A stretch of 64,000 nucleotides of DNA, from assembly GCA_944320015.1 (NCBI GenBank), contig CALUFO010000001.1, forward strand, positions 186,001 to 250,000. Direction: 5' to 3'. A program made the position numbers and the translations under genes. This DNA comes from an uncultured Barnesiella sp. Its GTDB lineage: Bacteria > Bacteroidota > Bacteroidia > Bacteroidales > Barnesiellaceae. Shown piece after piece: positions 1 to 64,000 of this stretch (its first letter is position 1; every line of letters starts with the position of its first letter). The notes beneath the pieces were generated by a model, which was given only the letters and a program-made list of their open reading frames with translations, was not told the origin of the DNA and searched no databases.

Positions 1-427
1 ATTTCGAGAATTTCATGCGTGCCAGCCCTGCGGGAATGGAGATAAGTTGGCGTATACCCGGGAGAAGCCGGCCGATGAGGGTCGATATACTGCCGTGCTT
101 GTCGAAATAGCGTTCGGCGGTTTCGACTTTCCCTTGGTCGAGCAGGCACATGTGTCCGATGCGGCTGTTGGCAAATTTGTAAACAAGCGGGCGGCCTATC
201 CAGTAAGCCAAATAATAGTTGATAATGGCTCCTATGTCGGCGCCGAGGGTGCCGAAGAGGATAACCAAATACATATTTAACTCTCCATATGCGGCTTTGT
301 ATGCGGCAGGTATGATGACAATCTCTGAGGGGAAGGGGATAAACGAGCTCTCGATTGCCATGAGAAACGTGATGGTCCAATAATTCAGGTTATCGAGACA
401 CCACTGAATGAAAGATAATGATTCCAT
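1..427 (-). CDS. DedA/SNARE-associated family membrane protein (C-terminus outside window)
   Basis: The minus-strand frame starts at an ATG at 427 and runs off the left edge after 142 codons. It was translated by hand. Two hallmarks of the DedA (VTT domain) family are visible: ESSFIPFPSE near residues 26-35 and GRLLPGIRQLISIPAG near residues 117-132. The latter matches the conserved re-entrant loop R-x-x-P-x-x-R type motif. DedA proteins are inner-membrane proteins of about 200-220 residues linked to proton-dependent transport or lipid carrier flipping, so roughly 60-70 residues are missing. A TACTTTTG promoter box at 456-463 fits a 24-nt leader. Family assignment is firm; substrate is unknown. 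Confidence 0.88.
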   Translation of the reverse strand, partial: MESLSFIQWCLDNLNYWTITFLMAIESSFIPFPSEIVIIPAAYKAAYGELNMYLVILFGTLGADIGAIINYYLAYWIGRPLVYKFANSRIGHMCLLDQGKVETAERYFDKHGSISTLIGRLLPGIRQLISIPAGLARMKFSK

Positions 428-455
428 GAGAAATGGCCTATAAAAATTTTGCGGG

Positions 456-463
456 CAAAAGTA
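456..463 (-). promoter_or_regulatory. Promoter -7 box (TACTTTTG) for the DedA gene
   Basis: It matches the Bacteroidota TAnnTTTG consensus on the minus strand, 29 bp upstream of the DedA ATG. No clear -33 TTTG was seen. Confidence 0.55.
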
Positions 464-511
464 ATACATTCGGGTTACATTTGGAACTATTTGTCAAAAT
501 GTAACAGAAAT

Positions 512-1099
512 TTAATATTCTCGAAAAAACGGGTCTTGGAAGAGAGTGCGGTATATCTCGGCTTTTTGGGGTAGAGGTTTGGGATAGGCACGCGAGGAGG
601 AGGGCATGCGGTAGAGCCGGAGCGGGCGGTCTCGGTAAACGAAGTCGACGTGACCGCCGATAGGCGGCATTTCGGCTTCGATGATTGATAGCAGTGTGTC
701 GGTCGCTTTTTGTCCGGTGGTGACCAGCAGGCGGCAATGGGGCATCCGGTCGAGCATGCCGCCGAGGTCGCAAGGTTCGACCACTTCGAGAGTCAGATCC
801 GAGGCGTTCCCGTTCAGCCGTTTGGCCACCGCCACGGTGTCGCTCACGGCGATGCCTTTTTCTTGCAGGAAGGATTCGAGGGTTTCTTTGCGGAACCGCT
901 TTTTGTCGGTGTCGACAAAATAGTCTTTGTCGTTGAAAAAGATAAGCCCGAAGATACGCCACATATCGTTGGTGTAGTTGGGGTAAAAAAACTCTGTCGA
1001 CCAGCGTTTGCGGGGAGGCGGGAAACTACCCAACAGGAGCATGCGCGCGTTGGGCGGTAGAAAAGGCGTCAATGGGTGGGTTTCGATGGGAGAATCCAT
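512..1099 (-). CDS. Uracil-DNA glycosylase superfamily protein
   Basis: 195 residues. LLLGSFPPP (residues 21-29) is the first active-site loop of the UDG superfamily. It is followed by FFYPN (37-41), whose Asn resembles the catalytic or base-contact residue of the deoxyinosine/SMUG2-like branch. The late segment RMPSSSRAY resembles the second (HPSP-like) motif that grips the minor groove. Expected role: excision of deaminated or mismatched bases in cytoplasmic base-excision repair. It lies 21 bp downstream of the small acidic gene at 1121-1471 and probably shares its promoter. Substrate (uracil or hypoxanthine) cannot be decided from sequence. It could also be a DUF-type UDG relative with weak activity. 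Confidence 0.78.
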   Translation of the reverse strand: MDSPIETHPLTPFLPPNARMLLLGSFPPPRKRWSTEFFYPNYTNDMWRIFGLIFFNDKDYFVDTDKKRFRKETLESFLQEKGIAVSDTVAVAKRLNGNASDLTLEVVEPCDLGGMLDRMPHCRLLVTTGQKATDTLLSIIEAEMPPIGGHVDFVYRDRPLRLYRMPSSSRAYPKPLPQKAEIYRTLFQDPFFREY

Positions 1100-1120
1100 T
1101 TCGGTAACGGTTGAGGGAGG

Positions 1121-1471
1121 TTAGAGAAGCGAGTCGCTCGACTCCATGTCGATTTTCCAAAAAATATTTTCTGCGGCGTCGAACCGGTAGCTGCCGCCCG
1201 GGAGAGAGTCGATTGCGAAGTTTTCTTTGTCGGGCAGGTCGGCTTCGTTCTCGAGCAGGTAGAACTCGTCGTCGGGAAAGTCGCCCTCTATCGTAGCCGA
1301 GTATCCTTCGGGGATTTCGACCGTTTCGCCATCGGCAACCTCGATCAATTGCCGGTCATATCCCTGTTGAAACATGATGTCGTAGGCATCGAAATCTTCA
1401 TATTCGTCATATCCCATTTCCTCCCTGATTGTATCGAACTCGGGGGCGAGAGATAATAAAATCGTATCCAT
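1121..1471 (-). CDS. Small acidic hypothetical protein (116 aa)
   Basis: No recognised family. The protein is strongly acidic (many Asp/Glu, for example YDEYEDFDAYDIM), has no signal peptide and no membrane segment, and ends in IDMESSDSLL. The frame stays open upstream to an ATG at 1588. A TACCTTTG promoter box at 1498-1505 lies inside that extension, so the ATG at 1471 (MDTILLSLAPEF) is preferred. It is the first gene of a probable two-gene unit with the UDG-like gene. Acidic composition could suggest a protein- or DNA-mimic partner, but that is speculation. Confidence 0.6.
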   Translation of the reverse strand: MDTILLSLAPEFDTIREEMGYDEYEDFDAYDIMFQQGYDRQLIEVADGETVEIPEGYSATIEGDFPDDEFYLLENEADLPDKENFAIDSLPGGSYRFDAAENIFWKIDMESSDSLL

Positions 1472-1497
1472 AGATATGTACTCTGATTGGTCGACGG

Positions 1498-1505
1498 CAA
1501 AGGTA
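1498..1505 (-). promoter_or_regulatory. Promoter -7 box (TACCTTTG)
   Basis: TAnnTTTG match on the minus strand, 27 bp before the ATG at 1471. It decides the start of the acidic protein and probably drives the UDG-like gene too. Confidence 0.5.
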
Positions 1506-1699
1506 CTTATTTTTATGATTGGTTCAACAATTCGGAGACATTGTTGTTGTAACCGGCAGAGAATCTTTATGACAAGATACGATTGCATTCCGTGAGAAGA
1601 GGAGAGGTGGAATTTATGTATCGTTTTGCATAAAGGAGAATTTAATCAAGTTTCCATAAGATTTTGAATAAAAAAGATTGTTAGCTATGCAAAAAGTAT

Positions 1700-1707
1700 T
1701 ATTTTTG
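1700..1707 (+). promoter_or_regulatory. Promoter -7 box (TATTTTTG) of the polysaccharide-export pair
   Basis: TAnnTTTG match in an AT-rich intergenic stretch. Predicted transcription start is near 1712, giving a leader of about 54 nt before the ATG at 1766. No long upx-type leader is present. Confidence 0.5.
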
Positions 1708-1765
1708 CAAAGTCTTTACCCAAAGGTCTGTTATATTAGAGAAATATTTAGAATAAAATAACGTA

Positions 1766-2572
1766 ATGAAATATCTGAATTTAACTGCTTTTGTAGTTAT
1801 TTTGTGGGGGATGGTATCGTGTTCTTCTTCTAAGAATGTTCCTTATATGGTTGATGTGGAAGATGTTCCCGCAGAGGTGTTGAATGCTGCGGCTACACCG
1901 CCGGTACCTATTTTGTCGCCGGGCGATATAATCGATATATCGGTCATGGCCAAGAATCAAGAAGTTACCATACCGTTCAATAAACGGTTGATGCACGGCG
2001 AAGCCTATTGGCGGGGAAATATGTCGGAATCGGAGGAATTTTACTTGGTCGATCAAAATGGCGACATCGAATTCCCGGTTATAGGGCGTATCCATGTGGG
2101 CGGCAAGGATAAAAAAGAAGTGGAGCGTATGATTCAAGAAGCGCTTTATCCCAAATATTTGAATGAATTGCCGCAAGTGAGCGTGTGGATACAGAATTTT
2201 TCCATATCGGTATTGGGCGATGTGACAAAGCCGGGTACATTCAAGATCGACAATGAACGAGTGAGCATATTGGATGCGATAGCTCTTGCCGGCGATTTGG
2301 CGATAACCGGTCGGCGCGACAATGTGCTGTTGGTAAGGCATAACGCCGATGGCTCCAAAAAGGTGGTCAGATTCAATTTGAATGACAAGGACCTTATTTC
2401 TTCGCCCTATTTCTATTTGCAACAAAACGATGTAGTATATGTCCAACCGAATAAGTCGAAAGCCAATTCGGCTGTTGTGGTTCCGCCTACAACTTCGCTG
2501 GTATTTAGTGTGACCTCTATTTTATTGACAGTCGCGAACCTTATTATTACGGCTTGGAGTATTTCTAAATAA
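1766..2572 (+). CDS. Outer-membrane polysaccharide export lipoprotein (OPX/Wza-like)
   Basis: 268 residues. The signal ends in a lipobox, GMVSC, with Cys19 the lipidated residue. A Poly_export domain follows at about 48-130 (LSPGDIIDISVMAKNQEV) and one SLBB domain at about 145-235 (FSISVLGDVTKPGTFKI, LDAIALAGDLAITGRRDNV). A hydrophobic C-terminal segment (about 243-264) follows a PPTTS linker, as in Bacteroidota OPX proteins. Its role would be to form the outer-membrane exit channel for a polysaccharide made by a Wzy-type pathway. It is 5 bp upstream of the BY-kinase co-polymerase, its usual partner. No glycosyltransferase, Wzx or Wzy gene is nearby, so the polymer is unknown. Confidence 0.92.
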   Translation: MKYLNLTAFVVILWGMVSCSSSKNVPYMVDVEDVPAEVLNAAATPPVPILSPGDIIDISVMAKNQEVTIPFNKRLMHGEAYWRGNMSESEEFYLVDQNGDIEFPVIGRIHVGGKDKKEVERMIQEALYPKYLNELPQVSVWIQNFSISVLGDVTKPGTFKIDNERVSILDAIALAGDLAITGRRDNVLLVRHNADGSKKVVRFNLNDKDLISSPYFYLQQNDVVYVQPNKSKANSAVVVPPTTSLVFSVTSILLTVANLIITAWSISK

Positions 2573-2577
2573 CGATT

Positions 2578-4986
2578 ATGGAAGATAAACAAAATAATAC
2601 ATCTGTTGAAAAAAACTCGGAAGAAACATTCGACATTATCGGCTTTTTTTTGGAGTGCATTTCTCATTGGAAATGGTTTGTGGCCACTGTGATTATTTTG
2701 GCGGTGGGAGCCATGTTCTATTGTTTTAGACAGACACCTGTCTATGAGGTCACATCGGTCGTTTATATCAAAGACGACGACGGCGACACCAGCAATGTTT
2801 TACTGGAAAGTTTAGGACTTTCGGCATCGAAAGGAAATATCGATAACGAAATAGAGGTTTTGCGTTCGAAAAATCAAATCACCGATGTGGTTGAAGCGTT
2901 GAACCTATATACGACATATTCGTGGAAAACATTCTTGCGCACGACTCCTTTGTATAACAATTCGCCGATAGAGGCCGTTCTCGATTCGGTCGATATACAT
3001 GCGCTTAAAACAACATTAAACATAAAAATAAAACCGCAGAAAGACGCTTTCCGTTTAATCGCCAAGACACGAAACGCCAAAGGCGATAAGATCGAGATTT
3101 GCGATACGATTATTAGCGGTTTCCCCTATTCGGTGCCCTTCGGGGGTGGTGCTGTGCGGTTGAGATATACGGGCGATACGATTCCCGTTATCAACAAAAC
3201 CTTGCTCGTCTCATTGTCCAACCCGAGGGCGGTGAGTAAAACCATCTCTCCGAATTTGACGATCGCATTTGCCTCCAAAGATGCGACGGTATTGAATGTT
3301 GTGTATCGTACACCTATTATTAAAGCGGGTGAAGATTTTGTGAGAACGTTGGTCGATTTTTACAATATCGACGCCGCCAACCTCAAAAATCAAGGAACCG
3401 AGAATACCCAGCAATTTATAGATAGCCGTCTCGTTTCCATATCAGACGACTTGGCGGCGGTCGAGGCACAAGTAGAGAATTACCGGCGTCAAAACAATTT
3501 GATCGACGTTTCGTCGGAAGCCCAATTATATTTGGAGCAAACCGGATTTACCGACGAGAAATTGGCCGAATTGGAGTTACAAAAAAGCCTTGTCGATTAT
3601 GTAGAAGAGTTTTTGTCGATTCCCCAGAATGAGAATATGCCCATACCTGTATTGGGTATCGACGATAAGGAATTGGCTGAACTGATAGGAGAGTATAATA
3701 AAAGTCTGCAACAGCGGGAGCGGTTGCTGCATTCTTCGTCGGAGTCCAACCCGATTATCGTTGAGTTGACAAGAGATATTCAAACACAGCGGACTTTGGT
3801 GCTGAAAGGTGTCGAAAGCATTCGCAAAGGTTTGGAAATTAAGAAAAAAGATATATCCCTCCAAGACAAGAAGATCGAGGATAAAATCAAAAATGTACCG
3901 CTGTATGAACGGGAGTTGTCCGACATTGTGCGGCAACAGCGGATAAAAGAAAATTTGTATATCTTCTTGTTGGAGAAACGCGAGGAAAACGCTATTGCGA
4001 AAAGTATGACGGTGCCGGTGGCTCGTATTATCGACGATCCCGATTCGACCGGCGAGCCGGTGTCGCCTAAAAAAATGTTGTTCCTTTGTGCCGCCGTGTT
4101 GCTCGGTGTCTTGATACCTGCGTTTGTCATCTATTTCAGAATGACTTTCTTCCCGGTATTGAAGGATAAAAAGATGCTGGAACGGTTGACTCATATCCCC
4201 ATATTGGCCGAAATCTCGAAGAAACCCGATGATAAGTTCTTTGTGGTGGATAAGAAGAGTGTAGAGCCTATCGCCGAGTTGTTCCGGTTGGTGCGTAACA
4301 ACTTGCAATTTGTACTCACCAGTCCCGAGAAAAAGGTGTTGGCGGTAACCTCTTCGATTATGCACGAAGGCAAGACTTTTATCGCATCGAACATGGCGTT
4401 GAGTTTTGCCCTCACCGGGAAACGGGTTCTTTTGATCGGCGTGGATATACGGCGCCCCCGTTTGGCTCAATATTTCCATGTCCGCAATCAAAACGGAGTG
4501 ACCTCTTATTTATCGGGAGCGGTCTCCGATTTGTCTTCGCTCATTCAACCTTCGGGTGTCGATCCCAACTTGGAGGTGTTGACGGCCGGCCCGGTACCGC
4601 CTAATCCGAACGAACTGTTGATGAACGCTCGTTTCGACGCTTTGATCGATTACGCCCGAGCCCACTACGACTATGTGATCCTCGATACGGCGCCGTTGGG
4701 AATGGTTTCCGATACGTTCTTGTTGACGAGAGCGGTAGATGCGATTATTTATGTGGCGCGAGCCAATTATACCAATAAGGCTTCGATCGAGATGCTCAAT
4801 ACTTGGATTGAGAGCAAGCGTATCGATGTTCCCACTTATCTCATATTGAACGATGTGGACATGAATACGAGAACCTATTCTTACCGTCAGCATGGTGGCG
4901 GGAAGTATGGTTATGGATATGGATATGCCGCACAACAAGAATCCTATCCGTGGTATAAACGCTGGTTCAAGAAAGAACGTTTTTAA
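2578..4986 (+). CDS. Polysaccharide co-polymerase / BY-kinase (Wzc-like)
   Basis: 802 residues. A first membrane segment at about 35-52, a Wzz-type periplasmic region with long coiled coils (about 250-460) and a second membrane segment near 500-522 precede a cytoplasmic tyrosine autokinase. Kinase motifs: Walker A MHEGKTF near 591-600, Walker A' LLIGVDIRRPRL near 617-628 and Walker B VILDTAPLG near 699. In Walker A' the usual first Asp is Gly; this is common in Bacteroidota homologues from memory. The tail is Tyr-rich (KYGYGYGYAAQQESYPWYKRW), the expected autophosphorylation cluster. It controls chain length and export together with the upstream OPX protein. No partner phosphatase is seen. 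The gene ends in a strong terminator. Confidence 0.93.
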   Translation: MEDKQNNTSVEKNSEETFDIIGFFLECISHWKWFVATVIILAVGAMFYCFRQTPVYEVTSVVYIKDDDGDTSNVLLESLGLSASKGNIDNEIEVLRSKNQITDVVEALNLYTTYSWKTFLRTTPLYNNSPIEAVLDSVDIHALKTTLNIKIKPQKDAFRLIAKTRNAKGDKIEICDTIISGFPYSVPFGGGAVRLRYTGDTIPVINKTLLVSLSNPRAVSKTISPNLTIAFASKDATVLNVVYRTPIIKAGEDFVRTLVDFYNIDAANLKNQGTENTQQFIDSRLVSISDDLAAVEAQVENYRRQNNLIDVSSEAQLYLEQTGFTDEKLAELELQKSLVDYVEEFLSIPQNENMPIPVLGIDDKELAELIGEYNKSLQQRERLLHSSSESNPIIVELTRDIQTQRTLVLKGVESIRKGLEIKKKDISLQDKKIEDKIKNVPLYERELSDIVRQQRIKENLYIFLLEKREENAIAKSMTVPVARIIDDPDSTGEPVSPKKMLFLCAAVLLGVLIPAFVIYFRMTFFPVLKDKKMLERLTHIPILAEISKKPDDKFFVVDKKSVEPIAELFRLVRNNLQFVLTSPEKKVLAVTSSIMHEGKTFIASNMALSFALTGKRVLLIGVDIRRPRLAQYFHVRNQNGVTSYLSGAVSDLSSLIQPSGVDPNLEVLTAGPVPPNPNELLMNARFDALIDYARAHYDYVILDTAPLGMVSDTFLLTRAVDAIIYVARANYTNKASIEMLNTWIESKRIDVPTYLILNDVDMNTRTYSYRQHGGGKYGYGYGYAAQQESYPWYKRWFKKERF

Positions 4987-5013
4987 GCCGAGAAACAAAC
5001 AGATAAAACAAGA

Positions 5014-5056
5014 GGGTGACCCAAAAGTCAAAGACTTTCAAGGGTCATCCTTTTTT
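5014..5056 (+). terminator. Rho-independent terminator after the BY-kinase gene
   Basis: GGGTGACCC (5014-5022) pairs with GGGTCATCC (5042-5050) with one G-T pair. An inner AAAGTC/GACTTT stem extends the hairpin, and a T run at 5051-5056 follows. Confidence 0.85.
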
Positions 5057-5119
5057 GTTTGGATTACGCCAGATGGTCACAATGAGAGAATGAATGCGTG
5101 AGAGTGAGTGTGGAGGGGA

Positions 5120-5163
5120 GAAAAAATTAAGAGACCGCCCAAAATCTCTTTTGGGTCGGCCTC
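5120..5163 (-). terminator. Terminator of the flavodiiron gene; repeated intergenic motif
   Basis: CCCAAAA (5138-5144) and TTTTGGG (5149-5155) form a perfect stem around TCTC. The A run at 5120-5130 is the minus-strand T tract. The 24 bases at 5140-5163 recur at 23212-23235 with one difference. Confidence 0.7.
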
Positions 5164-5189
5164 GTTGTTTTATGGATAATGCCGAAAGA

Positions 5190-6377
5190 TTATTCTTTCA
5201 ATCGGGCTGCCATTTCCCGGGCAAGGAGACGGCAATGCTCTTTTATGTCGGGGGTCATACCCTGCTTCATCTCCACGGGACAGGGAAGGGTGTCCCATTT
5301 CATCGATTCGGCAAACGAGGCAAGGTGTTTTACGGCGGCGCCTGCCCATGTATAAGAGCCGAAGTAGGCGAATGTGCGGCCTTTGATTTCTCTCGTGGCA
5401 ATCATGTTGATGAGGCTTTCGACCGCCGGGAACAGTTTGTTGGAGTAGGTGGGGCTGCCGATGATAAGCCCCCGGTAGCGGAATATATTTTGGAGAATAT
5501 ACGAGGGATCGTCGTGTGAGACATTGTGGAGTACAATCTCTTTTATCCCATTGGCCGCCAATTCTCGGGCAATCTCTTCGGCCATTTGCTCGGTGTGCCC
5601 ATACATGCTGCCGTAGGCGATTACGACACCCGGCTCGGCTTCGTAGCGGCTCAACCGGTCGTATATGTTTACTACGTTGGGTATTTCGTCTTGCCATATG
5701 GGGCCGTGCGTGGAGCAGATGGTCTTTATTTCTAAGTCCGATAATTTTTTCAAAGCCATTTGTACGGCCGGCCCGTATTTACCTACGATATTGGAATAGT
5801 AGCGCACCATTTCGTTCCAGTATTTCCCGGTATTGAGTTGGCTGTCGGTGATGCCGCCGTCCAAAGTCCCGAAGCACCCGAACGCATCGCCCGAGAAAAG
5901 CACCTTCTCGTCGGGGCAATAGGTCATCATCGTTTCGGGCCAATGTACCATCGGGGTGAGGTAAAAGGTGAGAGTGCGGTTGCCAATGGACAGGCAGTCG
6001 CCGTTTTTGACACACAGTGTGTTGTCGTCGATGCCGTAATAGCCTTTCACCATTTCGAGAGTCTTGGCATTCCCGACGATAGTCATTTGAGGGTATTTTT
6101 GACGAATAAACTGTATCGAGGCCGAGTGGTCGGGCTCCATATGGTTGATGACAAGGTAATCTATTTTCCCGTCGCCAATCACATCGGTTATGTTGTCGAG
6201 CAGGCGGTCGGTATAGGCGGCGTCGGCCGTGTCGACCAATACATTTTTTTCGTCGGTAATCAGGTAGGCGTTGTAGGATACTCCATACGGGAGCGGCCAA
6301 AGGTTTTCAAACTTGTGCTTGTTGCGGTCGTTGACCCCTACATAGTGTATTCCTTTTACGATTTCTGTTATGTTCAT
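5190..6377 (-). CDS. Flavodiiron protein (FprA/ROO family A-type flavoprotein)
   Basis: 395 residues, the normal two-domain length. The N-terminal metallo-beta-lactamase-like domain carries the di-iron ligands: H79-x-E81-x-D83-H84 (INHMEPDHS), a His in MVHWPETM (near 146), Asp in GDAFGCFG (near 165) and His in CSTHGPIW (near 226). The C-terminal flavodoxin domain starts near 252 with VVIAYGSMYGHTEQMAEEIA, the FMN phosphate loop. No rubredoxin domain is fused. The family reduces O2 to water and/or NO to N2O in the cytoplasm of anaerobes, so this is an oxygen/NO detoxification gene. It is monocistronic, with a TACTTTTG promoter at 6451-6458 and its own terminator. Confidence 0.95.
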   Translation of the reverse strand: MNITEIVKGIHYVGVNDRNKHKFENLWPLPYGVSYNAYLITDEKNVLVDTADAAYTDRLLDNITDVIGDGKIDYLVINHMEPDHSASIQFIRQKYPQMTIVGNAKTLEMVKGYYGIDDNTLCVKNGDCLSIGNRTLTFYLTPMVHWPETMMTYCPDEKVLFSGDAFGCFGTLDGGITDSQLNTGKYWNEMVRYYSNIVGKYGPAVQMALKKLSDLEIKTICSTHGPIWQDEIPNVVNIYDRLSRYEAEPGVVIAYGSMYGHTEQMAEEIARELAANGIKEIVLHNVSHDDPSYILQNIFRYRGLIIGSPTYSNKLFPAVESLINMIATREIKGRTFAYFGSYTWAGAAVKHLASFAESMKWDTLPCPVEMKQGMTPDIKEHCRLLAREMAARLKE

Positions 6378-6450
6378 AATCCTGTTAAATTAACCCGATA
6401 AGGTAATAATATTCAAACATGAAAAATCCACTTTTGTTTAAAAATGGTTT

Positions 6451-6458
6451 CAAAAGTA
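6451..6458 (-). promoter_or_regulatory. Promoter -7 box (TACTTTTG) for the flavodiiron gene
   Basis: TAnnTTTG match on the minus strand, 74 bp upstream of the ATG at 6377. The leader is AT-rich, with no obvious structure. Confidence 0.5.
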
Positions 6459-6583
6459 AGAAAAAAACGGGAATGTATAGGGCTATTTAGAATTTATTTT
6501 TTTACTTTGTATAGAAGATCTTAATCAAGAAATCAATCAATTACTAACTTAGGTGCATATCGTACCAGAAAAACATTGAAATT

Positions 6584-7261
6584 ATGAAAAAGTATTTGGC
6601 AGAAATGTTGGGTACCATGGTACTCGTGTTGATGGGTTGCGGAAGCGCTGTCTTTGCAGGCAATATGGCCGGTATTTGTGGCGCGGGTGTAGGAACGCTG
6701 GGCGTAGCTATGGCTTTTGGCTTGGCGGTAGTGGCTATGGCCTATACCATAGGCGGTATTTCGGGGTGCCATATCAACCCGGCTATTACGCTGGGGGTGT
6801 GGTTGTCGAAGCGTATGAGCGGTAAAGATGCCGCCATGTACATGATTTCTCAGGTTATTGGCGCGATTATTGGCTCGGCTATCATCTATGTGTTGGTTTC
6901 TACGGGTGGCACATCGGGTGTGACGACGACGGGAGCCAATAGTTTTGGCGATGGTGAGATGTTGCAGGCGTTTATTGCCGAGGCTGTCTTTACGTTTATT
7001 TTCGTTTTGGTCGTACTGGGCACGACCGACGAGAAGCGAGGCGCCGGCAACTTGGCCGGTCTGGCCATTGGCTTGACGCTGGTGTTGATTCATATCGTGT
7101 GCATACCCATTACGGGTACTTCGGTCAATCCGGCTCGTAGTATTGCTCCGGCTCTCTTTGAAGGCGGTGCGGCTCTTTCGCAGCTTTGGCTCTTCATTGT
7201 GGCTCCTTTCTTCGGCGCGGCTTTGTCGGCGATAACGTGGCGGGCTTTGACCAATGATTGA
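6584..7261 (+). CDS. aqpZ: Aquaporin Z-like water channel (MIP family)
   Basis: 225 residues with six predicted membrane helices. The two half-helix NPA motifs are present: HINPAIT (N65-A67) and TSVNPARS (near 181-188). The segment LIHIVCIPITGTSVNPARS places His, Thr/Cys and Arg at the selectivity-filter positions of water-selective AqpZ rather than glycerol facilitators. Function: passive water flow across the inner membrane. It is divergent from the flavodiiron gene; a TTACTTTG box near 6501-6508 is a weak promoter candidate. The gene is closed by a strong bidirectional terminator at 7294-7336. Confidence 0.93.
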   Translation: MKKYLAEMLGTMVLVLMGCGSAVFAGNMAGICGAGVGTLGVAMAFGLAVVAMAYTIGGISGCHINPAITLGVWLSKRMSGKDAAMYMISQVIGAIIGSAIIYVLVSTGGTSGVTTTGANSFGDGEMLQAFIAEAVFTFIFVLVVLGTTDEKRGAGNLAGLAIGLTLVLIHIVCIPITGTSVNPARSIAPALFEGGAALSQLWLFIVAPFFGAALSAITWRALTND

Positions 7262-7293
7262 ATGTAGCGGTATCTCCACGAGGAATCCGACAA

Positions 7294-7336
7294 GAAAAAA
7301 CTCCTCTCGCCGGGCTTGGCGAGAGGAGTTTTTTCT
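7294..7336. terminator. Bidirectional terminator between aqpZ and serA
   Basis: ACTCCTCTCGCC (7300-7311) pairs perfectly with GGCGAGAGGAGT (7318-7329). It is flanked by an A run on the left and a T run on the right, so it serves both convergent genes. Confidence 0.93.
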
Positions 7337-7359
7337 TATGGAATGGATAAGAGGCTCGA

Positions 7360-8280
7360 TTATTTATTGACTCTGAATTTGTCGATGCCCTCTTTCAAGA
7401 ATCCTACCGATTGACGAGCCGCGGCGATACCGGCATTGATATTGGCCTCGGCGGTTTGGGCTCCCATCTTTTTGGGGGTGAAGAACACCCGGTCGCCAAA
7501 TTTCTCTTTGAGCGAGTCGGCAATAGCCGGGGCGACATCGGCCACATAGCGGAAGTCGGGGCGCTCTTCGAGAATTTGTGCCAAATCCTCTTCGTGGATT
7601 ACCTCCTTGCGAGCTGTATTGATGAGGAGGGCGCCTTTGGGCATGAGAGAGAGTAAGGCACGATTGATCGATTGTTTGGTCTCGGCTGTTGCCGGGATAT
7701 GCAACGAAACGAATTGGCAAGTGCGATAAAGCTCTTCGGCCGAATTCACGGGTTTTACCCCGTCTTTCTCCATGGCTTCGCCGGGGCAATAAGGATCGAA
7801 GGCATAGATTTCCATGCCGAACCCTTTGGCGATGCGGGCGACATTCCGTCCCACTTGCCCGTAGGCGTGGATACCCAGTTTCTTCCCTTTCAATTCGGTG
7901 CCCGATGTACCGTTGTAATGGTTGCGTATCATCAGTATAGTCATACCGAATACGAGTTCGGCCACGGCATTGGAGTTTTGTCCCGGGGTATTCATTACGC
8001 ACACACCTTTTTGGGTGGCGGCGTTGAGGTCGATGTTGTCATATCCGGCTCCGGCGCGTACGACGATTTTCAGGTTCTTTGCGGCGTCGAGCACCTCGGC
8101 GTCGACAATGTCGCTGCGCACGATGAGCCCCTCTACATCTTCCACGGCTTTGAGCAAAGTAGCTTTGTCGGGATATTTTTCGAGGAGTTTCATTTCGATA
8201 CCGGCGGCGTCGAGGACTTCTTTAATTCCGTTTACGGCTACTGCGGCAAACGGTTTTTCGGTGGCTACTAATATTTTCAT
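7360..8280 (-). CDS. serA: D-3-phosphoglycerate dehydrogenase, short K-type
   Basis: 306 residues from the ATG at 8280 (MKILVATEKPFAAVAV). An in-frame ATG 30 bp upstream is less likely. It oxidises 3-phosphoglycerate to 3-phosphohydroxypyruvate, the first step of serine synthesis. The substrate-binding VVRAGAGYDNID and the Rossmann region GKKLGIHAYGQVGRNVARIA are clear. There is no ACT regulatory domain. The segment FFTPKKMGAQTAEAN has Lys where most 2-hydroxyacid dehydrogenases have the catalytic His. This is the K-type reported for Bacteroides and Entamoeba enzymes. It lies 13 bp downstream of serC, with which it forms an operon. Confidence 0.93.
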   Translation of the reverse strand: MKILVATEKPFAAVAVNGIKEVLDAAGIEMKLLEKYPDKATLLKAVEDVEGLIVRSDIVDAEVLDAAKNLKIVVRAGAGYDNIDLNAATQKGVCVMNTPGQNSNAVAELVFGMTILMIRNHYNGTSGTELKGKKLGIHAYGQVGRNVARIAKGFGMEIYAFDPYCPGEAMEKDGVKPVNSAEELYRTCQFVSLHIPATAETKQSINRALLSLMPKGALLINTARKEVIHEEDLAQILEERPDFRYVADVAPAIADSLKEKFGDRVFFTPKKMGAQTAEANINAGIAAARQSVGFLKEGIDKFRVNK

Positions 8281-8293
8281 AACGAGGCGTATA

Positions 8294-9361
8294 TCAGTGT
8301 TTCTTTTCAAATTCTTTCATAGTGGCGATGAGGGCTTCCACACTCGATTTGGGCATGGCGTTGTAGATCGAAGCTCTGAATCCACCTACCGAGCGGTGCC
8401 CTTTGATGCCGACCATACCTTGCGAGGTGGCAAATTCGATAAATTCGCCTTCGAGGTCTTTGTATTCCTCTTTCATGACAAAGCACACATTCATGATCGA
8501 CCGGTCTTCGGGAGCGGCTGTTCCTACAAATAGTTTGCTCGTGTCGATAGCGTCGTAGAGAATGGCGGCTTTTTCCAAATCGCGTTTTTCCATCTCTTTG
8601 ATACCGCCTGCATCTTTGTAGTATTTCAAGGTTTGCAAGGCAGCATAAATGGGCAGACACGGCGGGGTGTTGAACATGGAGCCTTTTTTCACATGGGTGC
8701 GATAGTCGAGCATGGTGGGAATAGCACGGTCTACATGGCCGAGGGCATCTTCTTTGACAATGACGATAGTCACACCGGCCGGAGCCAAGTTTTTCTGCGC
8801 GCCGGCATAGATGACGTCGTACTTCGATACATCGATGGGACGTGAGAAAATATCGGACGACATGTCGGCCACGAGAGGCACTTTCACATCGGGATCGAAA
8901 CGCATTTCGGTGCCGTAGATCGTGTTGTTCGACGTGAAATGGAAGTAATCGGCATCGTCGGGAACGGTATATCCTTTGGGTATGTATGAAAAGTTGGCTT
9001 CTTTGGAAGAAGCTACTACATCGACTTCGCCAAACAGCTTGGCCTCTTTTATGGCGTTGGAAGCCCATGTGCCGGTTTCGAGATAAGCCGCTTTTTTATT
9101 CAGCAAATTGTAGGGAACCATACAGAATTGCATGCTTGCGCCACCTCCCAAGAACAGGACGTCATATCCGGCCGGAATTTCAAGCAACTCTTTTACCAGA
9201 GCTTTGGCCTCTTCGATAACGGCTGTAAATTCTTTACTGCGGTGCGAAATTTCCATTAATGACAGACCCGTACCGGCAAAGTTGAGAACGGCGTCGGCCG
9301 TGTTTTTAATGGTGTACTCGCTCAGAATAGAGGGCCCTGCATAGAAATTGTGCTTCTTCAT
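8294..9361 (-). CDS. serC: Phosphoserine aminotransferase
   Basis: 355 residues, full length for the class V aminotransferase SerC. It starts [18 protein letters not shown]. The PLP-binding Lys lies in [12 protein letters not shown] (about residue 190), and [15 protein letters not shown] near 74-88 forms the phosphate-binding region. It converts phosphohydroxypyruvate plus glutamate to phosphoserine, and may also act in pyridoxal phosphate synthesis. It is the first gene of the serC-serA operon, with a TATTTTTG promoter box at 9409-9416. The phosphatase SerB is not in this window. Confidence 0.96.
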
Positions 9362-9408
9362 AACAATATTGGTTTAGTGTTTGGTATAAATTTGGTTTTG
9401 ATAACGTA

Positions 9409-9416
9409 CAAAAATA
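9409..9416 (-). promoter_or_regulatory. Promoter -7 box (TATTTTTG) of the serC-serA operon
   Basis: TAnnTTTG match on the minus strand, 48 bp upstream of the serC ATG. Confidence 0.5.
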
Positions 9417-9515
9417 ACTCTTTTTTTCTATAATGATGTTTTGTCTTTGCTTTTTTGTCACAATAAAATATGAAACACTATCTATTTGATAGCTTGAGAT
9501 AGCATTTTGGGGTGA

Positions 9516-10787
9516 TTATTTATATCGGTCTTTCCATAAACTGTTCAAATGCTCTTTCAACTTGTTTTCCGCCGGATTGTTTTGTGGCTTCCACCAACCT
9601 GTATTTTTCAGGTGGTCGGGCAGGTATTGTTGGTTGACAAAGTTCCCGGCATAGTCGTGGGCATATTTGTAGTTTTTACCGTAATCGAGTTCTTTCATCA
9701 ATTGGGTAGGGGCGTTGCGCAGGTGCAGCGGGACAGGCAGATTGCCGGTTTCCCTCACCGTCTCCAATGCTTGGTTGATAGCCATGTAGGCCGAGTTGCT
9801 CTTGGGCGAGCTGGCCAGATAGATAGTTGTTTCGGCCATGATGATACGGCTCTCGGGCCACCCGATGTTTTGAACGGCGTCGAAGCAGGCATTGGCCAGT
9901 AAGAGGGCGTTGGGGTTGGCCAGTCCCACATCTTCCGAGGCCGAGATAACCAATCGCCGGGCGATGAACGCCGGGTCCTCGCCTCCTTCTACCATACGGG
10001 CCAGCCAATAGATGGCGGCGTCGGGGTCGCTGCCGCGAATCGATTTGATAAATGCCGATATAATATCGTAGTGCATCTCGCCGTTTTTGTCATAGGCTGC
10101 CGGATTTTGTTGTAGCCGCTCGGTGACGATAGCGTCGTCGATGACAATTTTTTCGTCTTCTCCCACGGCTTGCGATACAAGGTCTATGATATTCAGTAGT
10201 TTGCGGGCGTCGCCTCCTGAGTAGCGAAACAGGGCGTCGGTCTCTTTTACTTCAAATTCACGGGTTTTCAAATAGGTGTCGGTGTGGATAGCCCGGTCGA
10301 GTAGTTGTTGCAGGTGGGTGACGTCGAGCGATTTGAGAACGTACACTTGGCATCGGGAAAGCAGCGGCCGGATTACCTCGAACGAAGGATTCTCGGTAGT
10401 GGCTCCAATAAGGGTTACCGTGCCGTATTCGACAGCTCCGAGAAGCGAGTCCTGTTGCGATTTGCTGAACCGGTGTATTTCGTCGATAAATAGGATAGGA
10501 CGAGCTTTGGAAAATATATTGGCTTTGCAGCGGTCGATAACTTCGCGCACCTCTTTTACCCCCGACTGTACGGCGCTGAGTGTGAAAAATGGCGCCTGCA
10601 ACTGTTGCGAGATGATATGAGCCAGTGTGGTTTTGCCTACTCCCGGAGGCCCCCATAGGATAAAAGACGAGATTTTGCCCGAGTCGATCATGCGGCGCAA
10701 TACGGCTCCCGGGCCTACGAGATGTTCTTGCCCGATGTATTCGTCTAAGTTTTTGGGCCTTAGTCTTTCTGCCAGCGGTTGTAACAT
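9516..10787 (-). CDS. rarA: Replication-associated recombination protein A (AAA+ ATPase)
   Basis: 423 residues. Walker A is GPPGVGKT (46-53), Walker B ILFIDEIHRF (near 100-109), sensor 1 IGATTENPSFE and the arginine-finger region PLLSRCQVY. The C-terminal MgsA/RarA tetramerisation domain is present (DPDAAIYWLARMVEGGEDPAFIARR). Family role: a clamp-loader-like ATPase acting at stalled replication forks together with SSB and recombination proteins. It is monocistronic. Its promoter (TATATTTG, 10809-10816) abuts an operator-like palindrome at 10830-10861, so it may be regulated. Confidence 0.95.
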   Translation of the reverse strand: MLQPLAERLRPKNLDEYIGQEHLVGPGAVLRRMIDSGKISSFILWGPPGVGKTTLAHIISQQLQAPFFTLSAVQSGVKEVREVIDRCKANIFSKARPILFIDEIHRFSKSQQDSLLGAVEYGTVTLIGATTENPSFEVIRPLLSRCQVYVLKSLDVTHLQQLLDRAIHTDTYLKTREFEVKETDALFRYSGGDARKLLNIIDLVSQAVGEDEKIVIDDAIVTERLQQNPAAYDKNGEMHYDIISAFIKSIRGSDPDAAIYWLARMVEGGEDPAFIARRLVISASEDVGLANPNALLLANACFDAVQNIGWPESRIIMAETTIYLASSPKSNSAYMAINQALETVRETGNLPVPLHLRNAPTQLMKELDYGKNYKYAHDYAGNFVNQQYLPDHLKNTGWWKPQNNPAENKLKEHLNSLWKDRYK

Positions 10788-10808
10788 ACCTTATCTGATT
10801 CTTTGATA

Positions 10809-10816
10809 CAAATATA
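10809..10816 (-). promoter_or_regulatory. Promoter -7 box (TATATTTG) of rarA
   Basis: TAnnTTTG match on the minus strand, 22 bp before the rarA ATG. A TTTG at 10836-10839 (minus strand) could be the -33 element, with a slightly long 23-bp spacing. It lies inside the palindrome. Confidence 0.55.
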
Positions 10817-10829
10817 GTGAAAGGTGAGT

Positions 10830-10898
10830 ACAATACAAAGAGCTTGCTCAATTTGTATTGTCGAACCGCATCCTATATTGTTTCGAGGACGATACAAA
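10830..10898. repeat. Three-copy inverted repeat (ACAATACAAA type), operator-like
   Basis: ACAATACAAA (10830-10839) pairs perfectly with TTTGTATTGT (10852-10861), with an inner GAGC/GCTC. A third arm, GACGATACAAA (10888-10898), pairs with TTTGTATTGTC (10852-10862) at 10 of 11 positions. The middle arm can therefore pair with either neighbour. The block lies between divergent rarA and the Spy-like gene and covers the rarA -33 region. Confidence 0.7.
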
Positions 10899-10962
10899 TC
10901 TGACTGCTATTTTGTTAAAAGTGTTAAATTTAAGAATTAAAAGAGACGGGCGATTAAACCTT

Positions 10963-11010
10963 TTGGGGAATCCCAAGTCATATATGCAGAAACGCAATTG
11001 AAAAATTGCG
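10963..11010 (+). promoter_or_regulatory. Two hairpins in the leader of the Spy-like gene
   Basis: TTGGG/CCCAA (10963-10967 and 10972-10976, loop GAAT). Then CGCAATT/AATTGCG (10993-10999 and 11004-11010) closes a GAAA tetraloop. The second hairpin sits 48 bp before the ATG at 11059. Confidence 0.45.
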
Positions 11011-11058
11011 GAATCAAATAGATAAATAACAAATGTTTCAAGTAAAGATTTTTGAATT

Positions 11059-11574
11059 ATGAAAAAGACAATTTTATCGGTAGCACTGGTCTTAGCATTG
11101 TCGACGAGTGCCTTTGCAGGAAATAAAGAAGGAAGAGACCTGCGTTGTGAATTTCCTTGCGAGCAAATGGTGAAAGATTTGAATTTGAGCGACAAGCAGG
11201 TGGCCGAATTGAAAGAGGCCGACAAGGCTTTCGACGAAGAGATGAATGCGATTCGCGAGAAAAGACGCGATATGCAAAAGACGTGGCGGGAGGAGGTAGA
11301 AGCTGCCCGGGACCGCCGAGACTCTACCTTGAAATCGGTTTTGACCAAAGACCAGTATATACAATATTTGGAACAACGACTCGAATGCCGTGACAACCGT
11401 CGTCCTATTCACATGCGGGGACACCGCAATATGCCGCCCCGTGATTTCAAGAGAAAGGGTGTGCTCCCCGGCTGTTGTCACTTTGGCCCGGCCTGCGCCC
11501 CGGCTTGTGAACCGGTATGCCCTTCGGCTCCGGCTTCCGAAGCACAGGCTCCTGCCACTCCTGCCGAAAAGTAA
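11059..11574 (+). CDS. Spy/CpxP-like periplasmic protein with Cys/Pro-rich tail
   Basis: 171 residues. The Sec signal peptide MKKTILSVALVLALSTSAFA is followed by a helical, highly charged body (MVKDLNLSDKQVAELKEADK; LTKDQYIQYLEQRLE). This body has the LTxxQ/LSDKQ layout of the LTXXQ (Spy/CpxP) chaperone superfamily and related DUF4890 proteins. The tail is unusual: Arg/His-rich around 115-135, then Cys- and Pro-rich (PGCCHFGPACAPACEPVC) and Ala/Pro-rich at the end. The Cys/His tail could bind metal or form disulfides; this is inference. Two hairpins mark its leader and the operator-like repeat lies upstream, suggesting stress regulation. It is convergent with lpxK. Confidence 0.75.
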   Translation: MKKTILSVALVLALSTSAFAGNKEGRDLRCEFPCEQMVKDLNLSDKQVAELKEADKAFDEEMNAIREKRRDMQKTWREEVEAARDRRDSTLKSVLTKDQYIQYLEQRLECRDNRRPIHMRGHRNMPPRDFKRKGVLPGCCHFGPACAPACEPVCPSAPASEAQAPATPAEK

Positions 11575-11616
11575 TTTGGCAAACGTGTAATAATTATTTA
11601 TAGGTTTTAGATAGGG

Positions 11617-11655
11617 AAAAGAGGCTGTCTCCATAGTGGGGACGGCCTTCTTTAT
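11617..11655. terminator. Bidirectional terminator between the Spy-like gene and lpxK
   Basis: AGGCTGTC (11622-11629) pairs with GACGGCCT (11641-11648) through one G-T pair. A and T runs flank the hairpin on both sides. Confidence 0.7.
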
Positions 11656-12776
11656 TTCAAAGATGCTTTGAGTGATTGGGGCTCTTGCCTTTTTCGCCGG
11701 TTTTTATAAATCGTGTCCGAGATTTTCTCATCGAAAGAGGTTCCGGCGTGCTGCATGAACCTCACTTTTATGGGCAAGACATAGAGAGCGCGTTTTATCG
11801 ATTTGTCGAGTGGCGCGGTACGCAATCTGGCAGCGTCTTTTTCGGTGGTGACGATATAGTTCTTCTCTCCTTTCATCGCATGGAATTGCGAAGCGATTTC
11901 GTTTAGGTCGCTGGTGGAGAAATTGTGATGGTCGGGGTAGTGCAATTGAACTTGCGGGGAGTGGAAATGAGCGATGTGTTGTATCATTGGAGCCGGGTTG
12001 GCAATGCCGGTCACGACCATCAGCCCGTTTTTCTTGGATATGTTTTTAAGCGAAATGTCTTTGTCGGGATTTATTTCGGGGAATAGTGGTCGGATATTCC
12101 CGTAGGCCAGCGTGGTGAAATAGAGATTTTGGTAAGGAAACAAGTGCAACCATCTCGATATGAGATTGTATTCGATAGGCTTCATCTCCTTGGGACATTT
12201 GGTCACGATGACAATGTCGGCTCTCGACAATTCATGCCGTGATTCTCTCAACCGGCCGGCCGGCAGCAGTTTGTCGAGGTGTAATGCCCGATTGTAGTCG
12301 GTCAATATGATCGAAGTGAGCGGTGTGACATATCGGTGTTGAAACGCATCGTCGAGTAAAATCACGTCGAGTTTTGGGAATTTTTCTTTCAAAATCTTGA
12401 TGCCTCGGCGGCGATTGGCGTCGACCGCCACGGTGATATCGGGGAATTTGAGTTTTATCTGATAAGGCTCGTCGCCGATTTCACGGGCTGTCGATTTCTT
12501 GTCGGCCAGTATGAATCCCCGGCTTTTCCGTTTGTATCCTCGGCTGAGGACAGCCACATGGTAGTGGGGGCGGAGCAGCTCGATTAAATATTCGATATGG
12601 GGGGTTTTGCCGGTTCCGCCCACGGCGATATTGCCTACCGATATAACGGGAATATCGAACTCTTCGGCCGGGAGAATGCCCCAGTCGAAGAGTTTGTTTC
12701 TCACTTTGGTACCCACCCCGTACAGCCAACTGAGCGGAATGAGCCAATGGTTTATTTTAATCGATTTCCCGTACAT
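11652..12776 (-). CDS. lpxK: Tetraacyldisaccharide 4'-kinase
   Basis: 374 residues. The P-loop GNIAVGGTGKT (48-58) is the LpxK signature, followed by LSRGYKRKSRG and the DDAFQHRYV segment of the active site. LpxK is an inner-membrane kinase. It phosphorylates the 4' position of the lipid A disaccharide precursor, the sixth step of lipid A synthesis. It lies 9 bp downstream of sppA and is presumably transcribed with it. Length is slightly above the proteobacterial enzyme, as usual in Bacteroidota. The last residues overlap the terminator stem. Confidence 0.95.
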   Translation of the reverse strand: MYGKSIKINHWLIPLSWLYGVGTKVRNKLFDWGILPAEEFDIPVISVGNIAVGGTGKTPHIEYLIELLRPHYHVAVLSRGYKRKSRGFILADKKSTAREIGDEPYQIKLKFPDITVAVDANRRRGIKILKEKFPKLDVILLDDAFQHRYVTPLTSIILTDYNRALHLDKLLPAGRLRESRHELSRADIVIVTKCPKEMKPIEYNLISRWLHLFPYQNLYFTTLAYGNIRPLFPEINPDKDISLKNISKKNGLMVVTGIANPAPMIQHIAHFHSPQVQLHYPDHHNFSTSDLNEIASQFHAMKGEKNYIVTTEKDAARLRTAPLDKSIKRALYVLPIKVRFMQHAGTSFDEKISDTIYKNRRKRQEPQSLKASLK

Positions 12777-12785
12777 TCAATAAAA

Positions 12786-14531
12786 TCAATATAATTCTAT
12801 ATCTTCCATACGGTATTGTATGGGGTCGATATTCTGGATTTGTTGCAGTGTTTCGAAGTATTTATAGTTCTCGCCCAAATACGAAGCGGCAATGCGGGAT
12901 TTGATGTTCAAGTCGAAATCGTCTCTCAATTGTTCCATGGCCGTTTTCAGTTTCGGATAAGTGACTGTGTTGTATTTTTCGAGTCCGGCTTCTTGTGCCA
13001 CCCATTCTATGGCTGCGTCGAGGTCGCCCAATTCATCGACCAAGCCGATTTCGAGTGCCGTTGTTCCGTCCCATACACGGCCTTCGGCAATCTTCTTGAT
13101 AGCATCGATACTCATGTTGCGGCCTTCGGCGCATCGAGAGGTGAACAGCTCGTATCCCCGTTCGATATAATTTTGCATTTGGCGGCGTTCGTCGGGCGTC
13201 ATGGGGCGTCCGGCCGAGCCGAAGTTTCCATATTTATTGGTTTGTACGCCGTCGAAGGTAATTCCCAGTTTCCCGGTGAGCAGGCCTTCGAGGTTGGGTA
13301 TTATCCCGTAGATGCCAATCGAGCCGGTCAGTGTCGCCGGGTTGGCAAAAATGCGGTCGGCGTTGCACGAGATATAATATCCACCCGAAGCGGCTACGTC
13401 GCCCATCGATACGGCTACCGATTTACCGGCGGCTTTGATGGCTTCGATAGCGGCCCATACCTGTTCCGAGCCGTATGCGCTTCCACCCGGAGAGTTGACG
13501 CGCAGGACGACAGCTTTTATATGCTCGTCGCGTTCTATTTTCATGAGGTCTTTTACCAGTTCGGCGGTGTTTATGCCGTTGCTTTCACCCATATCGATGC
13601 CGCCCTCGGCGTAAACGATGGCGATTTTGTCTTTGGCTTTGTTGGAGGCTTGTTTAATCGAGGCCACTTCGCTTACCGAGGCAAAAGTCAGGTCGTCGTC
13701 GGGGTCGATACCCACTTTGCTTTTCAAGAATTGTTCCATTTGGGGGCGGTACATTAGTGTGTCGACCAATCCCTTGGTGACCAACTCTTGGGCATCGACC
13801 GTGATCAATAACGTGTCGGCGAGGTTGTTCAGTTGCTCTACCGACAGGTTGCGGTCTTGCGACAGCTTTTCGAGCAAGTGATTCCAGATGGGAGTCATAT
13901 AGGCCATCGTTTGTTCTCGATTGGCTTCGCTCATTCGGGTATTGGTATAAGGCTCTACCGCCGATTTGTAAGTTCCTACTTTCAGCACTTGCATTTCGAT
14001 ACCCAACTTGTCATACAGCCCTTTCATGAAGGTGACTTGCCCGGTCAGCCCCCGGAAGTCGATGGCGCCCACAGGATTCAATATCACGCTGTCGGCTGCC
14101 GCGCTCAACAGGTATTCACGTTGCGAATAGTTGTCGGCATAGGCGTAGACAAACTTGCCGCTCTCTTTGAAGTCTTCCAACGCGCGGTGTATGCGATCCA
14201 ACGTGGCTATGCCCATGGCCATGCCGTTAGCGTCGATATATATGCCGGCAATATTTTTGTTTTGTTTGGCGGTCTCTATGGCTTTGAGTATATTGTCGAG
14301 ACCGTCGGTTTTTTGCTGGGAGCCCAATAGAAGTCCCATGTAATCCTCTTGGCAGCGTTCAGACACGACTCCCAAGTCCAGTTTCAGAATCGTATTTGGT
14401 TTTGCCGTATATTCGGTTTCGGTTGTAGCTACCATGCCGGTCAATGCGGCCACCGATAGCATTGTAAATAGCAATCCGGCAATAAGTACTCCCAGTACAC
14501 AAGCGAATGTTGTGATGAAAAACTTTTTCAT
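12786..14531 (-). CDS. sppA: Signal peptide peptidase SppA, 67K type
   Basis: 581 residues from the ATG at 14531 (MKKFFITTFACVLGVLIAGL). A longer reading from 14660 would start upstream of the promoter box at 14569-14576 and is rejected. One N-terminal membrane segment (about 5-34) anchors a tandem ClpP-like fold. The catalytic dyad is Lys189 in GTYKSAVEP and Ser382 in AASGGYY, the same Lys/Ser arrangement as E. coli SppA. It degrades cleaved signal peptides in the membrane, on the periplasmic face. It heads the sppA-lpxK operon. Confidence 0.95.
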   Translation of the reverse strand: MKKFFITTFACVLGVLIAGLLFTMLSVAALTGMVATTETEYTAKPNTILKLDLGVVSERCQEDYMGLLLGSQQKTDGLDNILKAIETAKQNKNIAGIYIDANGMAMGIATLDRIHRALEDFKESGKFVYAYADNYSQREYLLSAAADSVILNPVGAIDFRGLTGQVTFMKGLYDKLGIEMQVLKVGTYKSAVEPYTNTRMSEANREQTMAYMTPIWNHLLEKLSQDRNLSVEQLNNLADTLLITVDAQELVTKGLVDTLMYRPQMEQFLKSKVGIDPDDDLTFASVSEVASIKQASNKAKDKIAIVYAEGGIDMGESNGINTAELVKDLMKIERDEHIKAVVLRVNSPGGSAYGSEQVWAAIEAIKAAGKSVAVSMGDVAASGGYYISCNADRIFANPATLTGSIGIYGIIPNLEGLLTGKLGITFDGVQTNKYGNFGSAGRPMTPDERRQMQNYIERGYELFTSRCAEGRNMSIDAIKKIAEGRVWDGTTALEIGLVDELGDLDAAIEWVAQEAGLEKYNTVTYPKLKTAMEQLRDDFDLNIKSRIAASYLGENYKYFETLQQIQNIDPIQYRMEDIELY

Positions 14532-14568
14532 TGTTTGTTGTTTTTTGTTGTTCGTTAATTCGATTTTA

Positions 14569-14576
14569 CAAAGATA
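14569..14576 (-). promoter_or_regulatory. Promoter -7 box (TATCTTTG) of sppA-lpxK
   Basis: Consensus TAnnTTTG on the minus strand, 38 bp upstream of the ATG at 14531. It fixes the sppA start. Confidence 0.65.
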
Positions 14577-14803
14577 AACTCTTTTCCCAAAGAAAAAGCT
14601 CATGAGCCGTTTATCTTTGGTATTATTGTTGCAAACATACGAATAAAATTTAGAACTCAAAAGAAAATCAATAAAAAATTATCGTTTTTCGATAAAATAA
14701 AAATAACATTTAGCCACCATCATTTAAGGGTAGATCCGGTGGATAAAACCGGGAGAGTGTTTCTTTTTTACACACAAATCAGTACCTTCGTATCGATTAA
14801 AAC

Positions 14804-15193
14804 ATGTGGCTCATGAAAATAAGCACAACCGCAACGGCATACGATTTGGACGACCTGTTCGGGCGTTTGGCGCAGTCGGCGTTTCGCAGCCGGTTTCATT
14901 TGTCGGACAAAGAGAAATATTATATCGAGGCGAAAGGGTGGGACACGGTGCGTCGTCATGCCGCCGAATTGATAGCCAAGCGACTGGCGCCGGCTGTGAT
15001 TCCCAATGACGGGCGCCAGACTCCCATGCGAGGCCACCCGGTTTTTATCGCCCAGCATGCCACGGGGTGTTGTTGCCGAGGGTGTTTCGAGAAATGGCAC
15101 CATATCCCTGCGGGACGGGCGCTTACTCCCGCGGAGCAAAACTATGCGGTCGCCGTGGTGATGGAGTGGCTGCGGAGACAAATGCAAGGATAG
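14804..15193 (+). CDS. DUF4186 family protein
   Basis: 129 residues (or 126 from the second Met at 14813, MKISTTATAYDLD). The sequence RSRFHLSDKEKYYIEAKGWD, then ELIAKRLAPA, TPMRGHPVFIAQHATGCCCRG and CFEKWHHIP match the small DUF4186 family of unknown function. A CCCRGC cluster with nearby His residues suggests a metal site. No signal peptide. It is convergent with the AddB-like gene, leaving only 13 bp between the stops. The promoter is not clear; TACCTTCG near 14782 is a weak match. Confidence 0.8.
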   Translation: MWLMKISTTATAYDLDDLFGRLAQSAFRSRFHLSDKEKYYIEAKGWDTVRRHAAELIAKRLAPAVIPNDGRQTPMRGHPVFIAQHATGCCCRGCFEKWHHIPAGRALTPAEQNYAVAVVMEWLRRQMQG

Positions 15194-15206
15194 GGGCGTT
15201 TCCTAT

Positions 15207-18083
15207 TTATCGTTTGCACAGAAGTTTGAAATCGCAATATCGGCAATGCGACTCATGGGGTGTTTGCTGGAACGGGCGGTCGAGGTCGAATATCTCTTCC
15301 AAGCAATACGAGAGGCATTTGTCGAACTCCTTTTCTACGAGGGCAAAGTCGGTGAATGGACTCTTCTCGTATTTGATATACATTTCGAACGTGTCGAACA
15401 GGTTGCGTATGATATAGATCGAGGGATATAAGGGGCTTTCGGGGTGGTGCTCTTTCTGGTACAGTTTACAATAGAGGAGCACTTGCAGAATGGCTTTTCG
15501 CCGCTCTTTCGCATCGTTGTCAAAAAGCTCTTCGGCCGAGTTGAAATCGAGCCGCTCTTTTCCTGTTTTATAATCGACGATGCGGATATGCCCGTCGCAT
15601 TCGTCCACCCGGTCGATAAATCCCTTCAATCGTACCGAGCGATTGCCGCTGATTGGGATTTCGCCCGTAGTGCGGAGTTCCGAGGCGATATAGGTAAATG
15701 GGGTGAGCGAGCGGTCTTTTTCCAAAGTTTTGTCGATGAGCTTGAGAATAATTTCACCCGTGAGGTAGTCATATCCGGTCAACGGCTCGGGTTTGTGCGG
15801 ATTTTTGTAGTACTCCTCGGCGAAACACTCTTCGAGATAACGGGTGAGCAGTGCTTTGTCTTTGCGTAGGGCTTCGATATGGTCGGCTGTGACGGTCACA
15901 CTTTCCCGGTCGCCTTTGACGCGGTCGTAGATTCGCTGCATCATGCCGTGGTAAATGCTGCCGAAAGTGCTGCTGTCTACGCTTTCGGCCACATCGTCGG
16001 GTTGTTCGAGACGCTCGACATATTGCAAATAGAATTGCAGGGGGCAGTTGAGGTAGCGGTTTATCGCACTGGCCGACAATGCGCTTTCGCCACCTTGCAG
16101 GAACTCGGCGAGTTTTTGAGCGATGCCATACCGATGCTTGTCGACGGAAATCGTCACGGGCGAGAAGGTGGCGATGTCGCAGTTGATTTGTGTTTCCCGA
16201 ATGGGTATGCGGTAGTGATATTTCAGTTGATATACATACCGGCTCACCTCGCCGCTTTTGAGGCCTTCGGTGCGGCTGTCGTAAAGTAGGAACACACGTT
16301 TGGCTCGGCTTATCATGCGGTAAAAGTAGTAGGCATAGATGCTGTCTTGATGCTCGGTCGTAGCCATGCCGAAACCCCTCCGCAGGTTGTAGGGGATAAA
16401 CGAGGGTGCTACTTTTTTGACCGGGAAAATACCTTCGTTCATCGAGAGTATGATGAGGTTCTCGAAGTCGAGCGCGCGGGTTTCGAGTACTCCCATGATT
16501 TGCAATCCCGAGAGCGGCTCTCCCCGGAAGGGAATGGAAATCGAAGCCGACATTTTCTCCAACAGTTTGAAAAATGTGTCGATACTCATTGCGATTTGGT
16601 GCTCGGCGATGACGTCGCGCAACCGTTTGACCGTGATGTAATAGTGGTACATAAATTCCAACTCTACGGCCGAGAACCCTACGGGGCTGTCGTCTTCCTC
16701 TCCCGGTGAGGTGCCGTTCCCTCCGTTTTGTTGCAGGTATTCGAGAAGTTCCAACAGATAGGCGGCGGCATCGTCGGCTGTTGAGGGTGTGCGGAAAAGC
16801 AGTTTTATCAGCCGGTCGTTCCCCAACTCTTTCGGGGAGACGAATGCCCGATTGTTCCCATTGATAAATGCGATTATCCGATGCGCCTCTTTGTCGATTC
16901 GTGAAGCGACAAACCTGTGTCCCAGCAACTGTTTCACATCGATGTGGTAGAACCTCGGCTCGCCTTTGGAGAATCGTATGTGGCGTTGCATTTGATATAT
17001 CGATTCCATGAGCGCTGCCACGGTCGTGCGTTGCAGCATGTATCCCATCGTGATGTTGACGGTAGGTATCTCGGGAGGAATGGAGTAGAGCATGGGCAAT
17101 AACAACTCCTCGTCGGGCAGGACGATTGCCGTGTCGATGGCTTTCTCGGGAGAGAGATGCCTGTCGGCAATGAGGTGTTGCAGAATATCGGTCGCCTGTT
17201 TGGCCTGACCCACGGCCGAGGGTATCGAAATCAGTTCGATCTCGGGCACTCCGTCGATATGCTCGTCGAGGTCGATTTTCGAGGGGAACCTACGTTTATT
17301 GTCATTGAGAAAGAATGCCGCTTTGTTGTAGGGGTCTTGTAGGGTAGGAGCATAGTAGTCCCAGTAAAAATCGCCTATGCCTGTGTCGCGCAAATATTCC
17401 ATGAAGACCCGTTCGGCCTCGGTTATGGCGTTGAACCCCACGAACACGATTTGCGAGTAGGGCAGGTCAAACGATTCCTTGCTTCGGCAGCGCTCGGCCA
17501 CATCGCGGAATATCATGCCTTCATAGGCTTTATTTCGGGTCGATAGCTCTTCCCGTAATCCGGTGTATAGGTCGAAGAGGATTTGCCACGACTGGATAAA
17601 CTGTTGCTTGTTTTCGCTCTCGGTCGAGGGGAAAAACAGATGCCCCCAAAAACGCTTGATAATCTCTATTTGTTCGTCGGTGAGATAAAACTCGTCGATC
17701 TCTTTCAAGTCGTGCACGTTGGTGAAGAGTTGCCGGGCGTCGACCATATATTTGTCCACGTCGTCGAAGTCGCCCAAAAGCATATCGCCCCAAAAGACGA
17801 AACTGTCGAATGTCTCGTCGCTCTTTCTCAGCGCGACGTATTGTTTATAGAGCGTCACAAGCAGGCTTATCCGGTCTATCGGCGTATAGGGCGACAACTC
17901 GGTCATGAGGTCGTTGATGGTAATTACCCGGGGCGAAAAAAGGGGCTTGTCCGAGACCTCGGCCAGATATTTTTGGAAAAACACACCGCTTCGCCGGTTG
18001 GGAAAAACAAATGCAAGCCGTGAGATTTCGGCTCCGTAGCGTTGGTAAAACGTTTGGGCTATGCGGTATAAAAAAGGAGTCAT
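15207..18083 (-). CDS. AddB-like PD-(D/E)XK nuclease / helicase-fold protein
   Basis: 958 residues from the ATG at 18083 (MTPFLYRIAQTFYQRYG). An in-frame ATG at 18134 would add 17 residues. LAFVFPNRRSGVFFQKYL near residues 22-40 replaces a Walker-type motif, as in AddB subunits. The long middle is a degenerate UvrD-like fold. The C-terminal RecB-like nuclease has FIDRVDECDG then RIVDYKTGKE, the D...D-x-K core. Four Cys (one in YLNCPLQFYL and the C-x2-C-x5-C at the extreme C-terminus) form the AddB-type Fe-S staple. Role: the nuclease subunit of AddAB double-strand-break resection. The AddA helicase gene is not in this window. It is divergent from the ABC-F gene. Confidence 0.85.
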   Translation of the reverse strand: MTPFLYRIAQTFYQRYGAEISRLAFVFPNRRSGVFFQKYLAEVSDKPLFSPRVITINDLMTELSPYTPIDRISLLVTLYKQYVALRKSDETFDSFVFWGDMLLGDFDDVDKYMVDARQLFTNVHDLKEIDEFYLTDEQIEIIKRFWGHLFFPSTESENKQQFIQSWQILFDLYTGLREELSTRNKAYEGMIFRDVAERCRSKESFDLPYSQIVFVGFNAITEAERVFMEYLRDTGIGDFYWDYYAPTLQDPYNKAAFFLNDNKRRFPSKIDLDEHIDGVPEIELISIPSAVGQAKQATDILQHLIADRHLSPEKAIDTAIVLPDEELLLPMLYSIPPEIPTVNITMGYMLQRTTVAALMESIYQMQRHIRFSKGEPRFYHIDVKQLLGHRFVASRIDKEAHRIIAFINGNNRAFVSPKELGNDRLIKLLFRTPSTADDAAAYLLELLEYLQQNGGNGTSPGEEDDSPVGFSAVELEFMYHYYITVKRLRDVIAEHQIAMSIDTFFKLLEKMSASISIPFRGEPLSGLQIMGVLETRALDFENLIILSMNEGIFPVKKVAPSFIPYNLRRGFGMATTEHQDSIYAYYFYRMISRAKRVFLLYDSRTEGLKSGEVSRYVYQLKYHYRIPIRETQINCDIATFSPVTISVDKHRYGIAQKLAEFLQGGESALSASAINRYLNCPLQFYLQYVERLEQPDDVAESVDSSTFGSIYHGMMQRIYDRVKGDRESVTVTADHIEALRKDKALLTRYLEECFAEEYYKNPHKPEPLTGYDYLTGEIILKLIDKTLEKDRSLTPFTYIASELRTTGEIPISGNRSVRLKGFIDRVDECDGHIRIVDYKTGKERLDFNSAEELFDNDAKERRKAILQVLLYCKLYQKEHHPESPLYPSIYIIRNLFDTFEMYIKYEKSPFTDFALVEKEFDKCLSYCLEEIFDLDRPFQQTPHESHCRYCDFKLLCKR

Positions 18084-18248
18084 ATACGAGATGCGCAAGT
18101 TTGTGACTACAAGTTTACGGTTTTTTATCCACATTCCGAAATCTGTGCGGGAAAATGAGTGGCTATTTTGTATTATAAATTGTATAGTAGGTTAATACAA
18201 TCTATAGAGTATTTTGAGTTTTTCTTTTGCCTTTGAGCCTTCATTCCT

Positions 18249-18256
18249 TATCTTTG
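18249..18256 (+). promoter_or_regulatory. Promoter -7 box (TATCTTTG) of the ABC-F gene
   Basis: Consensus TAnnTTTG, 22 bp before the ATG at 18278. A TTTG upstream in the TTTTGCCTTTGAG stretch can serve as -33. It rules out an in-frame start at 18227. Confidence 0.65.
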
Positions 18257-18277
18257 CACCTTGGTAAAAGGAAAAAT

Positions 18278-20248
18278 ATGATATCGATAGAAGGACTTTC
18301 GGTCGCTTTTGGTGGAAATACATTGTTCGACAATATCACTTATGTTATCAACAAGAAAGACCGCATCGCTTTGGTCGGGAAAAACGGAGCCGGAAAATCG
18401 ACTATGCTCAAGATTATAGCCGGCTTGCAGGCTCCTACCTCGGGCTGTGTGAATATGCCGAAAGACCTCACGGTGGGCTATCTGCCGCAACAGATGAATT
18501 TGACCGATACCCGCACCGTGATGGAAGAGGCCGAGCAGGCTTTTGCCCATATCTTCGAGTTGCAGGCTCGTATCGAGCGAATGAATGTCGAGCTGGCCGA
18601 GCGTACCGACTATGAGTCGAACGATTACCAAGAGTTGATCGAGCGGGTTTCCAATGCCAACGAGCAACTCGCCCTCATCGGGGCGGCCAATTATCAGGCC
18701 GAAATCGAAAAAACATTGATTGGATTGGGATTTACCCGGGAGGATTTCGGGCGTGACACCTCGGAGTTCAGCGGTGGTTGGCGCATGCGCATCGAGTTGG
18801 CGAAGCTGTTGTTGCAGCGTCCCGACGTGTTGTTGCTCGACGAGCCTACCAATCACCTCGACATCGAGTCGATACAGTGGCTCGAGAATTTCTTGGCCAC
18901 CCGTGCCAATGCCGTGGTGTTGGTGTCGCACGACCGCGCTTTTATCGACAATGTGACCAATCGTACAATCGAAATTTCGCTGGGACGCATCTATGACTAC
19001 CAAGTGAATTATTCCCGCTATGTCGTTTTGCGGCAAGAGCGGTTGGAGCAACAGATGCGGGCTTATGAGAACCAGCAGAAGCAGATACAGGATACCGAGG
19101 CGTTTATCGAACGGTTTCGTTACAAGGCGACCAAATCGGTGCAGGTACAGTCGCGCATCAAGCAACTGGCCAAACTCGAGCGGGTCGAGGTCGACGAGGT
19201 GGATACCTCCCGGCTGAATTTGAAGTTCCCGCCGGCGCCTCGTTCGGGCGATTATCCCATTATTGCCGACGGGGTAGGGAAGAGCTATGGCGACCATTTG
19301 GTTTTTGCCGATGCCACATTTACGATCAAACGGGGCGAAAAGGTCGCCTTCGTAGGAAAGAACGGCGAGGGAAAATCTACATTGGTCAAATGTATCATGG
19401 GCGAGATTCCCTATACCGGCACGTTGAAGATAGGACACAATGTGAAGATCGGTTATTTCGCGCAGAATCAAGCCAGTCTGCTCGACGAGTCGCTCACGGT
19501 GTTCGACACGATCGACCGGGTGGCCGTGGGTGATATTCGCACGAAGATACGCGATATTTTGGGCGCATTTATGTTTGGCGGCGAAGCCTCGGACAAGAAA
19601 GTGAAAGTCCTCTCGGGCGGGGAGCGCACCCGCTTGGCCATGATACGCTTGTTGCTCGAGCCGGTCAACTTGCTCATTCTCGACGAGCCTACCAATCATC
19701 TCGATATGCGCACCAAAGATGTGCTGAAACAGGCCATTAAGGACTTTAATGGAACGGTCATTGTCGTATCGCACGACCGGGAATTTCTCGACGGGTTGGT
19801 TTCCAAAGTTTATGAATTTGGTGGAGGCCGGGTGCGGGAACATCTGGGTGGTATTTATGATTTCTTGGAAAGCCGTAAACTCGAATCTTTGCGCGAACTT
19901 GAACAGCGCGCCACTCCCGCCGCCGATAAGAAAGCCACTCAGCCAAAAGTCCCTGTCGCCGTCCCGGCCGAGGGTGTGAAGCTGTCCTATGAAGAACAGA
20001 AGGAGGTGACCCGGCGTTTGAGAAAGGCCGAGAAAACGGTGGCCGACATAGAGAAAGAGATTGCCGATATAGAGTCTCGAATCGCCGACATCGAGCAGAA
20101 ATTGGCAACCCCCGAGGGGGCGGCCGATACATCGCTCTACGAACAACATGGGGCGCTGAAAAAACAACTCGACGATACCATGTGGAAGTGGTCCGAGGCT
20201 TCGGAAGCCTTGGAGCAGTTACAGAAACAAAATGCAAGAAATATATAA
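18278..20248 (+). CDS. ABC-F family ATPase (Uup/EttA-like translation factor)
   Basis: 656 residues from the ATG at 18278 (MISIEGLSVAFGGNTLF). There are two nucleotide-binding domains and no membrane region: Walker A GKNGAGKS and GKNGEGKS, signatures FSGGWRMRIELAKLL and LSGGERTRLAMIRLL, and Walker B LLLDEPTNHLD and LILDEPTNHLD. The inter-domain linker (FIERFRYKATKSVQVQSRIK) is of ABC-F length. The C-terminus is a long charged coiled coil (about 560-650), as in Uup/YfmM types. ABC-F proteins act on ribosomes (elongation control, rescue or antibiotic protection); the exact subgroup is uncertain. The M13 peptidase gene starts 15 bp downstream. Confidence 0.92.
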   Translation: MISIEGLSVAFGGNTLFDNITYVINKKDRIALVGKNGAGKSTMLKIIAGLQAPTSGCVNMPKDLTVGYLPQQMNLTDTRTVMEEAEQAFAHIFELQARIERMNVELAERTDYESNDYQELIERVSNANEQLALIGAANYQAEIEKTLIGLGFTREDFGRDTSEFSGGWRMRIELAKLLLQRPDVLLLDEPTNHLDIESIQWLENFLATRANAVVLVSHDRAFIDNVTNRTIEISLGRIYDYQVNYSRYVVLRQERLEQQMRAYENQQKQIQDTEAFIERFRYKATKSVQVQSRIKQLAKLERVEVDEVDTSRLNLKFPPAPRSGDYPIIADGVGKSYGDHLVFADATFTIKRGEKVAFVGKNGEGKSTLVKCIMGEIPYTGTLKIGHNVKIGYFAQNQASLLDESLTVFDTIDRVAVGDIRTKIRDILGAFMFGGEASDKKVKVLSGGERTRLAMIRLLLEPVNLLILDEPTNHLDMRTKDVLKQAIKDFNGTVIVVSHDREFLDGLVSKVYEFGGGRVREHLGGIYDFLESRKLESLRELEQRATPAADKKATQPKVPVAVPAEGVKLSYEEQKEVTRRLRKAEKTVADIEKEIADIESRIADIEQKLATPEGAADTSLYEQHGALKKQLDDTMWKWSEASEALEQLQKQNARNI

Positions 20249-20263
20249 GTAACCTAATGTAAA

Positions 20264-22291
20264 ATGAAAAAAGTAATGATTTTATCGTTTGTGGCAGCCT
20301 TGATAGCGACAGGCTGTACCAGCAAGGTCACGAAAGTGCCGGGTATCGACCTTACCAATCTCGATACGACGGTCGCTTGTGGCGATGATTTTTATGAGTA
20401 TGCCTGCGGAGGCTGGATGAAGAAAAATCCGTTGAAACCCGAGTATGCCCGCTATGGATCTTTCGACCAATTGCGGGAAAACAACAAGGAACAAGTGCGC
20501 TTGCTCTTTGAAGAGTTGGGCAAGCAAAAAGCCGAACCGGGAACAATTGCCCAAAAGATAGGCGATTTGTACAATATGGGGCTGGATAGCGTGCGCTTGA
20601 ACCAAGAGGGTGCAGCGCCTATCGCCGAGGAGTTGAGCCGCATACAGGCATTGTCGGGCAAAGAGGCGGTGAGCGCCATGATTGGCGAGATGCACCGCAC
20701 GATGTCGTCGCCTTTCTTTGCCATATACGTCGATGCCGATGCCAAGAATAGCTCGATGAATATTGCAGGGTGGTATCAAGCCGGTATGAACATGGGCGAC
20801 CGTGATTATTATGTAATCGACGACGAGCATAACCTCAACGTGCGGGAGAGCTATCGCAATTATATTCAAACGCTATTCACCCTCTCGGGATATAGCGACG
20901 AGGCTGCCGCGCAGGCTGCCGCTACCGTGTTGAAAGTGGAGACCGAGATTGCCAAGGCCGCTTTCACCCGCGAGGAATTGCGCGATCCCCAAGCCGGATA
21001 TAACATGATACAAGTCGATGAATTGAAAAAACAGTTCGACGGTTTGGACTGGGACATCTATTTCAACACCGTAGGGTTGGATAGCCTGACAAAAATCAAT
21101 ATCGGGCAGCCTCGCACGTTGAAAGCCGTAAACAAATTGTTGAAATCGTTGAGCGAACAGGAAATACGCGATTATCTCGCTTTCAACTGCATCGACGGTG
21201 CCGCTCCCTATTTGAGCGACGATTTTGTAAACGCCCATTTCGATTTCTATTCCAAGACTTTGTCGGGCAAAGAACAAATCGAGCCCCGTTGGAAACGCGC
21301 GCTTGATGCTCCCAACAGCCTGTTGTCCGAAGCTGTAGGCGAAATGTATGTAGCCAAATATTTCCCGCCCGAAGCCAAAGAGCGCATGGTGCAATTGGTG
21401 GCCAATCTGCAAACGGCATTGGGACAACACATCGACAGCCTCGAATGGATGAGCGACGAGACAAAGGCAAAAGCCCATGAGAAACTCAATTCGTTCACGG
21501 TAAAGATTGGCTACCCCGACAAATGGCGCGACTATTCGGGCTTGACAATCGATCCCCAAGATAGCTATTATGCCAATATTCGTCGCGCTGTCGAGTTTGC
21601 GGTGCTCTATTCGTTGAACGAAGAGGGCAAGCCCGTCGACAAAGCCAAGTGGTATATGAGCCCTCAAACGGTCAATGCTTATTACAATCCCAGTTCCAAC
21701 GAAATTTGTTTCCCGGCCGGTATTTTGCAACCCCCGTTCTTCAATTTCGATGCAGACGACGCGGTTAACTACGGAGCGATTGGTGTGGTAATCGGTCACG
21801 AAATGACTCACGGCTTCGATGATCAAGGCCGCCAGTACGACAAAGACGGCAACTTGAACGACTGGTGGACACCTGCCGATGCCGAGCAATTTACCAAACG
21901 CGCCGAGGTGCTGGCCGCCCAGTACGACAATATCGTCGTTCTCGACACGGTACATGCCAACGGCCATTTCACGCTGGGTGAGAACATCGCCGATCATGGA
22001 GGCCTGCGTGTCGCTTATACGGCATTCCGCAACTCCCTCAATGGAGAGGAACCTGCCGCAATCGACGGGTTCACAGCCGACCAACGTTTCTATCTGGCAT
22101 ACGCCAACTTGTGGGCCGGCAATATTCGCGATGCCGAAATCCTGCGGTTGACCAAAATCGACCCCCACTCGCTGGGACGCTGGCGCGTAAACGCCGCCTT
22201 GCGTAACATCGACACTTTCTTCAAAGCGTTCGATATTAAAGAGGGAGATCCCATGTATATGGCTCCCGAGGAGCGAGTTATCATTTGGTAA
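20264..22291 (+). CDS. M13 family zinc metallopeptidase lipoprotein (PepO/neprilysin-like)
   Basis: 675 residues. The lipobox ALIATGC places Cys18 as the lipidated residue. The zinc-binding HEMTH (His512, Glu513, His516) and GENIADHGG (third ligand Glu573) are intact. VNAYYNPSSNEICFPAGILQ and the end RVNAALRNIDTFFKAFD are typical of M13 enzymes. It would cleave peptides shorter than about 40 residues outside the inner membrane. It may be co-transcribed with the ABC-F gene (15-bp gap) and is closed by the terminator at 22309-22355. Confidence 0.95.
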   Translation: MKKVMILSFVAALIATGCTSKVTKVPGIDLTNLDTTVACGDDFYEYACGGWMKKNPLKPEYARYGSFDQLRENNKEQVRLLFEELGKQKAEPGTIAQKIGDLYNMGLDSVRLNQEGAAPIAEELSRIQALSGKEAVSAMIGEMHRTMSSPFFAIYVDADAKNSSMNIAGWYQAGMNMGDRDYYVIDDEHNLNVRESYRNYIQTLFTLSGYSDEAAAQAAATVLKVETEIAKAAFTREELRDPQAGYNMIQVDELKKQFDGLDWDIYFNTVGLDSLTKINIGQPRTLKAVNKLLKSLSEQEIRDYLAFNCIDGAAPYLSDDFVNAHFDFYSKTLSGKEQIEPRWKRALDAPNSLLSEAVGEMYVAKYFPPEAKERMVQLVANLQTALGQHIDSLEWMSDETKAKAHEKLNSFTVKIGYPDKWRDYSGLTIDPQDSYYANIRRAVEFAVLYSLNEEGKPVDKAKWYMSPQTVNAYYNPSSNEICFPAGILQPPFFNFDADDAVNYGAIGVVIGHEMTHGFDDQGRQYDKDGNLNDWWTPADAEQFTKRAEVLAAQYDNIVVLDTVHANGHFTLGENIADHGGLRVAYTAFRNSLNGEEPAAIDGFTADQRFYLAYANLWAGNIRDAEILRLTKIDPHSLGRWRVNAALRNIDTFFKAFDIKEGDPMYMAPEERVIIW

Positions 22292-22308
22292 TCGTTAAGT
22301 CGAAATAA

Positions 22309-22355
22309 AAGGAGAGGGATATTCCTGAGTCAAGGTCTATCCCTCTTCTCTTTTT
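22309..22355 (+). terminator. Terminator after the M13 peptidase gene
   Basis: AGAGGGATA (22313-22321) pairs with TATCCCTCT (22338-22346), followed by a T-rich tract. It may serve the convergent small gene at 22365 as well. Confidence 0.8.
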
Positions 22356-22364
22356 GATGAGTAT

Positions 22365-22712
22365 TTAACCGAGAGCCCGATAGATTCGATATATATCGGC
22401 CTCTAACAAGGCAAGATGTTTCTGTATTTGAGATAATGGCATTTCCAGTTTCCGGGCTATGGCCTCATCGCTCAATCCTTTGTGGCGCAAGTGGCATATT
22501 AGTTTTTGTAAATCACTCATTCGTTCGGATATGTCGATAAGTTCCCGTTCATAGAGATCTTGCAAAGTGACAGGCCTTAGATATTGTTCCATTTGCTGTT
22601 GGGTGGAGATCGCCTGTCGATATTGTTTCACGACGATTTTGTAATCGTGGACGAAAATCGAGATAAGCAATTTGAATAAATATTGCTTGACTTTTGACGG
22701 CCTCATAAACAT
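22365..22712 (-). CDS. Small protein with sigma-4-like helix-turn-helix (115 aa)
   Basis: Not assigned to a family. The C-terminal half, LRHKGLSDEAIARKLEMPLSQIQKHL-like (about residues 75-105), has the turn pattern of a sigma-70 region 4 or LuxR-type helix-turn-helix. The N-terminal half is basic and helical. ATGs at 22712 and 22706 are both possible. The ATG at 22712 lies inside the left outer arm (22710-22720) of the interlaced inverted-repeat block. The protein may therefore be controlled by, or bind, that block. Codon use is more AT-rich than the flanking peptidase gene. It could be a spurious frame, though the HTH pattern argues against that. Confidence 0.5.
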   Translation of the reverse strand: MFMRPSKVKQYLFKLLISIFVHDYKIVVKQYRQAISTQQQMEQYLRPVTLQDLYERELIDISERMSDLQKLICHLRHKGLSDEAIARKLEMPLSQIQKHLALLEADIYRIYRALG

Positions 22713-22947
22713 TTACCTTTTTAAATTGTATATAAGAAACCTCCGCCTAATGACATTCTTAAAAAGATGTCTTACTTGCTTTTATCGAATGTTGTGTGTT
22801 ACCACATGTATTAGGCGAAGGTTTTTAACTCCTTCTCCCATTTGGGTAACACACGTTTTCTCCCAATATAAGCAAGTAAGACGGTTCAAAAATAAAGAAT
22901 AGATTGAATATAAAAGCCAGTTTGATTCTATTTTTTAAAGGTAAATG
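22710..22947. repeat. Interlaced inverted-repeat block (D A B C A' C' B' D')
   Basis: Four inverted pairs lie in 238 bp. D CATTTACCTTT (22710-22720) with AAAGGTAAATG (22937-22947), perfect. A (22738-22751) with A' (22810-22823), 13 of 14. B GTCTTACTTGCTT at 22769 with AAGCAAGTAAGAC ending at 22882, 13 perfect within a 15/16 match. C GTGTGTTACC (22794-22803) with GGTAACACAC (22845-22854), perfect. D, B and C are nested; A crosses B and C like a pseudoknot. The arrangement recalls recombinase arm sites or a structured RNA. No coding frame explains it. Confidence 0.75.
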
Positions 22948-23278
22948 AAATTTATTTTTAACACAACCAATAAATTAGTTCATAGCCTATTCCGTTAGGC
23001 TTTTAGCGCAGTGGAAAATTAGCGGAAAATCCGCTCTTACCTTAGTGCCCCAAAAAGACACGAGGGGAAGACACAAAAATTCCCCCATATACTACCCGGT
23101 ACAGGGAAGAAATGGAATAATACCACTTTTGACGAATTAAAAAAGAAAATGGTTGCACTCTGAAAATTGTAACCGAATACTTTTACGCTTAAACGGGAAA
23201 AAAGCCGGCCTCAAAATCTCTTTTGGGGCGGCCTCTTCAATTGTTTTTTTTCAAAAATCATAAATCAAAAAGCGTTCA
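22948..23278. other. Non-coding left flank of the AraC-CatA-MATE island
   Basis: No convincing gene. Short hairpins are present: GCCTA/TAGGC (22985-22989 and 22996-23000) followed by TTTT, and AGCGGA/TCCGCT (23021-23026 and 23030-23035). The terminator-like motif at 23203-23250 follows. The sequence resembles the edge of a mobile element, but no integrase, IS or direct repeat was found. Confidence 0.5.
23203..23250 (+). terminator. Terminator-like hairpin, second copy of the 5.1 kb motif
   Basis: GCCGGCCTCAAAA pairs imperfectly with TTTTGGGGCGGC around TCTC, followed by a T run at 23243-23251. Bases 23212-23235 repeat 5140-5163 with one change. The gene it would terminate is missing, so it may be left over from a lost gene. 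Confidence 0.6.
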
Positions 23279-23308
23279 ATGTCATATATAATTATGGCAA
23301 TAAAGCCA

Positions 23309-23316
23309 TATCTTTG
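23309..23316 (+). promoter_or_regulatory. Promoter -7 box (TATCTTTG) 4 nt before the AraC ATG
   Basis: Consensus TAnnTTTG. The expected start of transcription falls on or next to the ATG at 23321, so the AraC message may be leaderless. Confidence 0.5.
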
Positions 23317-23320
23317 TGAT

Positions 23321-24145
23321 ATGCTTCAAGAGGCTTTCAAATTTTACAAGCCTTGCAAGGAGTTACAGCCTTACGTCAGGTATTATTGGGTATTCAAAAG
23401 CAACCAACCGCTGAATACCCTTACTTTTCCTATTGGCTGTCCTCAAATCATTTTCCATAAACAAACACCGCTCTATATCCCGGAATTGAGAACCGTTCAA
23501 TCGGAATTTACCGTTAGCGGTCAGGTAAACTATCCTTCCCATTTGTATGCGGATGGAAATGTGGAAATGATTGTGGTCGTGTTCCAACCATACACTCTAA
23601 AAGCCTTCTTGAACTTGCCCATATCCTTATTGCACAATCAGGAGGTTTCCGGTTATGACCTTGAAAACAAGAATCTGAAACAACTGGCTGCACAAATCTT
23701 TAATTGTGAAGATACGAATTTATGTATCAACTTAATAGAGCAATGGCTGTTATTACAAATAGCAGCAGATGTATTGGTTTCAAAAACAGCATACAATATC
23801 AACAGAATAACCGCTGCAATAAAACGATTGTTTGCAATGCCCGCTATCTCTGTTACAGAACTGGCTTCCGTAGCTTGTTTAAGTAAGAAACAGTTTGAGC
23901 GTTTATTTAATGAAATGGTAGGCGCAAACCCCAAAGAATACGCAAGAGTAGTCCGTTTCCAGAAATCATTGAAATTATTGCAGCATCGCTTGGAAGATAC
24001 AAATCAGGCTCAGTTGGCATATCAATGTGGTTACGCTGACCAGTCGCATTTTATCCGAGAGTTCAAACAATTCAGCGGCTATACGCCATTGGCTTTGTTG
24101 AATGTATGCAAACCCTATTCCGATTTATTCAACAACCCGGCATAA
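23321..24145 (+). CDS. AraC-family transcriptional regulator
   Basis: 274 residues from the ATG at 23321 (MLQEAFKFYKPCKELQPYVRYY). An ATG at 23279 would start upstream of the promoter box and is less likely. The N-terminal DUF6597-like sensor region (about 1-150) is followed by two helix-turn-helix motifs: ISVTELASVACLSKKQFERLF and AQLAYQCGYADQSHFIREFK, the conserved AraC second HTH. Likely role: local activator of the catA-like and MATE genes immediately downstream, by context. Its lower GC than the flanking core genes fits transfer. Effector unknown. Confidence 0.88.
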   Translation: MLQEAFKFYKPCKELQPYVRYYWVFKSNQPLNTLTFPIGCPQIIFHKQTPLYIPELRTVQSEFTVSGQVNYPSHLYADGNVEMIVVVFQPYTLKAFLNLPISLLHNQEVSGYDLENKNLKQLAAQIFNCEDTNLCINLIEQWLLLQIAADVLVSKTAYNINRITAAIKRLFAMPAISVTELASVACLSKKQFERLFNEMVGANPKEYARVVRFQKSLKLLQHRLEDTNQAQLAYQCGYADQSHFIREFKQFSGYTPLALLNVCKPYSDLFNNPA

Positions 24146-24182
24146 TGTCCCTTTTATTCTATCCACCGTTTAATGATGAGCT

Positions 24183-24190
24183 TACTTTTG
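24183..24190 (+). promoter_or_regulatory. Promoter -7 box (TACTTTTG) of the catA-like gene
   Basis: TAnnTTTG match, 18 bp before the ATG at 24208, in the 62-bp gap after the AraC gene. Confidence 0.5.
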
Positions 24191-24207
24191 CGCTTATTTA
24201 ACTTTAA

Positions 24208-24840
24208 ATGAACGATAGAATGAAAGAAGTAAATCCCAAAGAAACGACCCGTGCCTACGCTTTTGAAATGTGGATGAATGCACCCATGCCCATGCTTACC
24301 TTTTTCAAGATGGTGGATGTTACCCGCCTTGTCCGCATCAGCAAACGGACGGGGTTAAAGTTTAATATGCTGATGTGTTGGTGTGTAGGGCGAGCGGCAA
24401 GCTGCATCAAAGAGTTCTATATGCTTCCCGTAGGGCGGAAGCTGATGCAATACGACAATCTTGCCGTTTGTACCATTGTAGCCAATCGGGAAGGTGAAGT
24501 CAGTTCCTGCGATGTTCCTTTTTCCGATAATTTGCAGCAGTTCAATGCCGATTATTTAAGGTTGACGAAGCAAGTTGCCGAAAGCTGCCAAAATCATGAC
24601 CTGACGGATAGTATGGTGATTGGCACATCAGCCCTTGCCGGGTATGAGATAGACGGGGTAGTAGGCATGTACAGCGGTGTGTTCAATAATCCGTTTCTGA
24701 TTTGGGGCAAATACAAACGGCGTTTGTGGAAACGGACACTGGTTGTTTCCTTTCAGTTTCATCATACCCAGATGGATGGCGCACATGCTTCCCGTTTTTT
24801 GGAAAGCCTGCAAAAAGAAATTGGGAACTTGGAGGTATAA
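24208..24840 (+). CDS. CatA-like O-acetyltransferase (chloramphenicol acetyltransferase fold)
   Basis: 210 residues, the usual CAT length (a second Met is at residue 5). The catalytic HHxxxDG motif is present as HHTQMDG (His185-Gly191) in FQFHHTQMDGAHASRFLE. FNMLMCWCVGRAA and DLTDSMVIGTSALAGYEID also match the CAT fold. The fold forms trimers that move acetyl from acetyl-CoA to a hydroxyl. Whether the substrate is chloramphenicol cannot be told; many Bacteroidota members of this group are not known to confer resistance. It is flanked by AraC and a MATE gene with its own promoter, which suggests a small drug-response cassette. Confidence 0.85.
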   Translation: MNDRMKEVNPKETTRAYAFEMWMNAPMPMLTFFKMVDVTRLVRISKRTGLKFNMLMCWCVGRAASCIKEFYMLPVGRKLMQYDNLAVCTIVANREGEVSSCDVPFSDNLQQFNADYLRLTKQVAESCQNHDLTDSMVIGTSALAGYEIDGVVGMYSGVFNNPFLIWGKYKRRLWKRTLVVSFQFHHTQMDGAHASRFLESLQKEIGNLEV

Positions 24841-24854
24841 TCAAGAACAAATGA

Positions 24855-24862
24855 TATCTTTG
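24855..24862 (+). promoter_or_regulatory. Promoter -7 box (TATCTTTG) of the MATE gene
   Basis: Consensus TAnnTTTG, 15 bp after the catA-like stop. It predicts a leader of about 218 nt before the ATG at 25085. Confidence 0.6.
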
Positions 24863-24867
24863 CAGAA

Positions 24868-25084
24868 CTGACAGAAAAAAATAGAATTGTTCAACCCATA
24901 TGAAATGGCAAGTGTGCATATAGCTGCGCTTAACGGATAGCATTTTAGTCATAGCTATTCAGCAACGGACAGTCTTATGACTGGTTTGTCCTTTCTTGTT
25001 TCGCCATTATTCCAAATTTATAATTATGCGATGTGTCATGCCGCCTTGTGTAGCAGGACTTGTTGCATCCTGTCAAGTTGAACA
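24868..25084 (+). promoter_or_regulatory. Structured leader with 7-codon ORF before the MATE gene
   Basis: ATTGTTCAAC (24886-24895) and GTTGAACAAT (25077-25086) are perfect inverted arms that would sequester the MATE start codon. Between them lie AGTCATA/TATGACT (24947-24953 and 24976-24982) overlapping GGACA/TGTCC (24967-24971 and 24988-24992). CAGGA/TCCTG (25054-25058 and 25068-25072) lies just before the ATG. A short frame, MKWQVCI, occupies 24900-24923. The layout looks like an attenuator. No known riboswitch was recognised. Confidence 0.45.
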
Positions 25085-25525
25085 ATGAACTATACATATA
25101 AGCATATCTGGCTCATCAACTTTCCCGTGATGATGAGCATCCTTATCGAGCAGCTTATCAATATCACCGATGCCATTTTCTTGGGGCATGTGGGAGAAAT
25201 AGAATTGGGCGCATCCGCCCTTGCCGGGATTTGGTATCTGGCTATCTATATGCTCGGCTTCGGTTTCAGTTTGGGCTTGCAGGTCGTTATCGCACGGCGC
25301 AACGGCGAGCAGCATTATTCCGAAACAGGAAAGACTTTCTTTCAAGGATTGTTTTTCCTGTCGGTACTTGCTGTCTTTTTGTGTCTGCTCTCCAAACTGT
25401 TTTCCCCGATGATTCTAAGTCGGCTGATTACTTCTGCGGAAGTCTATCATGCCGTGATTGATTATTTGGACGGGCGAATTTGGGAGTTGTCAAAGGTTAA
25501 TAAAAAAAGTCCCACAAAATATTGA
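25085..25525 (+). pseudogene. MATE-family efflux pump, 5' fragment
   Basis: 146 codons where about 440-450 are expected. The first 130 or so residues are a good MATE N-terminus: INFPVMMSILIEQLINITDA, IFLGHVGEIELGASALAGIW and VVIARRNGEQHYSETGKTFF. After YHAVIDYLDGRIWE the frame runs into unrelated DNA, and the stop falls inside the tRNA-Lys terminator. The remaining two thirds are absent from the window. The break at about 25480-25500 marks the right edge of the island. A functional pump is not expected. Confidence 0.85.
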
Positions 25526-25537
25526 TTTTGTAGGACT
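25502..25537 (-). terminator. Terminator of tRNA-Lys (bidirectional)
   Basis: AGTCCCACAAAAT (25508-25520) pairs with ATTTTGTAGGACT (25525-25537), with one mismatch. The A run at 25502-25508 gives the minus-strand T tract. The stop codon of the MATE fragment lies within it. Confidence 0.85.
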
Positions 25538-25573
25538 TGTCTTTTTGTTGTCGCCTTTTGGTCTTTCTTTGAG

Positions 25574-25646
25574 TGATCCGCCTGGGGCTCGAACCCAGGA
25601 CCCCAACATTAAAAGTGTTGTGCTCTACCAGCTGAGCTAGCGAATC
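25574..25646 (-). tRNA. tRNA-Lys (anticodon TTT)
   Basis: 73 nt on the minus strand. The acceptor GATTCGC pairs with GCGGATC (one T-G pair), with discriminator A. The D arm is GCTC-AGCTGGTA-GAGC, the anticodon arm CAACA-CTTTTAA-TGTTG, and the T arm CTGGG-TTCGAGC-CCCAG. CCA is not encoded. A TATCTTTG promoter lies 31 bp upstream and a strong terminator downstream. Its 3' side adjoins the island carrying the truncated MATE gene, a common setting for integration, though the tRNA itself is intact. Confidence 0.96.
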
Positions 25647-25676
25647 TGACCTTGGTGCTTTTTTGGAAAAGCGATG

Positions 25677-25684
25677 CAAAGATA
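25677..25684 (-). promoter_or_regulatory. Promoter -7 box (TATCTTTG) of tRNA-Lys
   Basis: Consensus TAnnTTTG on the minus strand, 31 bp upstream of the mature 5' end of the tRNA. Confidence 0.65.
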
Positions 25685-25703
25685 TACTCTTTTATCGGAA
25701 TAT

Positions 25704-25767
25704 ACAAGCGCTATGTACAAAATATTGTACATAATTTTTTGCTGACCTTCTATGTGGAAGCGCTTGT
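25704..25767. repeat. Nested inverted repeats between tRNA-Lys and lrgB
   Basis: ACAAGCGCT (25704-25712) pairs with AGCGCTTGT (25759-25767). Inside lies a perfect 9-bp palindrome, TATGTACAA/TTGTACATA (25712-25720 and 25725-25733), followed by a T run at 25735-25740. It may end the lrgAB transcript or act as an operator near the tRNA promoter. Confidence 0.6.
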
Positions 25768-25777
25768 CTCTTGATTA

Positions 25778-26470
25778 TTAGCGCATAATGCTTTCAAAAA
25801 AAGGAATGAGCAGAGAGGTGACAACACCCATTAGCCCGATGGCAAGTCCGCTGATTGCTCCTTCGACGGCTCCCAGTTCGATAGCTCGGGCTGTTCCCAA
25901 TCCGTGGGCTGCCGAGCCCAGTGCCAGTCCGCGGGCTATGCGGCTGTTGACGTGGCAGCGGTCGAGGACGGCCGGACCGACGATACCCCCTAAGAGGCCA
26001 CACCCGAATACGATGACAGCTGTGAGTGATGGTATGCCGCGGGAGTGTTCCGATAGGGAGATAGCGATAGGTATTGTTACCGATTTGGGCTGTAACGACG
26101 AGGTGATGGCTTCGTCGACACCCATGACTTGGCAAATGGCGATGACGCTCACGATACCTACGATGCCTCCGGCGATTACGGCGGTGAGTACGGGAATTTC
26201 TTTCCCTCGTATCTGTTCGATTTGCTCATAGAGGGCGTATCCCAATGCGACGACCGACGGGCCTAAAAGGAAGCTGATGAAACTGCTGCCGGCGCAAAAT
26301 GTGTCGTAGTCGATGTCGAGCAGGAGGAGTATGGCGATGATGAGGATCATGGCTACCAGCAGGGGGTGAAACAGGGCGAAATGTTTTTTGCGGTAGAGTT
26401 TGCACCCGACTAAATAGCTGCCCAATACCAGCAGGAGTATGAAGGGGGTAGAGGCAAATATCTCGTTCAT
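25778..26470 (-). CDS. lrgB: LrgB-family membrane protein
   Basis: 230 residues from the ATG at 26470 (MNEIFASTPFILLLVLGSYL), which overlaps the lrgA stop by 4 bp (ATGA). It is strongly hydrophobic, with several membrane helices. The LrgB signature region is clear: SSLQPKSVTIPIAISLSEHS, then LGGIVGPAVLD and GSAAHGLGTARAIELG. The LrgA/LrgB (CidA/CidB) pair is linked to holin-like control of murein hydrolases and to pyruvate or glycolate transport. In Bacteroidales the role is not defined. A frame open upstream through lrgA is a chance extension. Confidence 0.93.
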   Translation of the reverse strand: MNEIFASTPFILLLVLGSYLVGCKLYRKKHFALFHPLLVAMILIIAILLLLDIDYDTFCAGSSFISFLLGPSVVALGYALYEQIEQIRGKEIPVLTAVIAGGIVGIVSVIAICQVMGVDEAITSSLQPKSVTIPIAISLSEHSRGIPSLTAVIVFGCGLLGGIVGPAVLDRCHVNSRIARGLALGSAAHGLGTARAIELGAVEGAISGLAIGLMGVVTSLLIPFFESIMR

Positions 26471-26829
26471 TTTTCGATTCCTCCTTTCTTGGATAGTTTG
26501 CGGTCGAGACGTTCTTCGGTCACTCCCACGACGATAATGACCAGTAGCGTGGTGACTACCGACACGGTGAGCAGCACTGCCCAGTTGCTCATGAGTATTT
26601 TGTACTCGTGCATGAGCCCTATACTGGCCGGGACGAAAAAGAGCGCCATATTGTGGGTGAGTGTTGTGGCAGCCCGGCTCACATCGTTGGGCCGTACCCA
26701 TTTGAGCGTAAGTGCCAAAAATAACAATATCATACCGCACACGCTGCCGGGAATAAGCTTCCCGATGAGCATGCTCACGATTTCTCCTATTACATAGAAG
26801 AGCATGATGTAACAGAAACCTTTAATCAT
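26467..26829 (-). CDS. lrgA: CidA/LrgA-family holin-like protein
   Basis: 120 residues and four predicted membrane helices. GEIVSMLIGKLIPGSVCGMI and LFFVPASIGLMHEYKIL match the LrgA family. It forms oligomers in the inner membrane together with LrgB, encoded immediately downstream with a 4-bp overlap. The recQ gene ends 50 bp upstream on the same strand, so all three may share a transcript. No LytSR-type regulator lies next to it. The LytTR system at 45.6-47.3 kb is distant and sits beside efflux genes. Confidence 0.92.
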   Translation of the reverse strand: MIKGFCYIMLFYVIGEIVSMLIGKLIPGSVCGMILLFLALTLKWVRPNDVSRAATTLTHNMALFFVPASIGLMHEYKILMSNWAVLLTVSVVTTLLVIIVVGVTEERLDRKLSKKGGIEK

Positions 26830-26879
26830 TTTTTCTTTAATACCTTAGTTAGTGATACCTGAATACCTAAAATTCTGTT

Positions 26880-28790
26880 CTATTTACTGTTTTTATAATT
26901 GATACCGTCTTCGCAGACAATGAATCCTTCGTCTTGCAAGAAGCGCAGGGCTTCGAGTACTTCGTTTTCGGGGTAGGGAAGCGCGTCGACGATTTGGTTT
27001 CGTCCCAGAGTTTCGTTTCCCAAGTGTTGCTGTATGGCTTGTGCGATTTGCACGGGCGACTCGCGAGCTGTGCTTTCCCGTTTTTTCCGTTCGATGCAGT
27101 TGTCGCAACAGCCGCAGGCATAGTCGGTTTTCTCACCGAAGTATTCCAAGAGCATTTGCTGGCGGCAGCGGGTCGACGATGTGGCGTATGCGATCATGCT
27201 CTCTATGCGGTTGGCCATACGTTTTTTCCGCTCTTCGTAAGCCTCGCGGGTAATTTGCACATAGCGGGGTTCCATGCGCTCGCGGGTGTAGATAATATAG
27301 GGCGTGCGTCGCCGGGGAATATAGTGCAGCACATGCATGCGGTTGAGTTTCATCAGGGATTCATAGATTTCCTGTTGATCCATGCCGAGCCGCTGGCTGA
27401 GCAAATCTTCGTGGATATATGTATAGTCGGCAAAGAGGCCTGTGTAGGAACGCAGCAGGCATTGCAGCACCCGATCGGTTTGTGGGTCGCTGTCTCGCAG
27501 TTCATACAGTTCGTCTTTGTGTGCCAAAATCATGACCCGTGAAAGCGAGTCGGTCTCCTCGATAAAATCGATGTATCCCGATATGGAGAGTATTTTCAGA
27601 GCATTGAGTACAGGCGTGGCGGTATATTTGAAAGTCGTGCAGAAACGTTTGAGGTTAAATTCATAGATCGAGTCCATGCCGCAGCCGAGGGCGATTTCGA
27701 GGAAGTTGCCCACCCGTTCGTACACTTTCAAAATAAACTCTTTGTCGGGGAACTCTTCGGTGAGTCTTTTGTGCAGGGTGGCTTTGTCGCGGCGGGCATA
27801 AAGCAGCACGGCATAGGCTCGGGCTCTGTCGCGCCCGGCTCGTCCGGCTTCTTGGAAATACTCTTCGGGCGAGTTGGGCATATCTATGTGGATTACAGTT
27901 CGCACGTCGGGTTTGTCGATTCCCATGCCGAAAGCATTGGTCGATACCATCACACGGGTTTCGTCTTCTTTCCACTTGCGTTGTTTCTCGTTCTTCTCTT
28001 CGGTGGACAGCCCGGCATGGAAGTAGTCGGCCGATATGCCTGCTTTGCATAGCTCCTCGGCGACCTCTTTGGTGCGTTTGCGGTTCCTGACATACACGAT
28101 GGAACAGCCCGGTACCCGGCGGAGGACACGCAACAATTGTTGCATTTTATCCTCTCCTTGTCGCACTACATACGAGATATTGGGGCGGGTGAAGTCGGTG
28201 CGGAACACTCGTCCGTTGCGGAACAAAAGTTTCTGTTGTATATCTTCGGCCACTTGGGGTGTCGCCGTGGCGGTAAGCGCCAGTACTGGAACATCGGGTA
28301 GAATATGCCGAATGGCAGCGATTTTCAAGTAAGAAGGGCGGAAGTCGTATCCCCATTGAGAAATACAATGGGCTTCGTCAACGACAATGAAAGACACCGG
28401 AAGCCCTTTGATGCGAGCCGTGAATAACTCGGTATCGATTCGTTCGGGCGAGATGTAGAGAAATTTGAATCGGCCATAGAGGCAATTGTCAAAAGTGGTG
28501 ACCATTTCGTGGCGCGACATACCCGCATGGATATAGGCAGCTCGTATGCCTCGGTTTCGCAGGTTGTCTACTTGATCCTTCATCAAGGCGACAAGCGGAG
28601 TAATCACGAGGCACAATCCCTCGCGACTGAGTGTGGGCACTTGGAAAGTGAGCGATTTCCCCCCGCCGGTAGGCATGAGCCCCAGTGTGTCGTGCCCGTC
28701 GAGCAGCGAGGTGATAATCTCCTTTTGCATGGGGCGAAACTCGCTATATCCCCAGTGCTTTTGCAGTATTTCGTAGATAATCGCATTCAT
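26880..28790 (-). CDS. recQ: RecQ-family ATP-dependent DNA helicase
   Basis: 636 residues from the ATG at 28790 (MNAIIYEILQKHWGYSEFRP). The ATG at 28814 lies upstream of the predicted transcription start (promoter box 28812-28819) and is rejected. Helicase motifs: motif 0 FRPMQKEII, I PTGGGKS, II VVDEAHCISQWGYDFRPSY, III LTATATPQ and VI QEAGRAGRDRARA. The RecQ zinc-binding Cys cluster ACGCCDNC lies near 565-575. An HRDC domain is not obvious at the C-terminus; a short winged region follows. Role: 3'-5' DNA unwinding in recombination and repair. Confidence 0.94.
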   Translation of the reverse strand: MNAIIYEILQKHWGYSEFRPMQKEIITSLLDGHDTLGLMPTGGGKSLTFQVPTLSREGLCLVITPLVALMKDQVDNLRNRGIRAAYIHAGMSRHEMVTTFDNCLYGRFKFLYISPERIDTELFTARIKGLPVSFIVVDEAHCISQWGYDFRPSYLKIAAIRHILPDVPVLALTATATPQVAEDIQQKLLFRNGRVFRTDFTRPNISYVVRQGEDKMQQLLRVLRRVPGCSIVYVRNRKRTKEVAEELCKAGISADYFHAGLSTEEKNEKQRKWKEDETRVMVSTNAFGMGIDKPDVRTVIHIDMPNSPEEYFQEAGRAGRDRARAYAVLLYARRDKATLHKRLTEEFPDKEFILKVYERVGNFLEIALGCGMDSIYEFNLKRFCTTFKYTATPVLNALKILSISGYIDFIEETDSLSRVMILAHKDELYELRDSDPQTDRVLQCLLRSYTGLFADYTYIHEDLLSQRLGMDQQEIYESLMKLNRMHVLHYIPRRRTPYIIYTRERMEPRYVQITREAYEERKKRMANRIESMIAYATSSTRCRQQMLLEYFGEKTDYACGCCDNCIERKKRESTARESPVQIAQAIQQHLGNETLGRNQIVDALPYPENEVLEALRFLQDEGFIVCEDGINYKNSK

Positions 28791-28811
28791 GCCTTTCCCG
28801 AAAATTCGCCG

Positions 28812-28819
28812 CAAAATTA
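28812..28819 (-). promoter_or_regulatory. Promoter -7 box (TAATTTTG) of recQ
   Basis: TAnnTTTG match on the minus strand, 22 bp before the ATG at 28790. It decides the recQ start. Confidence 0.55.
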
Positions 28820-28837
28820 CAACTTTATCTTTGATGA

Positions 28838-28999
28838 AAAAGCAATAACTCCACGAAATTCGAAACGCAGGAATTGAGAATAAAAGCCTATGGCCCCGAA
28901 TATGAAGAGATATTTATAAAATCACTTCAAATGCTGATGCACCAGTTGGAGCAGATAGGTAAAAGAATCACCGATGAGCGAAGCCTAAAATGTTTTTAA
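28838..28999 (+). pseudogene. Relic of a coding sequence (C-terminal fragment, unknown family)
   Basis: A 53-codon open stretch with no start codon ends at TAA 28997-28999. It reads as a plausible helical protein end (ELRIKAYGPEYEEIF, then LQMLMHQLEQIGKRITDERS). The 5' part is cut off near the recQ promoter. Family not recognised. It could also be chance, but the amphipathic, coding-like composition in a non-coding gap argues for a remnant. Confidence 0.35.
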
Positions 29000-29035
29000 G
29001 ATAAAACAAGGCCCGGCACAGTTGATTTACTCGAT

Positions 29036-30901
29036 TTATTTTAATTCGGGCTTTTCTGTTAATGTGCCTCCTTGGTTGTATTGTTGATTATTGGGTAAGC
29101 CTTTGACTCCTACTCCTTCTTTCATAAGATTTTTGAGTTCGTCTAAATAATATCGGTAGACATCTCGTGGGGTTACATTGTGCTTTTTGCAGATTGATGC
29201 GGCCATACCAACAACTTCGCCCATCATACCGGTAGTGCGCATTACTCGAACAGTGCCAAGAGCCACATGGGTCACACTGATATTTCGGCCAGCCATGAAG
29301 AGATTATCTATATTGCGAGAATAAAGGCAACGGTATGGAATAGGATAAGGATAGATGTTTATATGTTTTGCTATAGATTTAAACTCGTTATTCTTAAAAT
29401 TTTTTGAGTTTTCCGGATCTGGGTAGTGAAGATCTATCGACCATGTAGTAGATGCTGTGGCGTCTTCATGCGCAACATATTTGCGAATATCGTCTTCTTT
29501 GAGAATATAATCGCCCAAGAGCCGCCGCGATTCTCTTTTTCCGGCCAAATAGGCTACCCATTCGAGTTTCCTGTTTGCGTAAGAATCATTTTCTTTAAGT
29601 TCATTTTTTAGAAAACTCCAATTGGCGTAAACAACCAAAAGCCCATAGTCCCGTATTCGTTCAAAATCGGTTATCATGTCATAATTCATACCGGTTTCCC
29701 AAGTCCATTCTCCCATGGTGACTTTTTCGCAATTCATATCATTGAAATCTATTCCATAGTCGAAACGTGGGAAAGAACTTTTTTCTCCTGTATCGACAGA
29801 ATACCATTGAATGGAGGCTCCCATTACCATTTTATCGGCAATTTCAGGGGCTGTACTTTCGCCAAACTCTTCACGGCTTTCCCTTCCCATTTTATAATCG
29901 GCGCCTGCAAGATATCCTAAACTCCCATCTCCGGTGCAATCGGAAAATAAAGGAGCTTTGAAGCTAAGTCTCTCACCTGTTTCTATATGTTGAGCTATCA
30001 CCTCTTCAATTCTATTCCCATCTATTTTTACGGCGTTCACATGATAGTTTGTGAATAGGGTCACATTTTTTTCTTTGAGAAGCCAATCCATTTTTTTCTT
30101 GTCCTCATAGTAGTGTGCCGGTTTTGCATTTCCACCTTTTACAGGCCCAAATTCCTTAATGAGATTGCCGAGTTCCTTGTAGGGGTCAATTTCTATGCGG
30201 CCTCCTAAATGAACCCTAATTTCGGAACTGTTGTTCCCTCCAATAACAGGGCGGTCGTTGATAAGGGCGACTTTGCAGCCGAGCCTCGAGGCCGATGCTG
30301 CGGCGCACATTCCTGCGATGCCACCTCCAACAACTACAATGTCAAATTTGCCTGCGGGGAGAGGATCATGGGACAGGTTGAGTTTATCCCTTCGGAAATC
30401 GGCTGAATTCTCATCATTGGACGGTGGAAGTTTACTTTTGTCTTTTGCGAAATAGATTGCATCACAGCGTCCATTGAATCCGGTGAGATCTCTCAGCCGC
30501 AATGTTGTTTTAAGTTGCTTTATGGAGATTTTTCCGGCATATTGCCAATCCCATTTTGACCCGGTGCAACCAAGCGGAGAATCAAGTTTTTTATTGCCTA
30601 CATATAAAGCGAATTTCCCCGGGCCATCGAGGTCGCTCCATGGGGAGGTCCAATTGTATGTGCGGACATAGACATGATAAGTGCCAGATTCAGGAAATTC
30701 AACATCGGTGTATGCATCGTCAACAGGAGCCCCCATTCCATGCGCCATGAGATAAGGAGAACCCATGATGTCCATAAACTGTTGATCAACGACCCATCCA
30801 CCTTTATGCTTGAAGCTTTCTGCTTCTATAAATAATTCCTGCGAGAAAGTTGATAGGGAGTTTATAAATAGTATTGCCAGTATGCCAATTGTTTTTTTCA
30901 T
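29036..30901 (-). CDS. Secreted FAD-dependent oxidoreductase with N-terminal CBM-like domain
   Basis: 621 residues. The Sec signal peptide (about 1-20) has no lipobox. Residues 22-150 form a beta-rich carbohydrate-binding-like module (ELFIEAESFKHKGGW; GTYHVYVRTYNWTSPW). The FAD_oxidored domain follows, with the dinucleotide loop VVVGGGIAGMCAAASASRLG near 182-201, GGNNSSEIRVHLGGR, DCTGDGSLGYLAGADY and the FAD-contact end NLFMAGRNISVTHVALGTVR. Such proteins occur beside polysaccharide-utilisation genes in Bacteroidota; their reaction is mostly unknown. The gene is AT-rich and isolated between two gene relics, suggesting transfer. A TATTTTTG promoter lies at 30945-30952. Confidence 0.87.
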   Translation of the reverse strand: MKKTIGILAILFINSLSTFSQELFIEAESFKHKGGWVVDQQFMDIMGSPYLMAHGMGAPVDDAYTDVEFPESGTYHVYVRTYNWTSPWSDLDGPGKFALYVGNKKLDSPLGCTGSKWDWQYAGKISIKQLKTTLRLRDLTGFNGRCDAIYFAKDKSKLPPSNDENSADFRRDKLNLSHDPLPAGKFDIVVVGGGIAGMCAAASASRLGCKVALINDRPVIGGNNSSEIRVHLGGRIEIDPYKELGNLIKEFGPVKGGNAKPAHYYEDKKKMDWLLKEKNVTLFTNYHVNAVKIDGNRIEEVIAQHIETGERLSFKAPLFSDCTGDGSLGYLAGADYKMGRESREEFGESTAPEIADKMVMGASIQWYSVDTGEKSSFPRFDYGIDFNDMNCEKVTMGEWTWETGMNYDMITDFERIRDYGLLVVYANWSFLKNELKENDSYANRKLEWVAYLAGKRESRRLLGDYILKEDDIRKYVAHEDATASTTWSIDLHYPDPENSKNFKNNEFKSIAKHINIYPYPIPYRCLYSRNIDNLFMAGRNISVTHVALGTVRVMRTTGMMGEVVGMAASICKKHNVTPRDVYRYYLDELKNLMKEGVGVKGLPNNQQYNQGGTLTEKPELK

Positions 30902-30944
30902 CGTATTGTTTTATGATTCTTGTTGTCGCATTGATATTGATTCT

Positions 30945-30952
30945 CAAAAATA
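30945..30952 (-). promoter_or_regulatory. Promoter -7 box (TATTTTTG) of the FAD oxidoreductase gene
   Basis: TAnnTTTG match on the minus strand, 44 bp before the ATG at 30901. Confidence 0.5.
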
Positions 30953-31017
30953 ATATAATTATTACTCGGTTCAAAATCTTCGATAGTAAAGTTTAAGGGG
31001 TACTATCTTATTCACAA

Positions 31018-31317
31018 TTGGGGCACGGAGGGCCATGGGTTGGAACTACGGTTAAGGCTGGTGAACCTTCGGATCCTTACCTTATAGGATTCTATGATAA
31101 ACGTGCAATGACACTTTCGCATACCAATTCGGATAGTGTCGCTTTTACTGTTGAGGTTGATCCTACAGGCGACGGTTCATGGTTTCACTATGGAACTTTT
31201 GTGGTTGCAGCGGGAGAATCGCTCGAATATCTCTTTCCACAGACATTTCAAGGTCGATGGGTGCGCATTATTACAGACTGCGACACCGAAGCCACTGCAT
31301 GGTTTGAATACGAGTAG
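31018..31317 (+). pseudogene. C-terminal fragment of a secreted polysaccharide-related protein
   Basis: A 99-codon frame without ATG (it opens at a TTG). KAGEPSDPYLIGFYDK, then a beta-sandwich-like stretch (VEVDPTGDGSWFHYGTFVVA) and WVRIITDCDTEATAWFEYE resemble the C-terminal part of large secreted Bacteroidota proteins found with glycoside hydrolases. That resemblance is from memory, not a search. The N-terminal part is missing; the DNA upstream lies within 120 bp of the divergent FAD oxidoreductase start. Probably the stump of a deleted neighbour. Confidence 0.6.
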
Positions 31318-31618
31318 CAGTTAAGAATAAAGTCTAAAATTTCAAACTCGGGTGCCTATTCCCCCCTTGTTACTGTGGGCTTGCCTTTCTGAATGGTGTT
31401 GTAGGGAAAATCAAAAAAATGGTTAAAAAGATTGCTTGGACATGTTTATGTATTACTTTTGTTTAATATTATATGAAGTATGTATTCTATCTTGTGAGAT
31501 AGGGCAGTGAGTTTCCTGCGCTTTTTCTTTTTTTTGAGCCTACCGGAAAGGGTGCAGGGGGCGATAAGAATCGATGTTTTGAATAGTCGAGTATTAATTT
31601 GTTCAAAATGATATTGAA
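31318..31618 (+). other. Intergenic leader region before the 146-aa lipoprotein
   Basis: No gene seen. A TACTTTTG promoter box lies at 31454-31461. A small hairpin CTATCT/AGATAG with loop TGTG is near 31489-31504. The predicted leader is long, about 150 nt. Confidence 0.45.
31454..31461 (+). promoter_or_regulatory. Promoter -7 box (TACTTTTG)
   Basis: TAnnTTTG match, 157 bp upstream of the lipoprotein ATG at 31619. Confidence 0.45.
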
Positions 31619-32059
31619 ATGAAAAAGTGTTTTCTCTGTATGGCTTTTGCTCTTGTAATCCTGACTTTTGGGTGTGAAGAGAAGTATGACAAGTCGGGTA
31701 TTTATACGGTCGATATTGTCACGATGAATAAAACCGACTCTTATGCGGTGGTCGATTATCGCACTTTGTGCGGGGTGGGTCGTCTCGATACGGTGCCGCC
31801 TCATACCAAGACGGTCAATAAGATATTGATTTGGGATGCCCATTTGGTAAAGGACTCGATGTGGATAGAGTCGGAGCAACGATTTGAGTATGTGCCCGAT
31901 ATGGATACGAAAGTCTATACTCCGGCCGAATTTACTTTGAATTATTATCGGGGAACGACCACAAACGGCCGGCTGGTACTGTCGCCTATGGACAAGAAGA
32001 AGGTCGTTTATTTCAAGCGGATAGAACCCGGGCAAATATGGGGGATTGAAATTCCTTGA
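31619..32059 (+). CDS. Hypothetical lipoprotein (146 aa)
   Basis: The signal with lipobox LTFGC (Cys19) predicts an envelope lipoprotein. The mature part is about 127 residues, beta-rich by pattern (YTVDIVTMNKTDSYAVVDYR; EFTLNYYRGTTTNGRLVL), with no motif I can assign. Asp/Lys-rich with a Trp-Gly end. It is convergent with the gene at 32209 and has no partner genes. Probably a lineage-specific surface or periplasmic protein. Confidence 0.7.
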   Translation: MKKCFLCMAFALVILTFGCEEKYDKSGIYTVDIVTMNKTDSYAVVDYRTLCGVGRLDTVPPHTKTVNKILIWDAHLVKDSMWIESEQRFEYVPDMDTKVYTPAEFTLNYYRGTTTNGRLVLSPMDKKKVVYFKRIEPGQIWGIEIP

Positions 32060-32208
32060 TAGGAAGGGGTTTCGCCATCTTTTGGGGTGGTGTATAGTAG
32101 AAATAGTATTAATGGAGGCAGCTTCGAATTTTGTTTTGAGGCTGTCTTTCCGATTTTTGTCTGTCAAATTTCAGCATCGGTTTTGTCTTCTTTTTATAGC
32201 CGGTGGCG

Positions 32209-32940
32209 TTATCGGATTTCAAGGATTGTCGCGCTGTCGGGCGAGATGGTGAGAGGTGACGCATGTATGTAAACATTTTCGCCTTGCCATATGCCCGAGT
32301 GCCGATGTCGCTTGCCGGGTATTTGTTTCAAGAGCCGTGCCGGGGCATCGCTGTCGAGTGTGCGGAGTGTGTGGGTGAATCGCTCGCGGCGGTTCAACCG
32401 GTCAATGGTTTGCAGGGCTTCCCGAAATAGGGAGGTGTCGAAAGAAAGGGCTATTACACCGGGCGCTTCGAGCAGGTGCAGGAATGCCCCGTTGTGTAAA
32501 GGGTAGTGGCCCACGGTTATGGAGTCGCTATTTTCTTCGACGGGTCGATAATCGTAGGACAGGAGCCGGGGCAATATCTTTTTTATCGTTTTTTGTTCTC
32601 GACGGGTAACTTTGTGCCAAATGGCGGGCTCACCCGACTCGGTAAACGAAAAGACCTCGATGCCCGATAGGGACAGGTTCGCCGCTTCGCAGACTTTGTT
32701 CCACAGGGTCGAGAGGGGAATTGCCTTTCGCAGTGCGGGGATTTGTTGGGCAAGCGAGTCGATGGGGATTCCGGGATTTATTTCGAGAACCGCAAAGCTC
32801 TCTTCGGCCGGGATATAGTCATATATATCGGCTTTTTCATATGCTTTTGCGAGCCGGAGGTTTTGCCGGAGGAGGTAACCTCCCGACAAAGCTACGCACA
32901 AGGCGACGCAAATGATGCTTATATTTCTTTTGCTCAGCAT
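32209..32940 (-). CDS. Hypothetical membrane-anchored protein (243 aa)
   Basis: A single N-terminal membrane segment (about 7-23, ISIICVALCVALSGGYL) is followed by a periplasmic domain with IPAEESFAVLEINPG, SGIEVFSFTESGEPAIWHKV and GVIALSFDTSLFREALQ. This resembles the start of large Bacteroidota proteins that monitor their own barrel (DUF3352-like beta repeats), but it is short. No family can be named with confidence. A TATATTTG promoter box lies 28 bp upstream (32968-32975). Monocistronic. Confidence 0.68.
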   Translation of the reverse strand: MLSKRNISIICVALCVALSGGYLLRQNLRLAKAYEKADIYDYIPAEESFAVLEINPGIPIDSLAQQIPALRKAIPLSTLWNKVCEAANLSLSGIEVFSFTESGEPAIWHKVTRREQKTIKKILPRLLSYDYRPVEENSDSITVGHYPLHNGAFLHLLEAPGVIALSFDTSLFREALQTIDRLNRRERFTHTLRTLDSDAPARLLKQIPGKRHRHSGIWQGENVYIHASPLTISPDSATILEIR

Positions 32941-32967
32941 ATTGGCTTTGGCTGTCTATGTCGAAAT

Positions 32968-32975
32968 CAAATATA
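32968..32975 (-). promoter_or_regulatory. Promoter -7 box (TATATTTG) of the 243-aa gene
   Basis: TAnnTTTG match on the minus strand, 28 bp before the ATG at 32940. Confidence 0.5.
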
Positions 32976-33139
32976 CGCAGAATATTTGAAAAAAGATAGA
33001 TTTTGGGGAGAAAAATAGGGAGATGACCCGGCGTCTGGAGGGGAAGTCGTGACTTTGACCGGACTTTGGCCGAAAGGGTGTTTTTGAAAACTTCTGGATT
33101 TATTCTGCCGAATTAGTCGGTGGAGCGAAAAATTTTCCT

Positions 33140-33147
33140 TACATTTG
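33140..33147 (+). promoter_or_regulatory. Promoter -7 box (TACATTTG) of the dnaN operon
   Basis: TAnnTTTG match, 117 bp before the dnaN ATG. Probably drives the six-gene run to 39837. Confidence 0.55.
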
Positions 33148-33263
33148 CTCGTTAAAGATATAAGGGTCGAACAGCCCGGTCGGCTGCTTCGCCTTTGCTT
33201 GGTAGTGAGAGAAACACTATCGGTATAATTAGAGATGAAACAAATAAATAAAAAGATATATCT

Positions 33264-34391
33264 ATGAAATTTATTGTATCCAGCACGTTGTTGCTATCGC
33301 ATTTGCAGACTATCAGCCGAGTTATCAACTCGAAAAATTCGATGGCCATTCTCGACAATTTCTTATTCCGTCTCGAAGGCACCCGTTTGTCTATGACCGC
33401 ATCGGACCAAGAGACGACGATGACGACCGCTATCGATGTTATGGAGGCCGAGGGGAAGGGCGTTTTTGCCGTGAATGCAAAAATCTTGCTCGAACCGTTG
33501 AAAGAGTTGCCCGACCAGCCTTTGACATTCGAGATCGACGATAATAACTTGGAAATATTTCTTTATTTCCAGAATGGCCGATACAATTTTATCGGGGTCA
33601 ATGGCGACGAATATCCCACAAAGATGCCTATGGACTCTTCGGCCGTGTCGTTCCCTATCGACGCGCAGCAATTGTTCAATGGTATCGGTTGCACCCTGTT
33701 TGCTACCGCCGAGGACGAGCTTCGCCCTATCATGAACGGTATATATCTGGATATATTCGAGGACAGCATTTCTTTTGTCGCTTCCGATACCCACAAGTTG
33801 GTTCGCTTCAAGAATCAGGCTGTGGCTCCCGGGGTGCGCGCTTCGTTCATCTTGCCTAAGAAACCGGCCAATTTGTTGAAGACGATACTCCCGAAGGAGA
33901 GTGGCCATGTGGAGTTGACATTCGATTCGAAGAATGCTTGCTTCAAGCTCTCTGATTTTGTCTTGAACTGTCGTCTCATCGAGGGGAATTATCCCAATTA
34001 CAATTCGGTGATACCTACCAACAACACCAACCGGCTCATTATCGACCGAGCGCTGTTTGTCAATGTGCTGCGCCGTGTGTCGGTATTTGCCGACGCCGCT
34101 TTGGGATTGGCCAAGTTGCAATTGAGAAACGGCGAGTTGCTTGTCTCGACCGAGAATAAGGATTACTCTATTTCGGCCGAGGAAAAAGTGGCTTGTAACT
34201 ATACGGGCGACGACCTTACGATTGGATTCAAGGCGTCGTTCTTGATCGAGATACTGAACAATATCCCGGCGACCGAGGTATTGGTAGAGTTGTCTGATCC
34301 CACTCGTGCCGGAGTGATCCTGCCGTTGGAAAACAAAGAGAACGAAGATTTGTTGATGCTGTTGATGCCGATGATGCTCAACGATTTTTAA
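33264..34391 (+). CDS. dnaN: DNA polymerase III sliding clamp (beta subunit)
   Basis: 375 residues, full length. Start MKFIVSSTLLLSHLQTISRV. The three clamp domains are recognisable, with AEDELRPIMNGIYLD, FVASDTHKLVRF, NYPNYNSVIPTNN and the C-terminal LMLLMPMMLNDF. The end differs from the proteobacterial MPMRL but keeps the M-P-M core used for partner binding. It encircles DNA as a dimer and tethers the replicative polymerase. It heads a run of six same-strand genes for DNA replication and repair, CoA synthesis and RNA modification that is conserved in Bacteroidota. Confidence 0.97.
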   Translation: MKFIVSSTLLLSHLQTISRVINSKNSMAILDNFLFRLEGTRLSMTASDQETTMTTAIDVMEAEGKGVFAVNAKILLEPLKELPDQPLTFEIDDNNLEIFLYFQNGRYNFIGVNGDEYPTKMPMDSSAVSFPIDAQQLFNGIGCTLFATAEDELRPIMNGIYLDIFEDSISFVASDTHKLVRFKNQAVAPGVRASFILPKKPANLLKTILPKESGHVELTFDSKNACFKLSDFVLNCRLIEGNYPNYNSVIPTNNTNRLIIDRALFVNVLRRVSVFADAALGLAKLQLRNGELLVSTENKDYSISAEEKVACNYTGDDLTIGFKASFLIEILNNIPATEVLVELSDPTRAGVILPLENKENEDLLMLLMPMMLNDF

Positions 34392-34419
34392 TCGAGTCGA
34401 AGCTATTGAATCGTAAGCC

Positions 34420-35220
34420 ATGCAGTTGAAATTGAAAAATCCGCTCGTCTTTTTCGATTTGGAGACGACAGGGACCAACATGACGACCGACCGCATTATC
34501 GAGTTGGCCTATGTGAAAATATATCCCAACGGAGAGGAGGAAGAGAACGATATATTCATCAATCCCGGCATGCCCATTCCGCCGGCCTCGACGGCCGTCC
34601 ATCACATTACCGACGAGATGGTCGCCGATAAACCGCTCTTCAAAGATGTGGCCCGTAATATTGCGAAAGTGTTTGAGGGAGCCGATATTGCCGGCTTCAA
34701 TTCAAATCGTTTCGATGTGCCGTTTCTCATCGAAGAGTTGCTTCGGGCAGGGGTTAATCTGGATATATCGAAACGCAAGTTTGTCGACGTGCAGACTATC
34801 TACCACATCATGGAGCCTCGCACCTTGAAAGCCGCCTATAAATTCTATTGTGGCGCTCCGTTGGTCGACGCCCACTCGGCATTGGCCGATACCCGGGCGA
34901 CATACGAAGTCTTCAAGGCACAACTCGACCGGTACACCGAGGCGGTGAAAGACGACTACGAAGGGAAATATCTCACCAACGATATAGACTCGTGGGTGTC
35001 GTTTTCGACTCAAAACCGGAATGTCGATTTCGCCGGGCGCATCATTCTCAATGAGCACGATGTGGCTGTGTTCAATTTCGGAAAATACAAAGGCCGTTCG
35101 GTCGAAGAGATATTCCAACTCGAACCCAGCTATTACAGTTGGATGATGCAAGGCGATTTCCCGCTGAATACCAAGAATGTCATAACCGAGATATATACCC
35201 GGGCGCGCCGCCGGTTTTAA
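34420..35220 (+). CDS. DnaQ-like 3'-5' exonuclease (DEDDh)
   Basis: 266 residues. Exonuclease motifs: ExoI FFDLETTG (residues 11-18, Asp and Glu metal ligands), ExoII in GFNSNRFDVPFLIEELL and ExoIII HSALADTRATYEVF (His and Asp of the DEDDh set). The C-terminal third (about 195-266) holds FNFGKYKGRSVEEIF and YYSWMMQGDFP, a small domain also seen in other Bacteroidota exonucleases. It is likely the proofreading epsilon-like activity or a repair exonuclease. It lies 28 bp after dnaN, which fits a replisome role. Confidence 0.9.
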   Translation: MQLKLKNPLVFFDLETTGTNMTTDRIIELAYVKIYPNGEEEENDIFINPGMPIPPASTAVHHITDEMVADKPLFKDVARNIAKVFEGADIAGFNSNRFDVPFLIEELLRAGVNLDISKRKFVDVQTIYHIMEPRTLKAAYKFYCGAPLVDAHSALADTRATYEVFKAQLDRYTEAVKDDYEGKYLTNDIDSWVSFSTQNRNVDFAGRIILNEHDVAVFNFGKYKGRSVEEIFQLEPSYYSWMMQGDFPLNTKNVITEIYTRARRRF

Positions 35221-35245
35221 TGGAGTGCCCAAATAAAGTTCAGCC

Positions 35246-36454
35246 ATGTTGAAAGGTAAACACATCATATTGGGTATTACAGGCAGTATCGCCGCCTATA
35301 AAGCCGCCTATCTGCTGCGTCTGCTGATCAAGCAAGGCGCCGAGGTGCAAGTGGTGATGACCCCTGCCGGGAAAGAGTTCATTACACCCGTGACCCTGTC
35401 GTCGCTCAGCGGTAAACCGGTGGTGAGCGAGTTTTTTACGGCGAATACCGGCGAATGGCACAGCCATGTCGATTTGGGGCTGTGGGCCGACGCCATGATC
35501 ATCGCGCCGGCAACGGCATCGACCATTGGGAAAATGGCCAACGGGATTGCCGATAATATGCTCGTGACTACCTATCTCTCTTGCAAGGCGCCTGTTTTTG
35601 TGGCTCCTGCAATGGATTTGGACATGTATGCCCATGCTTCGACACAGCGAAATCTCGAATTGCTGAAATCCTATGGGAATCATATCATAGAACCGGCGAC
35701 CGGCGAGTTGGCCAGTCACCTCACCGGGAAAGGGCGTATGGAAGAACCCGAGCGGATTGTCGCCGTTCTCGACCGTTTCTTCGATTCGACCCAACCGTTG
35801 CGAGGGAAACGGGTAGTCATTACGGCCGGGCCTACTTATGAGAAAATAGACCCTGTGCGGTTTATCGGCAACTATTCGTCGGGGAAAATGGGCTTTGCGC
35901 TGGCCGAGGCTTGTGCCCAAGCGGGAGCCGAAGTCGTGTTGGTGGCCGGACCCGTGAGCCTGTGTGAGAGACATGCGGCTATACATCGCATCGATGTCGA
36001 GTCGGCCGAGGAGATGTATAGAGCCACTGTTGCCGAGTATGATCGAGCCGACATCGCTATCATGTGCGCGGCTGTCGCCGATTATGCGCCCGAGACCGTG
36101 AGCGATGTGAAATTGAAACGGACGCTGGAAGAACGTGTCTTGCGCCTCAAACCCAACCCCGACATTGCCGCCGAGCTGGGGCGCCGCAAACGTACCGGGC
36201 AGCTCTTGGTGGGATTTGCATTGGAAACCAACGACGAGGAGAGTAACGCCCGTGCGAAGATGGAAAAAAAGAATCTCGATTTTATTGTGCTGAACTCATT
36301 GCGCGATGCCGGTGCCGGATTCCGGTGCGATACCAATAAGGTGACCGTGATCGGACGGGAGGGCTCCTCTGTGGAGATTCCTTGTAAACCGAAAGCCGAG
36401 GTCGCCGCCGATATTGTCGATATACTTGCCCGATATATCTCGGGCGAAAAGTGA
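35246..36454 (+). CDS. coaBC: Bifunctional phosphopantothenoylcysteine decarboxylase/synthetase
   Basis: 402 residues. The CoaC flavoprotein half starts GKHIILGITGSIAAYKAAYL, with the FMN-site SHVDLGLWADAMIIAPATA and the catalytic-loop PAMDLDMY. The CoaB half begins near 190 with KRVVITAGPTYEKIDPVRF, then NYSSGKMGFALAEA, AAVADYAP and KLKR, the CTP and phosphopantothenate binding elements. Together they make 4'-phosphopantetheine from 4'-phosphopantothenate, cysteine and CTP for coenzyme A. Cytoplasmic. The neighbouring genes are not part of CoA synthesis, so the linkage is positional. Confidence 0.97.
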   Translation: MLKGKHIILGITGSIAAYKAAYLLRLLIKQGAEVQVVMTPAGKEFITPVTLSSLSGKPVVSEFFTANTGEWHSHVDLGLWADAMIIAPATASTIGKMANGIADNMLVTTYLSCKAPVFVAPAMDLDMYAHASTQRNLELLKSYGNHIIEPATGELASHLTGKGRMEEPERIVAVLDRFFDSTQPLRGKRVVITAGPTYEKIDPVRFIGNYSSGKMGFALAEACAQAGAEVVLVAGPVSLCERHAAIHRIDVESAEEMYRATVAEYDRADIAIMCAAVADYAPETVSDVKLKRTLEERVLRLKPNPDIAAELGRRKRTGQLLVGFALETNDEESNARAKMEKKNLDFIVLNSLRDAGAGFRCDTNKVTVIGREGSSVEIPCKPKAEVAADIVDILARYISGEK

Positions 36455-36501
36455 CGGCAGTAGCCTCTCCAAACGGTTGTCGATTTTTATTTTTCAATAA
36501 A

Positions 36502-37407
36502 ATGAGGAATATGAAAAAAAGTCTCTTGTATGTGGTGCTTCTCCTTTTCCCTCTGCTCTCTTCGGCTCAGGAGTTGAATTGTCGTGTAGAGGTGAACAGC
36601 GACCAGATACAAGGCACGAATAAAGAGGTGTTCACTACCTTGAAGGAGGCCATTACCGAGTATATCAACGACCGCAAGTGGTCGACGGCGCAAATCTCGC
36701 CCATCGAGCGAATCGACTGTTCGATGATGTTTACGGTGAAAGAGTATGCCGACGACCGTTTCGTTTGCGACTTGCAGGTGCAGTCGCGCCGTCCGGTTTA
36801 TAACAGTTCTTATACGACCACGCTGATTAATTTCAAAGACACCCAAGTCGAATTCAATTATCAAGAATACGAGCCCCTCGTCTTTTCGGAGACCAATATC
36901 GAGAGCAACCTTACCGCCGTGATCAATTTCTATGTCTATATGATTCTCGGTATCGATTTCGATAGCTTTTCGCCTATGGGGGGAACACCCTTTTACGAGT
37001 TGGCGCAGCAGGTAGTCAATCTCGGGCAGTCCTCTATGGAAGCAGGGTGGAGAGCTTTTGAGGACTCTCGTAACCGTCATGCGCTGCTTTCGGCGTTTAT
37101 CGAGCAAAGCACGGCCGGTTTTCGCCAGTTGTGGTACGATTATCATCGGGGCGGGTTGGACGAGATGGCTTTGAGTGTCGACAAAGGGCGGGCCAAGATA
37201 ACCGACACGATTAAACAGTTGCAAAAGGTCTATGAGGCGGCGCCCATGTCGGTGTTGATGCCGCTGTTCCGCGACGCTAAAATCGACGAGTTGGTCAATG
37301 TATATTCCAAAGCCCCTTCTTCCGAGAAAGAAGAGGTTTATGAAATATTGAGTGGCATGTATCCCACCGATAATGCGATACTCGAAAAGATACGTCAGAC
37401 CGAATAA
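36502..37407 (+). CDS. DUF4835 family secreted protein
   Basis: 301 residues from the ATG at 36502 (MRNMKKSLLYVVLLLFPLL); the ATG at 36511 is equally plausible. The frame also opens at a GTG at 36451 overlapping coaBC, but that would bury the signal peptide. The Sec signal is cleaved near SSAQ. Mature features: ELNCRVEVNSDQIQGTNKEV, FYVYMILGIDFDSFSPMGG and GWRAFEDSRNRHALLSAFIE, all typical of DUF4835. The family has no known activity and sits between coaBC and recN across Bacteroidota. It is probably periplasmic or outer-membrane associated. Confidence 0.9.
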   Translation: MRNMKKSLLYVVLLLFPLLSSAQELNCRVEVNSDQIQGTNKEVFTTLKEAITEYINDRKWSTAQISPIERIDCSMMFTVKEYADDRFVCDLQVQSRRPVYNSSYTTTLINFKDTQVEFNYQEYEPLVFSETNIESNLTAVINFYVYMILGIDFDSFSPMGGTPFYELAQQVVNLGQSSMEAGWRAFEDSRNRHALLSAFIEQSTAGFRQLWYDYHRGGLDEMALSVDKGRAKITDTIKQLQKVYEAAPMSVLMPLFRDAKIDELVNVYSKAPSSEKEEVYEILSGMYPTDNAILEKIRQTE

Positions 37408-37418
37408 AGTAGAGTGCT

Positions 37419-39101
37419 ATGATTAAGAAATTGAGTGTCAGTAATTACACGCTTATCGATGAACTCCATATCGAATTTGATTCGGGCTTTTCGGTGATAA
37501 CCGGCGAAACAGGAGCCGGGAAGTCGATTATACTGGGAGCGTTGTCGTTGATACTTGGGCAACGAGCCGATATGAAATCGCTCAAGCGTACCGATGAAAA
37601 ATCGGTGATCGAGGGGGTGTTCGACATAGCTCAATATAACCTGCAATCGTATTTCGAAGAAAACGAGTTGGACTACGACGCCGGCGAGTGTATCTTGCGG
37701 CGCGAGATACTTCCCTCGGGCAAGTCGCGCGCTTTTATCAACGACACCCCGGTTTCGGTCGCTCAGTTGAAGACCTTGGGCGAGCAACTCATCGATATAC
37801 ATTCCCAACATCAGAATCTTTTGCTTGCCGATTCCCGGTTCCAATTGAGGGTTGTCGACACGATGGCCGACAATTTTGGGTTGCTCGACGAGTACCGCCG
37901 GGAATACAGGCAGTGGCGCGAGTTGCAGCAAGAGTACACACGACTGCAAACCGAGAATCGGGCTGGTAGGGACGAGGAGGATTATTTGCGTTTCCAGTTG
38001 GCTCAACTCGATGACGCGCAGTTGAGAGAAGGCGAGCAAGAAGAGTTGGAGGCCGAGCAACAAACGCTGCAAAATGCCGGTGAAATAAAAGGAGAATTGG
38101 CGGCGATACAGGAGTGTCTGCAAGGCGAGGATACAGGGGTAATGACGCTGTTGAACGCCGCGTTGTCACGCTTGAAATCGCTCTCCCGCATTTATCCCGA
38201 GGCGGGCGAGTGGGTAGGCCGCATAGAGTCGGATTATATCGATTTGAAAGACATAGCCTCGACCGTCGACAGTTCGCAAGAACGGTTGAGTATAGACCCC
38301 GAGCGATTGGCATGGGTGGAAAACCGTCTCGACACATATTATTCGTTGCAACAGAAACACAGGGTTTCCCACACATCTGAACTGCTGGCCTTGCGGGATA
38401 CCTTTGCCGGGAAACTATCCCGGATAGAAAACTACGACGAGGAACTGTCGGCTTTGCAGAAGCGTGTTTCGGAGCAAGAACAACGGGTGAATGTCATAGC
38501 CACACGCCTTTCGACCGAGCGGAAAAGGTGGGCTTCCCAAATATCCCGCATGCTTACCGAGCGTGTAAAGCCACTTGGAATGCCTCATTTACAGTTCGAG
38601 ATAGCGGTTTCGCCTTCCCGGCAATTCGATGAGACCGGAGCCGATACGATACAATTCCTTTTCTCGGCCAATAAAAACCAGCCGTTGCAACCCGTCTCGG
38701 AGGTGGCGTCGGGCGGTGAAATCTCCCGGTTGATGCTTTCGTTGAAAGCCCTTGTCGCTCACGCTATGGCCCTGCCGACAATCGTGTTTGACGAGGTCGA
38801 TACCGGTGTGTCGGGTGAGATAGCCGACAAAATGGCTCGTATCATGCAAGAGATGTCGGGTTGTATGCAGGTAATCAGCATAACCCACTTGCCGCAAGTC
38901 GCTTCATTGGGGCATACACACTATCGGGTTTACAAAAGCGATACCGAGGACTCGACGTCCACGCATTTGGTGAAACTCTCCGACGACGAGCGGGTCGAGG
39001 AGATTGCCCGCATGTTGAGTGGCTCTTCTTTGACTTCGGCGGCACTGGACAACGCCCGGGAATTATTGAAACGTAATGATAGGAAAGATGGAGAAGAATG
39101 A
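37419..39101 (+). CDS. recN: DNA repair protein RecN (SMC-like ATPase)
   Basis: 560 residues. Walker A GETGAGKSIILGALSLILG (about 29-47), an SMC-like coiled coil (roughly 150-370), the ABC signature VASGGEISRLMLSLKAL (near 428-444) and Walker B IVFDEVDTGVSGEIA. HTDQ-type H-loop: ISITHLPQVASLG. It holds DNA ends together during recombinational double-strand-break repair. Its 3' end overlaps the rlmB start region by 14 bp, implying translational coupling. It follows DUF4835 by 11 bp. Confidence 0.96.
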   Translation: MIKKLSVSNYTLIDELHIEFDSGFSVITGETGAGKSIILGALSLILGQRADMKSLKRTDEKSVIEGVFDIAQYNLQSYFEENELDYDAGECILRREILPSGKSRAFINDTPVSVAQLKTLGEQLIDIHSQHQNLLLADSRFQLRVVDTMADNFGLLDEYRREYRQWRELQQEYTRLQTENRAGRDEEDYLRFQLAQLDDAQLREGEQEELEAEQQTLQNAGEIKGELAAIQECLQGEDTGVMTLLNAALSRLKSLSRIYPEAGEWVGRIESDYIDLKDIASTVDSSQERLSIDPERLAWVENRLDTYYSLQQKHRVSHTSELLALRDTFAGKLSRIENYDEELSALQKRVSEQEQRVNVIATRLSTERKRWASQISRMLTERVKPLGMPHLQFEIAVSPSRQFDETGADTIQFLFSANKNQPLQPVSEVASGGEISRLMLSLKALVAHAMALPTIVFDEVDTGVSGEIADKMARIMQEMSGCMQVISITHLPQVASLGHTHYRVYKSDTEDSTSTHLVKLSDDERVEEIARMLSGSSLTSAALDNARELLKRNDRKDGEE

Positions 39102-39837
39102 AATGATTTTTGGCATTCGAGCCGTTATCGAAGCGGTCGAAGCCGGGAAAGAGATAGATAAAATACTCATTAAGAAAGAACTGCAAGGCGATTTGGCCAA
39201 GGAACTTTTCGACTTGATAAAGGGCCGGGGCTTTTTGGTGCAACGAGTCCCTGTTGAACGGTTGAACCGAATTACCCGTAAAAACCACCAAGGAGTGGTC
39301 GCTTTTATATCGTCGGTTCCCTACCAACGTTTGGGCGATATTGTGCCCACGCTCTTCGAGGAGGGCAAAGTGCCGTTTATCGTGTTGCTCGACGGGATTA
39401 CCGATGTGCGCAATTTCGGGGCGATAGCCCGCACCTGCGAGTGTACGGGAGTCGATGCCATCGTTTTACCCGAGCGGGGCAGCGTGAGTGTAAATGCCGA
39501 TGCTGTGAAAACCTCGGCCGGAGCGCTGTTGCATATCCCGGTGTGCCGCGAGCGCTCCATTCACAGCGCTATCCGCTATTTGAAAGAGAGCGGCGTGAAG
39601 GTGGTGGCGGCGTCGGAAAAGGCTACGGCCAACTATACCCAGACCGATTATACCGTGCCTGTGGCTCTGGTCATGGGTGCCGAGGATACCGGCGTCGATG
39701 CCGATAACTTGCGGGTGTGCGACGAGATTGTCGCTATTCCCCAAGTGGGAAACATCGGGTCGCTCAATGTCTCGGTAGCGGCCGGAGTTATGATGTATGA
39801 GGTCGTGAGACAACGTATAGCCGCCAATTTGCTTTGA
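39088..39837 (+). CDS. rlmB: 23S rRNA (guanosine-2'-O)-methyltransferase, TrmH/SpoU family
   Basis: 249 residues from the ATG at 39088 (MEKNEMIFGIRAVIEAVEAG), which overlaps recN. An ATG at 39076 is also in frame. The N-terminal substrate-binding domain (1-75) is followed by the SPOUT fold with its knot motifs: NFGAIARTCECTGVDAIVLP, VMGAEDTGV and IPQVGNIGSLNVSVAAGVMMYE. The family methylates G2251-type positions in 23S rRNA. Substrate assignment within the TrmH group is by overall similarity to RlmB and is fairly but not fully sure. It ends the dnaN-rlmB run. Confidence 0.9.
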   Translation: MEKNEMIFGIRAVIEAVEAGKEIDKILIKKELQGDLAKELFDLIKGRGFLVQRVPVERLNRITRKNHQGVVAFISSVPYQRLGDIVPTLFEEGKVPFIVLLDGITDVRNFGAIARTCECTGVDAIVLPERGSVSVNADAVKTSAGALLHIPVCRERSIHSAIRYLKESGVKVVAASEKATANYTQTDYTVPVALVMGAEDTGVDADNLRVCDEIVAIPQVGNIGSLNVSVAAGVMMYEVVRQRIAANLL

Positions 39838-39862
39838 TGCTATCCTCGATAGCGATATAAAA

Positions 39863-39900
39863 GACGGGAGGCGTCGATTTCAATCATCGAGCCTCCCGTC
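39863..39900. terminator. Hairpin between rlmB and the NlpE-like gene
   Basis: GACGGGAGGC (39863-39872) pairs with GCCTCCCGTC (39891-39900), with an inner TCGAT/ATCGA. There is no strong T run on the + side. Probably a shared transcript end for the convergent genes. Confidence 0.65.
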
Positions 39901-39936
39901 GCTTCACACTATAAACCTAAAACAATATATGTCTTT

Positions 39937-40434
39937 TTACTTTTGGTGAGGAGTTGCCTTTAATCTGAATTTCTCGGGTTTGTCGGGGGCGTTCATTTGG
40001 TCATCGAGCAGCACCACTGTCGTGTCGCTTTCCACCCACAGGTTTACGGTTTGATTCGACCCGCTGTCGGGCACCAGCTTGTAAACTTTTGACATTTTAT
40101 TTCGAGGAGTGCCCCGATGGAATATTTTCTTCCCTTTGCTTTTCATTTGTTGCCCGGCTTTACCGTCGGCCGTCACATAGGTTTGGGTTAATTGATATAC
40201 CCCGTTTACGGTGTCTATTTGTTGGGTAATGATTACCAAATAGTCGATGCTGTCGCCTTTTCCCGATTCGGACGGTATAGTGCCTTCGTAGGCAAATATG
40301 TCGACCATGCCTGTCGAGTCGGCTCCTACAATTTCTACGGCTTCGTCTTCGTCGAGCATTTTAGCTTGTTTATGATTCGATTGGCAGGCCATGAGAGCCG
40401 CCACGGCAAGAACTGTAAAAACAAATTTTTTCAT
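39937..40434 (-). CDS. NlpE-like lipoprotein
   Basis: 165 residues. Lipobox LMAC with Cys17. The mature part matches the NlpE N-terminal fold seen in many Bacteroidota lipoproteins: DIFAYEGTIPSESGKGDSIDYLVI, GVYQLTQTYVTADGKAG, then a short beta-barrel end (VNLWVESDTTVVLLDDQM). It lacks the C-terminal OB domain of E. coli NlpE. In other bacteria NlpE relays surface and copper stress; here the role is unproven. No neighbouring regulator. The promoter was not obvious. Confidence 0.8.
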   Translation of the reverse strand: MKKFVFTVLAVAALMACQSNHKQAKMLDEDEAVEIVGADSTGMVDIFAYEGTIPSESGKGDSIDYLVIITQQIDTVNGVYQLTQTYVTADGKAGQQMKSKGKKIFHRGTPRNKMSKVYKLVPDSGSNQTVNLWVESDTTVVLLDDQMNAPDKPEKFRLKATPHQK

Positions 40435-40485
40435 ATCGTTGTGTAATTTGGTTTTCTCCTATAACATCTCGACCGGGCAAAAAGT

Positions 40486-41055
40486 TTATCGGCCGGGGAA
40501 AAATTGTTTCAGAATTTTCTCGATCGACGCGGCGTGCCAGCGGGCTATGCGCTCACGGCCTTGTTCCGATAGCAGTATTTTGCAATCGTCGGGGTTATCC
40601 ATGAAGAGGCTCTCGGTGAGCAGGGCGGGACAGAGGGTGCCGCGCAGAATGGCAAAGTCGGCTTCTTTGCAGCCTCTGAACCGCAGTTCGGGAAAATGTT
40701 CGCCCCATGTGTCGCCAAATACTTCGGCATATACCACACTTTGCCGCGCACCCGGATAGGTGAAAATTTCGCCGCCGCTCCCTCCACCGGCATTGGCATG
40801 TACCGATATGAGCAAGCAATCGCCTCGGCGGGCAAACACATTGGCCCGTCGGCACCGCTCGCTCAGTGCGATGTCTTGACTTTCGGGCACCAAACATTCA
40901 ACAGGGATTCCGGCTTTGCGCAGTATAGTGGCTGTTCGGGTTACGATGTCGCGGTTGAATTGCCATTCCAGCAATTGAGAACCGTCGGGCCATATCGGCG
41001 ACCTTTTTCCCGGGGTGTCGTTACCGTGGCCATTGTCCAACAGAATTGTAATCAT
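40486..41055 (-). CDS. N-acetylmuramoyl-L-alanine amidase (Amidase_3), no signal peptide
   Basis: 189 residues. The catalytic domain alone: LLDNGHGNDT (zinc His9-10 region), LEWQFN (zinc Glu), CLLISVHANAGG (zinc His) and PALLTESLFMDN (catalytic Glu). It cleaves the bond between N-acetylmuramic acid and L-Ala in peptidoglycan. It starts directly at MITILLDNGHG, so there is no signal sequence or targeting domain, unlike AmiA/B/C. It is therefore cytoplasmic, phage-derived, or exported by another route. A TACATTTG promoter box is at 41081-41088, 25 bp upstream, supporting this start. Confidence 0.9.
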   Translation of the reverse strand: MITILLDNGHGNDTPGKRSPIWPDGSQLLEWQFNRDIVTRTATILRKAGIPVECLVPESQDIALSERCRRANVFARRGDCLLISVHANAGGGSGGEIFTYPGARQSVVYAEVFGDTWGEHFPELRFRGCKEADFAILRGTLCPALLTESLFMDNPDDCKILLSEQGRERIARWHAASIEKILKQFFPGR

Positions 41056-41080
41056 GGGTATTTTGTTTTTTGTTTGGCCA

Positions 41081-41088
41081 CAAATGTA
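41081..41088 (-). promoter_or_regulatory. Promoter -7 box (TACATTTG) of the amidase gene
   Basis: TAnnTTTG match on the minus strand, 25 bp before the ATG at 41055. It excludes a longer N-terminus with a signal peptide. Confidence 0.55.
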
Positions 41089-41263
41089 ACCCGCTCGGGA
41101 AGACCGGTTATGGCATGATGAGACAAAATAACAACATTTAGGTATGGCGGGGCGCTTTTTCCCTTAAAAAGGGGATTGCATAGCCGCCGGGAAAGATGTT
41201 CCTTTGTCGTGTCGAAACAATGGCGGCCCTATTTTGCAAAAGATAAGATGCGGCTCGGCATAG

Positions 41264-41294
41264 GACAAAACGAAAACTTTGTTTTCATTTGTCT
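41264..41294. promoter_or_regulatory. Operator-like palindrome at the hemerythrin promoter
   Basis: GAAAAC-TTT-GTTTTC is perfect and is extended by GACAAA/TTTGTC on the outside with one unpaired base (41264-41294). It covers the likely -33 region of the promoter at 41312-41319, a position suited to an activator or repressor. Confidence 0.55.
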
Positions 41295-41311
41295 CTGCGC
41301 TCACCGTTTAC

Positions 41312-41319
41312 TATCTTTG
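41312..41319 (+). promoter_or_regulatory. Promoter -7 box (TATCTTTG) of the hemerythrin operon
   Basis: Consensus TAnnTTTG, 31 bp before the ATG at 41350. Confidence 0.6.
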
Positions 41320-41349
41320 TACAGGTAGTAACAGAAAAAAGAACGAAAG

Positions 41350-42045
41350 ATGTATATCCACGGGACCTATCATAGAGATACTCGAATGAGCGATTTGGTG
41401 TGCGACAATTACCCTGTATTGTTGGTCATGAGCCGCTTTGGCATTGCGCTGGGCTTCGGCGACAAAAGCATTGGCGAGGTTTGCGAGGAGACCGGGGTAC
41501 ATGTGGGCACATTCCTTGCGGTAGTCAATCTGTTGCTGGACGAGGGCGAGGCCGATGATTATAAAGACGATATATCGATAGGAGCCTTGTTGGATTATCT
41601 GCACAATTCACACGATTATTTTCTCAATTTCAGGTTGCCGGCGATTCGTCGTAACCTGTTGGGGGCGATAGATTGTGGCAAGAGAGATATTTCGATTGTC
41701 ATACTCCGGTTTTTCGACGAGTATGTAGCCGAGGTGCAGAAACACATGCGTTACGAGGAGACTACCGTTTTCCCCTATGTAAACTCGTTGTTGCGCGGCG
41801 AGTGTCCCGAGATGTACAGCATCGATGTGTTCCGCCGGCGGCACGACCAAGTGGAAGCCAAGTTGACCGAATTGAAAAATATTCTCATCAAGTATTATCC
41901 CGCATCGGGGAGTAATGAGCTGAATGGCGTGCTGTTCGACATTTTCACTTGCGAACAAGATTTGGCTTCGCACAATTATATAGAAGATTATCTTTTCATT
42001 CCGGCGATTCAGACGTTGGAAAGTAAAATAAAGAGAGCGAAATGA
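41350..42045 (+). CDS. Hemerythrin-domain protein, ScdA/YtfE-like
   Basis: 231 residues. The N-terminal region (about 13-65, MSDLVCDNYPVLLVMSRFGI) resembles the ScdA/YtfE N-domain. The hemerythrin four-helix bundle follows, with candidate di-iron ligands His85 and His88, His132 with Glu136-Glu137 (HMRYEE), His165 and His208 with Glu212 (ASHNYIEDYLF). Related proteins repair Fe-S clusters after nitric oxide or oxygen damage, or sense those gases. The gene overlaps the downstream LuxR-type regulator by 4 bp, so the two are translationally coupled and likely act together. The palindrome over its promoter suggests redox- or NO-dependent control. Confidence 0.88.
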   Translation: MYIHGTYHRDTRMSDLVCDNYPVLLVMSRFGIALGFGDKSIGEVCEETGVHVGTFLAVVNLLLDEGEADDYKDDISIGALLDYLHNSHDYFLNFRLPAIRRNLLGAIDCGKRDISIVILRFFDEYVAEVQKHMRYEETTVFPYVNSLLRGECPEMYSIDVFRRRHDQVEAKLTELKNILIKYYPASGSNELNGVLFDIFTCEQDLASHNYIEDYLFIPAIQTLESKIKRAK

Positions 42046-42659
42046 ATCCAGTTATAAAAGTGGTCATAGCAGAACCGTCGTTGATTATCCGCAAAGGGTT
42101 GCTTTCGGTGTTGAAAAAATTATCGACCCTCCATATCGAAACTGCCGAAGTGGCCGACATGCAACAACTCATGACTTCGCTCTCGTGGCACCGCCCCGAT
42201 ATCCTCATTGTCAATCCGGGGGTAGCGGGAGTCGTTTCGCTCGCGCAGATAAAAAAGGGGAGCGAAGGAGCGGTTCCGAAATGCGTCGCATTGCAAAATT
42301 CGCTGGTCGATCTTTCTATCTTGAAGATGTATGACGAGGTTATCTCGGTGTACGATTCGGCCGAACAGATTAAAGAGAAATTCGACAAGTTGATATATGA
42401 CACCACCGAGAAGGAGGTGCGGCAAGAACCGCTCACCGAGCGGGAAAAAGAGATTATCGTCGGAGTGGTCAAGGGCATGACCAATAAACAGATTGCCGAG
42501 AAACTGTGCCTGTCGGCGCATACGGTCATAACTCATCGGCGGAATATCGCCGGGAAGTTGCAAATACATAGCCCCGCAGGGTTGACGATTTATGCCATAG
42601 TCAACAAGTTTGTGGACATCGACGATGTGAAGGATTCTATTTATAACCGTGAGGAGTGA
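42042..42659 (+). CDS. LuxR/NarL-type regulator with degenerate receiver domain
   Basis: 205 residues. The N-terminal receiver-like fold (5-120) lacks the key residues. The phosphoacceptor position reads PDILIVNPG (Asn58 in place of Asp). The paired acidic residues after strand 1 are reduced to Ala-Glu (VVIAEPS). No conserved Lys is evident after strand 5. The C-terminal GerE/LuxR helix-turn-helix is intact (LTEREKEIIVGVVKGMTNKQ, then IAEKLCLSAHTVITHRRNI, about 131-170). It should bind DNA without His-Asp phosphotransfer. The hemerythrin protein encoded just upstream with a 4-bp overlap is the obvious partner. Confidence 0.9.
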   Translation: MNPVIKVVIAEPSLIIRKGLLSVLKKLSTLHIETAEVADMQQLMTSLSWHRPDILIVNPGVAGVVSLAQIKKGSEGAVPKCVALQNSLVDLSILKMYDEVISVYDSAEQIKEKFDKLIYDTTEKEVRQEPLTEREKEIIVGVVKGMTNKQIAEKLCLSAHTVITHRRNIAGKLQIHSPAGLTIYAIVNKFVDIDDVKDSIYNREE

Positions 42660-42774
42660 TTACTTCGTTATATAAGTTATTTGATGTTGTTTTTGGGAAA
42701 ATCCGCCGATAGATCAGGCGGATTTTTTCATGTGATTGTTTCCGCTTTTTCACGTTCCCTTGGGGAAAAGAATA

Positions 42775-42782
42775 TATCTTTG
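42775..42782 (+). promoter_or_regulatory. Promoter -7 box (TATCTTTG) of the HAD phosphatase gene
   Basis: Consensus TAnnTTTG. An ATG lies 4 nt after it (42787) and a second, better placed one at 42802 is preceded by GGAGAAG. Confidence 0.6.
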
Positions 42783-42801
42783 CAGTATGGAGAAGATACA
42801 C

Positions 42802-43584
42802 ATGATCAAAGCCTTGTTTTTCGATATAGACGGCACGCTCGTCAGTTTCAACACGCATCGCATACCACGCTCGACGGTCGAAGCGCTGGAAGCGGCTAAA
42901 CGAAAAGGAATTAAAATTTTTATCGCTACGGGGCGTCCGCTGGTCTATATCAATAATCTCGATGAGATAAAGCACCTTGTCGACGGTTATGTCACTACCA
43001 ATGGCGCCTACATCGAGATCGACGGCGAGGTGGTCGCTTGTCACCAAATTCCTGTCGACGATGTGCGCGCGATGATACGATTCTCCGATGAGCGCAAGTT
43101 CCCGTGTATCTTGGTGGGCGAGAGCGATACATTGCTTTATAACTCCACCCGTGAGGTCGAAGAGCTTTTCAGCCGCATGCTCGATTTGAAGGAGACTTCG
43201 AGCGCTATTTCTCTCGACGGCCTTTTGCGGCAGCGTATTATTCAAATGACTCCTATCATCACGGCCGATGTTGAAGCCGAGCTTATGTCTGCTTTGCCTT
43301 CGTGCGAGTCGAGTCGATGGTATCCGGCTTTTGCCGATGTGACAGCCCGAGGTGTGGATAAGGGCGAAGGAGTGAAGTGTGTCGCCCGGCACTTTGGTTT
43401 TACGATAGCCGAGACGATGGCTTTTGGCGACGGTGGCAACGATACCCGCATGTTGCAGGTGGCCGGCATAGGAGTGGCTATGGGCAATGCCAACGAGTCT
43501 CTCAAAGCGGTGGCCGATTATGTGACGGCTTCGGTCGACGACGACGGTATAAGACGAGCTTTGGAGCATTTCCATGTAATATAA
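42802..43584 (+). CDS. HAD-superfamily Cof-type phosphatase
   Basis: 260 residues from the ATG at 42802 (MIKALFFDIDGTLVSF). It is preceded by a GGAGAAG Shine-Dalgarno-like site within a roughly 15-nt leader. The in-frame ATG at 42787 would give a leaderless message. HAD motif I is FFDIDGT, motif II FIATGRP, and motifs III/IV lie in VDKGEGVKCVARHFGF and MAFGDGGNDTRML. The type IIB cap sits between motifs II and III. Family enzymes dephosphorylate sugar phosphates, FMN or PLP; the substrate is not predictable. Monocistronic, closed by a perfect 11-bp terminator. Confidence 0.92.
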   Translation: MIKALFFDIDGTLVSFNTHRIPRSTVEALEAAKRKGIKIFIATGRPLVYINNLDEIKHLVDGYVTTNGAYIEIDGEVVACHQIPVDDVRAMIRFSDERKFPCILVGESDTLLYNSTREVEELFSRMLDLKETSSAISLDGLLRQRIIQMTPIITADVEAELMSALPSCESSRWYPAFADVTARGVDKGEGVKCVARHFGFTIAETMAFGDGGNDTRMLQVAGIGVAMGNANESLKAVADYVTASVDDDGIRRALEHFHVI

Positions 43585-43622
43585 AAGAGGGTGCATTGCT
43601 CATTCGACGCACCCTCTTTATG
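43584..43622. terminator. Bidirectional terminator between the HAD and fucosidase genes
   Basis: AAAGAGGGTGC (43584-43594) pairs perfectly with GCACCCTCTTT (43609-43619), with A and T runs on both sides. Confidence 0.92.
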
Positions 43623-43638
43623 ATAGAGCGGTTGTTGT

Positions 43639-45504
43639 TTACGGTAATACCACACTAAACTCAGCGATAGAGGTCTTTTGATTTCCGTTTATCTCCTCGG
43701 TGGGCTCCAATTTCAAGAATCTTGTTTCCACGACTTTCCCGAACGTGACGAGTTGGGGAATAGGATTGTTCTTTATGTTACTGAATTCTCCGTTAAGTAT
43801 AATGTCTTTCCATTCTTTTCCATCGTTACTTTGATACAAATTATAGTGGAAAATAGTCCCATCGGTATTCTTACCTTGTACCGGAGTGTAATAGAACCCT
43901 TTTATGCTTCGTATTTCTCCGAGATCGATGAGGATAGGAGAGAGACCGTCGTTGTAAATTGCCGTTTCGATTTTTTTGTCAATAGCTTCTATCGCTTTTT
44001 TATCTCCGATAAGACACTCTTGGGGAGTAAAAACCGAATGTTGAACTTCTTCTGATTTTTCTATAATAGGATTTGCATAGAATATACCGGTTTGTGATAT
44101 GGAGAAATTGGCTCTTGTCCGATTAATAGTCACTCTTAATTTGTCGGCGATGACATCGTCGAATCTTAACAGGCGTTTATATCCTATTGTTGTGCCTTCG
44201 GAAATTTTTTCCCATACTCCGTTTATCGAAGCCTCTACGGTAAATGCTTCAATTCGTTGTCCGTTCTGTATGTCCTCTTGCAGTAAGAGTGTATTCACGG
44301 GAGTCGTAGCCGTTATATTTATCTCGAAGGAATCCCCCTCTTTCCCGGAAATTTTTTCGTGAGAAGGTTTTCCATAATCGGTTGCAAATGTATGGCTTAT
44401 ATATTGAGCCAATTCTTGAAGTCGTTTGGCATCGTTTTCATGAATCAACCCCCTTGTGTCGGGCGGAATATTGAGCAGTAAAACGGAATTGTATCCTACC
44501 GATTTGAAATAGATGTCTACCAATGTAGAAAGTGATTTTACCTTGTTGTCTTCTTCCCGATGATAGAACCAGCCCGGACGAATCGATACATCGACTTCCG
44601 AGGGGTACCAAAATAATTCGGACGCTTGTTCCAAAAGGTCTCGACTGCCAAGGTCTTCCGATTCATTCTTCAATCCTAATGCAGTGTTAACACTATCAGA
44701 ACGGGAGTATATACCGGGAACAAGAGCCGTTGCACTCCATTCGGTTTCCCGCCCATATCCTTTTTCGTTGCCTACCCATCTTACGTCGTCTCCCATGATA
44801 GCCATGACAGCGTTGGGTTGTAACCTTTGTATGGTTTTATAGAACTGCTCCCAGTCATATTCTTGTTTTTTACCATTAGGGCCTTCACCGCAAGCGCCGT
44901 CGAACCAAACTTCGTGTATCTCTCCGTAGTTTGAAAGCAACTCGGTAAGTTGTTCGATGAAAAATTTATTGTATTCGGGCGAGTTTCCGTAGCAAGATGC
45001 ATTCCTGTCCCACGGAGACAGGTAAACACCGAATTTGAGACCATATTTGTCGCAAGCCTCTTTCATCTCTTTGACTACATCGCCTTTTCCATCTTTCCAA
45101 GGTGATGAGGCTACCGAGTGGCTGGTTGTAGCAGTGGGCCATAAACAAAAGCCGTCGTGATGTTTGGCTGTGAGAATCGCCATTTTAAATCCTGCGTTTT
45201 TCAGTGTTTTTACCCATTGTTCGGTATTTAACTGAGTAGGGTTAAAAAGTTTGGGGTCTTCTTTCCCGTCGCCCCATTCTCGATTGGTAAAGGTGTTTAT
45301 ACCGAAGTGTAGAAATGCGGTCAGTTCCAATTGTTGCCAAGCCAGTTGTTGAGGTGTAGGTGTCAGGTGTGCTGCCATCTCGACTTTTTGTTCGATTGTC
45401 GAGCCTTCGGGAAAAACGAGATGTTTCTCGTAATATTGTTTTTTGTTTGACTGGCAACCTACGAATAGAGCACAAATAGAGAGAAAAACGCATGTATTTT
45501 TCAT
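43639..45504 (-). CDS. Alpha-L-fucosidase, GH29, with C-terminal F5/8-type domain
   Basis: 621 residues. The lipobox LFVGC (Cys17) predicts an envelope lipoprotein. The GH29 barrel (about 40-370) includes ELTAFLHFGINTF, ILTAKHHDGFCLWPT and EVWFDGACGEG, with Asp202 the expected nucleophile. The remaining part (about 470-621) is a discoidin-like sugar-binding region (LGEIRSIKGFYYTPVQGK; TRFLKLEPTEEING). It releases alpha-linked fucose from host glycans in the periplasm or on the cell surface. No SusC/SusD pair or other glycosidase is nearby. A TATCTTTG promoter is at 45532-45539. The AT-rich composition suggests acquisition. Confidence 0.93.
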   Translation of the reverse strand: MKNTCVFLSICALFVGCQSNKKQYYEKHLVFPEGSTIEQKVEMAAHLTPTPQQLAWQQLELTAFLHFGINTFTNREWGDGKEDPKLFNPTQLNTEQWVKTLKNAGFKMAILTAKHHDGFCLWPTATTSHSVASSPWKDGKGDVVKEMKEACDKYGLKFGVYLSPWDRNASCYGNSPEYNKFFIEQLTELLSNYGEIHEVWFDGACGEGPNGKKQEYDWEQFYKTIQRLQPNAVMAIMGDDVRWVGNEKGYGRETEWSATALVPGIYSRSDSVNTALGLKNESEDLGSRDLLEQASELFWYPSEVDVSIRPGWFYHREEDNKVKSLSTLVDIYFKSVGYNSVLLLNIPPDTRGLIHENDAKRLQELAQYISHTFATDYGKPSHEKISGKEGDSFEINITATTPVNTLLLQEDIQNGQRIEAFTVEASINGVWEKISEGTTIGYKRLLRFDDVIADKLRVTINRTRANFSISQTGIFYANPIIEKSEEVQHSVFTPQECLIGDKKAIEAIDKKIETAIYNDGLSPILIDLGEIRSIKGFYYTPVQGKNTDGTIFHYNLYQSNDGKEWKDIILNGEFSNIKNNPIPQLVTFGKVVETRFLKLEPTEEINGNQKTSIAEFSVVLP

Positions 45505-45531
45505 TGGGTATGTGAATAATTAATTTCTATA

Positions 45532-45539
45532 CAAAGATA
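45532..45539 (-). promoter_or_regulatory. Promoter -7 box (TATCTTTG) of the fucosidase gene
   Basis: Consensus TAnnTTTG on the minus strand, 28 bp before the ATG at 45504. Confidence 0.6.
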
Positions 45540-45581
45540 GGCATTCTATGCAAAAATAAAATGCCTGTAAATTACTTTACC

Positions 45582-46304
45582 TTATATATTGGGAAAAATA
45601 TGCCCGGAATTTCGGGAGATAAGAGTGTCATATATGTGATTGGCGTAAAATCTTCCTACGGGGAGGGATATTTCTTGCCCGATGAGTTTTACCCGCTTTT
45701 TGGAAAATATTTCGATCTTTTCGATAGGTACGATGTAGGAACGGTGAATGCGGAGGAAGTTGCTCTCGGGCAACAACTCTTGAATCGTTTTCATGTTGGT
45801 GCGGGATAAAATGTATCCGCCGCTGCTTTTGAATATTTTGGTATAGTTTTCCATCGCTTCGATATACAATATATCGCTCATGGATACGGTCACATTGTTG
45901 TAATCTTGTTTGACGACAATACTGTCGGTCGATTTTTCTCGCTGGGACTCGATGCGTCGCAGAGCCTTTTCGACCGCTTTTTCGAATCGTTCGTAGGCAA
46001 AGGGTTTGTGCAAGAAATCGACGGCGTCGAGTTCAAACCCGTTGAGCGCATATTGAGCATGGGCGGTAGTGAATATGAAGCAACATTCGTCGGGCAGGGC
46101 ATGGGCGATGTCCAATCCGCTGATACTGTTCATCTCTATATCGAGAAAAACCAAATCGGGCTTGTTGCGCCGAATTTCTTCCAGTCCTACACGAGGCTCG
46201 CTGAACGTGGTCAAATCGAGTCCGCCGAATCGCTCGCAGAATTGTGAGATAACCAGCAGAGCCAGAGGCTCGTCGTCGATAGCTATACAGGTGGTTCTTT
46301 TCAT
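45582..46304 (-). CDS. LytTR-family response regulator
   Basis: 240 residues. The receiver is intact: Asp10-Asp11, phosphoacceptor Asp55 (LVFLDIEMNSISG) and the Lys in FLHKPFAYERF. The C-terminal LytTR DNA-binding domain (about 135-235) has YIEAMENYTKIF and FLRIHRSYIVPIEKIE. It is translated from an ATG overlapping the histidine kinase gene by 4 bp and is its cognate partner. The pair is divergent from the RND efflux operon, a plausible target. LytTR regulators bind paired direct repeats; none was picked out with confidence. Confidence 0.94.
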   Translation of the reverse strand: MKRTTCIAIDDEPLALLVISQFCERFGGLDLTTFSEPRVGLEEIRRNKPDLVFLDIEMNSISGLDIAHALPDECCFIFTTAHAQYALNGFELDAVDFLHKPFAYERFEKAVEKALRRIESQREKSTDSIVVKQDYNNVTVSMSDILYIEAMENYTKIFKSSGGYILSRTNMKTIQELLPESNFLRIHRSYIVPIEKIEIFSKKRVKLIGQEISLPVGRFYANHIYDTLISRNSGHIFPNI

Positions 46305-47308
46305 GATAATTGAATGGTAAGTCGGGTTTTGAATTGTCGTCCCTCTTCGACGGTTGTTAAAGAGAATCGTTTGGGATAGAGCAGCTCCAGCCGTTTGCGG
46401 CAGTTCTCGATACCGATGGCCGGGGTGTTGTCGCGTTTTTCTTTCATGATGGTGTTCTCGGTTTCAAAAAGCAGTTGCCCGTTTTTCACGACGATTTTGA
46501 TGACAATAGTGCAATCGATCTCCGATGAGGTCCCATACTTGAATGCATTCTCTACGAAAGTGATAAGAATCATAGGGGGGATTTGAGCATGCTCGTCGTC
46601 GGTTTGCGTAAAGAAATCGATATGGGTGTGTTTGTTCAGCCGCAGCGATTGCAAATCGACATATTGCCGAATGTAGTCTATTTCGTTGCAGATGGGTATG
46701 GTGTCGAGGGTGGTTTGGGTGTACATATATTTCAGAATGTTGGAAAATTGGATAAAGGCCGATTCGGTCTTGTCCGATTTGGTGAGGACCAATCCGTAGA
46801 GCGCATTCAAGGTGTTGAAGAGAAAATGAGGGTTAATCTGAGCCTTGTAGAGCGCCAGCTCGGCTTTGTTCTTCTCGGCTTCGATTTCTTGTTTCGAGAG
46901 TATTTGTCTGAATAGTTCTACTGTCAGCTCGATAGATAGGCTGAACCCAGTGACTACGAGAAAGAAGAACCACACACTCAGTGTCCTCATGTGCTGGCGT
47001 ATACCCCAGTCGAGATTGGTGGCCGAGATAATCTCTTTGGGGATAGGTATTTGACTGATACCCCATGTGACCAGCAGCAACACGGCGATGAGCAGGACCA
47101 CCTGACTGTATTTGCGTTTCATGATAAGCGCGGGAATATTGGCCTTACGGTAAGTGAAGTAGAGCAGATAGACATAGGCGATGAGGGTGAGCATGAAACC
47201 GGTATGGTAGATAATCCACTTCTCGACCGGGACCAACATGATGATGAGCGGCAATATGACGAGGCAGAAGAGCAGGTCGATGTATATGCCTATGCGGGTG
47301 TGTTTCAT
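46301..47308 (-). CDS. LytS/YehU-type sensor histidine kinase
   Basis: 335 residues. Four predicted membrane helices (about 10-30, 35-55, 68-86 and 110-135) form the sensor. The His_kinase domain has AQINPHFLFNTLNAL with phosphorylated His161, and the ATP-binding region includes IPPMILITFVENAFKYG and AIGIENCRKRLELLYP. It has no extracellular sensor domain, so it probably reads a signal in or at the membrane. Operon with the LytTR regulator (4-bp overlap). The TATCTTTG promoter at 47370-47377 fits a leader of about 57 nt containing a CGCTTG/CAAGCG hairpin. Confidence 0.94.
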   Translation of the reverse strand: MKHTRIGIYIDLLFCLVILPLIIMLVPVEKWIIYHTGFMLTLIAYVYLLYFTYRKANIPALIMKRKYSQVVLLIAVLLLVTWGISQIPIPKEIISATNLDWGIRQHMRTLSVWFFFLVVTGFSLSIELTVELFRQILSKQEIEAEKNKAELALYKAQINPHFLFNTLNALYGLVLTKSDKTESAFIQFSNILKYMYTQTTLDTIPICNEIDYIRQYVDLQSLRLNKHTHIDFFTQTDDEHAQIPPMILITFVENAFKYGTSSEIDCTIVIKIVVKNGQLLFETENTIMKEKRDNTPAIGIENCRKRLELLYPKRFSLTTVEEGRQFKTRLTIQLS

Positions 47309-47369
47309 AACGTGTATCCTTTGAACGAATAAAGCGCTTGTGCAAGCGATACTTATCTTTTATCTTATC

Positions 47370-47377
47370 CAAAGATA
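47370..47377 (-). promoter_or_regulatory. Promoter -7 box (TATCTTTG) of the LytS-LytTR operon
   Basis: Consensus TAnnTTTG on the minus strand, 61 bp before the ATG at 47308. Confidence 0.6.
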
Positions 47378-47471
47378 GCATATTCTCACGAATCTGGCAA
47401 TTCCTCCGGTTTGCCGTTAGGCATCACTTTTTGGCCGTTTATCAATACATATTTATTTTATTAGAGGATAA

Positions 47472-47483
47472 TTCCTATATTTG
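47472..47483 (+). promoter_or_regulatory. Upstream promoter (P1) of the RND efflux operon
   Basis: TTCCTATATTTG contains a TAnnTTTG box at 47476-47483. No good -33 was found. Same 12 bases as P2. Confidence 0.5.
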
Positions 47484-47528
47484 TAAGGTATAGGAGCAGC
47501 CTTGGCAACAAGATCAAGGAGGCTTGTT

Positions 47529-47557
47529 TTTGGGGCTTTCGGTTCTTCCTATATTTG
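47529..47557 (+). promoter_or_regulatory. Downstream promoter (P2) of the RND efflux operon
   Basis: -33 TTTG (47529-47532) and -7 TATATTTG (47550-47557), with 21 bp between the TTTG elements as in the Bacteroides consensus. The leader would be about 55 nt. Confidence 0.6.
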
Positions 47558-47616
47558 AGAAATTCCTGTTTCGGGGTAAGACGATTTTAAGGACTTCATC
47601 ACATAAAACATAAGAA

Positions 47617-48726
47617 ATGAAACGATTTTTTATTGCTGCGGCAGTATTGCTTCTGCTTGCGTCGTGTAAAGAACAGCGACAGAGCGAAGGGGAGAAGTAC
47701 AGGATTTTTACGGTGGAACCTGTCGACCAAACATTAACCACAGATTATACAGCTACGATTCGTGGACGGCAATTTGTAGAAATCCGTCCGCAGGTCAGTG
47801 GCATGATTACCGATATATGTATTAACGAGGGCGATGCCGTGCATCGGGGGCAGACGCTTTTTGTCATCGACCAAGTGCCCTATAAAGCCGCGCTCGAAAC
47901 GGCTGTCGCCAACGTGAAGAGCGCCGAGGCCAAATTGGCTACGGCTCAACTTTTGGCCGATAGCAAAGAGACGCTTTTCAAAGAACAAGTCGTGTCGGAG
48001 TATGATTTGCAAACCGCCAAAAACGCTTTGGCCGAGGCCGAGGCCGCTTTGGCTCAGGCCAAAGCTCAGGAGACCAACGCCCGCAACGACCTCTCGTACA
48101 CCGAGGTGAAAAGTCCGGTCGATGGCGTAGCCAGCATGATACCCTACCGGGTGGGGGCTTTGGTGAGTAGTTCTATCGCCGAGCCGCTGGTAACGGTGTC
48201 GGACGACTCGGAGGTTTATGCCTATTTCTCCATGTCCGAGAATCAGATACTCGACTTGCTCCAACAGTATGGGTCGTTGCAGAAGGCCAAAGAGTTGATG
48301 CCCGATGTGGAACTTATATTAAGCAACGGAAAACCCTATGCGCAACGGGGCAAGATCGACGCCATCAGTGGGACTGTCGACGAAGGTACCGGAGCCATCA
48401 GTCTGCGGGCTACGTTTGCCAATCCCGATCGCCTGTTGCGCAACGGCGGGAGTGCGTCGGTGGTGGTGCCTACGGTCTATAAAAACAGCCTGACGATTCC
48501 GCAGTCGGCCACTTATGAATTGCAAAACCGCATCTTTGTGTGGAAAGTGGTCGACGGCAAAACCCAGTCGGCTCCCATTACCGTGTATAAATACAACGAC
48601 GGCAAGAATTACATTGTCTTGTCGGGGCTTACCGCCGGCGATGTGATTGTGGCCGAAGGCGCCGGATTGCTGCGCGAAGGCATAGCTGTCGATGTAGCTC
48701 AGTCGTCAACCACGTCAAAAGAATAG
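47617..48726 (+). CDS. RND efflux periplasmic adaptor lipoprotein (AcrA/MexA family)
   Basis: 369 residues. The lipobox LLLASC (Cys17) anchors it to the inner membrane. The lipoyl/barrel-sandwich halves are VEIRPQVSGMITDICINEGD and YTEVKSPVDGVASMIPYRVG, around an alpha-hairpin of 70 or so residues (AALETAVANVKSAEAKLAT). Beta-barrel and membrane-proximal parts follow (VPTVYKNSLTIPQSATYEL). It bridges the inner-membrane pump and the outer-membrane channel. It is the first gene of a complete tripartite RND operon, 6 bp before the pump gene, with two promoters upstream. Confidence 0.95.
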   Translation: MKRFFIAAAVLLLLASCKEQRQSEGEKYRIFTVEPVDQTLTTDYTATIRGRQFVEIRPQVSGMITDICINEGDAVHRGQTLFVIDQVPYKAALETAVANVKSAEAKLATAQLLADSKETLFKEQVVSEYDLQTAKNALAEAEAALAQAKAQETNARNDLSYTEVKSPVDGVASMIPYRVGALVSSSIAEPLVTVSDDSEVYAYFSMSENQILDLLQQYGSLQKAKELMPDVELILSNGKPYAQRGKIDAISGTVDEGTGAISLRATFANPDRLLRNGGSASVVVPTVYKNSLTIPQSATYELQNRIFVWKVVDGKTQSAPITVYKYNDGKNYIVLSGLTAGDVIVAEGAGLLREGIAVDVAQSSTTSKE

Positions 48727-48732
48727 TGCCCT

Positions 48733-51700
48733 ATGAAGATAAAGATGTTTATCGACCGTCCTATCTTTGCCGGGGTTATTTCGGTATTGATTCTTATTTT
48801 GGGGCTTATTTCGCTGGTGCAATTGCCTATCGAACAGTTTCCCGAGATCGCTCCGCCTACGGTGAGCGTCTCGGCTTCCTACACCGGAGCCAACGCCGAG
48901 ACGGTGCAGAAGAGTGTTGTCGTGCCCCTCGAAGAGGCGCTCAACGGAGTTGAGAATATGACCTACATGACCTCTACCGCTTCCAACAACGGTTCGGCTC
49001 GTATTACGGTTTATTTCCGTCAAGGTACCGATCCCGATATGGCCACCGTCAATGTACAGAACCGGCTTGCCTCGGCGCAAGGTTTGTTGCCGGCCGAGGT
49101 GACTCGTAGCGGTATCAATGTGCGCAAGCGCCAGACGAGCAACATCAAGCAATTGGCTGTGTACAGTCCCGACGATTCGTTCGACCGGGCTTTCTTGGCC
49201 AACTACATGAAGATAAATATCGAACCTCGTCTTTCGCGTGTTGCCGGGGTGGGCGAGGTGAACGTGTTTGGCTATGACTATGCCATGCGCATTTGGCTCG
49301 ATCCGAGCAAGATGCAGAAGTATGGTTTGGTGCCTTCGGATATTACGGCTGTTCTCGACGAACAGAATATCGAGGCCGCTACGGGTACACTGGGCGCCGA
49401 GGCCGAGAACACATTCCAGTATATACTCAAATATCGGGGACGTTACGAAAATGAGGTCGAGTATGAAAACATGGTCATCAAGTCGCTCCCCGGCGGCGAG
49501 GTGCTGCGCTTGAGAGACGTGGCGACGGTCGAGTTGGGCACACGCTCCTATGACTACATAGGCGAGGTGAATGGCCACCCGGGCTGTATTATCATGATCT
49601 CGCAGACCTCGGGCTCCAATGCCAACGAGATTATCAAGAATATAGACCGGGAGGTGGAAGAGATTTCCAAAACCTTGCCCAAAGGTATCAAGATTGTCGA
49701 TTTGATGAGTACCAAAGACTTTCTCGACGCCTCGATCAAAACGGTGGTCAAGACTTTGTTCGAAGCTATTTTGCTGGTTGTTTTGGTGGTCTATGTCTTT
49801 TTGCAGAGTTTCCGTTCCACTTTCATACCGACGGTTTCTATTGTGGTATCGCTGGTAGGAACATTTGCTTTCCTTTATTTGGTGGGATTTAGTCTCAACA
49901 TGCTCACCTTGTTTGCTCTCGTGCTGGTTATCGGCACGGTGGTCGACGATGCGATAATCGTAGTCGAGGCGGTGCAGGCGAAGTTCGATGAAGGGTATAA
50001 ATCGGCCTATTTGGCTACCGTCGATGCGATGGGGGGCATTACTTCGGCTCTGATTACCACCACTTTCGTTTTTATGGCGGTATTTATTCCCGCAAGTTTT
50101 ATCGGGGGAACCACCGGTACGTTCTATACCCAGTTCGGTCTCACCATGGCGGCGGCCGTGGCTATCTCGCTGGTCAACGCCCTCACGCTCAGTCCTGCGT
50201 TGTGCGCCCTTATCATGACACCGCACCAGAGTGCGGCCGGGGGTAAAAAGCTGAGTTTCTCGTCGCGTTTTCACATCGCGTTTGACAGCAGTTTCCACCG
50301 TATAGTGGCAAAATACAAGAGTGGTGTATTCTTCATGCTCAAACACAAGTGGCTGGCAGGGATATTGCTGGTGGTGGCCTGTGTGGGATTTTTTGTACTG
50401 TTGAAGACAACCAAGACCGGACTTGTGCCCAACGAAGATATGGGTACCGTATTTGTCGATGTGCGCACTTCGCCGGGTAACAGCGTGTTTGAAACCCGCA
50501 AGGTTATCGAGCAGATCGACAGTTGCCTGAATACGATGCCGCAAATCGAGATTCTTTCGAATACCACCGGTAACTCGATGTTGAGCGGGCAGGGAGCTTG
50601 TAACGGTATGTTTACCATCAGATTGAAGGATTGGAGTGAACGTACCGGCAAGGAAGATGCCGTAGATGCCATCATTGAGGAGATACAGCGCCGCACGGCC
50701 TTTATTTCGAGTGCCGATATTATGGCATTTACCCGGCCTATGATTCCCGGCTATGGGGCCAGTAGCGGTTTTGAGGTTTATGTGCAGGACCAAAAAGGTG
50801 GTACGACCGAAGACCTTTTGAAATACACCCGCAATTTCTTGGCCGAACTCAATAAGCGCCCCGAGATTGGCCGTGCCACTACCTCGTTCGACACCAAGTT
50901 CCCGCAATACCTCGTCGAAATCGATGCCGCGCGGTGTAAACGGAACGGAGTGTCGCCTACCGATATTCTCAATACCTTGTCGGGGTATATCGGCGGGATT
51001 TATGCTTCGAATATGAACCGTTTCTCCAAACTCTACCGGGTGATGGTGCAGGCTCCACCTCAATTCAGGTTGGATACCGAGTCGCTCAACAACATATTCG
51101 TCCGTAACGATTCGGGCGAAATGAGTCCTATCACTCAATATTTGAAACTTTCTCGGGTGTATGGTTCCGAAGTGCTCACACGCTTCAACCTCTTTTCGGC
51201 CATTCAGGTAAATGGGGCCCCGGCTACCGGGTACAGTTCGGGGCAGGCGATCCAAGCCGTGAAAGAGGTGGCGGCACAAACGTTGCCCACAGGTTATGGA
51301 TTTGAGTTTGGCGGTATGTCGCGCGAGGAGTCGAATACCGGCAATACCACAACTATCGTGTTTGTGATATGTGTGGTGTTTATTTATCTCATTCTGTGTG
51401 CATTGTATGAGAGCCTGTTCATTCCGTTGGCCGTGATTCTCTCGGTTCCCTTTGGTTTGGCCGGCAGTTTCCTTTTTGCCAGAATGTTCGGGTTGGAAAA
51501 CAATATCTACTTGCAGACGGGACTTATCATGCTCATCGGTATGTTGTCAAAGACGGCAATTTTGTTGACCGAGTATGCTTCGGAGCGTCGTCGCCACGGC
51601 ATGACCATTTCGCAGGCGGTTATCTCGGCGGCGCAAGTGCGGTTGCGTCCTATCCTCATGACCGCGCTCACCATGATATTCGGTATGTTGCCTATGATGT

Positions 51701-51879
51701 TTGCCTCGGGAGTGGGTGCAAACGGCAATATCTCTATCGGCGTGGGGGTCGTGGGCGGTATGCTCATCGGCACGATAGCGCTGCTCTTTATCGTGCCGGT
51801 ACTTTTTGTCGTCTTCCAAACGATGCAAGAGCGGTGGATGCCCGAGCGCAAATTGCCGAAAATTGAAGAAAATAATTGA
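48733..51879 (+). CDS. RND multidrug efflux pump, HAE1 family (AcrB-like)
   Basis: 1048 residues, standard HAE1 length, with 12 membrane helices and two large periplasmic loops. The start MKIKMFIDRPIFAGVISVLI is typical. Proton-relay residues are conserved: Asp405-Asp406 in VIGTVVDDAIIVVE and Lys940 in MLSKTAILLTEYA, matching E. coli AcrB Asp407/408 and Lys940. It exports drugs, bile acids or dyes using the proton gradient. It overlaps the next frame's upstream codons but the preferred outer-membrane gene start lies 27 bp after the stop. Substrates unknown. Confidence 0.97.
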   Translation: MKIKMFIDRPIFAGVISVLILILGLISLVQLPIEQFPEIAPPTVSVSASYTGANAETVQKSVVVPLEEALNGVENMTYMTSTASNNGSARITVYFRQGTDPDMATVNVQNRLASAQGLLPAEVTRSGINVRKRQTSNIKQLAVYSPDDSFDRAFLANYMKINIEPRLSRVAGVGEVNVFGYDYAMRIWLDPSKMQKYGLVPSDITAVLDEQNIEAATGTLGAEAENTFQYILKYRGRYENEVEYENMVIKSLPGGEVLRLRDVATVELGTRSYDYIGEVNGHPGCIIMISQTSGSNANEIIKNIDREVEEISKTLPKGIKIVDLMSTKDFLDASIKTVVKTLFEAILLVVLVVYVFLQSFRSTFIPTVSIVVSLVGTFAFLYLVGFSLNMLTLFALVLVIGTVVDDAIIVVEAVQAKFDEGYKSAYLATVDAMGGITSALITTTFVFMAVFIPASFIGGTTGTFYTQFGLTMAAAVAISLVNALTLSPALCALIMTPHQSAAGGKKLSFSSRFHIAFDSSFHRIVAKYKSGVFFMLKHKWLAGILLVVACVGFFVLLKTTKTGLVPNEDMGTVFVDVRTSPGNSVFETRKVIEQIDSCLNTMPQIEILSNTTGNSMLSGQGACNGMFTIRLKDWSERTGKEDAVDAIIEEIQRRTAFISSADIMAFTRPMIPGYGASSGFEVYVQDQKGGTTEDLLKYTRNFLAELNKRPEIGRATTSFDTKFPQYLVEIDAARCKRNGVSPTDILNTLSGYIGGIYASNMNRFSKLYRVMVQAPPQFRLDTESLNNIFVRNDSGEMSPITQYLKLSRVYGSEVLTRFNLFSAIQVNGAPATGYSSGQAIQAVKEVAAQTLPTGYGFEFGGMSREESNTGNTTTIVFVICVVFIYLILCALYESLFIPLAVILSVPFGLAGSFLFARMFGLENNIYLQTGLIMLIGMLSKTAILLTEYASERRRHGMTISQAVISAAQVRLRPILMTALTMIFGMLPMMFASGVGANGNISIGVGVVGGMLIGTIALLFIVPVLFVVFQTMQERWMPERKLPKIEENN

Positions 51880-51905
51880 TACGATACCAGGAATTACGAT
51901 TCGAT

Positions 51906-53264
51906 ATGAAAAAGATGATAATAGGTTTGTGGCTGTTGGCCGGATTGACAGGTTGCCAATACCGGGTATATGAGCGTCCCGAAATGCCGCAGACCGACAG
52001 CCTATACCGGCAGCCGGTAGCCGCAGGCGATACCGTCTCGATTGCCGATTTGTCGTGGAGAGAACTTTTCACCGACCCGTTGTTGCAGCAACTCATCGAG
52101 GTCGGTATCGCCAACAATACCGATTTGAATATCGCCCGGTTGAAAGTGAGCGAAGCCGAAGCCCTGCTCACGGCTTCCAAACTGGCCTATTTGCCCTCGA
52201 TTTCACTAACCCCGCAAGGCACTATCAAGAGTGTGGAGGGAGGAACAGCCTCAAAAACCTACAACTTGGCCGCCTCGGCCGATTGGGAATTGGACATATT
52301 CGGGCGCCTCACCAGTGCCAAACGCGAGGCAAAGGCCTTTCTGGAACAGAGCGAGGCGTATAAACAGGCCGTCCATACGCAACTTGTCGCCACCATTGCC
52401 GACAGTTATTATACCCTGATGATGCTCGACGAGCAACTCGACATCACCCGGCGTACAGCCGACAATTGGGCCGAAAACCTGCGGGTGATGAAAGCCTTGA
52501 AAAAAGCCGGGCAGACGACCGAAATGGCGGTGGCGCAAATCGAGGCAAGCAAGCTGTCGGTCGACGCTTCGGTGCTGTCGTTGCAGCAACAGGTCACCGA
52601 AATGGAAAATTCGCTCTCGGCGCTGTTGGGCATCGTGCCGCAGCGAATCGAGCGTTCCACACTGGCCGAGCAATCCTTCCCCGACACCCTTTCGGTGGGG
52701 ATACCGTTGCAACTGTTGCAACGTCGTCCCGATGTGCGGCAGAGCGAAGCCGCTTTGGCCGAAGCCTTCTATGCGACCAATCGAGCCTATGCGGCATTTT
52801 ATCCGTCGATAACCCTCAGCGGCTCGGCCGGCTGGACCAATGCGGCGGGAGCGGTTATTACCAATCCCGGCGAATGGCTCTTCTCGGCGGTGGGTTCTTT
52901 GGTACAACCTCTTTTCAACCGAGGACAGAATATCGCCAATCTGAAGGTCGCCAAAACGCAACAGGAAGAAGCGTTGCTCACCTTTCGCCAATCGTTGCTC
53001 GATGCCGGAACCGAGGTCAACAACGCCCTGTTGCAGTGGCAAATGGCTCGTGGCCGGCTGGAACTGGATCGGCAGCAAATCGCAGCGTTGCAATCGGCCG
53101 TACGAAGTTCCGAACTGTTGATGCGCCACAGTTCGCAAAATTACCTCGAAGTACTCACCGCCCGGCAATCCCTGTTAAGCGCCGAGCTCTCGGCTGTGGC
53201 CGACCGCTTTGACGAAATACAGGGAGTGATCAACCTTTACCACGCTTTGGGCGGAGGCTATTGA
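51906..53264 (+). CDS. RND outer-membrane channel lipoprotein (OprM/NodT, TolC superfamily)
   Basis: 452 residues from the ATG at 51906 (MKKMIIGLWLLAGLTGC). The lipobox Cys17 sets the start; an in-frame ATG at 51876 overlapping the pump stop would disrupt the signal. Two OEP repeats are visible: ISIADLSWRELFTDPLLQQL with LNIARLKVSEAEALL, and LQRRPDVRQSEAALAEAFYA with YPSITLSGSAGW. It forms the trimeric exit duct for the pump. It is the last gene of the efflux operon, followed by a perfect 16-bp terminator stem. Confidence 0.95.
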   Translation: MKKMIIGLWLLAGLTGCQYRVYERPEMPQTDSLYRQPVAAGDTVSIADLSWRELFTDPLLQQLIEVGIANNTDLNIARLKVSEAEALLTASKLAYLPSISLTPQGTIKSVEGGTASKTYNLAASADWELDIFGRLTSAKREAKAFLEQSEAYKQAVHTQLVATIADSYYTLMMLDEQLDITRRTADNWAENLRVMKALKKAGQTTEMAVAQIEASKLSVDASVLSLQQQVTEMENSLSALLGIVPQRIERSTLAEQSFPDTLSVGIPLQLLQRRPDVRQSEAALAEAFYATNRAYAAFYPSITLSGSAGWTNAAGAVITNPGEWLFSAVGSLVQPLFNRGQNIANLKVAKTQQEEALLTFRQSLLDAGTEVNNALLQWQMARGRLELDRQQIAALQSAVRSSELLMRHSSQNYLEVLTARQSLLSAELSAVADRFDEIQGVINLYHALGGGY

Positions 53265-53290
53265 CACTCCTTCGATACAATGTCCTGATA

Positions 53291-53347
53291 AGATAAAAAA
53301 GGAGAGGGGCTCAAAAGTTGGATAAAAAACTTTTGAGCCCCTCTCAT
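53291..53347. terminator. Bidirectional terminator after the RND operon
   Basis: GAGAGGGGCTCAAAAG (53302-53317) pairs perfectly with the complementary 16 bases at 53330-53345. An A run lies at 53295-53300 for the minus-strand gene. Confidence 0.93.
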
Positions 53348-53375
53348 CATTATGAAATAAATAGTTTATAGTGGG

Positions 53376-53930
53376 TTACATGTTGTTGTAGTCATCGTCC
53401 ATCGACAAGCCATCGAATCCCTCTATGTCGAGTTCCGAGGGATCATACGTTTCATCGCCATAGAAATTCTCGTCGAAGTCCGATACCGTGTTTGCGGCGT
53501 TCTTTTTCTCCAACTCGTCGAAGTCCATGACTTGTTGAGGCGGATTCCCTTCTTTGCGGGTACAGATAGGGGCGTCTAAATCCTTTCCCGGCTCGATTTC
53601 TTTCAACTCCATGAAAAACATGCGGTCGGTCATGTAGTCAAAAACGAAAACCAGTCGTTGCCCTTCGTCCTCGATAAGCTCGCTCAACCGGGTCGAGGCC
53701 ATGATCCATGTGTCCTCGTCGGAGTCCTTTCCCATGTCCATGAGGGTTACTTCGGTTTTTTTCTCCCAATCATCGTCACAAATGAAAAAAGAAGTCATTT
53801 GGTCTTTGGTGAAGCCCACAGAGTCGAGTATGGCATCGTGTAGTTCGAGAAATGTAGCATCGGAGTCTATGCAGATTTCCCGTTTGAAATTGTCAACTTC
53901 GTCCGAAACGATTCTGAATTTATATATCAT
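53376..53930 (-). CDS. Plasmid pRiA4b ORF-3-like family protein
   Basis: 184 residues, cytoplasmic. MIYKFRIVSDEVDNFKREIC, SDATFLELHDAILDSVGF, SFFICDDDWEKKTEVTL and RLVFVFDYMTDRMFFMEL follow the pRiA4b ORF-3 (IS1096 passenger-like) pattern. The C-terminal 40 residues are acidic and probably disordered. This family is found chromosomally in many Bacteroidales with no known activity and does not by itself indicate a plasmid. Monocistronic. A box TACTTTTA near 53961 is a weak promoter match. Confidence 0.85.
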   Translation of the reverse strand: MIYKFRIVSDEVDNFKREICIDSDATFLELHDAILDSVGFTKDQMTSFFICDDDWEKKTEVTLMDMGKDSDEDTWIMASTRLSELIEDEGQRLVFVFDYMTDRMFFMELKEIEPGKDLDAPICTRKEGNPPQQVMDFDELEKKNAANTVSDFDENFYGDETYDPSELDIEGFDGLSMDDDYNNM

Positions 53931-54110
53931 GATGTATCGTAATTAAGTTCTTTTTTTGACTATGTAAAAGTAGTAAAAAACTTTCGGTTACCAAACAAAG
54001 GGTATAAAAATTAGAGTGGACAGTCACATTTTCTTCCCCGTCGATACGGGTGAACCCTTCATGAATTTGGGCTATGCCGTATTCTTTACCTGCGGTGTCG
54101 GTTTTTTAAT

Positions 54111-54153
54111 AAAAAGAAAGAGAGCGCAATTTTGCGAACTGCGCTCTCTTTTT
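54111..54153. terminator. Terminator of the secreted Big_2 protein gene
   Basis: AAAGAGAGCGCA (54117-54128) pairs perfectly with TGCGCTCTCTTT (54140-54151). It sits 20 bp past the stop of the minus-strand gene. Confidence 0.88.
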
Positions 54154-54170
54154 GGGGTTATAATCGCTCG

Positions 54171-55673
54171 TTAGAATACGATTGCTTTTATTCCGTTTAC
54201 AATGTAAATACCGGCGGGCAGGTCGATTGTGTTGCTGCCTTCGACGATTTGGGTGCGGAGTACCTCTGCGCCGGTCATGGCATAAACGGCGATTTCCTCG
54301 GTCTTATCCGAGAGAACGACGATTTGTCCTTTGCCGCTGATTACTTTCATGGTGGTGATGGTAGCGCCGCCAGCCAGACCCGAGTTTTCGCCTGTTGCTT
54401 TCAAATCGGTAATTTCCCATTGAGCAGCAGATTCGGCAGTACAAGTGTATTTGAAGGCAATGCGTACCGGAGCTTGCAATTCACCGCTCTGTATCGAGCC
54501 CGATTCGGTCCATGTCTTTTGTTCGGTCGGCCATTGGGCTTCCGAGGTAATATTGGTCCATGTGGCTTGGTTGGGATCGTCCATGGTGAAGGGGTCGAAG
54601 TCGAAAGAGAGGTACAGTTCCAATGCATTTCCGCTGTAGTTTTTCCAAGTGGAGAACGACAATTCGATAGTTTGGGCTGCTACGGCAGGCGATACCAACC
54701 AAGTTTCGCATTCACCGGCGTTATAGCCATTGATATTTGCACCGTATTGCGAGTCGGACTCCCAAGCAATGTCGCCTTTTACCGAGTAGTTGAGCCAGTC
54801 GCCCAAGCCGCTTTTGAAGTCGATTTCATAAGGCAGTGATACGCTGTTGCTTTGGACTGTCAATGTATAGCTGACGCGAGCCGCATTGTGTGTATCGTTG
54901 GCAGCGACTTCGGCCGAGATTTCGGTGGTTCCGGGAGCGACCAGAGTGACGAGTCCGCTATTGTCGATAGTAGCGACAGCGGAGTTGCTGCTGGCGTATG
55001 TGATGGGACTTTTCGATACGGTAGTCGCCGGGCTTTCAAAAATGGCTCCTTCTTTGAATATTTTGCTCTTGTCGCCGGGATTGGTAAAAGCCAGCTCGGG
55101 CGAAGCAAGACCTTTATCTTCCAATTTGAACAGAACAGGAATGTAGTAACCGCTGGCGGTCAGGTTGCTTTCGGCATAAGGGCCGAATGTATTTGCCGTC
55201 CCGGAGTTGTTCAATGCGATATAACGGTTATCGACGCTTACGTTTTGCAGCACAATGTTATTTTCGTATAAGACGGCTTTCCATTGGTCCAGCTCTGCGG
55301 TGGAGTTGGGGGTGGTATTGAATGTAAAGTTGGTCGATTTCCCCGTATATCCTACGATTTTATCGCCGCTCTTGATGGTGATAACTCCATTGGCGACTTC
55401 GAAGTCGAATACAAGTTCTGCTGCGGGATTGGTCATTGTAGCCTCTTCACCGGTAATGTCGAGATCAACAGGAGCAAACTTGTTGTTTTTAAATTCTGTG
55501 CTCATAGCTTTTTTGTTGGCCACAAGCATGTACGAACCGGAGGTAATCTCATCTACCGAACTGATTTTGTTGAATGTGCCGACACCCGAGTATTCGGCCG
55601 ACGCAGTAGTTGTGCCCACAGCGAGGAGGGCGAGCAACGCTACCGATTTGAAAGGAGTAAAGATTTTTTTCAT
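54171..55673 (-). CDS. Secreted protein with Big_2-like, choice-of-anchor-J-like and T9SS-type C-terminal domains
   Basis: 500 residues. The Sec signal peptide ends near TTASA (about 26). Residues 30-185 form a beta-rich unknown domain. Residues 195-275 are a bacterial Ig-like (Big_2) repeat (ITYASSNSAVATIDNSGLVTLVAPG). Residues 278-430 match a choice-of-anchor-J type fold (LPYEIDFKSGLGDWL; ETWLVSPAVAA). The last 65 residues end in EIAVYAMTGAEVLRT and LPAGIYIVNG, the type IX secretion sorting pattern. It is probably surface-exposed or released. No type IX secretion genes are in this window. Promoter TACTTTTG at 55710-55717. Function unknown. Confidence 0.78.
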   Translation of the reverse strand: MKKIFTPFKSVALLALLAVGTTTASAEYSGVGTFNKISSVDEITSGSYMLVANKKAMSTEFKNNKFAPVDLDITGEEATMTNPAAELVFDFEVANGVITIKSGDKIVGYTGKSTNFTFNTTPNSTAELDQWKAVLYENNIVLQNVSVDNRYIALNNSGTANTFGPYAESNLTASGYYIPVLFKLEDKGLASPELAFTNPGDKSKIFKEGAIFESPATTVSKSPITYASSNSAVATIDNSGLVTLVAPGTTEISAEVAANDTHNAARVSYTLTVQSNSVSLPYEIDFKSGLGDWLNYSVKGDIAWESDSQYGANINGYNAGECETWLVSPAVAAQTIELSFSTWKNYSGNALELYLSFDFDPFTMDDPNQATWTNITSEAQWPTEQKTWTESGSIQSGELQAPVRIAFKYTCTAESAAQWEITDLKATGENSGLAGGATITTMKVISGKGQIVVLSDKTEEIAVYAMTGAEVLRTQIVEGSNTIDLPAGIYIVNGIKAIVF

Positions 55674-55709
55674 AAATGATAATGTTTAGAGTTTAACGAT
55701 TCACTTTTA

Positions 55710-55717
55710 CAAAAGTA
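55710..55717 (-). promoter_or_regulatory. Promoter -7 box (TACTTTTG)
   Basis: TAnnTTTG match on the minus strand, 37 bp before the ATG at 55673. Confidence 0.55.
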
Positions 55718-55794
55718 ATATAAAAAAGAAAATAAATATCCTGAAAGATGATTTATTTTCTTTTAAAAAACGGTGACACTCGTGTGTGCCCTGT

Positions 55795-56616
55795 TTACTG
55801 CACTTTTTCGAGGACGATGGCGGGAACCGAAGGTTGCAGGCAGAGGGCGGCCCGGTTGTTGTCTATCATGTAGAATGTGGTGACCTGTTCGAGCAGGGGC
55901 AGGAACGCCTGCTCGGTTGTCATGTCGGGGCAGGCCATGCGGGTGGCGCCTACTTGGGCGAACGCTATTCCGTAGGGTGTCCCGTCGAGTACGATACTGC
56001 CAAACATGCGGTTACAACCGGCAAACCCCGAGAGTTTGCTTTCGGGAATATCGATGACCATCGTGGGGTTCTCGGCGGTGATTTCTTTCCCGTCGATCGA
56101 GATGACTTTCCACGAGCCGTTCAATTGGTCGACCATGCGTTTTTCGAGGGTCATTATGGTTTCTCCTTTTGAATCGCAAAACTCGATACTTTGTTTACGG
56201 GCGTCGGTGCATGTATAGGAGCGAGTGTTGTTCAGCGCATTGAGTACGGTGCGGTCGGTTACTTCGGGACGGCAGGCTTTCATCGTGGAGATGAGCGACT
56301 CGAAGCGCAGCAGGTTGTCGCCTTCGAGAATGACCGAGCCGTTTATCACATTGCACCCGTCGTTCCCATAGATGCGTCCGCCGGCAAGGTCGAAGGTGAT
56401 TTCGACCGGCGAGTCTCCTACGACGGTTTTCCCCTCGGCGGTTTTGATAATCCATGTGCCTTCCATATCCTCGCGGGCGAGTGATAAATCTTTCTGTGCC
56501 GAAGCCTCTGCGGGCGTCGCTTCCTGCCGGGTGTCGGCTATCTTCTTCGAAGTCTTACAGGAGACTGTCGATAAAAGAATCAATAATGCGAATGCGGATA
56601 AAAAACTTTTTTTCAT
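55795..56616 (-). CDS. Lipoprotein with two META (HslJ-like) domains
   Basis: 273 residues. Lipobox LSTVSC (Cys20). Two META repeats are visible: residues 50-150 (GTWIIKTAEGKTV, GRIYGNDGCNVINGS) and 160-270 (GSWKVISIDGKEI, SKLSGFAGCNRMFGS, VGATRMACP). Each has the conserved G-x-x-G-C-N core. META proteins such as HslJ are linked to heat or novobiocin tolerance in E. coli; in Bacteroidota the role is unknown. The duplication is within one protein. Promoter TACCTTTG at 56641-56648. Confidence 0.9.
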   Translation of the reverse strand: MKKSFLSAFALLILLSTVSCKTSKKIADTRQEATPAEASAQKDLSLAREDMEGTWIIKTAEGKTVVGDSPVEITFDLAGGRIYGNDGCNVINGSVILEGDNLLRFESLISTMKACRPEVTDRTVLNALNNTRSYTCTDARKQSIEFCDSKGETIMTLEKRMVDQLNGSWKVISIDGKEITAENPTMVIDIPESKLSGFAGCNRMFGSIVLDGTPYGIAFAQVGATRMACPDMTTEQAFLPLLEQVTTFYMIDNNRAALCLQPSVPAIVLEKVQ

Positions 56617-56640
56617 TGTTCGTTAGGGTTTAATTTGTCG

Positions 56641-56648
56641 CAAAGGTA
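56641..56648 (-). promoter_or_regulatory. Promoter -7 box (TACCTTTG) of the META lipoprotein gene
   Basis: TAnnTTTG match on the minus strand, 25 bp before the ATG at 56616. Confidence 0.55.
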
Positions 56649-56713
56649 ACAAATCGTGGGTGGATAAAGTTATATGGGATAATAGTTTTTAGCATATATT
56701 AGTTCGGGGGCGG

Positions 56714-57997
56714 TTATTCTTCGTTGCGTTTGGGGTATCGGGTGGGGCGGATAAGCAGCCGTAACGTGGCGTTGTAGGTAAAGTAGTACCAACACCAGTT
56801 GAGCAGGGTGATGATTTTGTTTTTCATGCCCAGTATCGATACCAAGTGCACGCCCATCCAAGTGAACCATGCCGGCCGGCCATACAATTTTATATGGGGC
56901 AAATCGGCCACGGCCCGGTTGCGTCCGATGGTCGCCATGCTGCCTTTGTCTTTGTACCGGAACGGAGTCTCAAACCGATTTTCGTTCAGGTTCTTGGCCA
57001 GCAATTCGCTTTGCTGGATAGCCACCTGTGCCACTTGCGGGTGGCCGTTGGGGTAGTTTTTCTCGGAGAGCAGGGCGATGTCGCCTATGGCAAAAATATT
57101 CTCGCAGCCTTTCACCCGGTTGAACTCGTCGGTGATGATGCGTTTCCCCCGGCCAATGGAGGATTCGGGGATTCCCTGCAACGGCTCTCCGGTGATACCG
57201 GCCGTCCAGATGAGGGTGTGGCATTTGATTTGTGCCCCGTTGTCGAAATCGACATAAGTGCCGTCGAACGATTTCATGGTGTGGCCGGTGATGACCTCCA
57301 CTTCGAGTTGTTCGAGGTATTGTTTCGCTTTGGTCGAAGCCTCGGGACTCATATTCTGCAAGAGGCGGTTCGCTCCCTCGACAATCACGACACGCATGTC
57401 GCAAGGGTCTATCTCGGGGTATTCCCGAGCCAAGATGTACTTTTTCATTTCACCCAAAGCTCCCGCTATCTCCACTCCCGTGGGTCCTCCGCCGACTACG
57501 GTGAAACAGAGCAGGGTGCGGCGTTTCTCGGGGTCGGAGCAGGTGCCTGCCCGCTCCAAGCTGAAAAGTATTTCGTTGCGCAACCGAATGGCTTCGGCGG
57601 TCGATTTGAGGGTATATACCCGTTCCCGCAGCTCGGGCATGTTGAAAAAGTTATTGGTGGTTCCTGTGGCGAGGACCAAATAGTCGTATTCGATGTCGCC
57701 GGTATTGGTTCTTAAAATCTGCTGTTGGGTATCGATCGAGAGGGCTTCGCCCATGCGGAACCGCACATGGCGCAGTTTGCGCAACTCTTTTCTGAACGGG
57801 AAACAAATGGCGGCCGGCTCGAGACCCGACGAGGCTATTTGATAAAACAGCGGCGGGAAAGCATGGAAGTTTTTCCGGTCGACCAGAGTCACCCGATATT
57901 GTTTGTGGTCGACGTGTTTTGACAACAGGAAGCCGGCAAATCCGCCTCCTACGATAACGATATGTTTCAGTTTTTTCTCTTTTTTTTCTGTGGCCAT
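56714..57997 (-). CDS. ndh: Type II NADH dehydrogenase (NDH-2)
   Basis: 427 residues from the ATG at 57997 (MATEKKEKKLKHIVIVGGGF). The frame is open to 58174, but the promoter box at 58020-58027 lies inside that extension. FAD loop IVGGGFAGFLLSKHV, NAD loop CFTVVGGGPTGVEIAGALGE, TWTAGITGEPLQ-type centre and FAIGDIALL near 300 mark the family. A C-terminal hydrophobic, amphipathic tail (about 385-415) anchors it to the inner membrane. It passes electrons from NADH to quinone without pumping protons. Monocistronic, divergent from the TPR gene. Confidence 0.93.
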   Translation of the reverse strand: MATEKKEKKLKHIVIVGGGFAGFLLSKHVDHKQYRVTLVDRKNFHAFPPLFYQIASSGLEPAAICFPFRKELRKLRHVRFRMGEALSIDTQQQILRTNTGDIEYDYLVLATGTTNNFFNMPELRERVYTLKSTAEAIRLRNEILFSLERAGTCSDPEKRRTLLCFTVVGGGPTGVEIAGALGEMKKYILAREYPEIDPCDMRVVIVEGANRLLQNMSPEASTKAKQYLEQLEVEVITGHTMKSFDGTYVDFDNGAQIKCHTLIWTAGITGEPLQGIPESSIGRGKRIITDEFNRVKGCENIFAIGDIALLSEKNYPNGHPQVAQVAIQQSELLAKNLNENRFETPFRYKDKGSMATIGRNRAVADLPHIKLYGRPAWFTWMGVHLVSILGMKNKIITLLNWCWYYFTYNATLRLLIRPTRYPKRNEE

Positions 57998-58019
57998 GTC
58001 TGTGTAGAATTTGGAGTCA

Positions 58020-58027
58020 CAAAGGTA
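58020..58027 (-). promoter_or_regulatory. Promoter -7 box (TACCTTTG) of ndh
   Basis: TAnnTTTG match on the minus strand, 23 bp before the ATG at 57997. It fixes the ndh start. Confidence 0.6.
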
Positions 58028-58145
58028 GCAAAAAGTTTCTTCTGTTATATAAGCGGCAGTTTGTAAAAAATGTTCATTCTCCTGTCGGGAAAAGAAAAAA
58101 CTTATAAAAACGACATGGGGTTGTGATGTTTTATCATTATTTGCG

Positions 58146-58153
58146 TACATTTG
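58146..58153 (+). promoter_or_regulatory. Promoter -7 box (TACATTTG) of the TPR gene
   Basis: TAnnTTTG match, 25 bp before the ATG at 58178. Confidence 0.55.
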
Positions 58154-58177
58154 TCCGACAATCATCGCACGCATTTC

Positions 58178-60256
58178 ATGAAATTTATATTTCGGCCATA
58201 TATCATACTGTTATCGTTGCTGTTGTTTTCTCTCCCGGCGGTGGCGCAAATCAATACCGATAGGGTGATGAATATCGGGCGGAACGCCCTTTATTTCGAG
58301 GATTATATCTTGTCGATGCAGTATTTCAATCAAGTCATAAAGGTAAAGCCCTATATGGCCGAGCCTTATTTTTATCGTGGAGTCGCCAAGTTGAGCCTCG
58401 ACGATTTCAAGGGCGCCGAGGAGGATTGTACCCTGTGTATCGAGCGCAACCCGTTTATCGTCAATGCCTATCAAGTGCGGGGTATCGCCCGGCAGAATCT
58501 GGGCGATTATCAAGGTGCTATCGACGACTATACCGAGGGGTTGCGCTATGCTCCCGAGGACCGCACCTTCTTGAACAACAAGGCTATTGCCGAAGTGCAG
58601 TTGAAAAAATACGACGAGGCCGAGGTAAGTTTCGACCGTCTCATCGCCTTGCACCCCAACTATTACAACGGTTATATGAGCCGGGCGCAATTCTATTTGG
58701 AGAAAGGCGACACGATCAAGGCTATGGCCGATATGGACAAAGCTATATCGATAGACAAATATATCTCGGGAGCGTATGCCCAGCGGGCGATTATCAAGGT
58801 TTTATATAAAGCCGACTACGAATCGGCTCTTGCCGATATGAACGAGGCTTTGCGCCTCGACCCCAAAGAGGTCTCCTATTACTTCAACCGAGCCCGTATC
58901 AAGTATCACCAAGACGACTTGCAAGGCGCCATGGCCGACTATGATTATATATTGATGCTCGACCCCTCGAACACAATGACCTATTACAACAGGGGCTTGC
59001 TGCGTATGCAGGTGGGCGAGCGGAACAAGGCCATATCGGACTTTTCGGAGGTCATCGAGGCCGAGCCCGACAACTACTTCGCTATTTATAACCGTGCGTT
59101 GCTCTACGACATGATAGGCAGTTACGGCAAGGCGGTGGCCGATTTTAATGTCGTGTTGGAACAATACCCCGATTTTGCCATCGGATTTTTTGCCCGTTCC
59201 GAGGCGAAGCGGAAAATGGGCGACATGAAGGGCGGCGAGCAGGACTTTATGCTGGCCATGGAGTTGCAAAAGAATACACAATACGAACCTATCGACGAGA
59301 ATGCCGCCGATGCGGGTGGGGCGCAACGGTCGAAGCCGACCGACGAACGTACCGAGTCGGACAAGAATATCAACAAGTTTAACCAAATACTGGTGGCCGA
59401 CGCCCATACCGAATACAAGCCCGAATATGAAAACAAAATACGGGGTCGGGTGCAAGACCAGAATGTGCAGGTATCGATACAACCGATGTATGTGCTCACC
59501 TATTATGAACGTCCCGATGCCGTTCGCCAGAACATCTATTATGTCAAAGAACTGGAAGAGTTGAACGACACCCGTGTGTTCAGTAAAAAACTGTTGCTCA
59601 CCAATTCCGAGGCGGCATTGCTTTCGGATCAAGTATCCTATCATTTCGCTTCGATAAACGACTATTCCCGTTTGATCGAAATCAATCCCGCCAACCCGCT
59701 GGCCTATTTCGGCCGGGCGGTCGATTTCATGCTCGTGCAGGATTTTGCCAGTGCGCTCGACGATTTGAACCGGGCTATCCTCACCAGCCAAAACTTCACG
59801 ATGGCCTATTTCCTGCGGGCCGTCGTTCGAGCCAAACAAATCGAATATGAGATTTCGACCGAGGCGATACAGCCGAGCGATTTCGGGGCGTCCCGCAAAA
59901 AAGGCTCCAACGATTTTTCCATGCCGGGGCTCACGTCATTGGGCAATGAAAGTCTGAAAATGGAGTATGAAATGGTGCTGCGGGACTATGAAAAAGTAAT
60001 CGAGGACGCGCCCCGTTTCATCTATGCCTATTACAACCGGGGAAATTTGCGCTGTTCCCAGCAAGACTATCGGGGAGCCATTGCCGATTACACGAAAGCG
60101 ATCGAGTTGCGACCCGACTTTGGCGACGCCTATTACAATCGGGGACTCGTTTATTTGAAGCAGGGCGATACCGCCCGGGGAACCGCCGATTTGAGCAAAG
60201 CCGGTGAGTTGGGTGTCGTGGCGGCCTATAATCTGCTCAAACGAATGAGCGATTAA
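58178..60256 (+). CDS. Secreted TPR-repeat protein
   Basis: 692 residues from the ATG at 58178 (MKFIFRPYIILLSLLLFSLP). The signal peptide is cleaved near AVAQ. About nine tetratricopeptide repeats lie in residues 25-375 (AYYFYRGVAK-like, MAEPYFYRGVAKLSLDDFKG; NTMTYYNRGLLRMQVGERNK) and two to three more near the C-terminus (FIYAYYNRGNLRCSQQDYRG; FGDAYYNRGLVYLKQGDTAR). A non-repeat stretch with a low-complexity Asp/Lys linker (about 375-510) separates them. TPRs assemble envelope complexes; the partner is unknown. The length and two-block layout recur in Bacteroidales. Separate from the thrS operon, which has its own promoter. Confidence 0.9.
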   Translation: MKFIFRPYIILLSLLLFSLPAVAQINTDRVMNIGRNALYFEDYILSMQYFNQVIKVKPYMAEPYFYRGVAKLSLDDFKGAEEDCTLCIERNPFIVNAYQVRGIARQNLGDYQGAIDDYTEGLRYAPEDRTFLNNKAIAEVQLKKYDEAEVSFDRLIALHPNYYNGYMSRAQFYLEKGDTIKAMADMDKAISIDKYISGAYAQRAIIKVLYKADYESALADMNEALRLDPKEVSYYFNRARIKYHQDDLQGAMADYDYILMLDPSNTMTYYNRGLLRMQVGERNKAISDFSEVIEAEPDNYFAIYNRALLYDMIGSYGKAVADFNVVLEQYPDFAIGFFARSEAKRKMGDMKGGEQDFMLAMELQKNTQYEPIDENAADAGGAQRSKPTDERTESDKNINKFNQILVADAHTEYKPEYENKIRGRVQDQNVQVSIQPMYVLTYYERPDAVRQNIYYVKELEELNDTRVFSKKLLLTNSEAALLSDQVSYHFASINDYSRLIEINPANPLAYFGRAVDFMLVQDFASALDDLNRAILTSQNFTMAYFLRAVVRAKQIEYEISTEAIQPSDFGASRKKGSNDFSMPGLTSLGNESLKMEYEMVLRDYEKVIEDAPRFIYAYYNRGNLRCSQQDYRGAIADYTKAIELRPDFGDAYYNRGLVYLKQGDTARGTADLSKAGELGVVAAYNLLKRMSD

Positions 60257-60278
60257 AAGATTTTTATAAATATCCGTT

Positions 60279-60305
60279 TTTGTAATGAAATAATTATTAC
60301 TTTTG
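60279..60305 (+). promoter_or_regulatory. Promoter of thrS-infC-rpmI-rplT (-33 TTTG, -7 TACTTTTG)
   Basis: TTTG at 60279-60282 and TACTTTTG at 60298-60305, with 19 bp between the TTTG elements, the Bacteroides consensus. The leader is about 85 nt. Confidence 0.75.
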
Positions 60306-60394
60306 TGCCTTGGTAAAATAGGGGCGTAGCAGGTCGCGCACCTATAAACGAAAGCATAATTCAAGTAACGTCATATAGATAAAGGACAGAAAAA

Positions 60395-62335
60395 ATGATT
60401 AAGATTACGTTTCCCGATAATTCGGTAAAGGAATTTGAGTCTGGCATCACCCCTTTGCAAATTGCCGAGTGCATAAGCCCCCGGTTGGCACAGGACGTTC
60501 TTGCCGCAACGATTAACGGTCAGGAATGGGACCTTACCCGTCCGGTAGAGACCGATGCGGCAATCAAGTTGTTCAAATGGGACGACCCCGAAGGAAAACA
60601 CGCATTCTGGCATTCGTCGGCGCACCTGTTGGCCGAGGCTTTGCAAGAACTCTATCCCGGTATTAAATTCGGTATAGGCCCGGCTATCGAAAACGGATTC
60701 TACTACGACGTAGATCCGGGCGAGACCACGATTACAGCCGCCGATTTTCCCGCCATAGAAGCCAAAATGCTCGAGCTGGCCGGCCGCAAAGAAGCTATTG
60801 TGCGGAAAGAAATATCGAAAGCTGACGCCCTCGATATGTTTGGGAAACGAGGAGAAGAATATAAAGTGGAGCTTATCAGCGAGTTGGAAGATGGTACGAT
60901 AACCACCTATACACAAGGCTCCTTTACCGACTTGTGCCGTGGCCCGCACTTGCCCAACACCGGCCTCATCAAGGCTGTGAAAGTGACCACGCTCGCCGGA
61001 GCTTATTGGAGAGGCGATGAAAAACGCAAACAGTTGACCCGTGTGTATGGTATCACCTTCCCCAAAAAGAAAATGCTCGACGAGTACCTCGTGATGATGG
61101 AAGAGGCCAAAAAACGCGACCATCGCAAGATAGGCAAGGAGATGGAACTGTTTGCCTTCTCGTCGAATGTAGGTCCCGGTCTGCCCCTTTGGCTGCCCAA
61201 AGGCACCCAGTTGCGCGACCGCCTCGAAGCCATGTTGCGCAAGGTGCAAAAACGCTTCGGCTATTTGCAAGTAATCACCCCTCACATCGGCAACAAGATG
61301 CTCTATGTGACTTCGGGACACTATGCCAAATACGGCAAAGATTCGTTCCAGCCGATTCACACCCCCGAGGAAGGCGAGGAATATTTGCTAAAACCCATGA
61401 ACTGCCCGCATCACTGCGAGATATATAAGGTGACCCCCCGTTCCTACAAAGACCTCCCGCTCCGTTTTGCCGAGTTCGGTACGGTCTATCGGTATGAACA
61501 AAGTGGCGAGTTGCACGGTTTAACCCGTGTGCGCAGCTTCACGCAAGACGATGCCCACATCTTCTGTCGTCCCGACCAGTTGAAAGAAGAGTTCTTGAAA
61601 GTAATGGATATTATCTTTATTATATTCAAGGCGTTGAAATTCGACAACTTCGAGGCTCAAATCTCTTTGCGCGACCCCAACAACCGCGAGAAATACATCG
61701 GTAGCGACGAAAACTGGGAAAAAGCCGAGCGAGCCATCGTAGAGGCTTGTGAAGAAAAAGGGCTGAAAGCCCGTGTAGAATACGGCGAAGCCGCCTTCTA
61801 CGGGCCAAAACTCGACTTTATGGTCAAGGATGCCATCGGCCGCCGTTGGCAGTTGGGAACAATACAGGTCGACTACAATCTGCCCGAACGCTTCGAGTTG
61901 GAGTACACCGGTAGCGACAACCAAAAACATCGTCCGGTCATGATTCACCGTGCGCCTTTCGGTTCGATGGAACGCTTCGTTGCCGTGCTTATCGAGCATA
62001 CCGGCGGTAAATTCCCCTTGTGGCTCACCCCCGACCAAGTGGCCGTGCTGCCGATCAGCGCCAAGTTCAACGACTATGCCCAACAGGTGGTAAGCGAGCT
62101 GGCCGAGCAAGATATACGCGCTTTTGTCGATGACAGAAACGAAAAAATAGGGCGGAAAATTCGTGACAACGAGTTGAAAAGAATACCTTATCTGCTCATT
62201 GTGGGCGAAAAAGAAGCCGAAAATGGTGAAGTTTCTGTAAGAAAACAGGGCGAAGGTGATAAAGGTTCGATGAAAATTGCTACCTTTGCCGCAAATTTAA
62301 ATGCAGAAGTAGAAGAATTACTCAAAGAATGGTAG
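60395..62335 (+). CDS. thrS: Threonyl-tRNA synthetase
   Basis: 646 residues, full length. TGS domain (1-62), editing domain with [11 protein letters not shown] (His cluster near 73-82), class II catalytic core including [10 protein letters not shown] (zinc Cys), [15 protein letters not shown] (motif 2) and [13 protein letters not shown] (motif 3), and the C-terminal anticodon-binding domain from about 540. It charges tRNA-Thr in the cytoplasm. First gene of an operon with infC 5 bp downstream. No T-box or tRNA-like leader was seen. Confidence 0.98.
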
Positions 62336-62340
62336 TCTGA

Positions 62341-62922
62341 ATGGATAAAAAACCACAACCGCAACCGCAGAACAACAGGCCTAACAAGTCTGCTCCTGCG
62401 AAAAAAAATGATATAAAAGACCAGTACCGTGTGAACGAACGTATCCGTGCGAAAGAGGTGCGTTTGGTGGGCGACAATGTAGAGCAAGGCGTATATACGA
62501 TACAAGAGGCGATACATCTGGCCGACGAGCAAGGCCTCGATTTGATTGAGATTTCGCCCAATGCCGTGCCGCCGGTGTGCAAAATCCTGGACTATCAGAA
62601 ATTCCTCTATCAGCAGAAAAAACGGCAGAAGGAACAAAAAGCCAAATCGACGAAAGTCGTCGTGAAGGAGATTCGTTTCGGGCCGCAAACCGACGACCAC
62701 GACTACAACTTCAAGTTGAAGCATGCCATCGGGTTCCTCAACGAAGGAGCAAAAGTAAAGGCATATGTCTTTTTCAAAGGCCGTTCGATTCTTTTCAAGG
62801 AGCAGGGCGAGGTGTTGTTGCTGCGTTTTGCCAACGACTTGGAAGACTACGGAAAAGTAGAGATGATGCCGGTTCTCGAAGGCAAACGCATGATTATCAT
62901 GATAAGCCCGAAGAAAAAATAA
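62341..62922 (+). CDS. infC: Translation initiation factor IF-3
   Basis: 193 residues. A Gln/Pro/Lys-rich N-terminal extension (1-26, [19 protein letters not shown]) precedes the IF3 N-domain ([16 protein letters not shown]) and C-domain ([36 protein letters not shown]). It binds the 30S subunit and checks start codons. The start is a normal ATG rather than the AUU used for autocontrol in E. coli. The 5-bp gap after thrS implies coupling. Confidence 0.97.
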
Positions 62923-62973
62923 TTAGCGATAGGACAAACTATTCATTCAATTATAAAATTAAAATTTAGTAAA

Positions 62974-63171
62974 ATGCCAAAGATTAAAACTAATTCCGGT
63001 GCCAAAAAGAGGTTCGCCCTTACCGGAACAGGAAAAATCAAGAGAAAACATGCTTACAAAAGCCACATTCTGACGAAGAAGACCAAGAAGCAAAAGAGAA
63101 ACCTCACCCACATGACTACCCTCAAGACAGTCGATGTGAACAATGTAAAAGCATTGCTGGGTCTGAAATAA
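62974..63171 (+). CDS. rpmI: 50S ribosomal protein L35
   Basis: 65 residues, full length, very basic: [39 protein letters not shown]. It follows infC by 51 bp in the conserved infC-rpmI-rplT order. Confidence 0.98.
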
Positions 63172-63294
63172 GATTCTACGGGTTTCAAAAGTTTTCTCAC
63201 AAACAAAAGAGTAGTTTCAAAATTTATTAACCGAATGTTTTTAGCTTGAAGTTTACCTTGAACGGTAGCGCTAACATTCAAAACAAGAAAAACT

Positions 63295-63639
63295 ATGCCA
63301 AGATCAGTAAATCACGTTGCTTCAAGAGCAAAAAGAAAAAAAATTCTTAAACTTACCCGCGGTTATTATGGTTCGCGTAAAAACGTGTGGACCGTTGCCA
63401 AAAACACATGGGAAAAAGGTTTGACCTATGCTTATCGCGACCGCAAAAACAATAAACGCAACTTCCGCGCATTGTGGATTCAACGTATCAATGCCGCCGC
63501 GCGTCTCGAAGGCATGTCTTACTCCAAACTGATGGGAGCTATTCATAAAGCCGGAATCGAAATCAACCGTAAGGTGCTTGCCGATTTGGCCATGAACAAC
63601 CCCGAAGCTTTCAAGGCTATTGTCGAGAAAGTAAAATAA
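63295..63639 (+). CDS. rplT: 50S ribosomal protein L20
   Basis: 114 residues, full length: [55 protein letters not shown]20 is needed early in 50S assembly and in some bacteria represses its own operon through an mRNA leader. The 123-bp rpmI-rplT gap could hold such a site, but no 23S mimic was identified. It is followed by a terminator and the 6S-like RNA gene. Confidence 0.98.
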
Positions 63640-63670
63640 GTGAAAGACTATCACTCTGTTTTCATAGAAA

Positions 63671-63704
63671 TAGGGGGTTCCCACAGGATACCCTCTATTT
63701 TTTT
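63671..63704 (+). terminator. Terminator of the thrS-rplT operon
   Basis: TAGGGGGT (63671-63678) pairs with ACCCTCTA (63690-63697) with one G-T pair, followed by a run of eight T. Confidence 0.88.
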
Positions 63705-63737
63705 GTGAAAAAATTTGGTTTATTCAAAGTATTTGAT

Positions 63738-63745
63738 TAGCTTTG
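63738..63745 (+). promoter_or_regulatory. Promoter -7 box (TAGCTTTG) of the 6S-like RNA
   Basis: TAnnTTTG match just after the rplT terminator. Predicted transcription start is near 63750. Confidence 0.6.
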
Positions 63746-63749
63746 TGTC

Positions 63750-63979
63750 AAAGAGAAGAGAAAGCCCGGTCGTATCAGAGTAGATTGGGAAACTCATCAA
63801 AAATTATGAAATGCCGAGACACGCTTTCCGCCCCAATGGCGGGCCACGCCTTTCGAGGTATGCTTAGCACGGTGGATTACAAAGGAGCGGAGGCCCTCAA
63901 ATCCTGTCTTTCGGAGTTTCATCGCATCCTTTGGTACGACCCCTTATATAGCCCGGCCTTTATAGAGTCGGGCTTTTTT
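63750..63979 (+). ncRNA. ssrS: 6S-like RNA (Bacteroidales-1 motif)
   Basis: About 230 nt with its own promoter and terminator and no reading frame. GGTCGTA (63768-63774) pairs perfectly with TACGACC (63935-63941) as a closing stem. The middle holds a long, largely unpaired rod with a CCGCC/GGCGG tip near 63831-63845. The transcript ends in AGCCCG/CGGGCT (63950-63955 and 63969-63974) and a T run. The Bacteroidales-1 RNA, later regarded as a 6S RNA, is known to lie downstream of L20 genes, which is exactly this position. 6S RNA traps RNA polymerase holoenzyme by mimicking an open promoter. Confidence 0.8.
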
Positions 63980-64000
63980 CTATTCTGTCTTTTATCCCTA

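Follow-up and report, generated by a model that had tools for sequence, protein, structure and literature searches.

A hemerythrin-LuxR gene pair of Bacteroidales with a dead receiver domain, a probable split one-component regulator

CdhR of P. gingivalis is a studied regulator of haem uptake and community behavior, reportedly the subject of Chawla 2010 and Boutrin 2023, and the standing question of what it senses is now directly testable. Its gene belongs to a hemerythrin-CdhR operon that is known as PG1236-PG1237 in P. gingivalis and BT_0519-BT_0520 in B. thetaiotaomicron, with a fused counterpart (PIN17_RS10465) in P. intermedia; the operon, including the fused form, has been published as a hemerythrin-domain regulator (PMC10434189). 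As far as the references in PMC10434189 and PMC10101095 indicate, CdhR has been under study in P. gingivalis since 2009-2010. The operon is part of the low-iron stimulon, rising 16-20-fold in B. thetaiotaomicron and ~7-fold in P. gingivalis (PMC10434189), and CdhR turns on the hmu genes for haem uptake and is itself lower under microaerobic conditions (PMC10101095). A role in NO stress is indicated by the title of a 2023 paper cited in PMC11728304. Published accounts call CdhR a response regulator or a LuxR-family protein, whereas our analysis finds a receiver that is dead throughout the family. The accessible CdhR literature does not state the dead receiver, the loss of the receiver on fusion, or descent from the RIC (YtfE/ScdA) Fe-S repair proteins; subscription papers lay outside this search, and we claim no priority. 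New in this analysis are the finding that the receiver is dead across the family and was lost repeatedly on fusion, the descent of the hemerythrin protein from RIC, and a paralogous clade without metal ligands.

Hemerythrin domains also serve as inputs in less closely related proteins. In FBXL5, the output is controlled by a hemerythrin domain whose di-iron site is labile and reacts with O2. The hemerythrin domains of plant BRUTUS are described similarly, with a reduced di-iron site that is labile and O2-reactive (PMC12022348). The likeness of both to the locus described here lies in a hemerythrin di-iron site that controls an output and is a functional analogy only, since their output is ubiquitin ligation and here it would be DNA binding. 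In V. cholerae, the hemerythrin domain of Bhr-DGC (VC1216) regulates a diguanylate cyclase, as described in PMC10101095. A bacterial hemerythrin acting as a redox input domain is the common trait, but in Bhr-DGC it stands in cis with a cyclase and not with a transcription regulator.

The locus lies in DNA of an uncultured Barnesiella sp. (order Bacteroidales), of which we analyzed one stretch of 64,000 nucleotides, called the window. Its features are as follows:

41288..41319, + strand: likely promoter of the two-gene unit, with a -33 element TTTG at 41288-41291 and a -7 element TATCTTTG at 41312-41319, spacing 20 bp (read from sequence)
41350..42045, + strand: hemerythrin ORF, 231 aa, encoding a RIC/YtfE-related protein with a ScdA-N-like four-helix domain (aa ~8-69) and a hemerythrin bundle (aa ~77-230)
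42042..42659, + strand: LuxR/NarL-type regulator ORF, 205 aa
42042..42045, + strand: 4-bp gene overlap ATGA, comprising the regulator start and the hemerythrin stop (read from sequence)
42042..42410, + strand: pseudo-receiver, aa 1-123, with a receiver fold and E11-P12, N58, and V103
42429..42599, + strand: LuxR/NarL-type (GerE) helix-turn-helix (HTH), aa ~130-186; Pfam GerE, 60.8 bits at aa 130-185

The two genes share their gene order, domain types, and bacterial order with the hemerythrin-CdhR operon, and a fused form occurs in both cases. That operon is recognized by a hemerythrin gene followed by a LuxR-type regulator gene, or by a fusion of the two, in Bacteroidales, and this is the arrangement found here. 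The window pair is of the hemerythrin-CdhR kind, with its orthology to PG1236-37/BT_0519-20 based on published description and not on sequence alignment, and the gene pair itself is already known. An overlap of 4 bp between the two genes had been proposed and is exact, with ATGA common to 41350..42045 and 42042..42659. Near relatives (L003, L004, and L005) have the same -4 overlap, and the hemerythrin start ATG at 41350 is kept in near relatives. The segment 41288..41319 is the likely promoter of the two-gene unit, to judge from its match to the -33 TTTG/-7 consensus, which is the established Bacteroides type, and a CTATCTTTG block is found upstream of the orthologous pair in L140 and L141. 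The flanks of the pair, as read from their sequences, are not thematically linked to it: a predicted amidase lies upstream on the opposite strand and a HAD-type hydrolase downstream.

Conservation of the gene pair in relatives was a check that the original prediction had invited, and the pair does recur, in ~70% of sampled Bacteroidales genomes. A hemerythrin homologue is present in 107 of 148 genomes of the order, a count that takes in a few true RICs. The loci read from these genomes comprise 107 pairs and 7 fusions, and the regulator adjoins the hemerythrin gene in nearly all of them. A further set of 80 named loci, which covers members of Bacteroides, Phocaeicola, and Parabacteroides and contains no P. 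gingivalis or B. thetaiotaomicron sequence, comprises 64 pairs, 15 fusions, and 1 contig end. Gene order is reversed at two loci, and in genome G049 the two partners are separated. We saw no recurrent functional neighbors of the pair across the order: the gene clusters that came up were confined to particular lineages or were artefacts of the reverse strand, and targeted searches by sequence pattern yielded no FeoB and only two flavodoxin-like ORFs. The Barnesiella genome itself has only two LuxR-type regulators, both adjoining hemerythrin-like genes; four weaker GerE matches in this genome look, on reading, like ECF sigma factors. Genomes labeled as sharing the phylum but not the class of the window (G161, G303, G225, G244, G194, and G182; loci L257-L262) likewise carry the pair, in one case as a fusion (L259), which suggests horizontal transfer or a wider, older spread. 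At locus L305 (97-1579), a family regulator that has no hemerythrin neighbor lies no more than 8 bp after an ORF resembling TonB-dependent receptors, which hints that its target may be the uptake of iron or haem; the same genome has its hemerythrin gene at another place, unpaired (L125).

The regulator combines a receiver fold with a GerE HTH, as do the NarL/LuxR-class response regulators VraR, LiaR, NarL, and ChrA. Unlike them, the window family has no phosphorylation site and no kinase nearby, and its receiver is dispensable in fusions. The Pfam Response_reg match reaches 14.2 bits, under the cut-off of 30.2, and a sub-cut-off match to MSP7_C was taken as noise. The predicted structure nevertheless has a beta/alpha receiver fold (pLDDT 85.2; Z 15.0 to 6ekg over 113 residues, 2.1 A), and because structure prediction still gives this fold, the N-terminus is, as modeled, a pseudo-receiver and not some other domain. 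The Pfam register bears out the proposed Asn58 at the phosphoacceptor site and the proposed lack of the Lys, with Val103 in a column where 18 of 20 control regulators have Lys. The acidic pair, also said to be missing, is only half gone: its second position is Pro12, but the first is Glu11 and still acidic. The acidic pair, Asp, and Lys expected of a two-component response regulator are thus replaced by E11-P12, N58, and V103.

This state extends well beyond the window. Among 171 partner receivers (107 order partners plus those of the named loci), none has the full set of two acidic residues, Asp, and Lys, compared with 15 of 20 LuxR-type regulators of the same order that have no hemerythrin neighbor. 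Of the five controls that lack the full set, one (L305) belongs to this family, another is missing its N-terminal end, and two are something other than plain response regulators. Column 58 in the 107 order partners reads N in 64, S in 16, D in 12, and E in 5, with others in the remainder, so that Asn58 is the commonest residue in relatives but gives way to S, D, or E elsewhere. Homologues with an intact Asp, which had been named as counterevidence, do exist (16 of the 171), yet the rest of the active site is absent in all 16. Judged by these residues, the dead receiver is a family-wide property, and because it and the gene pairing both recur across the order, comparative sequence evidence indicates that their association is not chance. 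In the 107 partners the HTH is almost invariant (e.g., E135, G145, S158, T161, H165, and R166). The receiver is the least conserved part, with E11/P12/S13, N58/P59, and D105 as recurrent residues.

A nearby cognate kinase, the other proposed counterevidence, is almost never seen: an ORF with a histidine-kinase N-box lies within ~4 kb at only 3 of 170 flanked loci. None adjoins the window pair, although a distant kinase would escape a search of flanks. On the minus strand of the window, at 45582-47308, a LytS-type histidine kinase gene is overlapped by that of a LytTR-type response regulator whose Asp seems intact. This kinase (46301-47308) is the nearest in the window and adjoins its own LytTR regulator; the system is complete in itself and is not likely to be a partner of the LuxR gene.

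Fusions provide the strongest evidence that the DNA-binding domain takes its input from the hemerythrin and can do without the receiver in a single chain. Twenty-three distinct ORFs (293-359 aa) each encode one chain in which the LuxR HTH follows directly on the hemerythrin region. Most of them match the regulator profile only from position ~93-119 on, that is, past the receiver, and a few give longer but weak partial regulator alignments. Pfam searches of four fusions found GerE in 4/4, Hemerythrin in 3/4 (one below the cut-off), and Response_reg in 0/4. Parsimony on a 166-sequence tree gives 8 changes in the fused state, at least 6 of them forced by well-supported branches; the count was made without an inferred root or direction and signifies several independent events, not an exact number of gains. 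In Alistipes, most loci of the named set are fused, and such natural single-chain versions offer an easy protein for biochemistry.

The hemerythrin protein shares its two-domain layout, fold, and six ligands with the RIC/YtfE/ScdA Fe-S repair proteins. Pfam Hemerythrin matches aa 81-220 of its 231 residues at 44.2 bits (cut-off 25.3). The ligand residues H88, H132, E136, H165, H208, and E212 correspond to H84, H129, E133, H160, H204, and E208 of YtfE (PMC9268430), giving the four His and two Glu of RIC proteins, and 191 of 205 distinct members have the whole HHEHHE set, made up of 170 of the 182 separate proteins and 21 of the 23 fused ones. An alignment of the family with true RICs of the same order by hhalign gave 99.2% across 222 columns. 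In an AlphaFold2 model (pLDDT 88.6), YtfE and ScdA are the best PDB matches, and the predicted fold has both the ScdA-N domain and the hemerythrin bundle of RIC. The bundle scores Z 15.2 to ScdA 9j47 (151 residues, 3.1 A) and Z 14.8 to YtfE, aa 3-69 score Z 9.6 to 2k5e (67 residues, 2.9 A), corresponding to the small helical domain of 2k5e/2k53, and Foldseek aligned 220 columns of YtfE to the model.

The protein departs from RIC in other respects. Its score against the RIC model TIGR03652 (FeS_repair_RIC) is 47.9 bits, compared with a cut-off of 204.7; relatives among the matches listed reach 58-85 bits and true RICs of the same order 213-252 bits. Most bacterial RICs carry DfCCgG in the N-terminal domain, which we used as a mark of membership. 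The ScdA-N-like domain of the window protein has no CC motif: where true RICs read GIDFCCGG, it reads GIALGFGDK, and the motif is likewise absent in 17 aligned relatives. Four family members had been flagged as RIC-like by a CC anywhere in the N-terminus, but this was dropped, as in L009, the one inspected, the CC lies outside the motif position. CC-motif true RICs, found in 19 of 119 order genomes, form a separate branch of the tree with support of 100, and 0 of 19 has the LuxR-type neighbor to which the window family is coupled. True RIC genes of Bacteroidales often adjoin a short Rrf2-like regulator gene (L129, L132, L133, L134, L135, L139, L227, L230, and others). Because the profile alignment, fold, and ligands match, while the TIGR03652 score, the loss of DfCCgG, and the separate clade do not, the window hemerythrin protein is RIC-derived, yet the name RIC is not apt.

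A second hemerythrin-like and LuxR pair occurs in the same genome outside the window (L120, 3409-4678, minus strand; ~302147-303416 of G000:C1). In it, N-R-D-P-H-R replaces H-H-E-H-H-E, and the iron ligands are lost. About 11 such ligand-less separate members and one fusion (L130) are present among the loci, most of them in one supported clade, with L126 and L128 apart. The ligand-less version is probably a metal-free sensor that has kept its regulator. Because this clade retains the pairing, metal does not seem indispensable to the coupling.

We propose that the two genes would form a split one-component regulator. The first protein, from the RIC/YtfE di-iron family, would have become a dedicated sensor with the loss of the DfCCgG cysteines, holding two irons in its hemerythrin bundle. 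A change in the state of the hemerythrin (iron loading, redox, or ligand) would alter its contact with the LuxR/NarL-type protein, whose receiver fold, incapable of phosphorylation, would persist only as a docking or dimerization module. The contact would set DNA binding and so the expression of target genes. We consider it probable, by a comfortable measure, that the di-iron protein is the sensory subunit and acts by contact, because the partner has no phosphorylation site, kinase-like ORFs occur at only 3 of 170 loci, and receiver-less fusions arose repeatedly; metal binding, contact, and the direction of control are what we infer. Several points limit this model. Fusion indicates that the parts are workable in one chain, and separate proteins need not touch. 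Most members retain a receiver fold, which may have another role, such as binding a small ligand. CdhR is reported to act on DNA in partner-free studies, and the hemerythrin may merely modulate it.

Three other explanations compete with this one. The hemerythrin protein could be a working RIC-type repair or NO-scavenging protein, with the regulator controlling its operon and other stress genes and no contact between the two proteins. Its RIC ancestry and its intact six di-iron ligands agree with that idea, as does the frequent Rrf2-like gene, a regulator of another type, beside true Bacteroidales RICs. We hold it improbable, however, since it leaves unexplained the repeated hemerythrin-HTH fusions that lack a receiver, the clade-wide loss of DfCCgG, and a ligand-less clade that keeps its pairing. 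Less probable again is control of the regulator through its pseudo-receiver by a small ligand, for which c-di-GMP has been suggested in the case of CdhR (PMC10101095), or by some other modification, with the hemerythrin as a secondary modulator. The kept fold and the recurrent residues E11/P12/S13, N58/P59, and D105 speak for this view, but no other part of the partner varies as much as the receiver, which is missing in the fusions (a few with longer, weak partial alignments), and the window regulator shows no VpsT-type W[FLM][TS]R motif. It seems very improbable that the regulator is an ordinary response regulator phosphorylated elsewhere on the protein by a distant kinase. Kinase and regulator genes can be unlinked, and 16 of the 171 partners keep Asp58; against this, the whole active site is found in none of the 171, those with Asp58 included, and with Pro in place of the second acidic residue a Mg2+ ligand is gone. 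Moreover, kinases are almost never nearby, and the nearest one in the window adjoins its own regulator.

The preferred reading, a di-iron sensory subunit acting by contact, leaves a choice of signal. The original prediction had described an O2/NO switch in which the di-iron protein controls its DNA-binding partner without phosphotransfer. Control by a route other than phosphotransfer is well supported by inference (0/171, rare kinases, and receiver-less fusions); the O2/NO signal remains a hypothesis, and published expression favors iron. Our tentative first choice is that the pair senses iron availability by way of a labile di-iron site, one that is also O2-responsive. Iron is favored because of the low-iron induction of the operon, the activation of hmu by CdhR together with its microaerobic fall, and the TonB-dependent-receptor-like neighbor at L305. 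The second choice, O2 or redox alone, is doubtful; O2 as a signal fits hemerythrin chemistry in general and the labile reduced site of plant BRUTUS. NO comes third and is somewhat more doubtful still, with the cited 2023 paper on CdhR in NO stress in its favor.

On the broadest reading, which we favor only slightly over its negation, the ancestor of the clade recruited an Fe-S repair protein, on a single occasion, as a di-iron sensor that operates a LuxR-type HTH by direct contact, and phosphorylation was displaced. Several independent fusions to the HTH would have followed, and the paralogous clade would have lost its metal and would respond to another cue. In most Bacteroidales, a hemerythrin-based switch for iron, O2, or NO, with CdhR as its output half, would then stand in place of a two-component system. 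If the partner does hold iron and the receiver is dead family-wide, those looking for the CdhR signal should turn to the di-iron site in the neighboring protein and away from kinases, quorum signals, and c-di-GMP. With the pair present in most sampled gut Bacteroidales, it could serve these anaerobes quite generally for gauging iron, O2, or NO when the gut is inflamed.

Two smaller features of the locus are recorded here. A search for an operator footprint upstream of the pair gave blocks alignable in near relatives only and no clear palindrome. At 41121-41182 of the window, upstream blocks near ACAAAATAACAACATTTAGGTATGG and AAAAAGGGGATTGCA are kept in several close relatives and may be an operator or the end of another transcript. 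In the hemerythrin protein, Cys45 (codon 45, window 41482-41484) is kept in 127 of 131 aligned members despite the loss of the neighboring CC motif. True RICs have the equivalent Cys within their EAC motif, and the residue may act as a redox-active thiol.
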